Shown: piece by piece, positions 1 to 31,818 of the stretch
How positions within the stretch are numbered: the first letter of the stretch is position 1
Layout of the letters: every line of letters starts with the position of its first letter
Virus record (IMG/VR): IMGVR_UViG_3300027704_000093
Coordinates: 1-31,818 of that record
Direction: 5' to 3' (one strand)
Length of the DNA stretch: 31,818 nucleotides
From: a virus
Translations under genes and position numbers: made by a program
The notes under the pieces: model-generated
What the model saw: only the letters and a program-made list of their open reading frames with translations
Databases searched by the model: none
What the model was told of the DNA's origin: nothing

Positions 1-187
1 CAGTAATGAAAGCTATTGTTGAAGTTCCATTCTTTGATGATAGTGCAGTCACTGCTGGAAATTGGGAAGCTGAATTTGGCTATGAAGACGTTTGGAGTAA
101 CGCAAGAGGTTGGCCTAAGTCGGCTGCTTTCCATGAAGGTCGGTTGTATTTTGGTGGATCTAAATCTCGTATCAACACTATATGGGG
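1..187. repeat. Terminal overlap, left copy
   Basis: Identical to 31632-31818 except at base 20 (T against C) and 107 (A against G). Both differences are third-codon, synonymous transitions in the nozzle gene. This is the mark of a circular assembly opened at an arbitrary point inside a gene; a true terminal repeat is less likely because it interrupts a coding sequence. Confidence 0.9.
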
Positions 188-1310
188 TTCCCAAGTAATT
201 GACTTTTTTGACTTCAATGTTGGCACTGGTCTTGCTGATGAAAGCGTTGAGGCAACAATAAACACAAACCAATTAAACAGTATCATTAATTTATTCTCTG
301 GTAATGATTTGAGAATATTTACTACTGGCGCAGAGTTTGCTGTTACTCAGTCCACTGATACGCCAATCACACCTTCATCGTTTTTCGTGCGTCCTCAGAC
401 AAGACTAGGAGCAAAGCCTGGTATTCCGATTGAGGATCTAAACGGCGCCACTCTGTTTATTCAACGACAGGGTAAATCTCTTAATGCTTTTCAGTATGGA
501 GATAGTACGGCGTCTTATCAGGTTCAGCCTTTATCTACTCTAAGCTCTCACCTTTTAAAAACGCCTATAGATATGGCAGCGCGTAGGGCTTCGTCCACAG
601 ATGAATCAGATCGCATATTTATTGTTAATGGTGAAGATGGATCTATGGCTGTATATTCTATCCTGGTAGGGCAGAATGTTATTGCACCAAGTAGGTTTAC
701 AACAGATGGCGAATTTGTTGCTGTGTCTGTTGAGGTTTCAGATGTTTATGTAATTGTAAAAAGAACAATAGATAACCTTCCGCGTTATACGTTAGAAAAA
801 TTTGACGATACTTTTACAACCGATGCCGCCAAAACAAGTGGAGATCCCAATATTTCGGTGACACATCTTAAAGGCGAAACAGTTTCTATAGTTCGTGATG
901 GTCTTGTAGATCCCAATCAAACGGTTCCTTCCAACGGAGTTATAAGCTTTGCAAAGGCCCCAGCAACAACAAGGGGCGGCGAGGTTGGATTAGGTTACAG
1001 CGTTACGGTAAGAACAATGCCTTCTGAGCCAGTGCTATCATCTGGATCTGTTCAAGGTTTTAAAAAACGTATTATCCAGGTCGATGCTCTTGTAAACGAA
1101 ACTCAGAACATGACCATTAACGGACAACTAATTGCATTTAGAAAATTTGGTGAAGATGTACTTGGAAAAGCTGTTGTTCCATTCACGGGCATGAAAACAG
1201 CACATGGATTTTTAGGGTTTAGTCAAACCGGACAGATAACAATAAGCCAGAGCGTACCATTAAAAATGACCGTTCTGGGTCTTGAGTATCGTTTAAGCGT
1301 GGGGAATTAG
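3..1310 (+). CDS. Tail tubular protein B / tail nozzle protein, C-terminal part
   Basis: This is the downstream 60% of a gene that begins at 30743 at the other end of the window. The frame is open through base 3, and the ATG at 6 is an internal methionine, not the start. Joined across the circle the protein is about 732 residues, close to T7 gp12 (794). The family forms the distal nozzle of a short tail, below the gp11-like ring. The motif GWPKSAAFHEGRLYFGG, typical of podovirus nozzle/stabilisation proteins, lies in this part. The remainder is beta-rich without membrane segments, as expected of a structural protein. The gp14-like core gene starts two bases after the stop. Family assignment is from recognisable sequence; the join across the ends is inferred from the terminal overlap. 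Confidence 0.85.
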   Translation, partial: VMKAIVEVPFFDDSAVTAGNWEAEFGYEDVWSNARGWPKSAAFHEGRLYFGGSKSRINTIWGSQVIDFFDFNVGTGLADESVEATINTNQLNSIINLFSGNDLRIFTTGAEFAVTQSTDTPITPSSFFVRPQTRLGAKPGIPIEDLNGATLFIQRQGKSLNAFQYGDSTASYQVQPLSTLSSHLLKTPIDMAARRASSTDESDRIFIVNGEDGSMAVYSILVGQNVIAPSRFTTDGEFVAVSVEVSDVYVIVKRTIDNLPRYTLEKFDDTFTTDAAKTSGDPNISVTHLKGETVSIVRDGLVDPNQTVPSNGVISFAKAPATTRGGEVGLGYSVTVRTMPSEPVLSSGSVQGFKKRIIQVDALVNETQNMTINGQLIAFRKFGEDVLGKAVVPFTGMKTAHGFLGFSQTGQITISQSVPLKMTVLGLEYRLSVGN

Positions 1311-1312
1311 AT

Positions 1313-1777
1313 ATGGCAGCAGTAGGAGCATTTTTAGCGTCTGGCGCTGGAATGGCATTAACAACTGGAATATCAGCCGTTGGTACATTAGCCGCCGGCG
1401 CGGCCCAGAAGCGTCAGTATGGTTTGCAAGCAGAACAGGCAGAGCTTCGTGGCAGATCTGAGGCTATTGCTTATAAGCAAAAAGGCAGTGACGCGTTAAG
1501 AAGATTAAATGAAACATTATCTGCTATTGTTGCTAGGGCTGGGGCTGGCGGTGTTGATCCCACTTCTGGATCTGCGGCTACACTACAAAGGTTTGCAATG
1601 GGTGAGGGTATTAGAGAATTTAATATAGCTGCCGATAATGCTGTTATGGCGCTAGGGCAAGGCAGCGCACAAGCTGGTATATATCAAACTGCTGGAAATG
1701 CTGCACAATTAAACTCTTATGTATCTGCTGCTGGAACAATAGGCTCTGGTGCATATAGATACGGACAGGTAATTTAA
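1313..1777 (+). CDS. Internal virion protein, T7 gp14-like (core protein B)
   Basis: A 154-residue protein, somewhat shorter than T7 gp14 (196). The N-terminus is a glycine/alanine-rich hydrophobic segment (about residues 3-30), followed by an alpha-helical Ala/Gln-rich body. The stretch AGGVDPTSGSAATLQR near the middle is characteristic of these core proteins in podoviruses. In T7 the equivalent protein is ejected into the cell envelope, where it contributes to the outer-membrane part of the DNA translocation channel. Its position between the tail nozzle and a large gp15-like gene matches T7 order. It starts two bases after the previous stop and ends nine bases before the next ATG, so it is part of the late operon. 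Confidence 0.8.
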   Translation: MAAVGAFLASGAGMALTTGISAVGTLAAGAAQKRQYGLQAEQAELRGRSEAIAYKQKGSDALRRLNETLSAIVARAGAGGVDPTSGSAATLQRFAMGEGIREFNIAADNAVMALGQGSAQAGIYQTAGNAAQLNSYVSAAGTIGSGAYRYGQVI

Positions 1778-1786
1778 GGTAAAAAA

Positions 1787-4060
1787 ATGGCAATCCTTCC
1801 ACGATATCAGAGAATTGGTTTAAAAACTCGACAGCCTCAGCAGATGGATTTTGCGGCTACGCGAGAGCAAGCAAGGCTCGGCCAGAACATTTCTCAGCAA
1901 CTTGACCGTATGTCTGACTTTGCTTTTAAACAAGCCGCTGCTGAAGCCGAAACCCGTGGTCAGGAGTCAGTGCGCGAAGATGGCGCTTTACCCACCTTAA
2001 CGGCTCTTAGGGAGGCTGGTGGGCCTACTAACATTGAGGAACGTGCTGCATTTGATGCTGCAAATAGAATTGCTGTTGTAGAAATAGAAAGTCTTGCAAA
2101 ACAAGATTACCAAAACCTTGTTCGTGAAGCTGATAAAAATGATATGCCTATGTCTGTTTTTCAAGAATCAATGGCTGCTATTCAAGATGGATATGCTGCA
2201 TCTTTGCAAGAAGTTGATCCTGTTGCCGCTGGCGTTCTTTCTGCTCGACTAGGTGATAGCGCAATGACCTATCAAGGTAGATATTCCGATATTGCTACAC
2301 AAAAAGCAACAGTAGTTGCTGCTAATCGAGTAACTCAAATTACTGAAATTGGCGCACAAGAAATAATTGATATGGCATTATCAGAAAGTTTTAATGAAGA
2401 AAATATTGAACTAGCTGCTGGCAAGTTTGTTAATGATTTAATAGCTCTTGGTGTAAGTGAAAAAAATGCTAAAAAGGTTGCTGATAGTACATTAAGCAAA
2501 GCAGTGCGAGAAAACAGAATTTACACTTATGATAATGCAAGCAGCATTAATACAAAAAAAGCACTTCTTAAGGCATACGAAAAAAGACCGCTGCCAGGTG
2601 CGACTTATGAAGCGAATCTTGCTTTCAATACTAGATTAGAAAACAGTTTAAATAAAGAAATAAATCGAGCGCAAAATGTTGCTGCAAAAGACTTAACCGA
2701 AGCTATAGATGCTATGTCCTTAACCCTTCAGCCTCCAATTGGTTTTAAAATTAATGAAGAATATATAAGAAGTATTTACTCTGAAGAACAAGCCGAGCAA
2801 TACATTGAGTCCTGGAGTGATGCTAGTGAAAATGCTGCAAATCGTGGCGCTCTTAACAGTATGAGTATAGACAGAACACTTGAAATAGCTAGTAAGCTTG
2901 AAAAAGAATTTGACGATGCAAAAGCTAATGGAAATCCAACAGATATTATTAACGCTAAAGCAAAAGAAAATTTTTGGATTGAAACTATTAATAAAAGAAG
3001 TGACGCCCTTAATAAAGACGCTGCTGCATTTGTTGTTGGTACGGATGAAGTTGCTGCTGGAATAGTTGATGATATTAATGGAAGCATTGAGGGAAACAAT
3101 TTGCTTGGCCTGTCTGAAGGTTTAGTAAGGTTGCAAGACTTTATGGAAAAACGGTTTGATGAAATTGACCTTCCGCAAAATTTAAGAACTGTTATGCCAA
3201 AACAAATGGCTGCACGTTTAGCAAGTGTAATTGAGAATTTTGATTCAGATGTTGCTACTGTTTACTTTAGTGCAATACAAGAAGGTCTTGAAGATTATGC
3301 TCCAAAATTCATTCAAGAATTAAGATCAGCTGGATTAAATCCAGAGTACATACAAGCAATGTACACTGATAATTTATTAGTGCAAAAAGAATTAGTCGAT
3401 GTTTCAAAGTTAACTATGGAAGAACTACTCGTTGGTCAGCCCTCTACAACTAAAGGCGATGTTGACGCGGAAATAGTTGCCGCCTTAGAAGAATATAGGA
3501 TAGCATATGTAACTGGTGGAAATGAAATTGCTAGTCAAATATTTAATGAACAATTTGATACTGTTGAAAAACTTTCTATTTCAAGGCTTAAAACGGGCGG
3601 TAGCGTTGCGGAGATAGTAGAAAGCGTTATTCAAGATTTAATACCAGAGTCCAGCCAAACAGTTATTAATAGCACTGGAATATATGTTGTTCCAATGGAA
3701 TTTGATGAACAAGTTATAGATAAAAATGTATCAATGCTTATGGATATTGATATTATGAAACAGCTTCCATTTGTTGAATTAAGCGCAGACGAATTTCCAG
3801 AGTTTATTAATAGAGAGGTTTCCGCAGCTTCCCTTAGTTCTACTGGAAAATTTTTAAACAATAGCACTGGCGATGGTTTAAGCCTTCATTATGTTACAAG
3901 CAAAGGTATGCTTCCCGCTGGTTTTGAAGTTAAATTTTCAGAACTTCCAGAGATGGTATCTGATCTTTACAAAAAAACACCTGAAGGTTTAAAGGTTTTT
4001 GAAGAATCAATGGGATATTATAAAGAGTCACAAAAATTCATTGATGAGTATAACAACTAA
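1787..4060 (+). CDS. Internal virion protein, T7 gp15-like (core protein C)
   Basis: A 757-residue, strongly helical acidic protein, matching T7 gp15 (747) in length and position. The N-terminus (YQRIGLKTRQP, then Gln/Ala/Arg-rich helices) is of the kind seen in podovirus core proteins; no enzymatic motif or transmembrane segment is visible. In T7, gp15 forms the periplasmic tube of the ejection channel together with gp16. The start has the ribosome-binding sequence AAGGTAAAAAAATG. The stop overlaps the next ATG as TAATG, suggesting translational coupling. Assignment rests on size, synteny and composition more than on a diagnostic motif. Confidence 0.7.
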   Translation: MAILPRYQRIGLKTRQPQQMDFAATREQARLGQNISQQLDRMSDFAFKQAAAEAETRGQESVREDGALPTLTALREAGGPTNIEERAAFDAANRIAVVEIESLAKQDYQNLVREADKNDMPMSVFQESMAAIQDGYAASLQEVDPVAAGVLSARLGDSAMTYQGRYSDIATQKATVVAANRVTQITEIGAQEIIDMALSESFNEENIELAAGKFVNDLIALGVSEKNAKKVADSTLSKAVRENRIYTYDNASSINTKKALLKAYEKRPLPGATYEANLAFNTRLENSLNKEINRAQNVAAKDLTEAIDAMSLTLQPPIGFKINEEYIRSIYSEEQAEQYIESWSDASENAANRGALNSMSIDRTLEIASKLEKEFDDAKANGNPTDIINAKAKENFWIETINKRSDALNKDAAAFVVGTDEVAAGIVDDINGSIEGNNLLGLSEGLVRLQDFMEKRFDEIDLPQNLRTVMPKQMAARLASVIENFDSDVATVYFSAIQEGLEDYAPKFIQELRSAGLNPEYIQAMYTDNLLVQKELVDVSKLTMEELLVGQPSTTKGDVDAEIVAALEEYRIAYVTGGNEIASQIFNEQFDTVEKLSISRLKTGGSVAEIVESVIQDLIPESSQTVINSTGIYVVPMEFDEQVIDKNVSMLMDIDIMKQLPFVELSADEFPEFINREVSAASLSSTGKFLNNSTGDGLSLHYVTSKGMLPAGFEVKFSELPEMVSDLYKKTPEGLKVFEESMGYYKESQKFIDEYNN

Positions 4061-5949
4061 TGCAGCCCCGTCCTCTTAATACAGAAAATCGCCTTTATAG
4101 GATAACCGCTGCTGATGATTTGCGCGTTTCTTTAGGTCGGGCTGTATCAGAGTTAGCAGCTATGCCGATGGCTGGAACCTTACTTTCAAGAAAAGCAGAG
4201 CAGTTTCGTGCAAGCTCAGATGTTTTTAGTGAAGAAAGTAAATTAGAAATTCTTGAGCTTGAACAGCTTCAAGCAGATCTCGAATATGATTTAGCTTTAG
4301 AAGTAAATCCTATAGCTCGTGAATTAATAAGCGATAAGCTTAATGATATATATAGCCAAAATAAAACTGTAAAAGATAAATTCACTGAAATTGCTTTAGC
4401 AGAAGGTAAGTTAAAAAGCCCAGAAGATTTAAATGAACAGTATAGTTCTATTGGTTTAAAGTTTGATTCTCCAACTTCTTCAGAAGAAGCCAAGCTTTTA
4501 GCTGAAGGTAAAAAAGAAGAACTAATTCGAAACGCAATTATATCTAAAAGCCCGACAGGTTTAATTCCTACCGTAGCAAAGTTTGGTGGTGGGATGTTGG
4601 CCGTTGCATCAGATCCACTTGAAATTGCCTCAATGTTTATTCCTATTGTTGGACCAACAGCAAAAGCTGCTTCTGTTGCCAGGTATGGAAAGGTTGCGGG
4701 AAGGGCCAGAGTTGGAGCTATCGAGGGTACTGGCGGCGCTTTAATCCTTGAGCCTTTTTATTATTCGTTGTCAAAATCTCAGCAGCTTGATTATACAATG
4801 TCAGAAGCACTTCTTAATGTGGGTGCTGGTTTTTTCTTAGGCGGTGGGATTGGAACTGTAGTCGGTGCAGTAGCACGTTCTCGCGTAGATCCTAAAGCAA
4901 TACTAGATGCGGTTGGAGAAGACTTAGAAAGTATAATCCGAACTGAGTTAGACGCTATTGATCTTCCTGTTCGTGTTGGCGAAGCCGAGCCTACCGCGCC
5001 AACTAAGAGATTAGAAGCCAAAACAGCAAGTGATCTTTCATCTGACGCCAAACTTCGTACTGCTTATGAAATTGCTGTTCGCCAACTTGCAACAGATCAA
5101 CAGGTCTTGGTTGATGTGGTTATTCCAAAAGAACCAAAAAAACCAGTAAGCCTTAGTCAATTCATTAAAAACTCAGGCGGCATAAACGATCAAGATCCAA
5201 CCTTTCGTGGAGAATTAATAAATATTGGGTTTGAACCCAAGGCTGGCTATGTAACAAAAAAGGGAACTGCGGTTAGTCCGGTAAACAATACTAAATCAAA
5301 ATTAAATCTTGACGATATGGCAGAGCTTGCTGAAGAAGCTGGATATATACCAGAAAGAAATACTGATGCGTTAATGCAAGCTCTCTCCGAGGAAGCCCGT
5401 GGCGATCTTATCTTTGCAAGAAATGATTTAGAAGACGTGCAGACTTGGAGGGATTACCATGATTCAATGAATGACTTCGAGGCAGAAATTTCAAGACGGG
5501 ATGGCATACGCCAAGAATTAGAAGAGCATGGTGTAAAAGATATATCTGATGAAGAAGTGGCTATTGTTTCCGATCAAATGTCTAAACTTAATTTAAGTGC
5601 CGCTGAAGCTTATGGTGGTTTGTCTAAAATGATTGTAGAAATTCAGGCTGAAAAATTAGCGCGTAATGGAACTAAAATTGAAGGTGTTTCGGTAGATGAT
5701 GTAATGGGCAATGCCCCGCCAACTGATTCATATTTTGAAGATCTTTTGAAGTTTGATTCTATAGGCGAAGATGCAGAACTTGATTACATAATACCTAGAC
5801 AAGAAGTAATGATTGAACAAATTAGAGCAGATGATGGTTTAACTGATTATCATTTAAGCCAGTTAGCTGAACTAGAAGAAATTGCTTCTACAACGGAAGC
5901 TTATATAGAAGTCGTAGAAGCCGCCAGTGCTTGCGTAGCGGGGTCATAA
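4060..5949 (+). CDS. Internal virion protein, N-terminal part of a T7 gp16-like core (no transglycosylase motif)
   Basis: A 629-residue protein starting within the TAATG overlap with the gp15-like gene. Residues about 165-275 carry several Gly/Ala-rich hydrophobic stretches (for example IASMFIPIVGPTAKAAS and GAGFFLGGGIGTVVGAVA), suited to insertion in a host membrane during DNA ejection. The rest is charged and helical. I see no goose-type or SLT lytic transglycosylase signature (E-S-x-x, G-L-x-Q) such as T7 gp16 carries at its N-terminus. With the following 822-residue protein it totals about 1,450 residues, close to T7 gp16 (1,318), so the gp16 role appears to be shared by two polypeptides. 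Function is inferred from position and hydrophobic pattern. Confidence 0.6.
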   Translation: MQPRPLNTENRLYRITAADDLRVSLGRAVSELAAMPMAGTLLSRKAEQFRASSDVFSEESKLEILELEQLQADLEYDLALEVNPIARELISDKLNDIYSQNKTVKDKFTEIALAEGKLKSPEDLNEQYSSIGLKFDSPTSSEEAKLLAEGKKEELIRNAIISKSPTGLIPTVAKFGGGMLAVASDPLEIASMFIPIVGPTAKAASVARYGKVAGRARVGAIEGTGGALILEPFYYSLSKSQQLDYTMSEALLNVGAGFFLGGGIGTVVGAVARSRVDPKAILDAVGEDLESIIRTELDAIDLPVRVGEAEPTAPTKRLEAKTASDLSSDAKLRTAYEIAVRQLATDQQVLVDVVIPKEPKKPVSLSQFIKNSGGINDQDPTFRGELINIGFEPKAGYVTKKGTAVSPVNNTKSKLNLDDMAELAEEAGYIPERNTDALMQALSEEARGDLIFARNDLEDVQTWRDYHDSMNDFEAEISRRDGIRQELEEHGVKDISDEEVAIVSDQMSKLNLSAAEAYGGLSKMIVEIQAEKLARNGTKIEGVSVDDVMGNAPPTDSYFEDLLKFDSIGEDAELDYIIPRQEVMIEQIRADDGLTDYHLSQLAELEEIASTTEAYIEVVEAASACVAGS

Positions 5950-8417
5950 TGGCAGATTGTTTAAAAGTTATAGATTTAGTAAACAAGGACCGCTTAACGC
6001 AAGAGCAGCTTGTAGAAATGATTTCTGAGTTACAAACAGAAAAAAAATCTAGGAAAGTTCCAGGTTTATTTGCAGAAGCACAAGCCGAAGTTTTAACTAA
6101 AGGCTTGGCAATGGCGAAAGATGCAGAAATTTCAGCAAAGATTGAAAAACGCAATCGATATATGAACATTCTCAAAGAACAAAAAATAATGTCATTTGTT
6201 GAGGCTGCTGATAAAATTGTAGGTGATCCCTCATTGGGTCTGGAAGGTGTTCTAGTTGGAGTTAATACTCCGTTTGCTGGATCTGGCCGGTCTGTTGATT
6301 CCCTTACCAACGGTATATTGTATTCTTATTTAGGCAATTTAGTTGCTGATTTAAAAAAATCTAAACTTGATATAAAATTTAATAATATGAAAGGCGAATT
6401 TGAAAGAGAGGTTGCAAATGTTCTTGGTGATCTAAACAGAGCGAAACCGCAGGGAGTTCCTGGCGTAAGTAAAGATGCAAAAGATATAGCCAAAATATTA
6501 TTTAAATATCAAAGACAAGCTCTTTTAAGAGAAAACCAAGCTGGATCATTTATAAAATTAAAAGAAGGCAGAGTTGTCCAGGCAAGCCACGATCAACGTA
6601 GGTTAGTCAAGGCTGGGTATAAAGCTTGGTATGAAGAAATTAGAAACAAATTAGATTACGAAAAAATGGATATTGCTCCCGAAAGAATAGACGAATTTTT
6701 AATAAGTTCATATGACGCTATCGTTTCGGGCGTAAGGAGAAGTCAGGAAAATGTACCCGAAATAAGCAGAGCCTTTAAGGGGCCAGGTAATATTGCTAAA
6801 AAACAAAGTGCTTCAGGAGTTTTCACCTTCAAAAGCCCTAATGATTGGTACGATTACGATCAAATGTTTGGTAAAGCATCCCTGCGTGAATCATTTATGC
6901 AAGACTTGCAATCATCATCAAGAGCCACTGCCCTTATGGATGTGCTTGGAACTAACCCTGAAGCAATGGTTGAGCGCGTTATTGACCGAATGAAAAGCAC
7001 CTATAGGAACGATCCTAAAAAACTTAAAAAAATTAAACGGGAAGCAAGTGTATTAACATTTAAAGCTGCTCTTAGTGAGGTTAGCGGAGATGTAAATATA
7101 GGCTCACATACATCTATTGCTAGAACTTTTCATGGGTATAGGTCTTTGCAAACAATGGCAAAGCTTGGCGGGGCATGGGTTTCTGCGCTTTCTGATGTCG
7201 CATTTATTGCGAGTAATAGGATATATCAAGGTAGATCACTTCTTGATGCGTGGAGTGACGGACTAACCGCTGTGTTTAAGGGCATGAACAAAGGCGAAAT
7301 GCGTGAGTTTTCTGATAGGCTTGGCGTAGGTCTTGAGGGCCAAGCAGGAGATTTTATGAGTCGCTTTAATGCAGCGGACGATTTTCCAGGGCAGACAGCT
7401 AAAACAATGTCTCTTTTCTTTAAGCTTAATCTTTTACAACCTTGGACTGAAAGCAATAAGCGTGGCGTGACCTTGATGATTGCAAATGATCTTGGTCGTG
7501 AAGCAACTAAGCGATTTGATAAGCTTCCGGAAGATTTAAAACGTATTCTTAAAAACTATGGAATAGAAGATTCTGGATGGGAACTGGCTCGAAAGGGAGC
7601 AAAGAAAGGTCCTGACGGGAGGATGTATCTTATACCAGGTGAAATACCAGATGTTGCAATTCGTGAAAACGTATTTGCTTTGCTTGTATCTGAGGCCGAT
7701 TTTTCTGTTCCATCACCAGGAGCGCGTGAACGTGCAATTATGCGGCGCGGTTATCGTCCAGGCACGGCAGCGGGTGAGGCTATTAGATTTGTAGGCCAGT
7801 TTAAATCCTTTGGGGTAACTGCTTTGACAAAAGGCGTTGGGCGGCAAGTGTATGGGTACGGTTCTAAAACACTAGGGGATCAACTGAAACGTGGCGTGGG
7901 CGCCAATATGGGCCTGATCAATAGTATTGTAGGCACAACTGTTCTTGGTTATTATGTTATGCAATTAAAAGAAATTGCTAAAGGAAACGAAATGCGCCCA
8001 GCAAGCGCAGAATCTTTTATTGCTGCCGCTTTGCAGGGTGGTGGTCTTGGAATATATGGAGACTTTTTGTTCGGTGAGGCTAACCGTTATGGCGGATCTA
8101 CACTTCAAACACTAGCTGGTCCTGGGATTGGAACTGCTTCTCAGGCGGTTGATCTTGTTATGAAAGCTAGAAGCGCCGCTATGGGGGAAGATGTAGCCCT
8201 TGCAAGTTCCGCAGTTAGGTTAGCCAAGGGCAATGTGCCATTTGGCAATTTGTTTTATACAAAAGAAGCAATGAATTATTTGATTTGGTATCAATTGCAA
8301 GAAACTATAAACCCTGGATACCTCAAACGAAGGGAAAGAAGAATGAAAAAACAAACTGGAAAAGATATGTGGTTGCCGCCATCAAGCATAGTAAAAACTG
8401 GTGGTGGTTTTCGATAA
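5949..8417 (+). CDS. Large internal virion protein, C-terminal T7 gp16-like part
   Basis: An 822-residue protein. The start at 5949 is preferred over an ATG at 5931 because it makes a TAATG overlap with the preceding stop, like the neighbouring junctions. The C-terminal third is the recognisable part: GGAWVSALSDVAF, RFVGQFKSFGV, several Gly/Ala-rich hydrophobic helices (about residues 640-750), then NLFYTKEAMNYLI and a basic tail. This layout is seen in large ejected core proteins of marine podoviruses. It probably crosses the inner membrane during ejection and helps pull in the genome. No catalytic motif is evident. A 62-bp gap separates it from the tail fibre. Confidence 0.7.
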   Translation: MADCLKVIDLVNKDRLTQEQLVEMISELQTEKKSRKVPGLFAEAQAEVLTKGLAMAKDAEISAKIEKRNRYMNILKEQKIMSFVEAADKIVGDPSLGLEGVLVGVNTPFAGSGRSVDSLTNGILYSYLGNLVADLKKSKLDIKFNNMKGEFEREVANVLGDLNRAKPQGVPGVSKDAKDIAKILFKYQRQALLRENQAGSFIKLKEGRVVQASHDQRRLVKAGYKAWYEEIRNKLDYEKMDIAPERIDEFLISSYDAIVSGVRRSQENVPEISRAFKGPGNIAKKQSASGVFTFKSPNDWYDYDQMFGKASLRESFMQDLQSSSRATALMDVLGTNPEAMVERVIDRMKSTYRNDPKKLKKIKREASVLTFKAALSEVSGDVNIGSHTSIARTFHGYRSLQTMAKLGGAWVSALSDVAFIASNRIYQGRSLLDAWSDGLTAVFKGMNKGEMREFSDRLGVGLEGQAGDFMSRFNAADDFPGQTAKTMSLFFKLNLLQPWTESNKRGVTLMIANDLGREATKRFDKLPEDLKRILKNYGIEDSGWELARKGAKKGPDGRMYLIPGEIPDVAIRENVFALLVSEADFSVPSPGARERAIMRRGYRPGTAAGEAIRFVGQFKSFGVTALTKGVGRQVYGYGSKTLGDQLKRGVGANMGLINSIVGTTVLGYYVMQLKEIAKGNEMRPASAESFIAAALQGGGLGIYGDFLFGEANRYGGSTLQTLAGPGIGTASQAVDLVMKARSAAMGEDVALASSAVRLAKGNVPFGNLFYTKEAMNYLIWYQLQETINPGYLKRRERRMKKQTGKDMWLPPSSIVKTGGGFR

Positions 8418-8446
8418 CTAATTATTGGAACATTATTAATAAATCT

Positions 8447-8459
8447 GCTATAGGATAGC
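8447..8459 (+). repeat. Short hairpin with shared TAGGATAGC element before the fibre gene
   Basis: The gap 8418-8479 contains GCTAT-AGG-ATAGC, a 5-bp stem with a 3-base loop. The 9-mer TAGGATAGC inside it recurs at 12288-12296, in the gap on the other side of the fibre gene. There is no U-tract, so it is not an intrinsic terminator. It could be a processing site, a recombination seam or chance. Confidence 0.3.
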
Positions 8460-8479
8460 TAAACAAGTGGAAAGTAGAC

Positions 8480-11400
8480 ATGACCGATATCCCAATTAAC
8501 CCCGTTACGCGCAGAGTTCAGTTTGCAGGTACTACTGGAACCGGACCATTTGCTTTTAATTTTAACATTTTACAAGCAACCGATATCGTTGTTTTAAAAA
8601 ACAACGTGGTATTATCTATTGGAACCGGATCTACTAACTACAGCGTATCGATAGCATCAAACGGAACGGGGTCAGTTTCTTTAGTCACGGCGCTTATATC
8701 TTCTGATACTTTGATTATCATGGGTGGTAGAGAGCTTTCCAGAACAACCGACTTTGTTACTGCGGGTGATCTCCTTGCTTCTTCATTGAATGAGCAGCTT
8801 GATAGCAACGTGGTTATGTCTCAGCAAATTGATGAAAAAGTTAACAGATCAATTATAGCGCAACCAGGTGACAAACTTGTTGGAGTTAATCTTAGCCTTC
8901 CCTTGGTCGCTGATCGTGCAAATGAAATTATAAAGTTTGATGCTTCGGGCAATGTTACAACTATACCTGTTAGTGAGATTGTAGGAACTGATATTGATAC
9001 ACAAAAGGTAACAATTAAAACTTCTGCTGGTGCAACTAAACTTGTTATCAATGGCAATACTAATGACCTTATTACGGCTGCTAATAACCTTACAATAGTA
9101 ACCACACAAGGAGATATAGATTTTAAACCTGGTGGAGCTTCGATTAATCTTCTTGCTACCAGCGGCGCGCAAAGAATGGCACTACATAGTGGCGGCCAAC
9201 CAACCATGCAGTATTTTCAAAATAGCAATGTTACAAAATTGGGTGTCGTTGATCCTACTGCGACTAGGACGTTACTGCTTCCTAACGCGAGTGATACGCT
9301 TGTTGGTAAGGCCACGACAGATACGCTTACAAACAAAACTCTAGCAAGCCCCGTTATCACAGGAAGTTTAGCCGTAGGGACACTTACTGGATCTGGCGAT
9401 ATTCTTTTAGACGCTGTTGGTGACATTGTTTTAGATGCCGCCGGTGATCAGGTATTTTTCAAAGATGGCGGTACGCTTAGAATAACATTCAACCTTGGTG
9501 CTGCTGGCACATCTATGGTTTCCGCAAGCGATCTTCTCACAAGTGTTACAAACGGGAGTATTAACTTTAAGCCCTCCACCGGCAATGTTGATTTCCTTCA
9601 ACCCTCTGGCGGTCAAGCTGTTCAGATAATTTCTGCTGCTAGTTCAACTATAGTTTATTACCAAAATAGTAATACAACTAAATTAGGTGTGGTTAATCCT
9701 ACTGCTTCAAGGGTTTTATTACTTCCTAATGCAAGCGATACTCTTGTTGGTTTAGCAACAACAGATACGCTTACTAATAAGACACTCGCTAATCCCACCT
9801 TTACCGGAAACTTAAACTTCTCTGGTGATATTACGCTTGATGCTGCTGGAGATATTACTCTGGACGCAGACGGTGGGCAAATATTTATCAAAGATGGTGG
9901 AGCGCTCAAGCTAACTTTTACTGGAAGTACGCTTGCATCTACCGGCTTGGATGGTATTAATTTATTCTCAAGCAACGATATTGCTTTAAAGGCCGCTGGT
10001 GGACAAGTTGACTTCCTGGGAACAAGTGGCGAACAAAGAATATTAATTAATAACGCTGCTGCTCCGACTATTAAATACTTTCAAAATAGTAATACAACTT
10101 CTCTAGGTATTACTAATCCTACTGGAACAAGATTATTGTTGTTACCAGATGCTTCTGATACTTTGGTTGGTAAAGCTACTACCGATACCCTTACAAACAA
10201 AACTCTAAATAGCCCCACTATAACGGGCAGCTTGGATATGAGTGATGTTAATATAACTAATGTCGGCAGTATTTCTTTAGATAGAATTGCTAATGATGGA
10301 GGCACTGGAATAACCTTAGACTCTAGTGTGTCTATTTCTATAGACAGTGGAAATGGTCAACTTTTTTTAAAACAGAATGGGTCTACAAGAGTAACGCTTA
10401 CTCATAGTTCCAGTGGCCTTCAAACATTAACTGCTGCTGGAATATTTTCAATTACAGCAACAGCGGATATTAACTTGCGGCCTAATGGCGGTCAGCTTTA
10501 TGTTTTAAACAATGCTGGCGGAGACAACTTTCAGTTCAACACTGGCTCTGCACCTACATTAGCTATTCACCAAAACAGCAATAGAACTAACCTTGGGCTT
10601 GTTAATCCTACTGCCACTAGGAATATTTTATTCCCTGATGCTAGTGACACCCTGGTTGGTAAGGCTACTACAGACACATTAACCAATAAGACATTAACAA
10701 GTCCGGTTATTAATACTGGTGTGTCTGGATCTGCGTTCCTGGACGAAGACAACTTTGCTTCTAACAGTGCTACTAAGATCGCTTCCCAGCAATCCATTAA
10801 AGCTTACGTTGATGCTGCTACGGCAGGGGGCGGCGCGGGAAGTTTGTCCACCGTTCTTGGCATTGGCAATACCACCGGCTCTAACAATGTTCTCTTTGGC
10901 GATAACAACAAAGCCATCTTTGGTGAAGAACTTCAAATATACACTGATGGTACACACTCATTTATTAAAGAAAGCGGCAGTGGTGATCTTTTAATATATG
11001 GAAATAACCTCAGGCTAGGTAATGCTGACGGATCAGAATTGTATATTTTAGGTAATAACAATGCAGATGTTCAACTGAGATATAACAACTCTACTAAACT
11101 AGCCACCACCAGCACAGGCGTAGCCATCACGGGTGGCTTTACTGCAACTGCTCCTTCTACCATTACAAGTAATACTCCTATACTTTCTTTTATCGAAAGC
11201 GACCAAAGCAATAAAAAATATCAAATTGGTTCTTTTGGTTCTTCTTTTGCAATTAATGACGCAAGTGCTAGTGCATTTAGACTTGTCATCTCCACCAGCG
11301 GTAAGGTTGGGATCGGCACTACTTCGCCTAACCATGAGCTAGACGTAAAGGCCGCATCAGGCAGTGGTATTTCAATTACCCCTGCTACTGGTAATGCTAC

Positions 11401-12274
11401 AAACTTTTTAGATTGGTATGATACAGGCGGTGGCCCATTTGGTCGTATAGGATATAATCACCAACTTAGCGCAATGACTTTTTCAACCGTGAACAACGAA
11501 CGTATGCGCATCGATAGCAGCGGCAACGTGCTAGTGGGTACTACGAGTGCCACTCCACATACTGGCCAAACCGTAGGTGTAGCTATTCGTGCTGATGGCG
11601 GTGTATTTTTTACAAGGGCTGGCGCAGACGTTCTTAACGTAAACCGAACAAATAGTGACGGCGACATTGCATTGTTCCGCAAAAACGGCTCCACCGTGGG
11701 TCAGATTGGTACTTTGGGAGGAACAACATACATTGGGTCAACAAATGGCGGTATTATGTTTAATGGTACAGATATCGAGCCTACTAGTGGAGCGGCAACA
11801 AGAGCAGATAACACTGTTTCTCTAGGTTCTACAAATTTTAGAGTCAAAGACGCATACCTATCTGGCGGTGTTTTCCTTGGCGGGACTGGTGCGGCTAATA
11901 AGCTGGATGACTATGAAGAAGGGACTTGGACTCCTAGCCTTGGCGGTAATGCTAGTTACGACATACAATCTGGTCTTTATAGGAAGGTTGGCGCTATAGT
12001 GTTCATTAATGGTGCAATTCGCTCCAACAACTTTGGCACTGGATCAACCAAGGTAATAACGGGCTTACCTTTTCCAGTGGAGGATGGCGGCTCTTTCACA
12101 GCGGCTTACTTTGATGGGGCTGCTGTAAATGTCATGGAGTTATCAGCCATTGTAAATGGGAGCCAAATCGAACTTCGCACTAGAACTTCGGCAAGCAATG
12201 CTGCTCAATCTGCTGTTTTTTTCCAAACCAACGCAAGGCTTTTCTTTAACTGCGTGTACGGAACAACAGCATAA
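8480..12274 (+). CDS. Tail fibre with T7 gp17-type N-terminal adaptor domain
   Basis: A 1,264-residue fibre. Residues about 1-130 match the phage T7 tail-fibre N-terminal domain (opening VTRRVQFAGTTGTGPFAFNF, later GRELSRTTDF), which docks the fibre to the tail. The shaft has four copies of a module around DTLVGKATTDTLTNKTL at residues about 272, 420, 560 and 723, spaced 444, 420 and 489 bases. Each copy is preceded by a QNSN..LG(V/I/L).(N/D)PT element. Beyond residue 800 come beta-helix-like repeats (ERMRIDSSGNVLVGTT) and a C-terminal receptor-binding-type module beginning YEEGTWTPSLGG. No S74 autoproteolytic chaperone is visible. A weak ribosome-binding site (GTGGAAAG) precedes the ATG. It is presumably the main host-range determinant. 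Confidence 0.88.
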   Translation: MTDIPINPVTRRVQFAGTTGTGPFAFNFNILQATDIVVLKNNVVLSIGTGSTNYSVSIASNGTGSVSLVTALISSDTLIIMGGRELSRTTDFVTAGDLLASSLNEQLDSNVVMSQQIDEKVNRSIIAQPGDKLVGVNLSLPLVADRANEIIKFDASGNVTTIPVSEIVGTDIDTQKVTIKTSAGATKLVINGNTNDLITAANNLTIVTTQGDIDFKPGGASINLLATSGAQRMALHSGGQPTMQYFQNSNVTKLGVVDPTATRTLLLPNASDTLVGKATTDTLTNKTLASPVITGSLAVGTLTGSGDILLDAVGDIVLDAAGDQVFFKDGGTLRITFNLGAAGTSMVSASDLLTSVTNGSINFKPSTGNVDFLQPSGGQAVQIISAASSTIVYYQNSNTTKLGVVNPTASRVLLLPNASDTLVGLATTDTLTNKTLANPTFTGNLNFSGDITLDAAGDITLDADGGQIFIKDGGALKLTFTGSTLASTGLDGINLFSSNDIALKAAGGQVDFLGTSGEQRILINNAAAPTIKYFQNSNTTSLGITNPTGTRLLLLPDASDTLVGKATTDTLTNKTLNSPTITGSLDMSDVNITNVGSISLDRIANDGGTGITLDSSVSISIDSGNGQLFLKQNGSTRVTLTHSSSGLQTLTAAGIFSITATADINLRPNGGQLYVLNNAGGDNFQFNTGSAPTLAIHQNSNRTNLGLVNPTATRNILFPDASDTLVGKATTDTLTNKTLTSPVINTGVSGSAFLDEDNFASNSATKIASQQSIKAYVDAATAGGGAGSLSTVLGIGNTTGSNNVLFGDNNKAIFGEELQIYTDGTHSFIKESGSGDLLIYGNNLRLGNADGSELYILGNNNADVQLRYNNSTKLATTSTGVAITGGFTATAPSTITSNTPILSFIESDQSNKKYQIGSFGSSFAINDASASAFRLVISTSGKVGIGTTSPNHELDVKAASGSGISITPATGNATNFLDWYDTGGGPFGRIGYNHQLSAMTFSTVNNERMRIDSSGNVLVGTTSATPHTGQTVGVAIRADGGVFFTRAGADVLNVNRTNSDGDIALFRKNGSTVGQIGTLGGTTYIGSTNGGIMFNGTDIEPTSGAATRADNTVSLGSTNFRVKDAYLSGGVFLGGTGAANKLDDYEEGTWTPSLGGNASYDIQSGLYRKVGAIVFINGAIRSNNFGTGSTKVITGLPFPVEDGGSFTAAYFDGAAVNVMELSAIVNGSQIELRTRTSASNAAQSAVFFQTNARLFFNCVYGTTA

Positions 12275-12285
12275 TAACTTAACTC

Positions 12286-12300
12286 TGTAGGATAGCAGGG
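12286..12300 (+). repeat. TAGGATAGC element and weak hairpin after the fibre gene
   Basis: The 58-bp gap 12275-12332 contains CTCTG-TAGGATAG-CAGGG, a 5-bp stem with one G-U pair, holding the same TAGGATAGC 9-mer as the gap before the fibre gene. There is no T-run after it, so termination is unlikely. A good ribosome-binding site (AAAGGAG) for the next gene follows. Confidence 0.3.
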
Positions 12301-12332
12301 TCGGACAGTCCAAACCATAAAGGAGAAAAAAT

Positions 12333-12734
12333 ATGGCAAATGGTGACATCACTAAAGTAATAGAGTACGACAAGATTGAGTGCGTAAGTTCTTGGACTAT
12401 AAACATTCGCAAGGCTACGAAGATCATGGAAGAAAACTCAGACGGTTCACTGACTGAGCTATCCCGTGGTTTTCACAGACACGTTCTTTTTCCATTTAAC
12501 TCAGTCTACACGGCTGCTGTTGAAGCTGTTGAGGCAGTAGCTGAAGAAAAAGATAGTGACGGTAATGTTACTACTGAAGCAGTTGAGGCAGTAGAAGCTG
12601 CTGATGCAAGCTGGGCGCATAATGCCACAGACATCTCAGGAGAAGCTGCAAGTGTACAAGCCATAGCAAACGCAGCTTGGACTGACGATGTTAAGAACGC
12701 TTACAAAGCAATGCGTGAAGCAAAAGAAAGTTAA
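12333..12734 (+). CDS. Conserved phage protein of unknown function following the fibre
   Basis: A 133-residue acidic protein with a strong ribosome-binding site (AAAGGAG, 9 bases before ATG). The N-terminal 50 residues look folded (IEYDKIECVSSWTINI). The middle carries an Ala-Val-Glu repeat (AVEAVEAVAEE, later EAVEAVEAADASW), and the C-terminus is helical. I recognise similar proteins downstream of fibres in marine phages, where no function is established. A virion accessory or fibre-assembly role is only a guess from position. It lies between the fibre and the lysis cassette and is followed by a 46-bp gap. Confidence 0.7.
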   Translation: MANGDITKVIEYDKIECVSSWTINIRKATKIMEENSDGSLTELSRGFHRHVLFPFNSVYTAAVEAVEAVAEEKDSDGNVTTEAVEAVEAADASWAHNATDISGEAASVQAIANAAWTDDVKNAYKAMREAKES

Positions 12735-12740
12735 CCCAAT

Positions 12741-12757
12741 CCACGGGGGTATCGTGG
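12741..12757 (+). other. Intergenic hairpin CCACG/CGTGG
   Basis: In the gap 12735-12780 a 5-bp perfect stem (CCACG 12741-12745 with CGTGG 12753-12757) closes a 7-base G-rich loop. There is no T-tract after it, so it is not a convincing terminator. It could be a weak pause or RNA-processing site before the small gene at 12781. Confidence 0.3.
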
Positions 12758-12780
12758 CAACAACCTAGAAGGAAATCAAA

Positions 12781-13002
12781 ATGACTGAAGAAAAAAAGGT
12801 TATTACGATTAATGACGTAGACTACACAGAAAATGATTTTACTGATGAGCAAAAGATGATGATCAATCACATCAATTCTTTGCAACAAAAGATTACTTCT
12901 GCTCAGTTTAACTTAGATCAACTTAGAGTGGGCAGCGATGCGTTTGGTAAAATGTTAGCTGACTCCCTGGAGATCTCTGACACAGAAGAAACTAAGGACT
13001 AA
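12781..13002 (+). CDS. Small conserved phage protein, DUF6447-like
   Basis: A 73-residue acidic protein with a clear ribosome-binding site (AGAAGGAAATCAAAATG). The pattern ITINDVDYTENDFTDEQKMM, followed by a heptad-like helix (INHINSLQQKI..AQFNLDQLRVG), matches the small DUF6447 family common in marine phages. Function unknown. It probably forms a helical dimer or trimer. It sits six bases before the coiled-coil/TM gene of the lysis cassette and may be co-expressed with it. Family name is from memory of the motif. Confidence 0.7.
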   Translation: MTEEKKVITINDVDYTENDFTDEQKMMINHINSLQQKITSAQFNLDQLRVGSDAFGKMLADSLEISDTEETKD

Positions 13003-13008
13003 AAATAG

Positions 13009-13200
13009 ATGGACAAAAGAACAATAGCTTCAGCGCATGATCGTATAAACGGATTGGAGAAAGAAATCGTGGCAATAAAAACCGAGATGGAAATTCAATT
13101 TAAAGATTTGTTTAATAGGGTGAAACGCATTGAGGCTATTGTTATAGGTGCATCAGCATTTATTATTGTGTTGCTTCTCCGCGTTAATATGATCGGATAG
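13009..13200 (+). CDS. Coiled-coil, single-TM small membrane protein, XhlA-like (holin accessory?)
   Basis: A 63-residue protein with an amphipathic helix (residues about 9-40: HDRINGLEKEIVAIKTEMEI) and one C-terminal transmembrane helix (about 41-57, IEAIVIGASAFIIVLLL). This layout resembles haemolysin XhlA-type accessory proteins found in phage lysis modules. It has no visible export signal other than the TM segment. It opens the lysis cassette. The next gene begins nine bases after its stop. Role inferred from topology and context only. Confidence 0.65.
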   Translation: MDKRTIASAHDRINGLEKEIVAIKTEMEIQFKDLFNRVKRIEAIVIGASAFIIVLLLRVNMIG

Positions 13201-13208
13201 GTTCTTGA

Positions 13209-13685
13209 ATGTTAGATCCTATCAGTGCGATAACACTCGCAACCAGCGCCTATAAGGGGATCAAGAAAGCCTGTGAGGTAGGCAAAGAAATAAGCAGCTT
13301 CACAGGCGCAATCTCTCAGTTTGCTAAAGCATCGAGCGACATAGATTTTCTTGAGAAGAAATCACAAAAACCCTCGCTCTATCATAAGTTGTTTTCCAAT
13401 ACTGAGGCCACAGCTTTAGACATCTGGTCGGCTAAAAAGAAATTAGAGCAACACAGAACCGAATTAAAAAATCATATCTCTTGGACGTATGGGCCTTCGG
13501 CTTGGAAAGAAATTGTCAAGATAGAGGCAGAACAACGAAAGCGGCAAAGGGCTCTGGTGTACGAACGTCAGGAGTTTATAGACAATTTAATTAACGGTAT
13601 AGTTATAACTGTAATCACTGTCATTGGTTTAGGAATAGCGGGTGTCGTAGTTTATTTTGTAGGGAAATCTCAGGGCAAGTGGTGA
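13209..13685 (+). CDS. C-terminally anchored membrane protein of the lysis region, unknown function
   Basis: A 158-residue protein with a basic helical body (residues about 1-125; motifs HISWTYGPSAW and EAEQRKRQRALVYERQEF) and a single C-terminal TM helix (about 129-151, INGIVITVITVIGLGIAGVV). Proteins of this layout occur in marine phage genomes near holins; a spanin or holin-antagonist role is possible but unproven. No lipobox or signal peptide is visible, which argues against a classic two-component spanin. The stop TGA overlaps the next ATG as TGATG. Confidence 0.65.
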   Translation: MLDPISAITLATSAYKGIKKACEVGKEISSFTGAISQFAKASSDIDFLEKKSQKPSLYHKLFSNTEATALDIWSAKKKLEQHRTELKNHISWTYGPSAWKEIVKIEAEQRKRQRALVYERQEFIDNLINGIVITVITVIGLGIAGVVVYFVGKSQGKW

Positions 13686-13801
13686 TGGTACAAAGGGGCA
13701 GAAAGTATGTTGTATATGACAAGCGTGGGAAAGTAGTTATAATAACTTTAGATAAGAACATTGCAGTTCAATACGTGAGAGGCAAATATGGTAGAGTTTG
13801 A
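13685..13801 (+). CDS. Tiny basic protein, 38 aa, unknown
   Basis: A 38-codon reading frame from the TGATG junction at 13685 to TGA at 13799-13801: MVQRGRKYVVYDKRGKV and onward. It is basic with alternating hydrophobic residues, compatible with a small beta-hairpin. Support is positional: it starts by stop-start overlap with the preceding gene, fills a gap that would otherwise be empty, and overlaps the next gene by 14 bases. No known family recognised. Confidence 0.5.
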   Translation: MVQRGRKYVVYDKRGKVVIITLDKNIAVQYVRGKYGRV

Positions 13802-14138
13802 CAAGGCTGACTTAGACTCCAATGGAAGTATTGACAGGCATGAGTGGCGAGAATTGGCACTCGAAGACAAAAGACGCGAGATGATAGATGAAGATCTGAA
13901 AAGAAATACTGAACGAATGTTAGTTGTCTGGTGCTGTATTGGAATGTTGATCTATCCTTTTATTATCTTGCTTGCTTCAGTGCTGGGTTTTGACCAGGCA
14001 GCTAGTCTTATTACAGATATAGCCTCTGTATATGTGATAGCCGCTTCTGGCGTGATTTGCGGATTTATTGGATTCAATAGTATGTCTGCAAAAAAAACCA
14101 AACCCTCAACAATTTATGATAAGGGTGAAGATCGATGA
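13788..14138 (+). CDS. EF-hand-containing two-TM membrane protein of the lysis cassette
   Basis: A 116-residue protein. Residues 8-19 (DLDSNGSIDRHE) form a textbook EF-hand calcium loop: D at 1, D at 3, N at 5, G at 6, I at 8 and E at 12. A charged helix (about 20-44) follows, then two hydrophobic segments (about 45-66 and 77-97). It lies immediately before a GTA-type holin and overlaps it as ATGA. Related EF-hand/two-TM proteins occur in other marine podoviruses, but I know of no assigned function. A holin partner or antiholin responding to divalent cations is an inference. The ribosome-binding site is GAGAGG. Calcium binding is predicted from the loop only. Confidence 0.75.
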   Translation: MVEFDKADLDSNGSIDRHEWRELALEDKRREMIDEDLKRNTERMLVVWCCIGMLIYPFIILLASVLGFDQAASLITDIASVYVIAASGVICGFIGFNSMSAKKTKPSTIYDKGEDR

Positions 14139-14512
14139 GTATTATTTCAAGTTTGATTGGTCCAGCTACCGAGATCGTTGGTAAGTTTGTGCAAGATAAA
14201 GACAAGGCTGCACAGTTAGCGCATGATATATCTACGATGGCTGACAGACACGCACAGGAAGCGATGTTAGCACAGATCTCTGTAAACAAGGCCGAGGCAC
14301 AGGGAAATTGGTTTCAAGCATCGTGGCGCCCTCTTTGTGGGTACGTCTGTGTTCTTGGTTTAATGGTTAACTTTCTTATTTCTCCGATTTGTGCGGGGTT
14401 TGGTTTTGTTATTCCCCAGGCAGACATGAGTGTAATGATGCCAGTGCTAACTGGTATGCTTGGTCTAGCTGGTATGCGTAGCTTTGAGAAAGTTAAGAAA
14501 GTAAGTAAGTGA
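14135..14512 (+). CDS. Holin, GTA-type three-TM family
   Basis: A 125-residue membrane protein. The amphipathic N-terminal half (residues about 1-58) contains AEAQGNWFQASWRPLCGYV, the signature of the 'holin of 3 TMs, for gene-transfer release' family (GTA_holin_3TM). Hydrophobic segments at about 68-92 and 99-114 and a lysine-rich tail follow. It would permeabilise the inner membrane to release the M15 endolysin encoded two genes downstream. It starts with an ATGA overlap and ends in a TGATG overlap, so it is tightly coupled to its neighbours. Confidence 0.85.
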   Translation: MSIISSLIGPATEIVGKFVQDKDKAAQLAHDISTMADRHAQEAMLAQISVNKAEAQGNWFQASWRPLCGYVCVLGLMVNFLISPICAGFGFVIPQADMSVMMPVLTGMLGLAGMRSFEKVKKVSK

Positions 14513-14682
14513 TGTGGGTTTTGATCTGGATGCAATTAGTATCTGGGCAACCCGTGGATTATTTTCAGTTAGCTGTGTACGAAACTATCGCAGAGTGCGA
14601 AAAGAATAGAAAGAGCGCTGAAGTTATGGTAACACATAACGGAATTGCTGTAGCCTGTTTAAACGTGAGGACAGAGAAATGA
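14512..14682 (+). CDS. Small exported protein with two cysteines, 56 aa
   Basis: A 56-codon frame from the TGATG junction at 14512 to the ATGA junction with the endolysin. It has a short hydrophobic N-terminus (MWVLIWMQLV), then a polar body with VYETIAECEKNRK and a second cysteine in GIAVACL (C29 and C49). The two cysteines suit a periplasmic disulphide. It sits between holin and endolysin, where accessory lysis genes often lie. It resembles the minus-strand 69-residue product at 15124-15333 in size, hydrophobic start and cysteine spacing. Function unknown; coupling at both ends makes it likely to be a real gene. Confidence 0.65.
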   Translation: MWVLIWMQLVSGQPVDYFQLAVYETIAECEKNRKSAEVMVTHNGIAVACLNVRTEK

Positions 14683-15134
14683 CATTTAAATTATCAACAC
14701 GCAGCCTTGATAGGCTGATCGGCGTAGATGAGCGCCTGGTCGCTGTAGTAAAAGGAGCTATCCATAAATCTAAAATAGATTTTGGTGTTATCTGTGGGAT
14801 GCGCACTCGAAAAGAACAAGAGGATCTTGTTGCAAAAGGTGCTTCACAAACGATGAAGTCTAAACATCTTGATGGTCTTGCTGTTGATTTGATGGCTTAC
14901 ATTGGATCACGGGCTTCATGGGAACTTAATCTATATGATGATATTGCTGCCGCAATGGCTGAGTCTGCCAGAGAAGTAGATGTTCCTATCCGCTGGGGTG
15001 CAGCTTGGACAGTCCCAAACATTGCTTACTTCGATGGCACGATGGAAGAAGCAATGAATGGCTATATAGATACAAGACGCACCCAAGGGCGTAGGTGCTT
15101 CATTGACGGACCGCATTTCGAGGCTATGGTCTAA
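14679..15134 (+). CDS. Endolysin, M15 family L-alanyl-D-glutamate-type peptidase
   Basis: A 151-residue peptidoglycan peptidase of the M15C/VanY type. Likely zinc ligands are H63 and D70 in SKHLDGLAVDL and H146 in GPHFE. The GMRT motif (residues 40-43) and RWGAAW (105-110) fit the family's substrate cleft. It cuts the peptide stem of peptidoglycan in the periplasm after holin action. Length equals that of stand-alone phage M15 endolysins, with no cell-wall-binding domain and no signal peptide, consistent with canonical holin-dependent release. Its 3' end overlaps the convergent minus-strand gene by 11 bases. Confidence 0.92.
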   Translation: MTFKLSTRSLDRLIGVDERLVAVVKGAIHKSKIDFGVICGMRTRKEQEDLVAKGASQTMKSKHLDGLAVDLMAYIGSRASWELNLYDDIAAAMAESAREVDVPIRWGAAWTVPNIAYFDGTMEEAMNGYIDTRRTQGRRCFIDGPHFEAMV

Positions 15135-15333
15135 GCCTTGGTCTTTGTTTAAACTCGCTGTGGAATAAATCTGTTTCTCTGCATCGTGCCATAGAAAACT
15201 CATATTCCTCCGATATGAGTGGGTAATAGATATCACTTGCTTTGTGACAGGTTGCCATATCTTTAAAGTAGATCTTTGAATGTATCGTATGCTCTTCAAC
15301 ATAGTAAGTTAAAATAAGAACGGCCCAATACAT
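15124..15333 (-). CDS. Small exported protein with two cysteines, 69 aa
   Basis: A 69-residue product at the end of the leftward operon, starting by TAATG overlap with the preceding gene's stop. The hydrophobic N-terminus (MYWAVLILTYYV) is followed by FKDMATCHKASDIYY and a second cysteine in SMARCRETD (C29 and C51). Layout and cysteine positions parallel the plus-strand 56-residue lysis-region protein, suggesting paralogy. It converges on and overlaps the endolysin. Function unknown. The conserved overlap makes it a plausible gene despite small size. Confidence 0.55.
   Translation of the reverse strand: MYWAVLILTYYVEEHTIHSKIYFKDMATCHKASDIYYPLISEEYEFSMARCRETDLFHSEFKQRPRLRP
15199..15219 (-). 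terminator. Possible leftward intrinsic terminator inside the last minus-strand gene
   Basis: CTCATAT (15199-15205) pairs perfectly with ATATGAG (15213-15219) around a 7-base loop. Read on the minus strand the stem is followed by TTTTCTAT. It is A/T-rich and lies inside the 69-codon gene (encoding EEYEF), so any effect would be partial. It is the only terminator-like structure near the convergence of the two transcription units. Confidence 0.3.
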
Positions 15334-16007
15334 TAAGGTCTGCTATAAACATAAACAGCATCTTTAACATTTGGCCCGAAATAAACTTGTTCTCTTACCA
15401 GCTTATCCTCTCGAAACAAAAGGTTTAAGATCTGCCCTGACGATTGAGTAGTAAATTCAGACAAGCCAGCAACAGCGTGAGAAGTAAGTTTTCTGTTCTT
15501 TGTAAAAAGATCCATAATAATTATTCTTTTAAGCTGCATAGCTGCATTTTGCCTGGGATTTATTCTGATGTTCTTACTGTTTCTAATTCTATCACAGTTT
15601 AATGGGAGTGGTGGTCTAAGCCTTTGCCGCACCTGGTCAGTTTCAAAATTCATTAGCCGTGTGGCGTAAACTGTTTCATAATCCATTATCATTTTTTTGA
15701 TTTTTCTAAATTTCTGCTGATCATGTCCATCATTGAAGATAACTCTTCCAGTTCCATCTTGAGGTTCTGGCGTCTGGAGTTTGTTGCTTTCATTATCATT
15801 ATTTTCAAAAGTCTTTTTGTCCTCAGTATAATTTTTTCTAAATCGCTGTTCATTTGCTTTTCTCCTTGCACAAACAAATTCAATCCCAAATTTTTTTGAT
15901 ATTTTTTTTACTTTGTAATAAGACATCCCAGACATATTTGCGGTTTCCCTATGGGTTAGTCCCTGTTCTGCGCCGTTAATTATTGCGCTTAATTCTGGTC
16001 CATACAT
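15333..16007 (-). CDS. HTH DNA-binding protein, putative regulator
   Basis: A 224-residue basic protein. The start at 16007 is chosen because GGGGAGGA lies at the right distance upstream; an upstream in-frame start would add 11 residues. The N-terminus has a helix-turn-helix (about residues 14-40: GLTHRETANMSGMSYYKVKKI). The middle is highly charged and probably disordered. The C-terminal 90 residues (VAGLSEFTTQSSGQILNLLF) look like a winged-helix fold. It overlaps the end of the 69-residue HTH gene by 19 bases. Two putative DNA-binding ends suggest a transcriptional or replication regulator; I do not recognise a named family. Confidence 0.6.
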   Translation of the reverse strand: MYGPELSAIINGAEQGLTHRETANMSGMSYYKVKKISKKFGIEFVCARRKANEQRFRKNYTEDKKTFENNDNESNKLQTPEPQDGTGRVIFNDGHDQQKFRKIKKMIMDYETVYATRLMNFETDQVRQRLRPPLPLNCDRIRNSKNIRINPRQNAAMQLKRIIIMDLFTKNRKLTSHAVAGLSEFTTQSSGQILNLLFREDKLVREQVYFGPNVKDAVYVYSRP

Positions 16008-16198
16008 TTTGTTTTCCTCCCCTGTTTTTTCACAGGCCAATCAATATCGTTTTTTAAAATAAAACTGTTTAGATTTTGCGGTGATATTCCTAGCTCCCTC
16101 GCTGCTTCTGTTTGCGTTATTTCAGTTTGAGCAATTTCTTTTACCAACTCAACCTGTTCTTTTTTGTGCCTGGCTTTTATTTCTCCCCACGTTTCCAT
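15989..16198 (-). CDS. Small HTH protein, 69 aa
   Basis: A 69-residue basic protein. The segment TQTEAARELGISPQNLNSFI (residues about 29-48) is a clear helix-turn-helix, preceded by a charged helix. It begins directly after the stop of the annealing-protein gene (TAA then ATG, no gap). Its end runs 19 bases into the next regulator gene. The two adjacent HTH proteins share the small-HTH-then-basic-linker layout and may be related. Probable DNA-binding regulator; target unknown. Confidence 0.65.
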   Translation of the reverse strand: METWGEIKARHKKEQVELVKEIAQTEITQTEAARELGISPQNLNSFILKNDIDWPVKKQGRKTKCMDQN

Positions 16199-16918
16199 TT
16201 ACTTCTCTCCATTCTGTGCGCCCAGGGACCGCAAGCTTTTGGTGTAGGCTTTTGTTATCTGCTCAGTTAATGGCTCACTTACAAAGGCAATCGAGCTTTC
16301 ATTGTGTTCTTTTAGCTCGCGCAGTAATGTCATGCGTCTGCGTGGTTCGACCTCATTGCCATCTTTGTCATGTGTCGTAGTGCAGTACACTTTAAACATT
16401 TTAATTAAACTTTCAGCAAACTCTGCGTGATCCAGTTCTTTTAATTGTTTGCCGGTGTGGGTTAACAGTGCAACCGTATCGGGCGCCGGTGCCTTCGTAG
16501 ATGGAGCAGCGGCTTGTTGTTGCTGGGCTTGCTGTTTGCGCGGCACAGCATCGATCTCATTAATGCTTGCGTATGTTCCACCATGTAGGCCCAAAGAAGC
16601 CAATGCGCGTCCTATGGCGCTAGTTTCGCCGTTCTCAAGGGCTGACGTTTTATTAACATTGCCAACGCCCCTGATTTCTTCAGCCATTCCAGATCCGATA
16701 GTCATGCCGGTAGCGTTTGTAATGACTGCTTTAACAACAACGCGCTTGCCATCATCGACAACGATCTGTGTGTCAATCCCGTAATCTGTGCCGAACGCTT
16801 TGCGAAATGCTTCAACACGAACGAATACTTCTGTGTATTTTTTGCCGCCGCGCTGGGTTACTCCATGCGTTCTGTTCAGATCGTTTACTTCTGCCATTGC
16901 TTTTTGTAGGTCGCTCAT
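16199..16918 (-). CDS. Putative ERF/Sak-type single-strand annealing protein
   Basis: A 239-residue protein. Residues about 20-130 contain a conserved pattern (VFVRVEAFRKAFG, VVVKAVITN, GSGMAEEIRG, then NKTSALENGETSAIGRALAS LGLHGG in two parts) that I recognise in phage proteins annotated as ERF-family or Rad52-like annealing proteins. A Gln/Ala/Pro linker (about 130-155) separates it from a helical C-terminal domain. Such proteins anneal complementary single strands during phage recombination and late replication. Context supports it: Gp157 lies upstream with an ATGA overlap, and a RusA resolvase lies on the divergent operon. The exact superfamily is uncertain without profile comparison. Confidence 0.65.
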   Translation of the reverse strand: MSDLQKAMAEVNDLNRTHGVTQRGGKKYTEVFVRVEAFRKAFGTDYGIDTQIVVDDGKRVVVKAVITNATGMTIGSGMAEEIRGVGNVNKTSALENGETSAIGRALASLGLHGGTYASINEIDAVPRKQQAQQQQAAAPSTKAPAPDTVALLTHTGKQLKELDHAEFAESLIKMFKVYCTTTHDKDGNEVEPRRRMTLLRELKEHNESSIAFVSEPLTEQITKAYTKSLRSLGAQNGEK

Positions 16919-17400
16919 TTGATCCTCACTGTTATTGAAGGTTGACCCATTTGAAACTGACAGCCTGGAACATTCTCGCCTTGATCCATTTGTTTTTTAA
17001 TTGCTGTCATGTCGGGCTTGGTTGTGACTTTTGTTAGCTGCGAGGGAATTTCTGCCTCATCAACTATCTTAACGCCCCATCTGGCTTTGGTTCTACTGAT
17101 TGTAGCCATTGGGTGTTTGACTTTTGTTTCGCCCATAGCGTCTAGTAACTGACCAATCGTAACCGAAATTGCATTTTGCCTGGCAGCTAGTCGTTTTGCT
17201 CTGGTTGAGTAGGTTGCTGCGAGATCTTTCATTGCAACTTCATGCGCAGATGCTTCAGTGCGTTCCTCTACAAGCTTGCCTAGAATATCCATTGCATCTG
17301 TTTCGCCATCTAGCGTATCTAAAAACGTGTCATGATCGTCACCAGTTAACAACCGGATCTGGTCGGCCATATCGCGGATATCCTCAAATTTAATGTACAT
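16915..17400 (-). CDS. Gp157 family protein (recombination-module partner)
   Basis: A 161-residue helical protein of the Siphovirus Gp157 family. Recognisable features are the N-terminal DMADQ..LLTGDDHDTFLDTLDGE, a long central coiled coil, and the C-terminal beta strands (ATISRTKARWGVKIVDEAEIP, then PSITVRIK). The family commonly sits beside single-strand annealing or SSB genes, as here, and its biochemical role is not firmly established. I choose ATG at 17400, with AAGGGTG upstream, over a GTG nine bases earlier. It overlaps the winged-helix gene by 11 bases and the annealing gene by ATGA. Confidence 0.85.
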   Translation of the reverse strand: MYIKFEDIRDMADQIRLLTGDDHDTFLDTLDGETDAMDILGKLVEERTEASAHEVAMKDLAATYSTRAKRLAARQNAISVTIGQLLDAMGETKVKHPMATISRTKARWGVKIVDEAEIPSQLTKVTTKPDMTAIKKQMDQGENVPGCQFQMGQPSITVRIK

Positions 17401-17710
17401 ATTTTTCACCCTTCTTTGTAAGTTTCCAGATTATTTCTGTGTTGCCGTAAGTGTTTGTATGTCTTCCAAACGTGTCTTCTACCAGCTTCATTTCTAATAG
17501 TTCCGAAATGCGCGGTCTTATGCTAAAGAGAGATAGTCCGGTCGCAAGGGCTATCTGCTCGCCAGCCGCTGTTCCTCCCAACGCGGCCAGCCCTTGCAAG
17601 GTTTCGAGGCGTCTGCCTACAACCGATCGGGCCGACTTGTGCGCCGCCGCAATCTCCGTATCAGGTGCGTTGCGGTGGTGCATCTTTTTGACATCTACCT
17701 GGTCAATCAT
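17390..17710 (-). CDS. Winged-helix DNA-binding protein
   Basis: A 106-residue protein with a winged-helix fold visible from residue about 33 onward: a helical segment, AAGEQIALATGLSLFSIRPRISELLEMKLVED as the helix-turn-helix and recognition helix region (abbreviated VATGL-SIRPR-ISELL in function), then a beta wing ending IIWKLTKKGEKYV. This resembles MarR-like wHTH proteins encoded in phage early operons. It starts with an ATGA overlap with the zinc-finger gene. It is a candidate reader of the 16-bp operator motif described elsewhere, but that link is only inference. Confidence 0.7.
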   Translation of the reverse strand: MIDQVDVKKMHHRNAPDTEIAAAHKSARSVVGRRLETLQGLAALGGTAAGEQIALATGLSLFSIRPRISELLEMKLVEDTFGRHTNTYGNTEIIWKLTKKGEKYVH

Positions 17711-17892
17711 TTTGTTTCCTTCTTGTTAAAAACTAAAACTGTTTCCTTGCCAGAGCTATCGCAGAAAAAACAATCCTCGAACTCTGTCTGGCCGGTGCTG
17801 TAATTAAGATCCGAAGTGAACCCGTTGCCTTTGCAGTGTCTACAGACTGCATTATCGTCTGTAATTAATAATGCTCGATTAACTTCCATCAT
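17707..17892 (-). CDS. Small zinc-finger protein, DnaJ-type CxxCxGxG
   Basis: A 61-residue protein with two cysteine pairs: C17-x-x-C20 in CRHCKGNG, the exact CxxCxGxG DnaJ zinc-finger repeat, and C41-x-x-C44 in CFFCDSSG. It should bind one zinc ion. The rest is short strands. Small DnaJ-like zinc proteins in phage early operons may contact host proteins or nucleic acid; no specific function is known for this one. It starts by ATGA overlap with the preceding 36-codon gene. Confidence 0.7.
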   Translation of the reverse strand: MMEVNRALLITDDNAVCRHCKGNGFTSDLNYSTGQTEFEDCFFCDSSGKETVLVFNKKETK

Positions 17893-17999
17893 AGCGGTTG
17901 ACCGAAAAATAAAGAGACACCCAAGGCAGCGACCAGGGCAACAATGCCCACCAGTTCAGCAAGTGGATTTTCTTCCAAGCGTTTAAAAAAGTTCTTCAT
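17889..17999 (-). CDS. Tiny single-TM membrane protein, 36 aa
   Basis: A 36-codon frame linked by ATGA overlaps on both sides (start at 17999 overlaps the stop of the 71-residue gene; its stop overlaps the zinc-finger start). The sequence begins MKNFFKRLEENPLAELVG with a basic N-terminus, followed by one TM helix (about residues 15-33). Unknown family. The two coupled ends make it likely to be translated. An envelope-targeted host-takeover or superinfection-exclusion role is a guess. Confidence 0.55.
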   Translation of the reverse strand: MKNFFKRLEENPLAELVGIVALVAALGVSLFFGQPL

Positions 18000-18211
18000 T
18001 GTTTTGCTCCCGCTAGTTTTTTGAATGTGCCGCAAGCGCGGTCTATGCCGTGTGAGTTGACGCAATCTGCAAACTGTTTGCGTGTGATGTTGCGCCCGTT
18101 GTTGTCGTTAAGCTGAACCACAAAGTTTTTTTGTGTTTCGATTTCTGCAATGACTAACAAGCCCTTGTAAAAATCAACCTCATGGTTTTGTGTTTCCCAA
18201 AAATTTTTCAT
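17996..18211 (-). CDS. Hypothetical early protein, 71 aa
   Basis: A 71-residue protein starting at 18211 by ATGA overlap with the preceding tiny membrane gene. A longer in-frame start at 18280 would run through that gene and is disfavoured. The sequence opens MKNFWETQNHEVDFYKGLL and continues with a polar mixed alpha/beta body containing two cysteines (DCVNSHGIDRAC). No TM segment and no recognised domain. Cytoplasmic and of unknown function. Confidence 0.55.
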   Translation of the reverse strand: MKNFWETQNHEVDFYKGLLVIAEIETQKNFVVQLNDNNGRNITRKQFADCVNSHGIDRACGTFKKLAGAKQ

Positions 18212-18312
18212 ATCGGTAAACCATTTGCAAAAAGGTATAAGGCAAGCCAGCCAATTCCAAAAGTTAAGGGGTACAAACAAACTAATAAAAGAAAAATTGT
18301 TTCCGGTTTCAT
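18208..18312 (-). CDS. Tiny membrane protein, 34 aa
   Basis: A 34-codon frame with a good ribosome-binding site (AAAGGAAAT) before ATG 18312. The product is almost entirely one hydrophobic helix (MKPETIFLLLVCLYPLTFGI and onward), a small inner-membrane peptide. It is coupled by ATGA to the 71-residue gene. Similar tiny membrane peptides are common in phage early operons and may modulate the host envelope. No family recognised. Confidence 0.55.
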   Translation of the reverse strand: MKPETIFLLLVCLYPLTFGIGWLALYLFANGLPI

Positions 18313-18325
18313 GTTGTTATTTCCT

Positions 18326-18550
18326 TTAAACAAGATCGTTAATAAATGATTGTGAAACTGTGCGGCCAATATCCTTGCCACCAAGATATTTGTTAATATG
18401 CTTGGAAGTTGTAACGCTAAACTTTTCATCAGTTCTGAAAGAACCTTTATCATCCCAGCCAGCAACGGGCGTTTTATATGAAAACAAAATTGATGTGCCG
18501 TTTTTTAAAGTAAGCTCAGTCATATTTGATCCAATTGGTTGTACTTGCAT
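18326..18550 (-). CDS. First gene of leftward operon, DUF8033-like small protein
   Basis: A 74-residue protein. ATG 18550 is chosen because AAAGAGAGA precedes it; an upstream in-frame ATG at 18610 would lie before the predicted transcription start. The core motif LTLKNGTSILFSYKTPVAG, followed by RTDEKFSVTTSKHINKYL, matches a short beta-rich phage family that I believe is DUF8033. Function unknown. It is the first gene after the leftward promoter, so it should be expressed at once on infection. Confidence 0.65.
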   Translation of the reverse strand: MQVQPIGSNMTELTLKNGTSILFSYKTPVAGWDDKGSFRTDEKFSVTTSKHINKYLGGKDIGRTVSQSFINDLV

Positions 18551-18593
18551 TTTGTTATCTCTCTTTATTGTGGTTGCATTGTTGTTGCGATTG

Positions 18594-18621
18594 ACTATAA
18601 ACGATATCACAATGAACGCAA
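18594..18621 (-). promoter_or_regulatory. Leftward sigma70-like early promoter with embedded operator motif
   Basis: Read on the minus strand, TTGCGT (18616-18621) and TATAGT (18594-18599) are separated by 16 bases, a reasonable sigma70 promoter. It would start RNA near 18587, about 37 bases before the first leftward gene. The spacer and -10 hold a TGTGATATCGTTTATA element (18596-18611), repeated at the methyltransferase gene, so a protein bound there would block polymerase. No experimental support. Confidence 0.6.
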
Positions 18622-18639
18622 TAGCTTTTTAAATAAAAA

Positions 18640-18667
18640 TTAACAAATAATTAATAAAAGTTATAAG
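18640..18667 (+). promoter_or_regulatory. Rightward sigma70-like early promoter
   Basis: TTAACA (18640-18645) and TATAAG (18662-18667), each one base off consensus, are separated by 16 A/T-rich bases. Transcription would begin near 18674, about 18 bases before the ribbon-helix-helix gene. It is back to back with the leftward promoter, within about 80 bases, giving a divergent control region. Prediction from sequence only. Confidence 0.6.
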
Positions 18668-18691
18668 TTGTTGAAAGTAAAGGAAAACAAA

Positions 18692-18934
18692 ATGAAGTAT
18701 CAAGGCAAGGCTGTAGAAAAAAAGCCGTTGGTGGTTCGATTGCCGAAGGGATTAAAAGAGCAATTAGACATCACAGCGAAGCAGCAGAACATATCTCAAA
18801 GCCGTTTAGCTGTTGAATTTATCCATGAGGGATTAAATCAATCAGTGGTCAATTTACCTGATGAAGCGGCTATTTATAAGGAGGTCGAGTCGGAGGAAAA
18901 TGTTGATATTAAAGATTGGTTAAAGCGGATATGA
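18692..18934 (+). CDS. Ribbon-helix-helix transcriptional regulator
   Basis: An 80-residue protein starting at 18692 behind the ribosome-binding site AAAGGAAAACAAA; an upstream in-frame start at 18668 lies before the predicted +1. The pattern PLVVRLPKGLKEQL, followed by helices TAKQQNISQSRLAVEFIHEGL, fits an Arc/CopG-type ribbon-helix-helix: one beta strand and two helices that dimerise to bind an operator. The acidic C-terminal tail is unusual but not unique. Lying next to the divergent promoters, it is the obvious candidate autoregulator of both. It overlaps the RusA gene by ATGA. Confidence 0.75.
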   Translation: MKYQGKAVEKKPLVVRLPKGLKEQLDITAKQQNISQSRLAVEFIHEGLNQSVVNLPDEAAIYKEVESEENVDIKDWLKRI

Positions 18935-19338
18935 ACGAGATCCATATCTTTTTGCCTGGTCAACCGATCGGCAAGGGGCGCCCACGTTTTACCAGGATGG
19001 GGCGGGTTTATACTCCAGCTAAAACGAAAAACTATGAAATGAAGCTGGCGGCGGCGGGTTCTGATGTAATGATTCAGAAACAGCTAGATCCAATTGTCTG
19101 CCCTTGTAAGGTATTGATCAAGGCTCAGTTTGAAATCCCAAAGAGTTGGACAAAGAAAAAGAAAGCGCAAGCGGCTGCGCTGGAGATCAATCCAGGCAAA
19201 CCGGACATTGATAACGTGGCAAAGATCGCGCTCGATGCTTTAAACGGTGTAGCTTTCGAGGATGATAAGCAAGTGTACGATTTAAAGGTAATCAAGAGAT
19301 ACGGAGATCCGTGTTTAATTATCACGGTTAGTTATTGA
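18931..19338 (+). CDS. rusA: RusA-type Holliday junction resolvase
   Basis: A 135-residue endonuclease. The GQPIGKGRPRF N-terminal motif is typical. The acidic catalytic cluster is visible as D92 and D94 in KPDIDN, with D111/D112 in FEDDKQV about 18 residues on, matching the D70/D72/D91 pattern of E. coli RusA. It acts as a dimer, cutting four-way junctions formed during phage recombination or replication before packaging. The start at 18931 gives an ATGA overlap; a GTG five codons earlier is less likely. A 110-bp gap with two potential hairpins follows. Confidence 0.92.
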   Translation: MNEIHIFLPGQPIGKGRPRFTRMGRVYTPAKTKNYEMKLAAAGSDVMIQKQLDPIVCPCKVLIKAQFEIPKSWTKKKKAQAAALEINPGKPDIDNVAKIALDALNGVAFEDDKQVYDLKVIKRYGDPCLIITVSY

Positions 19339-19339
19339 A

Positions 19340-19372
19340 AGGCTGGCGCAAGAGAGATAAAAGCACCAGCCT
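19340..19372 (+). other. Intergenic hairpin after rusA
   Basis: AGGCTGG (19340-19346) pairs perfectly with CCAGCCT (19366-19372) across a 19-base purine-rich loop, two bases after the RusA stop. There is no U-tract, so it is at best a weak terminator, pause or RNA-processing site. Confidence 0.4.
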
Positions 19373-19403
19373 GACAACATTTAGCATTATTGGGTGAAAC
19401 AAT

Positions 19404-19429
19404 GCAGGGCCAGAATACACATTCCCTGC
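19404..19429 (+). other. Second intergenic hairpin before the DUF1376 gene
   Basis: GCAGGG (19404-19409) pairs with CCCTGC (19424-19429) across a 14-base loop, 20 bases before the DUF1376 start. With the preceding stem it fills most of the 110-bp gap 19339-19448. It could be an mRNA leader structure controlling replication-gene translation. No strong promoter seen in the gap. Confidence 0.35.
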
Positions 19430-19448
19430 CAAAATAAAAGGTAAAAGA

Positions 19449-20204
19449 ATGGCTAATTTTCCAGCGATGCCGTTATGGACGGACGCTTACATAGCTGACA
19501 CACAGCATTTGAGTAATGAGGAACACGGTGTTTATCTCAGGCTGTTAATGTTTGCCTGGCGCACTAAAGAATGTTGCTTGCCAGATGATGATAAAAGACT
19601 TGCTCTCATGGTCGGTGTAACAGCAAAGAAATGGCTCAAGTTAAAGCCGGTTATCATGCAGCATTGGGATCATAGTGATGCCGGTTGGACACAGAAAAAG
19701 CAACTAAAAGTGTTCCAAGCCGTCAGTAAATCGGTAAACCAAAAACGATCCGCAGGGGAAGCGAGTTGGAAAGCTAAGTCGTTGAAAGATAACGAAGCAG
19801 ATGCAACGGTCGTTATAACGGAGGAGGTAACGGGGAGGGTAACGGCTGGACAACGAACCAAAACCAAAACCAATATAGAAAAAATAGATACTAAAGTATC
19901 TACAAAAAAAGGCAGCAGATGGACCGATAAAAACGAGGTTACGGATGATTGGATTCAATGGGCAGTTGAGCAAGGTTTGCAAATTGAAGATGCTTACATT
20001 CAAGCAGCTAGTTTCTCAGACTACTGGATCGCTATCTCTGGCAGTAAGGGAACCAAGCTCGATTGGTATGCAACCTGGAGAAACTGGATCAGAAACACAA
20101 TGCAACGAAAGCAACCAACGCCGATAATCAGAGCAGTTGAGGATTCCACAGTCATTGACAGCATCGTGGCAGATCTCATAGAAAAGAACGGAAGGGGCAT
20201 ATGA
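19449..20204 (+). CDS. DUF1376-domain replication protein
   Basis: A 251-residue protein. Residues about 4-95 match DUF1376: PAMPLWTDAYIADTQHLSNE, then a helix-rich GVYLRLLMFAWR segment. A charged linker leads to a C-terminal module around DYWIAISGSKGTKLDWYATW, the pattern found at the end of phage replication initiators of the O/DnaB-loader type. It probably helps load the host replisome on phage DNA, in keeping with the lack of a phage polymerase. The ribosome-binding site is AAAAGGTAAAAG. It overlaps the next gene by ATGA. Confidence 0.8.
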   Translation: MANFPAMPLWTDAYIADTQHLSNEEHGVYLRLLMFAWRTKECCLPDDDKRLALMVGVTAKKWLKLKPVIMQHWDHSDAGWTQKKQLKVFQAVSKSVNQKRSAGEASWKAKSLKDNEADATVVITEEVTGRVTAGQRTKTKTNIEKIDTKVSTKKGSRWTDKNEVTDDWIQWAVEQGLQIEDAYIQAASFSDYWIAISGSKGTKLDWYATWRNWIRNTMQRKQPTPIIRAVEDSTVIDSIVADLIEKNGRGI

Positions 20205-20713
20205 TGGATTACTCAAAGAGAATATCAATCGTAACCACCGAAGTGCAAAAGCTGTTGAACGGATACGAACCGCCAAGATCCAGGGCAGATGATCCGTCAT
20301 GGCAAAAACAAGAAATCTCAGACGTATCAGACGCAGTGAATAGCTCAATCCCAAAGGATGCAACCGAACAAGGAATTACCAGGCTATTTGAAAGAATGAG
20401 GCGAGATCTCAAGAAGTCAGCTAAGACAAGAGCATGGCCCATCACACGCGAGATTGTCGAAGCAATCAAAGAACGCACACCGAAGAAAGACTTCGAAGCC
20501 GCACAGATGGCAGCTTTCGACAGCGACACAATAGCAGCCAAGCGCATCAACAACGGTGAAGGCGTTGCAGAAACATACATAATCGGATCAGCAGCAGCCA
20601 GGCTAATCGAAAAGAAACTGGTTACAGCCAAAGCCCTGGAGGGTTACAAATATTCAATTGAACAAAACAAGCAGCAGCCAGCCGTAGATCCAATCGAGGA
20701 GAACCCATTTTGA
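20201..20713 (+). CDS. Hypothetical replication-region protein with acidic xPF C-terminus
   Basis: A 170-residue, mostly helical, charged protein coupled by overlapping stop/start codons to both neighbours in the replication operon. No domain recognised. The last residues, DPIEENPF, loosely resemble the SSB C-terminal tip that recruits host DNA-maintenance proteins. Helical segments around residues 55-90 and 105-150 suggest an all-alpha fold such as a helicase-loader-like accessory. Function inferred only from operon position. Confidence 0.6.
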   Translation: MMDYSKRISIVTTEVQKLLNGYEPPRSRADDPSWQKQEISDVSDAVNSSIPKDATEQGITRLFERMRRDLKKSAKTRAWPITREIVEAIKERTPKKDFEAAQMAAFDSDTIAAKRINNGEGVAETYIIGSAAARLIEKKLVTAKALEGYKYSIEQNKQQPAVDPIEENPF

Positions 20714-21318
20714 GACCTAAACAACTCAAAGCCAAAGATCTCAGAGCGTTCACAATCGTTCCAATTAGAGCGCTGGGAGATCCGAGAGTGTCAGCATCAA
20801 CCTTCAGAGTGCTTGCAGCTTACTGCTCATACGCAGACCGAATAGGCAGAACATTCGTAAGCCAGGGCAGACTAGCCGAAACCCTGGGAATAGGTAAAAG
20901 CGGAATATCCTACCACGCCGTTAAACTTCGCAAGCTAGGATACATGGTCTATTGCAAGCCGTTCTATCCAGGGCAGAGGTCAACATCTAACCGCATAGTC
21001 TACGAACCAAAGATCAAGCTGGAAGAAACAATCAAGTCCTCACTCTCAGTTAAACACCAGATGGAGATTTCAGAAGCTGAATCAATGCTTAAGGATCAGA
21101 TCAAACAAGGTAAGGCTGGGACTAACAGCGGCACTGATCAGAGGCTATCTAGGTTAATGGAAGATTTTCAGTCTTTGACAACCGACTTTTTTACAGCAGC
21201 AATCGCGAAAGGCTGGTGGATCTCGCATGATCAGGCACAACGGTCAGCTAAGATGCTGGCTAATCAAGCCGTAGAGCTATTGAGAGAGCCGCACAGCAAC
21301 GAAACGGGTGCAGCATGA
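20710..21318 (+). CDS. HTH replication initiator-like protein (TTG start)
   Basis: A 202-residue basic protein with a TTG start inside the TTGA overlap at 20710; no ATG is available near the start of the conserved region. Residues about 10-100 form a helix-turn-helix/winged domain (FTIVPIRALGDPRVSASTFR, then RLAETLGIGKSGISYHAVKLRKLG), similar to RepA- and O-like replication proteins. The C-terminal half is helical. It probably binds an origin. Two 21-bp-spaced repeats and a G-rich-strand tract lie 120-175 bases downstream of its stop. It overlaps the next start by ATGA. Confidence 0.7.
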   Translation: MRPKQLKAKDLRAFTIVPIRALGDPRVSASTFRVLAAYCSYADRIGRTFVSQGRLAETLGIGKSGISYHAVKLRKLGYMVYCKPFYPGQRSTSNRIVYEPKIKLEETIKSSLSVKHQMEISEAESMLKDQIKQGKAGTNSGTDQRLSRLMEDFQSLTTDFFTAAIAKGWWISHDQAQRSAKMLANQAVELLREPHSNETGAA

Positions 21319-21563
21319 GCATAGGTAGCGCAAGAGATGTACCGAGCTTGTACGGGCTTGGCATTGAATGTGGCCTACCCACTGGCAAGGTGGTTGCATT
21401 TTTGAGTGAAGGTAGAGCAAAAGCTTTTTCTTTCTGTAGGGAAAAGTTGCAGTTTTGTAGGAAATCGACCCCTTCCCCCTCCCCCGCGCCCTCTATAGCT
21501 GCAGTCCCTCACGCAACTATTTTCCAGAAAACCATGAAAGGAGTTTTTTATGAAAGGTGTTAA
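21315..21563 (+). CDS. Hypothetical protein, 82 aa (doubtful)
   Basis: An 82-codon frame starting with an ATGA overlap to the replication protein and ending 14 bases inside the next gene. The first 35 residues (GLGIECGLPTGKVVAFLSEG) look protein-like. The centre encodes FCREKLQFCRK, which simply reflects a 21-bp DNA repeat, then a Pro/Ser run (STPSPSPAPS) that reflects the C-rich tract. The frame may be a real gene overlapping an origin, or mostly non-coding origin DNA. No family recognised. Confidence 0.4.
   Translation: MSIGSARDVPSLYGLGIECGLPTGKVVAFLSEGRAKAFSFCREKLQFCRKSTPSPSPAPSIAAVPHATIFQKTMKGVFYERC
21434..21464 (+). repeat. Two direct repeats (TGTAGG(G)AAA) 21 bp apart, possible iterons
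   Basis: CTGTAGGGAAA (from 21434) and TTGTAGGAAA (from 21455) share TGTAGG-(G)AAA. The TGTAGG cores start 21 bases apart, two helical turns, so a protein could bind both on one face of the helix. They follow the putative replication initiator gene and precede a pyrimidine/G-rich tract, which suggests part of an origin. Confidence 0.45.
21469..21491 (-). other. Potential G-quadruplex tract (minus strand)
   Basis: The plus strand has C-runs of 4, 5, 5 and 3 separated by TT, T and GCG. The minus strand therefore reads four G-tracts of at least three with 1-3-base loops, a canonical G-quadruplex motif. This is unique in the otherwise AT-rich window. It may also serve as a C-rich Rho-loading site in the plus RNA. 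Confidence 0.6.
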
Positions 21564-21729
21564 GCATTACAAATCCAGTGGGGCGGTTTACACTGGTGCT
21601 TCACATAAGATGAAGAATGGTACGTTGCACTCTGGCAAAGCACATACGGCTTCTAGTCAGAAGCTGTTTCATTACGGTGATTTGTCGAAATCAGCGCAAG
21701 CAAAGACCAAATCCAAGAAGGGAAAGTAA
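21550..21729 (+). CDS. Small basic conserved phage protein, 59 aa
   Basis: A 59-codon lysine-rich protein with a strong ribosome-binding site (AAAGGAG, 7 bases before ATG). The pattern MKGVKHYKSSGAVYTGASHK, then GTLHSGKAHTASSQKLFHY, matches a tiny family I recognise from many marine phages, where it lies with other small basic genes. Nucleic-acid binding or capsid association is plausible from charge, but no function is known. One base separates it from the next gene. Confidence 0.75.
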   Translation: MKGVKHYKSSGAVYTGASHKMKNGTLHSGKAHTASSQKLFHYGDLSKSAQAKTKSKKGK

Positions 21730-21730
21730 T

Positions 21731-21889
21731 ATGGCAAAAAGACCTGGACTATATAAAAATATTGATCTTAAGAGAAAGCGGATTGCTGCTGGTAGCGGCG
21801 AGAAGATGCGCAAGGTTGGTAGTAAGGGATCTCCTACTGCTGATGCTTTTAAACAAGCGGCTAAGACCCGCATGAGAAGGAAGGGATAA
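21731..21889 (+). CDS. Small basic conserved phage protein, 52 aa
   Basis: A 52-residue basic protein (MAKRPGLYKNIDLKRKRI, then AAGSGEKMRKVGSKGSPTAD and TRMRRKG). This sequence type is widespread in marine cyano- and pelagiphages as an unnamed short protein. ATG 21731 follows the preceding TAA by one base and lacks a strong independent ribosome-binding site, suggesting coupling. Net charge is very high, so it likely binds nucleic acid. A longer upstream in-frame start at 21617 would overlap the previous gene completely and is rejected. Confidence 0.75.
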   Translation: MAKRPGLYKNIDLKRKRIAAGSGEKMRKVGSKGSPTADAFKQAAKTRMRRKG

Positions 21890-21893
21890 GATT

Positions 21894-22013
21894 ATGCCGA
21901 TGGGTAAGGGAAGTTATGGAAGTAAGGCTGGGCGTCCGTCTAAGGCGGCTAAGAAGAACCCTATGCTAAAGAAGGCAGCTATGAAGAAGATGGCGGCTAA
22001 GAAGAAGAAGTAA
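21894..22013 (+). CDS. Lysine-rich mini-protein, 39 aa
   Basis: A 39-codon frame: MPMGKGSYGSKAGRPSKAAK followed by an Ala/Lys/Met-rich helix ending MAAKKKK. It resembles the histone-H1-like C-terminal (KKA repeat) composition. It starts four bases after the previous stop behind AAGGGATAAG and is coupled by TAATG to the next gene. Very basic; DNA or RNA binding or packaging-related condensation is the natural guess. The third consecutive small basic gene. Confidence 0.65.
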   Translation: MPMGKGSYGSKAGRPSKAAKKNPMLKKAAMKKMAAKKKK

Positions 22014-22186
22014 TGCTTGAACCTGGCGATCCTTTGTCGGTTGTTAGTTGGCAAGTTAGGTCTGATGGTCTTTATGTTTGGCGTGATGCTGAATTGATAG
22101 CTGTTATTGGGCATGATTTGTTTCCTAACATGATTGAGGATTTAGCCAGGGGATTGGTTCGTGATCGTTTGTGTATTTATCACTAG
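22013..22186 (+). CDS. Hypothetical protein, 57 aa
   Basis: A 57-codon frame starting in a TAATG overlap with the lysine-rich mini-gene: MLEPGDPLSVVSWQVRSDGL, then YVWRDAELIAVIGHDLFPNM and a helical end. Acidic to neutral, unlike its three basic neighbours. No recognised domain. The overlap and gene-like codon use in an otherwise full region support translation. Confidence 0.55.
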   Translation: MLEPGDPLSVVSWQVRSDGLYVWRDAELIAVIGHDLFPNMIEDLARGLVRDRLCIYH

Positions 22187-22190
22187 GTAT

Positions 22191-22222
22191 TGTAATATCG
22201 TTTTGATGTGATATCGTTTTTA
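22191..22222 (+). repeat. Tandem 2 x 16-bp operator-like repeat before the methyltransferase
   Basis: TGTAATATCGTTTTGA (22191-22206) and TGTGATATCGTTTTTA (22207-22222) are adjacent 16-bp copies with two mismatches. The second copy matches the element in the leftward promoter at 15 of 16 bases. The gene's ATG follows two bases later with no ribosome-binding site, so bound protein would sit at the translation/transcription start. Confidence 0.65.
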
Positions 22223-22223
22223 T

Positions 22224-22817
22224 ATGAAAATACTTATAGCTTGTGAATATTCTGGCCGTGTTCGTGATTCTTTCCGTTTATTGGGGCATGATGCTTGGTC
22301 TTGTGATTTATTGCCTCCTGATGATGGTTCTGAGTTTCATATACAGGGTGACGTTCTTTCTTTACTAAGTGATGGGTGGGATATGATGATTGCTTTTCCT
22401 CCTTGTACTTTTCTCTGTAGCTCTGGGTTGCACTGGAACAAGAGAGTTGAAGGAAGAAATAAAAAAACTGAAGAAGCTTTAGAGTTTGTTCGTGCATTAA
22501 TGGATGCGCCTATTGGAAAAATAGCAATTGAAAATCCCGTTGGAAGAATTGGCACTGCTATAAGAAAATCTGATCAATCAATTCACCCTTATATGTTCGG
22601 TGATGATGCTTCAAAACGCACCTGTCTTTGGTTAAAAAATTTAAGAACCTTAAAGCCAACAAAGTTTGTGGAGCCAAGAATGGTTGACGGGAAGCCCAGA
22701 TGGGAAAATCAAACCGACTCTGGTCAAAATAAATTGCCGCCATCAAAGGATCGTTGGAAAGAGCGCAGTAAAACTTATCAAGGGATAGCTAATGCGATGG
22801 CTTCTCACTGGGGATAA
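22224..22817 (+). CDS. Cytosine-methyltransferase-like protein (short)
   Basis: A 197-residue protein with hallmarks of C5-cytosine methyltransferase folds: an N-terminal Rossmann strand (MKILIACEYSGRVRDSF, standing for the usual FxGxG motif), FPPCTFLC with the catalytic-type PPC (C61), and IENPVG (103-108) in place of the ENV motif. The C-terminus has LPPSKDRWKERSKTYQGIA. It is far shorter than typical enzymes (about 330 or more) and lacks an obvious target-recognition domain. It may be a non-canonical or base-modifying relative. No ribosome-binding site is visible; two tandem 16-bp motifs abut the ATG. The coding strand is T-rich. Confidence 0.7.
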   Translation: MKILIACEYSGRVRDSFRLLGHDAWSCDLLPPDDGSEFHIQGDVLSLLSDGWDMMIAFPPCTFLCSSGLHWNKRVEGRNKKTEEALEFVRALMDAPIGKIAIENPVGRIGTAIRKSDQSIHPYMFGDDASKRTCLWLKNLRTLKPTKFVEPRMVDGKPRWENQTDSGQNKLPPSKDRWKERSKTYQGIANAMASHWG

Positions 22818-22840
22818 TTAACTTGCGGTATCTCTTGCCA

Positions 22841-22872
22841 AGCGATATCGTTATTTCATTGCAACGCGATAT
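22841..22872 (+). promoter_or_regulatory. Operator-like motif and imperfect inverted repeat before the SSB-tail gene
   Basis: AGCGATATCGTTATTT (22841-22856) matches the 16-bp motif at 12 of 16 positions. With AACGCGATAT (22863-22872) it makes an imperfect inverted repeat ending just before the AGGAG ribosome-binding site. It could act as a protein operator or as an mRNA hairpin limiting translation of the following gene. Confidence 0.45.
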
Positions 22873-22883
22873 AGGAGAAAACA

Positions 22884-23135
22884 ATGTCGAAGCGATTTAG
22901 TGTTGTGCAAGCGAAGGAAGTACCAGGTCGAGATAAGCCTGTTTGGTTACGTCATGGTATTGCTTTTGAGGGTGAGAAGGGGATTAGCATTAAGCTTGAG
23001 AGTTTACCCCTTCCTAACAAGGATGGTGAGGTTTGGCTAAAGTTGTTTGTTGATGATGGTAATCGTCAGCAGCAAGCTACACCGGCGGCTAAGTCTGCAC
23101 CGTCTGCTGATTTAGATGATGAGATTCCATTTTAA
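22884..23135 (+). CDS. Small protein with SSB-type acidic C-terminal tip
   Basis: An 83-residue protein. Residues 1-60 form alternating strands (VVQAKEVPGRDKPVWLRHG, then GISIKLESLPL and VWLKLFVDD) consistent with a small OB- or beta-barrel domain. A Gln/Ala/Pro/Ser linker follows, and the end is DLDDEIPF, nearly identical to the DDDIPF tip by which bacterial SSB recruits host repair and replication proteins. Much shorter than SSB (about 115-180). Likely a phage ssDNA-binding or SSB-mimic protein. The ribosome-binding site is AGGAG. It overlaps the next gene as TAATG. Confidence 0.65.
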   Translation: MSKRFSVVQAKEVPGRDKPVWLRHGIAFEGEKGISIKLESLPLPNKDGEVWLKLFVDDGNRQQQATPAAKSAPSADLDDEIPF

Positions 23136-23554
23136 TGGCAAGAAAAAAAGAGGATAAGATTAAACCTATTCCTCCGGTTGGTCGGTTTGGCGGTGCGCGA
23201 TTGTTGCAGCGCCGGATCGGTCGGTCTGAAACTCTTGCTCAGAATAAGGAAGCTGTTGCTACTGAATTGATAGCAATGGGTACTGCTCGGATTACTGATA
23301 TCATTAATTTAAGTACCGGCGAGATTAAGCCTATTGCTGATATTCCTGATGAGGCTTTGGCTGCGATTAAGAAAGTTACTGTTGGTCAGCATGGAACAAC
23401 GATTGAGATGTTTGACAAGGTAAGTGTTCTACGCATTTTAGCTAAAGCGAGTGGTTTGTTGGATGTTGAGAGCAATGTTGATAAGCCTTCGATTATTGGG
23501 ATCAATATGAAGGGTCCAGAGATCACCACAACGTATGAGGCTGGCGATGAGTAA
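23135..23554 (+). CDS. terS: Terminase small subunit
   Basis: A 139-residue protein immediately before the large terminase. The basic N-terminus is followed by helices and a C-terminal segment AAIKKVTVGQHGTTIEMFDKV with LRILAKASGLLD, a pattern found in phage small terminase/DNA-recognition subunits. It would recognise the packaging site and load the motor. Start by TAATG overlap. It ends eight bases inside the large subunit gene. Assignment rests on the pattern plus position. Confidence 0.8.
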   Translation: MARKKEDKIKPIPPVGRFGGARLLQRRIGRSETLAQNKEAVATELIAMGTARITDIINLSTGEIKPIADIPDEALAAIKKVTVGQHGTTIEMFDKVSVLRILAKASGLLDVESNVDKPSIIGINMKGPEITTTYEAGDE

Positions 23555-25070
23555 TATACCAAGCATGGATTTAGATTTTTCTAAGTCTGCTACGGTTTGG
23601 AAATTTCTACACGATAAATCTTTTGTTCGTGGCCTGATGGGTCCGGTTGGATCTGGTAAGTCATATGGGTGCGCTGCTGAGATAATGCTTAAAGCTGTGC
23701 AGCAAAAGCCTTCTCCGCGAGATGGTATCCGGTATTCACGGTTTGTTATCGTGCGCAATACCTACCCAGAGCTAAGAACCACTACAATTAAGACCTGGGG
23801 GGAGTTGTTTCCAGAAGAAACTTGGGGCCAGATGCGCTGGCAACCACCCATAACACATCATTTAAAGCTGCCCAGCCGCGATAATGCACCTGGTATTGAT
23901 TGCGAAGTTATCTTTATGGCTCTGTCTACGCCTCAAGATGTGCGTAAATTGCTTTCTTTGGAACTTACTGGTGCCTGGGTAAATGAAGCCAGAGAGTTAC
24001 CAAAGGCTGTTATCGATGGTTTGACCCACCGTGTAGGTCGTTACCCTACTAAATCGGACGGAGGCGCGTCCTGGTACGGCATCATCATGGATACAAACCC
24101 GCCTGATGCGGATCACTGGTGGCATGAGCTTGCAGAGAAGAATCCTATTGGTGGGCGTTTCCCCTGGAAGTTTCACCGGCAACCTGGTGGCGTTTTAGAG
24201 GTAGCAGCTAAAGATATACCTGAGAACCCAGAGGCAAACGGCTTTGTTTTTTCTGGTGGTAAGTGGTGGATGGTTAATCCGTCAGCGGAAAACAAGGTTC
24301 ATCTTCCTGATGGATATTATGAGCAGCTACTTGGCGGTAAAAATGCTGATTGGATCAGATGTTATGCAGAAGGCAAATATACTTTTGTGCAAGAGGGGCG
24401 TCCGGTGTGGCCTGAGTACGATGATGAGTTAATGTCAGCGGAAGTTCAGTATGATCCTCAGTACCCGCTTCAGATCGGTGTAGACTTTGGGTTAACCCCA
24501 GCCGCTATATTTGGACAACGTACTGCTGGCGGCGCCTGGAAGGTCTTAGATGAGCTAGTTACGTTTGATATGGGGCTAGAACGGTTTGGTCAGGAGTTAC
24601 TGGCGAAGATCGCGGCAAGTTTCGACAAGGCCGAGGTGATGATCTGGGGAGATCCAGCGGGTAACAAGCGCGATGAGATTTATGAGGTCACTGCTTTTGA
24701 TCACTTGAAGTCTATCGGGTTTCGAGCGCAGCCAACAGACAGTAACGCTTTCAATGTTCGCCGTGAGGCTGCTGCTTCGCCTATGAACCGGCTGGTGAGT
24801 GGCAAGCCTGGTCTGATAGTAAATAAAAAATGTTTGCGCTTGCGCAAATCTTTAAGTGGTGGGTATTTTTTCAAGCGCGTTTCTATGGGCGCTGGGCAAG
24901 ATAGGTTTAAAGACGCGCCGGTAAAGAATGAACACTCTCACTGTGGCGATGCGTTTGGGTATCTTATGCTTGGCGGTGGTGAGCAACGTAAGTTGCGCCG
25001 TGGGTCTTACGGTACAAGCTTTGCCGCAAGCTCAAGCTATTCAGCAACCACAGATTTTGAAATTTTTTAA
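23547..25070 (+). CDS. terL: Terminase large subunit (ATPase-nuclease)
   Basis: A 508-residue packaging motor. Walker A is G32-P-V-G-S-G-K-S39. The Walker B region is LTGAWVNEARELP, and a coupling motif IIMDTNPP follows. The RNase H-like nuclease has acidic residues D313 (VDFGLT), D369 (WGDPAG) and D468 (HCGDAFG). It cuts concatemers and translocates DNA into the prohead through the portal. ATG 23547 is chosen over an earlier one at 23535 because it lies close to a GAGG sequence and gives the shorter overlap. Complete and of normal length. The stop overlaps the next ATG as TAATG. Confidence 0.95.
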   Translation: MSNIPSMDLDFSKSATVWKFLHDKSFVRGLMGPVGSGKSYGCAAEIMLKAVQQKPSPRDGIRYSRFVIVRNTYPELRTTTIKTWGELFPEETWGQMRWQPPITHHLKLPSRDNAPGIDCEVIFMALSTPQDVRKLLSLELTGAWVNEARELPKAVIDGLTHRVGRYPTKSDGGASWYGIIMDTNPPDADHWWHELAEKNPIGGRFPWKFHRQPGGVLEVAAKDIPENPEANGFVFSGGKWWMVNPSAENKVHLPDGYYEQLLGGKNADWIRCYAEGKYTFVQEGRPVWPEYDDELMSAEVQYDPQYPLQIGVDFGLTPAAIFGQRTAGGAWKVLDELVTFDMGLERFGQELLAKIAASFDKAEVMIWGDPAGNKRDEIYEVTAFDHLKSIGFRAQPTDSNAFNVRREAAASPMNRLVSGKPGLIVNKKCLRLRKSLSGGYFFKRVSMGAGQDRFKDAPVKNEHSHCGDAFGYLMLGGGEQRKLRRGSYGTSFAASSSYSATTDFEIF

Positions 25071-25549
25071 TGGGCTTAATTCAGATCCCAGAGTTTAGAA
25101 TGAGCAGTGACGAACACATCATTGCATTAACGTATGATCACCTGACCAGAATACAGTATAATGAGGATACTAAGGAATACATCAAACATATTCCTAATTA
25201 TATTCATTACATTTGGGATAATGCCGTTGTCGGATCTAGCTGGGCAGCAATATCTAAAGGTAAGGTTATTGCTGTTTTCGGTATAAGATATATATGGAAT
25301 GGCTTGGCAGAGATGTGGATGATCCCTAGCAAGGACATTCATAAGAATGCAATACTGCTTGTGCGTGGGGCGAAGGCAACAACCGATACCGCAATCAATA
25401 ATTATGAAATAAAAAGACTGCAAATAATCGTAAGAGTAGAAAACGATGTTGCTTTAAGGTTTGCCAAATCACTAGGTTTTAGTGTAGAAAGTGTTATGAC
25501 AAAGTTTGGCCCAGAGGGGGCTGACTATTATATGATGGTGAGGTTTTGA
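25070..25549 (+). CDS. T7 gp13-like / GNAT-fold protein
   Basis: A 159-residue protein with a GNAT acetyltransferase-like fold: central strands SWAAISKGKVIAVFGIRYI, then MWMIPSKDI, and a C-terminal FAKSLGFSVESVMTKFGPEG. It matches the phage protein Gp13 family, the T7 internal virion protein A needed for virion assembly. The acetyl-CoA loop (Q/RxxGxG/A) is not clear, so catalysis is doubtful. Here it lies between terminase and portal rather than after the tail genes as in T7. Confidence 0.75.
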   Translation: MGLIQIPEFRMSSDEHIIALTYDHLTRIQYNEDTKEYIKHIPNYIHYIWDNAVVGSSWAAISKGKVIAVFGIRYIWNGLAEMWMIPSKDIHKNAILLVRGAKATTDTAINNYEIKRLQIIVRVENDVALRFAKSLGFSVESVMTKFGPEGADYYMMVRF

Positions 25550-25550
25550 T

Positions 25551-25787
25551 ATGTCTGGATTATTTGGTGGTGGTTCAAGAGGGCCTACACAAGCTCAAAT
25601 TAATGCCGAGGCTGCGCAAAAAAAAGCTGCTTCAAGGGCCGAAAGTTCTGAAATAACTGAAATGCAAGGTATTCAGTCGCGCCGAAGCCGTATGCGTAGA
25701 GGCGGGTTAAGACTTTTATTTTCTCCAGCTAGAAACGAAAGCCCACAAACTAATAAACTTCAAACAAAATTAGGTGGTGAATACTAA
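25551..25787 (+). CDS. Small head-region protein, 78 aa, unknown
   Basis: A 78-residue basic, low-complexity protein: MSGLFGGGSRGPTQAQINAE, a helical Ala/Glu middle, then SRRSRMRRGGLRLLFSP. Similar Gly-rich-start, Arg-rich-end short proteins lie before the portal in other podoviruses. Probably a minor virion or assembly protein. It starts one base after the previous stop and overlaps the next gene as TAATG. Confidence 0.6.
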   Translation: MSGLFGGGSRGPTQAQINAEAAQKKAASRAESSEITEMQGIQSRRSRMRRGGLRLLFSPARNESPQTNKLQTKLGGEY

Positions 25788-25963
25788 TGACACAAATTAA
25801 ATCTGATCCCCGCGTCCACAATAAAGTTAAAGTAGCTGTTGCCGTTGAGAAGGTTCGCGCTCGGAATGAAGACGGTTCATTTATAGGTGATGATCCTAGT
25901 ACGCCAGAAAATGAAGCTTGGGTTGAAAAGAAAAAGCCAAAAGCTAAAGATAAAGATAGCTAA
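25787..25963 (+). CDS. Small head-region protein, 58 aa, unknown
   Basis: A 58-codon frame from the TAATG overlap to TAA directly before the next ATG. MTQIKSDPRVHNKVKVAVAV, then an acidic segment (DGSFIGDDPSTPENEAW) and a lysine-rich tail. The charge-segregated, probably extended character resembles other tiny proteins between terminase and portal. Position and coupling are the evidence; no domain known. Confidence 0.6.
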   Translation: MTQIKSDPRVHNKVKVAVAVEKVRARNEDGSFIGDDPSTPENEAWVEKKKPKAKDKDS

Positions 25964-26218
25964 ATGGTTGCCAAAAAATTTCAAAGTGCAGCGGGTGGTT
26001 TAAACGAAGCTGGTCGCAAGAAACTAGGAATGGGCCGTAAGTTAAAAACCGGCACTAATCCCAGGCGTATCAGTTTTGCCGCACGATTTGCTGGCATGAA
26101 AGGCCCTATGAAAGATGATAAAGGTAAGCCTACTAGAAAGGCTTTAGCTCTGAGCGCATGGGGTTTTGGATCTGTTGAGGCTGCGCGTAACTTCGCCAAT
26201 CGTCACAAAAAAGGATAA
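25964..26218 (+). CDS. Conserved head-region protein, DUF6321-like
   Basis: An 84-residue very basic protein. The near-signature NPRRISFAARFAGMKGPMKD followed by DKGKPTRKALALSAWGFGS is shared with many marine phage proteins in the DUF6321 family, always close to the portal. Function unknown; a structural or packaging role is inferred. It abuts the previous stop and lies five bases before the portal ATG. Confidence 0.8.
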   Translation: MVAKKFQSAAGGLNEAGRKKLGMGRKLKTGTNPRRISFAARFAGMKGPMKDDKGKPTRKALALSAWGFGSVEAARNFANRHKKG

Positions 26219-26223
26219 GCAAG

Positions 26224-27786
26224 ATGTCTAGGCTAAATGTAACTGAAATTATTGAACGTGAGGCCAAAGCACAAGCGCGTAAGGATGAGTGGCGATCCAT
26301 ATATGAAGATTGTTATGAATTTGCTTTACCGCAGCGCAATCTTTATTCTGGATATTACGAAGGTGGTGTTGCCGGTAAGGGCAAGATGGTCAGGGTTTTT
26401 GATTCAACTGCTATTCATGCAACTCAAAGATTTGGCAATAGAATACAAGCTGGTTTATTTCCTCCTCAAAAAGAGTGGTGTCGCTTAGAAGCTGGAACAG
26501 GTATCCCAGAAGAACAGCGTCCCCAGGCACAAGCTGCGCTCGATGCTTATACAAAGCGTATGTTTGAAATAATGCGTCAAACTAACTTTGACCTAGCAAT
26601 GGGTGAGTTCTTGCTAGATCTGTGTGTCGGTACTGCCGTTATGATGGTAACTGCTGGAGATGAAGCAACTCCAATTAGGTTTACTCCAATCCCTCAATAC
26701 CTGGTTGCTATCGAAGAAGGTACGTTTGGAAACATTGATAACGTATATCGCAAACTAAGGATGAAAGCTGAAGCAATACCGCAAGAGTTTCCTGATCTGG
26801 AAATGACATCGGAATTGCAAGAGGCAATATCAAACTCTCCATCAAAAGAAATAGATTTGGTTGATGCTGTAATCTATGACTATGATGAAAAAATATTCTG
26901 CTATCATGTTATCTGGCCTGGCAAACGCCAAGAGCTTGTTTACAGAACTATGGACTCATCTCCATTTATCGTTGCGCGTTATATGAAGGTTGCCGGCGAA
27001 GTATATGGTCGCGGTCCTTTGGTAACTGCAATCAGCGATATTAAGACCCTAAACAAAACTGTTGAGCTAGTTCTTAAAAACGCTTCATTGGCTATTGCCG
27101 GTGTATATACGGCAGCAGATGATGGCATATTGAACCCGCAAAACATTAAGATCCAGCCAGGTGCGATTATTGGCGTTGCGCGTAACGGTGGACCGCAAGG
27201 CGCGTCTTTGGCTCCATTGCCTCGTACCGGCGATTTTAACGTAAGCCAGATTGTTATGAATGATTTGCGTATCAACATTAAAAAGATCTTAATGGACGAT
27301 ACCTTGCCACCTGATAATATGTCAGCGCGTTCTGCAACTGAGATTGCTGAAAGATCGAGAGAACTAGCAAGTAACCTAGGGTCTGCCTTTGGTAGATTGA
27401 TTAATGAAACGATGGTTCCGCTTGTTACCCGCATTTTATACATAATGGACCAGCAGGGTTATATTGATTTACCTCTAAAGGTAAACGGTGTTGAGGTTAA
27501 GGTAACACCTGTTGCGCCTCTGGCTCAATCTCAGAAGCTTCAAGAGGTAAATGACGTTGTACAATTTATGCAGATCGCAAACTCTCTCGGTCCAGAGGGT
27601 CAAGCAGCGTTATCTATTCCAAGGATTGCTCAGTATATTGCTGAGAAAATGAACATAAACCAAGAATTGCTTACTACTCCAGAGGAAAAGCAAGCACTGG
27701 TTGAGCAAATGCAGCAAGCAATGATGGCTGAACAAGGGCCACAAACTGCTGATGATGGTGGAGCAACAATGGAGGCAATGCAATGA
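26224..27786 (+). CDS. Portal (head-to-tail connector) protein, T7 gp8-like
   Basis: A 520-residue protein matching the bacteriophage head-to-tail connecting family: N-terminal WRSIYEDCYEFALPQRN, RFGNRIQAGLFPPQ, the wing/stem region YMKVAGEVYGRGP, and the C-terminal SATEIAERSREL crown helices. T7 gp8 has 536 residues, so this is full length. It forms a dodecamer at one capsid vertex through which DNA is packaged and ejected. It ends by ATGA overlap with the next gene and has Gln-rich low-complexity C-terminal residues. Confidence 0.95.
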   Translation: MSRLNVTEIIEREAKAQARKDEWRSIYEDCYEFALPQRNLYSGYYEGGVAGKGKMVRVFDSTAIHATQRFGNRIQAGLFPPQKEWCRLEAGTGIPEEQRPQAQAALDAYTKRMFEIMRQTNFDLAMGEFLLDLCVGTAVMMVTAGDEATPIRFTPIPQYLVAIEEGTFGNIDNVYRKLRMKAEAIPQEFPDLEMTSELQEAISNSPSKEIDLVDAVIYDYDEKIFCYHVIWPGKRQELVYRTMDSSPFIVARYMKVAGEVYGRGPLVTAISDIKTLNKTVELVLKNASLAIAGVYTAADDGILNPQNIKIQPGAIIGVARNGGPQGASLAPLPRTGDFNVSQIVMNDLRINIKKILMDDTLPPDNMSARSATEIAERSRELASNLGSAFGRLINETMVPLVTRILYIMDQQGYIDLPLKVNGVEVKVTPVAPLAQSQKLQEVNDVVQFMQIANSLGPEGQAALSIPRIAQYIAEKMNINQELLTTPEEKQALVEQMQQAMMAEQGPQTADDGGATMEAMQ

Positions 27787-28040
27787 ATACACCCGAAGGA
27801 TGGGAGGGGTTAATCCAGGCTGAACGTGAAGCACCGAGAGCCGATGATCTTGATATGATATACGGCAAAGTATTTAAAAGTGCTGAAGGCCAAAAAGTAT
27901 TAAGTCACTTAAGAAGTATAACAATAGAACAACCGACTTGGTTTCCAGGAGAAGATGCAAGTTTTGGTTATGCTAGAACAGGTATGGCTGAAATTATTCG
28001 CATGATTGAAAAAAAAATAGAAAGGTCAAACAATGGCTGA
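27783..28040 (+). CDS. Bbp19-like small protein
   Basis: An 85-residue protein coupled by ATGA to the portal. The stretch GQKVLSHLRSITIEQPTWFP followed by GEDASFGYARTGMAEIIRMI is the diagnostic pattern of Bbp19-like phage proteins, usually encoded between portal and scaffold. Helical, no membrane segment. Likely an assembly factor or minor head component; its exact role is not established. It overlaps the scaffold gene by eight bases. Confidence 0.8.
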   Translation: MNTPEGWEGLIQAEREAPRADDLDMIYGKVFKSAEGQKVLSHLRSITIEQPTWFPGEDASFGYARTGMAEIIRMIEKKIERSNNG

Positions 28041-28797
28041 AGAAATGGCTGCAACAGAACCCCAGGCTAACGCCCCAATGATAAATGTAACAGAACCGGA
28101 AGCGCCCAGCGCAGAGGCTCCGATTGCTGTTCACGAAAAAACAGAAGAAGAAGTTCAAGCCTCACAGGAAGATGATGTTCAATTAGAGCGTCCTGATTAT
28201 TATCCAGAGAAATTTTGGGATGAGGACGGCCCTGATGTTGAAAAGCTTGCAAAAAGTTATGCAGAACTTGAGAAGAAATTTAAATCTGGCAAACATAAGG
28301 CGCCAGATGAGTACGATGTATCTGGCCTTTCGGATCAAGGTCTGGATGCGGAAGACCCAACTGTTTCAGTATATCAGGAGTGGGCTAAAGAAAATGGAAT
28401 TAGCCAGGACGCTTTCGAGGATCTGGCCTCGCGTGTACTTGCTCTATCTAAGCAAGAACAGGAAGGCATGGAGTATGATCAGCGCGTTGAAATGGAAAAG
28501 CTCGGTAAGAACGGACAAGAAAAAATCCAAATGGTAGAGAGAAACTTAATGAAAGTTCCTTTAACAAACTCAGAGCGTGAGGCATTAGCTGGATCTTTAA
28601 ATAATGCTGATGCTATTAATGCGTTTGTAAAATACCATCAATCTCTTACAAATGAAAACATTCCTATAACTCCTGTTGTTAACAAACCAGAAATGACAAA
28701 AGAGGATCTTGAGTCAGCAATTTCTGATCCTCGATGGAAAACTGATGCGCCCTGGAGAACCAAGATTGAGAACCAGTGGATGCAAGCAAACTCTTAG
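28033..28797 (+). CDS. Capsid assembly scaffolding protein
   Basis: A 254-residue acidic protein. The first 60 residues are Glu/Pro/Ala-rich and disordered. Then YYPEKFWDEDGPDVEKLAKSY leads into a segment (APDEYDVSGL) frequent in T7-like scaffolds, and a helical C-terminus (residues about 125-250) for coat binding. It would guide coat assembly into proheads and then leave. Placed directly before the coat gene, as in T7 (gene 9 then 10). A 168-bp structured leader separates it from the coat start. Confidence 0.88.
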   Translation: MAEEMAATEPQANAPMINVTEPEAPSAEAPIAVHEKTEEEVQASQEDDVQLERPDYYPEKFWDEDGPDVEKLAKSYAELEKKFKSGKHKAPDEYDVSGLSDQGLDAEDPTVSVYQEWAKENGISQDAFEDLASRVLALSKQEQEGMEYDQRVEMEKLGKNGQEKIQMVERNLMKVPLTNSEREALAGSLNNADAINAFVKYHQSLTNENIPITPVVNKPEMTKEDLESAISDPRWKTDAPWRTKIENQWMQANS

Positions 28798-28800
28798 GGC

Positions 28801-28829
28801 TTGTAATAAATCTCGCTTGCGTGTATTTT
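28801..28829 (+). promoter_or_regulatory. Possible promoter for the coat gene
   Basis: TTGTAA (28801-28806) and TATTTT (28824-28829), 17 bases apart, form a modest sigma70-like promoter at the start of the gap before the coat gene. It overlaps the 5' strand of the long stem in the proposed RNA leader, so the two readings partly compete. Confidence 0.35.
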
Positions 28830-28905
28830 AACTTCAACGGTTAACCGCGCTCGGCCCGTTAAATGTAGTAATCTACTGGCTGGCGCTGCCATAATGCGCA
28901 AGCGG
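28813..28905 (+). ncRNA. Structured leader RNA before the coat gene (four-way junction predicted by eye)
   Basis: Bases 28813-28824 pair with 28894-28905 (core CGCTTGCG/CGCAAGCG, 12 pairs with three G-U). Inside are three hairpins: AACGG/CCGTT (28836-28840 with 28856-28860, with an inner CCG/CGG), GTAG/CTAC (28865-28868 with 28873-28876) and TGGC/GCCA (28877-28880 with 28888-28891). The region is unusually GC-rich compared with flanking genes and non-coding in all frames that matter. It may be a cis-acting mRNA leader, a packaging or processing signal. It lacks tRNA loop features. Confidence 0.45.
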
Positions 28906-28950
28906 ATCGCCCGAATATCGGATAACGGATCGCGTTTTGTCGAAACTCAA

Positions 28951-28965
28951 TAGGAGGTATCTGCA
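28951..28965 (+). promoter_or_regulatory. Strong Shine-Dalgarno (AGGAGGT) for the coat gene
   Basis: AGGAGGT at 28952-28958 is a complete anti-16S match, seven bases before ATG 28966, the best ribosome-binding site in the window. It fits the need for hundreds of coat copies per virion. Confidence 0.85.
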
Positions 28966-29799
28966 ATGGCGCAGAACGTCACAGCGGCGTTTGTTACCCT
29001 GTTCGATTCAGAGGTTAAGCAAGCGTATCAAGCCGAGTCACTACTTCGTGGTACAATGCGTACACGCACGGGTGTGGCTGGTAATACTGTTAAATTTCCA
29101 AAAATTGGAAAAGGAGTTGCTACTGTTCGCATTCCGCAGACAGACGTAACACCATTAAACGTAACCTATAGTCAGGTCACTGCAACAATGTCTGATTTCA
29201 TTGCTGCTGAATATTCTGACATATTCCAACAGTCGCACATCAATTTTGATGAGCGTTCAGAATTGGTTCAAGTTGTATCAAAATCTATTGCTCGTCGTAT
29301 GGACCAGCTTTGCATTGATGCTTTTGTTGGCAATGCTGGATCAACTGTTGCTAATACAGTGGGACCAGGTGGTGCTACAAACATGAACATTGAAAAGCTT
29401 CGTGCTACTTCTAAAGCAATGAATGCTAAAAATGTTCCAGCCGAAGGCCGTTTTCTGCTAATGAACTCATCACAGCTTGATGCTTTGCTGGGCGAAACAG
29501 AGATCACCAGCCAGGACTTTGCTTCCGTAAAGGCTCTTGTTCGTGGAGAAATCAACACGTTCATGGGTTTCACTATCCTCTCTATGGGTGATCGTGACGA
29601 AGGCGGCGTTCCAAAGCCAGGTACACGTTCGTGTTTTGCTTGGCATAAAGACTCAATGGGCTACGCTGAATCAATGTCTCAGAAAACAGAAGTGAACTAT
29701 GTACCAGAAAAAACATCTTTCTTGGTAAGCTCAATGTTCTCCGCTGGCTCTGTTGCCATTGATGGTGAAGGCATTGTCCAAATCAACTGTACTGAATAG
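28966..29799 (+). CDS. Major capsid protein
   Basis: A 277-residue coat protein of the HK97-fold type used by T7-like podoviruses. It opens MAQNVTAAFVTLFDSEVKQA, with TGVAGNTVKFPKIGKG (loop/N-arm region), SQVTATMSDFIAAEYSDIFQ and a C-terminal YVPEKTSFLVSSMFSAGSVA. T7 gp10A has 345 residues, so this is somewhat short but within range for marine podoviruses. It follows the scaffold and is followed by a putative decoration gene and a strong terminator. No sign of a T7-type frameshift product at its end. Confidence 0.92.
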   Translation: MAQNVTAAFVTLFDSEVKQAYQAESLLRGTMRTRTGVAGNTVKFPKIGKGVATVRIPQTDVTPLNVTYSQVTATMSDFIAAEYSDIFQQSHINFDERSELVQVVSKSIARRMDQLCIDAFVGNAGSTVANTVGPGGATNMNIEKLRATSKAMNAKNVPAEGRFLLMNSSQLDALLGETEITSQDFASVKALVRGEINTFMGFTILSMGDRDEGGVPKPGTRSCFAWHKDSMGYAESMSQKTEVNYVPEKTSFLVSSMFSAGSVAIDGEGIVQINCTE

Positions 29800-29811
29800 G
29801 GGTATTATTCA

Positions 29812-30075
29812 ATGGCATTTACTCAAGCTGGTTTTGCAACCATAGCTGCATCTAAGAAAGGGAACGCGCCAAGTATGTATTCCTATATTAGTGCAGAAGC
29901 TAAAGCTACTGTAACGGGTGCTGGTTACTTTAACAGTCTAGCGGCAACGCTTGCTGTTGGTGATCTTCTTTATCATTATGATACAAACACCCCAACAGCG
30001 ACACTAAGCATAGTTTTAAGCAACAACGGCACTGTTGTCGATGTTACTGCTGGAACTGCAATCGGTGTAACCTAA
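29812..30075 (+). CDS. Putative capsid decoration protein
   Basis: An 87-residue, beta-rich, Thr/Ala/Gly-rich protein (MAFTQAGFATIAASKKGNAP, then SLAATLAVGDLLYHYDTNT). It lies 12 bases after the coat gene and before the terminator, so it is expressed together with the coat protein. Short proteins of this type follow coat genes in many marine phages and are presumed to decorate the capsid, but I know of no direct proof for this family. No TM segment or signal peptide. Confidence 0.65.
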   Translation: MAFTQAGFATIAASKKGNAPSMYSYISAEAKATVTGAGYFNSLAATLAVGDLLYHYDTNTPTATLSIVLSNNGTVVDVTAGTAIGVT

Positions 30076-30081
30076 AGGCTT

Positions 30082-30102
30082 GGGGCGCTTCGGCGCCCCT
30101 TT
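30082..30102 (+). terminator. Intrinsic terminator with UUCG tetraloop
   Basis: GGGGCGC (30082-30088), TTCG loop (30089-30092) and GCGCCCC (30093-30099) form a perfect 7-bp GC stem with an extra-stable UUCG loop, followed by TTT. The U-tract is short, so leaky termination is expected. It lies right after the coat/decoration genes, the place of T-phi in T7, giving more coat than tail mRNA. Confidence 0.85.
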
Positions 30103-30123
30103 CCAACCTTTCTGGAGATAAAT

Positions 30124-30741
30124 ATGGCTGTCGGCGATTCTTCCGTTTCTATTTGCTCAGATGCTTTAATTCTTTTGGGCGCATCGCCAATTTCATCTTT
30201 TACAGAAGGTACAGATGCGGCACTTGCTTGTGACCGTTTATATCCAGATCTTCGTGATAACATAATTTCAAACTATATGTGGACCTGGAGCCTTAAAAAA
30301 ACACAACTAGCTAGGCTAGCGGATGCTCCCACTAATGAATGGAGTTATGCGTATCAACTGCCAGGGGATATGCTTTCTGGCGTAGTTGCTTTATTCACTA
30401 GCAGCGGAACCAATCAACAGTCTGCCAACTATGGTTGGGAAATATACGGGGATCAGGTATACACAAATTTTGACACTGTATATATTGATTACCAGGCAAC
30501 AGTATTAGAAAGCAAAATGCCAGTTTACTTTGTGCGTTTGCTTCGCACAGCGTTAGCGGCAGAGTTAGGCTTTGTAATTACAGACCAACTTGCTAAATCA
30601 GATTACTTTAGAGCGTTAGCATTTGGTTCACCCGCAGATTCAAATCGTGGTGGACTAATGCGTGAAGCAATAAATATTGATAGCCGTGGGAGTTTGCCAC
30701 AAGTTATTGAGGATTATTCATTAATCAACGTGAGGGCTTAA
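30124..30741 (+). CDS. Tail tubular protein A, T7 gp11-like
   Basis: A 205-residue protein (T7 gp11 has 196). The N-terminal SICSDALILLGASPISSFTE and CDRLYPDLRDNIISNYMWTW are the family's hallmark; the C-terminal region includes VYFVRLLRTALAAELGFVIT. It forms the dodecameric adaptor ring between portal and nozzle, to which the fibres attach. A good ribosome-binding site (TCTGGAGATAAAT) follows the terminator. The nozzle gene starts one base after its stop. Confidence 0.92.
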   Translation: MAVGDSSVSICSDALILLGASPISSFTEGTDAALACDRLYPDLRDNIISNYMWTWSLKKTQLARLADAPTNEWSYAYQLPGDMLSGVVALFTSSGTNQQSANYGWEIYGDQVYTNFDTVYIDYQATVLESKMPVYFVRLLRTALAAELGFVITDQLAKSDYFRALAFGSPADSNRGGLMREAINIDSRGSLPQVIEDYSLINVRA

Positions 30742-30742
30742 A

Positions 30743-31818
30743 ATGCGCGTTGTTCAATTCCAAACCAACTTCTCGGTGGGTGAACTTGATCCTTTAGTTC
30801 GTGCGCGTACTGATCTCCAGCAATATAAAAATGCTTTAGAAGAAGCTACAAATGTAGTTATTCAGCCGCAAGGTGGCTTTAAGCGCAGACCTGGCCTTAA
30901 GTTTATTAAAGACTTTGACAATGTGTTTCAAGTTTTTAAAATTATTCCTTTTGAATTTAGCGTCACGGATACTTATAGTTTAGTTTTTGTAAATCAAAAA
31001 ATCTTTGTTTTTAAAGCTGGCGTTCAGATATTAAATTTTAATGGCGGCACTGATGATTTCATTGCAGCGCCTGATATTACAGCGGCAATGTTAGATGAAA
31101 TTAATTATACTCAGGCAGTAGACACTCTTATTCTTTGCCATGAGGATTTGCAGACCAAGCGATTAATTAGAAATGCTGATAATAATTGGACATTAGAAAA
31201 CTTACCATTAAAAAATGTGCCTCAATATCCGTTTGCTCTGACAACTCACAGCCCTACGTTTTCAATAACACCATCTGCAATTACTGGAAATATTACTATA
31301 ACAGCAAGTGCCGCAACAACAGACACAGGCAGCGCACAAGCTGGTTCGGCAAACACAATTACATTAAAGTCAGGAAGTTCATTCTCCGCAAATGACCAGG
31401 CTAATGGAATGTTTGTTAAGATTACATCTGGCACTGGCGCCGGTCAGGTTCGTCAAGTTTTAGATTATGTCGGTTCTTCAAAGGTTCTTACTGTCTTTCC
31501 AGCATGGACCACAGCACCGAATAGTGGATCTAGTTATTCTGTTAACCCATTTGAGCCTGATGCGGTTGGCGGATACGCTCAAGTTACAAGTACGTTTGGG
31601 AGAGTTCGTTACGTTGAGTTTGTTTCAAACACAGTAATGAAAGCTATTGTCGAAGTTCCATTCTTTGATGATAGTGCAGTCACTGCTGGAAATTGGGAAG
31701 CTGAATTTGGCTATGAAGACGTTTGGAGTAACGCAAGGGGTTGGCCTAAGTCGGCTGCTTTCCATGAAGGTCGGTTGTATTTTGGTGGATCTAAATCTCG
31801 TATCAACACTATATGGGG
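30743..31818 (+). CDS. Tail tubular protein B / tail nozzle protein, N-terminal part (runs off the window)
   Basis: An open frame of 358 codons from ATG 30743 to the window end. It opens MRVVQFQTNFSVGELDPLVR, then GGFKRRPGLKFIKDF, the standard N-terminus of podovirus nozzle proteins. The final 187 bases repeat the start of the window, where the gene continues to 1310. At 31637 the frame meets the ATG at base 6 in register, giving a 732-residue product. It forms the distal tail tube. Partial only because of where the circle was opened. Confidence 0.9.
   Translation, partial: MRVVQFQTNFSVGELDPLVRARTDLQQYKNALEEATNVVIQPQGGFKRRPGLKFIKDFDNVFQVFKIIPFEFSVTDTYSLVFVNQKIFVFKAGVQILNFNGGTDDFIAAPDITAAMLDEINYTQAVDTLILCHEDLQTKRLIRNADNNWTLENLPLKNVPQYPFALTTHSPTFSITPSAITGNITITASAATTDTGSAQAGSANTITLKSGSSFSANDQANGMFVKITSGTGAGQVRQVLDYVGSSKVLTVFPAWTTAPNSGSSYSVNPFEPDAVGGYAQVTSTFGRVRYVEFVSNTVMKAIVEVPFFDDSAVTAGNWEAEFGYEDVWSNARGWPKSAAFHEGRLYFGGSKSRINTIW
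31632..31818. repeat. Terminal overlap, right copy
   Basis: Same 187 bases as the start of the window, with C at 31651 and G at 31738 where the left copy has T and A. Removing one copy leaves a circle of about 31,631 bp. Confidence 0.9.

Follow-up and report, generated by a model that had tools for sequence, protein, structure and literature searches.

Compensatory changes point to a conserved four-hairpin RNA leader upstream of the major capsid protein gene in marine podoviruses

The non-coding gap in front of the major capsid protein (MCP) gene of a marine podovirus almost certainly encodes, on comparative evidence, a genuine conserved structured RNA. The window analyzed here, a virus record of 31,818 bases, carries the genes for terminase, a head-tail connector, and a scaffold-like protein, followed by the gap, the MCP gene, and the tail tubular genes. 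The gap itself is 168 nt long (28798-28965) and separates the scaffold-like gene (28033-28797) from the MCP gene (28966-29799, + strand; phrog_3437 major head protein, E 2.5e-54). Since the MCP gene and the genes downstream of it all lie on the + strand, up to about 15,134 after wrapping, the gap stands at the head of a late unit of ~18 kb. With regard to the wrapping, near-identical parts of the gene for tail tubular protein B are encoded at both ends of the window (1-198 and 31625-31818), and the contig ends therefore overlap; the molecule is probably circular or has terminal redundancy, the two copies differing slightly. An earlier note on this DNA had proposed a structured RNA leader before the capsid gene and suggested covariance analysis as the check; the compensatory changes described below strongly support that proposal, exceeding what relatedness and column make-up would produce, as is characteristic of a selected, structured cis RNA. 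Two of its remarks on the setting need adjustment: the gap is GC richer than its surroundings only modestly (48%, versus 42% genome-wide and 43% in the flanks), and it is not the longest non-coding stretch, being exceeded by the convergent interval 15135-15332.

Relatives were drawn from three sources, namely at least 80 IMG/VR loci retrieved by MCP, with MCPs 81-90% identical (group A); MEP301, whose MCP is about 61% identical, plus at least 80 further loci (group B); and at least 80 Baldr-type pelagiphage loci (group C). Nearly all intact group A gaps measure 166-185 nt and are visibly conserved. The conserved fold consists of four consecutive hairpins on the + strand, S1, S3, S4, and S5. 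Hairpin S1 (28836-28860) comprises an outer stem (28836-28840/28856-28860), whose compensatory changes include CG, GC, AU, and UG at one pair, and an inner stem (28845-28847/28852-28854), with an internal loop of UUAA (28841-28844) opposite a single C (28855). Hairpin S3 (28865-28876), GUAG-UAAU-CUAC, is 100% paired in alignment A1 (47 group A leaders, plain MAFFT), with double changes in three of its four pairs, and S4 (28883-28899), GCGC...GCGC, is paired in 99% of cells with GC-to-AU and CG-to-UA compensations. Hairpin S5 (28907-28928) has an outer stem (28907-28909/28926-28928) and an inner stem (28911-28914/28918-28921), shows CG-to-UA and GC-to-CG compensations, and carries the S1 loop with the strands swapped, a single C (28910) lying opposite AUAA (28922-28925). 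The CCGA-ATA-TCGG hairpin at 28911-28921 described in the earlier note is exact and is also conserved in relatives. The repeated CGGATCGC to which the same note drew attention does occur twice (28903-28910 and 28926-28933, one base away from where it had been placed) and is not kept in relatives. Near-invariant in groups A and B is the segment GCAAGC (28898-28903); additional pairs modeled by RNAalifold suggest that its GC may pair with the GC 3' of S5 (about 28932-28933), lengthening that hairpin.

Several independent counts show that the pairing is maintained by matched changes. In alignment A1, 96.5% of cells in the S1-S3-S4-S5 fold are paired and both partners have changed in 11 of the 25 pairs; of 500 shuffles not one was as good, and sliding the partners by 1-3 columns reduced pairing to 21-36%. 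A combined alignment of 53 leaders pairs in 94.4% of cells, with double changes in 20 of 25 pairs and 336 double-change cells versus 105 expected from shuffling; this alignment was fitted to the model, and a parsimony count of events on the MCP tree was hence added, yielding at least 102 double-change events versus 7-11 for slid partners. Given no structure at all, RNAalifold recovered the S1-S5 fold from alignment A1 and, from a MAFFT alignment of group B, S1, S3, S4, and the innermost two pairs of S5, with 13 of 18 pairs compensated. In addition, G-U cells outnumber A-C cells on the + strand by 25 to 5, which argues for + strand RNA rather than DNA symmetry.

The shape drawn in the earlier note, a four-way junction or cloverleaf closed by a 12-pair stem, gave way to this row of four hairpins. 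The stem (28813-28824/28894-28905; here P1) is present in the window, with three G-U pairs, and is mostly retained in the minimum free energy (MFE) fold; it is not a conserved feature, only 2-5 of its 12 pairs being formed in L025, L052, L054, L071, and L077, and its 3' arm overlaps the covarying hairpin S4, with which it competes. Its 5' arm (28813-28824, + strand) is promoter-spacer DNA, so a transcript from the predicted promoter would lack it. Viewed simply as an inverted repeat, P1 joins the promoter spacer with the S4/GCAAGC segment; its pairing is kept in many close relatives, and in one relative (L046) matched changes occur on both arms. When transcription reads through from the scaffold gene, P1 may form in the resulting RNA; alternatively, it may reflect a DNA repeat or DNA binding. 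A tRNA, tmRNA, or tRNA-like cloverleaf was also considered and set aside, as neither ARAGORN nor Rfam found one in the window.

Folding energy told a different story from covariation. An energy no better than that of shuffled sequence, which the earlier note had counted against a structured element, is exactly what was found: the gap has an MFE of -48.9 (z -0.87; 34 of 200 shuffles equally good), the minus strand is likewise unremarkable (z -1.15), and stability z-scores of the core are near zero in groups A, B, and C. Because the element nevertheless appears real, comparison with shuffled sequence is a poor test in this case. The conserved core fold is, moreover, not the MFE structure (-17.1 versus -29.9 kcal/mol), which together with the z-scores near zero indicates that selection acts on a specific shape; what stabilizes that shape is presumed to be folding during transcription, tertiary contacts, or a partner. 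As a general lesson, RNA folds under strong selection can be missed, and also misdrawn, when they are judged by the folding energy of a single sequence.

The most distinctive part of the fold is the asymmetric internal loop carried by both S1 and S5, in which a single C faces the four nucleotides NNNA; the two hairpins carry these strands in opposite order, and G-C pairs usually flank the loop. NNNA variants include UUAA, CUAA, AUAA, and CAUA, among others. In group C the two hairpins are both oriented like S5, and covariation is seen again in the outer stem of S1, where position 2 pairs in all 22 distinct stems (100%) versus 45% with shuffled partners, as read by direct stem parse because MAFFT misregisters group C stems. 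Because loop sequence is conserved along with pairing, the twin loops probably serve for recognition or tertiary packing.

In every confident member the MCP gene lies downstream of the RNA element. Model R1, a covariance model built from group A only, finds MEP301-type group B leaders exactly at the MCP-leader position with E-values down to 1.7e-10 and matches the leader of Vibrio phage CKB-S2, a two-hairpin form of 73 nt, marginally (E 0.015), E-values of the models built here being rough. Leaders with twin loops are also seen in Baldr/HTVC010P-like pelagiphages and in certain further podoviruses, in each case before the MCP gene. By eye and motif finder, the loop was seen in the MCP leaders of Manatee Spring podovirus and a relative, in contigs L301, L302, and L304 from metagenome-assembled genomes (MAGs), and in HTVC010P, HTVC035P, HTVC100P, HTVC203P, and Lederberg; model R2 independently recovers L304, L302, and L303. 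All 72 matches to the group C pattern in IMG/VR precede the MCP gene, by 58-101 nt; loci that match A-type or other patterns but lack MCP were not significantly matched by R2, and a scan for the pattern CGGCCC..GGCATACCG returned one real match, which is another MCP leader. The element is single copy in the window and in MEP301. A candidate second copy at 17318-17391 on the minus strand (E 0.31) is unconvincing, as it falls inside coding sequence.

Toward the edges of this distribution the signal thins. Upstream of MCP, the Autographiviridae CRP-804 and CRP-403 have single C/NNNA hairpins, and looser single hairpins lie there in HTVC031P, HTVC168P, Himinglaeva, and RHEph01; with about 16% of shuffled windows yielding at least one motif match, these single-hairpin cases are no more than suggestive. 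The twin loop was not clearly seen in the gaps before MCP in Dunaliella virus SI2 and HTVC028P. In several Vibrio phages whose MCPs are related (L085, L091, L092, and L176), a single long plain hairpin beside promoter-like sequence takes the place of the element. In Rhizobium phage RHEph01 a tRNA-Asn gene lies within the gap upstream of MCP (L580:694-764). Two MEP301-type contigs (L140:878-1395 and L175:788-1390) contain several hundred additional non-coding nucleotides, inserted after the scaffold terminator and ahead of the MCP promoter; a portion of about 223 nt is 75% identical between the two. No significant Rfam, phage, or plasmid match to these inserts was found, and they are possibly another structured RNA. 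In HTVC010P, HTVC035P, HTVC100P, HTVC203P, and Lederberg, S1 is located inside a small ORF annotated upstream, or at the end of that ORF. The HTVC010P ORF (L084:1227-1403; AGE60278.1) overlaps S1 of the leader; it and its homologues are situated just before MCP, and the ORF is labeled "tetratricopeptide repeat domain protein" in Skadi phages. The small ORF in HTVC010P may be misannotated or dual use.

The layout of the gap is that of an mRNA 5' leader. A sigma70-type promoter is predicted from the -35-like TTGTAA (28801-28806, + strand; TTGCAA in most relatives) and, after a 17-nt spacer, the -10-like TATTTT (28824-28829, + strand), which would place the transcription start at about 28836, the first base of S1. 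The best sigma70-like -10 ends 6-7 nt before S1 in 22 of 26 group A and 29 of 38 group B leaders. No RNA polymerase was recognized among the larger proteins of the window that were examined. The full AGGAGGT reported previously before MCP was found at 28952-28958 (+ strand), and no consistent or recurrent sequestration of this ribosome-binding site (RBS) is predicted across leaders; its predicted accessibility is moderate (0.11-0.56). Nor was a terminator or attenuator found between S5 and MCP.

The best explanation, which we consider plausible while stopping short of calling it probable, is that the RNA is a cis-acting 5' leader of the capsid/late-structural mRNA that raises mRNA stability, translation, or both. 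Transcription would start at the first base of S1, so that the folded S1-S3-S4-S5 domain opens the message and a spacer with less structure leads on to the Shine-Dalgarno sequence and the MCP start. The domain would fold during transcription and act in cis to yield more capsid, through protection of the 5' end from decay and/or better ribosome loading, in a constitutive role in which the twin loops would serve as recognition or packing sites. On/off regulation is disfavored by the lack of an attenuator after S5 and by an RBS that is not consistently buried, and a constitutive capsid-output role is favored by this lack of on/off features, by the plain hairpin that replaces the element in Vibrio phages, and by the leader hairpin of T7 gene 10. 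The T7 gene 10 (phi10) leader likewise belongs to a podovirus MCP mRNA and, taking the start predicted here, has the same layout, with a hairpin opening at about +1 ahead of an A/U-rich spacer and a strong RBS. The T7 leader, however, has one plain 8-bp hairpin without a C/NNNA loop and uses T7 polymerase, whereas the element described here has four covarying hairpins, twin conserved loops, and a sigma70-type promoter; no homologous sequence or fold links the two. In ompA-type stabilizers a stem-loop at the extreme 5' end hinders 5'-end-dependent decay. The predicted position of S1 is similar, but those elements depend on generic stem stability, in contrast to the near-zero z-scores and conserved loop sequences seen here. 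Indeed, purely thermodynamic protection of the 5' end would not alone require conserved sequence in a non-MFE fold, a protein- or polymerase-binding role would fit the same data, and the RBS accessibility is just moderate, all of which temper a capsid-output function.

One such binding role, which we regard as unlikely but worth weighing, is that of a Put-like processive antiterminator, in which the nascent RNA would bind host RNA polymerase, as HK022-type put RNA does in cis at the beta-prime zinc-binding domain, and cause it to read through terminators or pauses along the ~18-kb late operon. The core of HK022 put RNA (putL/putR) is formed by two stem-loops with functional internal loops in about 70 nt; putL, of about 73 nt, has a fold beginning at transcript nt 3 and binds the zinc-binding domain of RNA polymerase (PMC9378689). 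The element resembles put RNA in being a 5'-proximal cis RNA with two stem-loops, S1 at the predicted +1 and S5 last, at the head of a long operon, and the CKB-S2 form matches putL in length. A strong intrinsic terminator closes the scaffold unit before the MCP promoter in 49 among the 80 group B loci listed, and few terminators were found after MCP in group B. That scarcity also weighs against the proposal, as few strong downstream terminators would need read-through. Furthermore, put RNAs serve early operons rather than a late capsid operon, no sequence-structure match joins them to the element, and a search of the entire HK022 genome with R2 returned nothing at E-values of 10 or below. Similar single hairpins also precede MCP in Autographiviridae, a family whose late genes are transcribed by its own polymerase.

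Alternatively, and with an equally modest claim on belief, the leader could be a translational operator, with a phage protein (MCP, scaffold, or other) binding the twin C/NNNA loops and feeding back on capsid translation. That a sequence-conserved internal loop is present twice hints at two sites for protein, the RNA always adjoins MCP, and its low intrinsic stability would suit a bound partner; however, no recurrent structure covers the RBS, and capsid protein is required in bulk. It is quite improbable that the leader is released as a separate trans-acting or packaging RNA, such as a motor RNA like phi29 pRNA. The domain is compact and conserved, lies beside head genes, and occurs once per genome, but no terminator follows S5, the element is always directly upstream of the MCP RBS, and the window genome encodes a TerS-like Terminase_2 protein, a point on which phi29 packaging systems differ. 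A riboswitch or thermosensor governing capsid expression could be suspected from conserved unpaired residues within a 5' leader and is very improbable, given that no aptamer family in Rfam matches, no attenuator is found, and no alternative fold pairing with the RBS is conserved; the earlier note's view that this is not obviously a known riboswitch thus holds. Finally, a DNA-level operator or recombination site whose inverted repeats merely mimic RNA structure could draw on the P1 repeat spanning the promoter spacer but is scarcely credible against the G-U excess, the asymmetric loops, and the fixed spacing between promoter and S1, which suit RNA.

The element matches no Rfam family (4,227 models): none reached threshold in the window, and the gap itself gave nothing with E up to 5. 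No description of it was found in the open-access papers searched; an earlier account may exist elsewhere. Comparative genomics has previously identified structured RNAs that are likely 5' untranslated regions of marine phage genes, manA, wcaG, and PhotoRC-II (PMC2864571); those RNAs, in contrast, accompany metabolic or photosynthesis genes. A bolder proposal, which we put forward as a rather doubtful possibility, is that paired C/NNNA hairpins constitute a widespread RNA class, ancestral to broad podovirus MCP leaders, that directly recruits a conserved machine. Such a class would span group A, MEP301-type OM43 phages, Baldr/HTVC010P-type SAR11 phages, some Vibrio phages, and the single-hairpin forms of Autographiviridae; if it is real, it would recruit RNA polymerase, ribosome, or capsid protein for late structural genes without a dedicated protein factor.

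How podoviruses that depend on the host polymerase achieve massive capsid synthesis in streamlined marine bacteria has been little studied. This RNA is a precise, conserved, and testable element that accounts for a non-coding gap across hundreds of contigs and suggests that the small annotated ORF upstream of HTVC010P MCP overlaps an RNA structure. Many phages of the ocean share it, among them relatives of the SAR11 phages, which are abundant, and phages of this sort rank with the most abundant viruses of the ocean.
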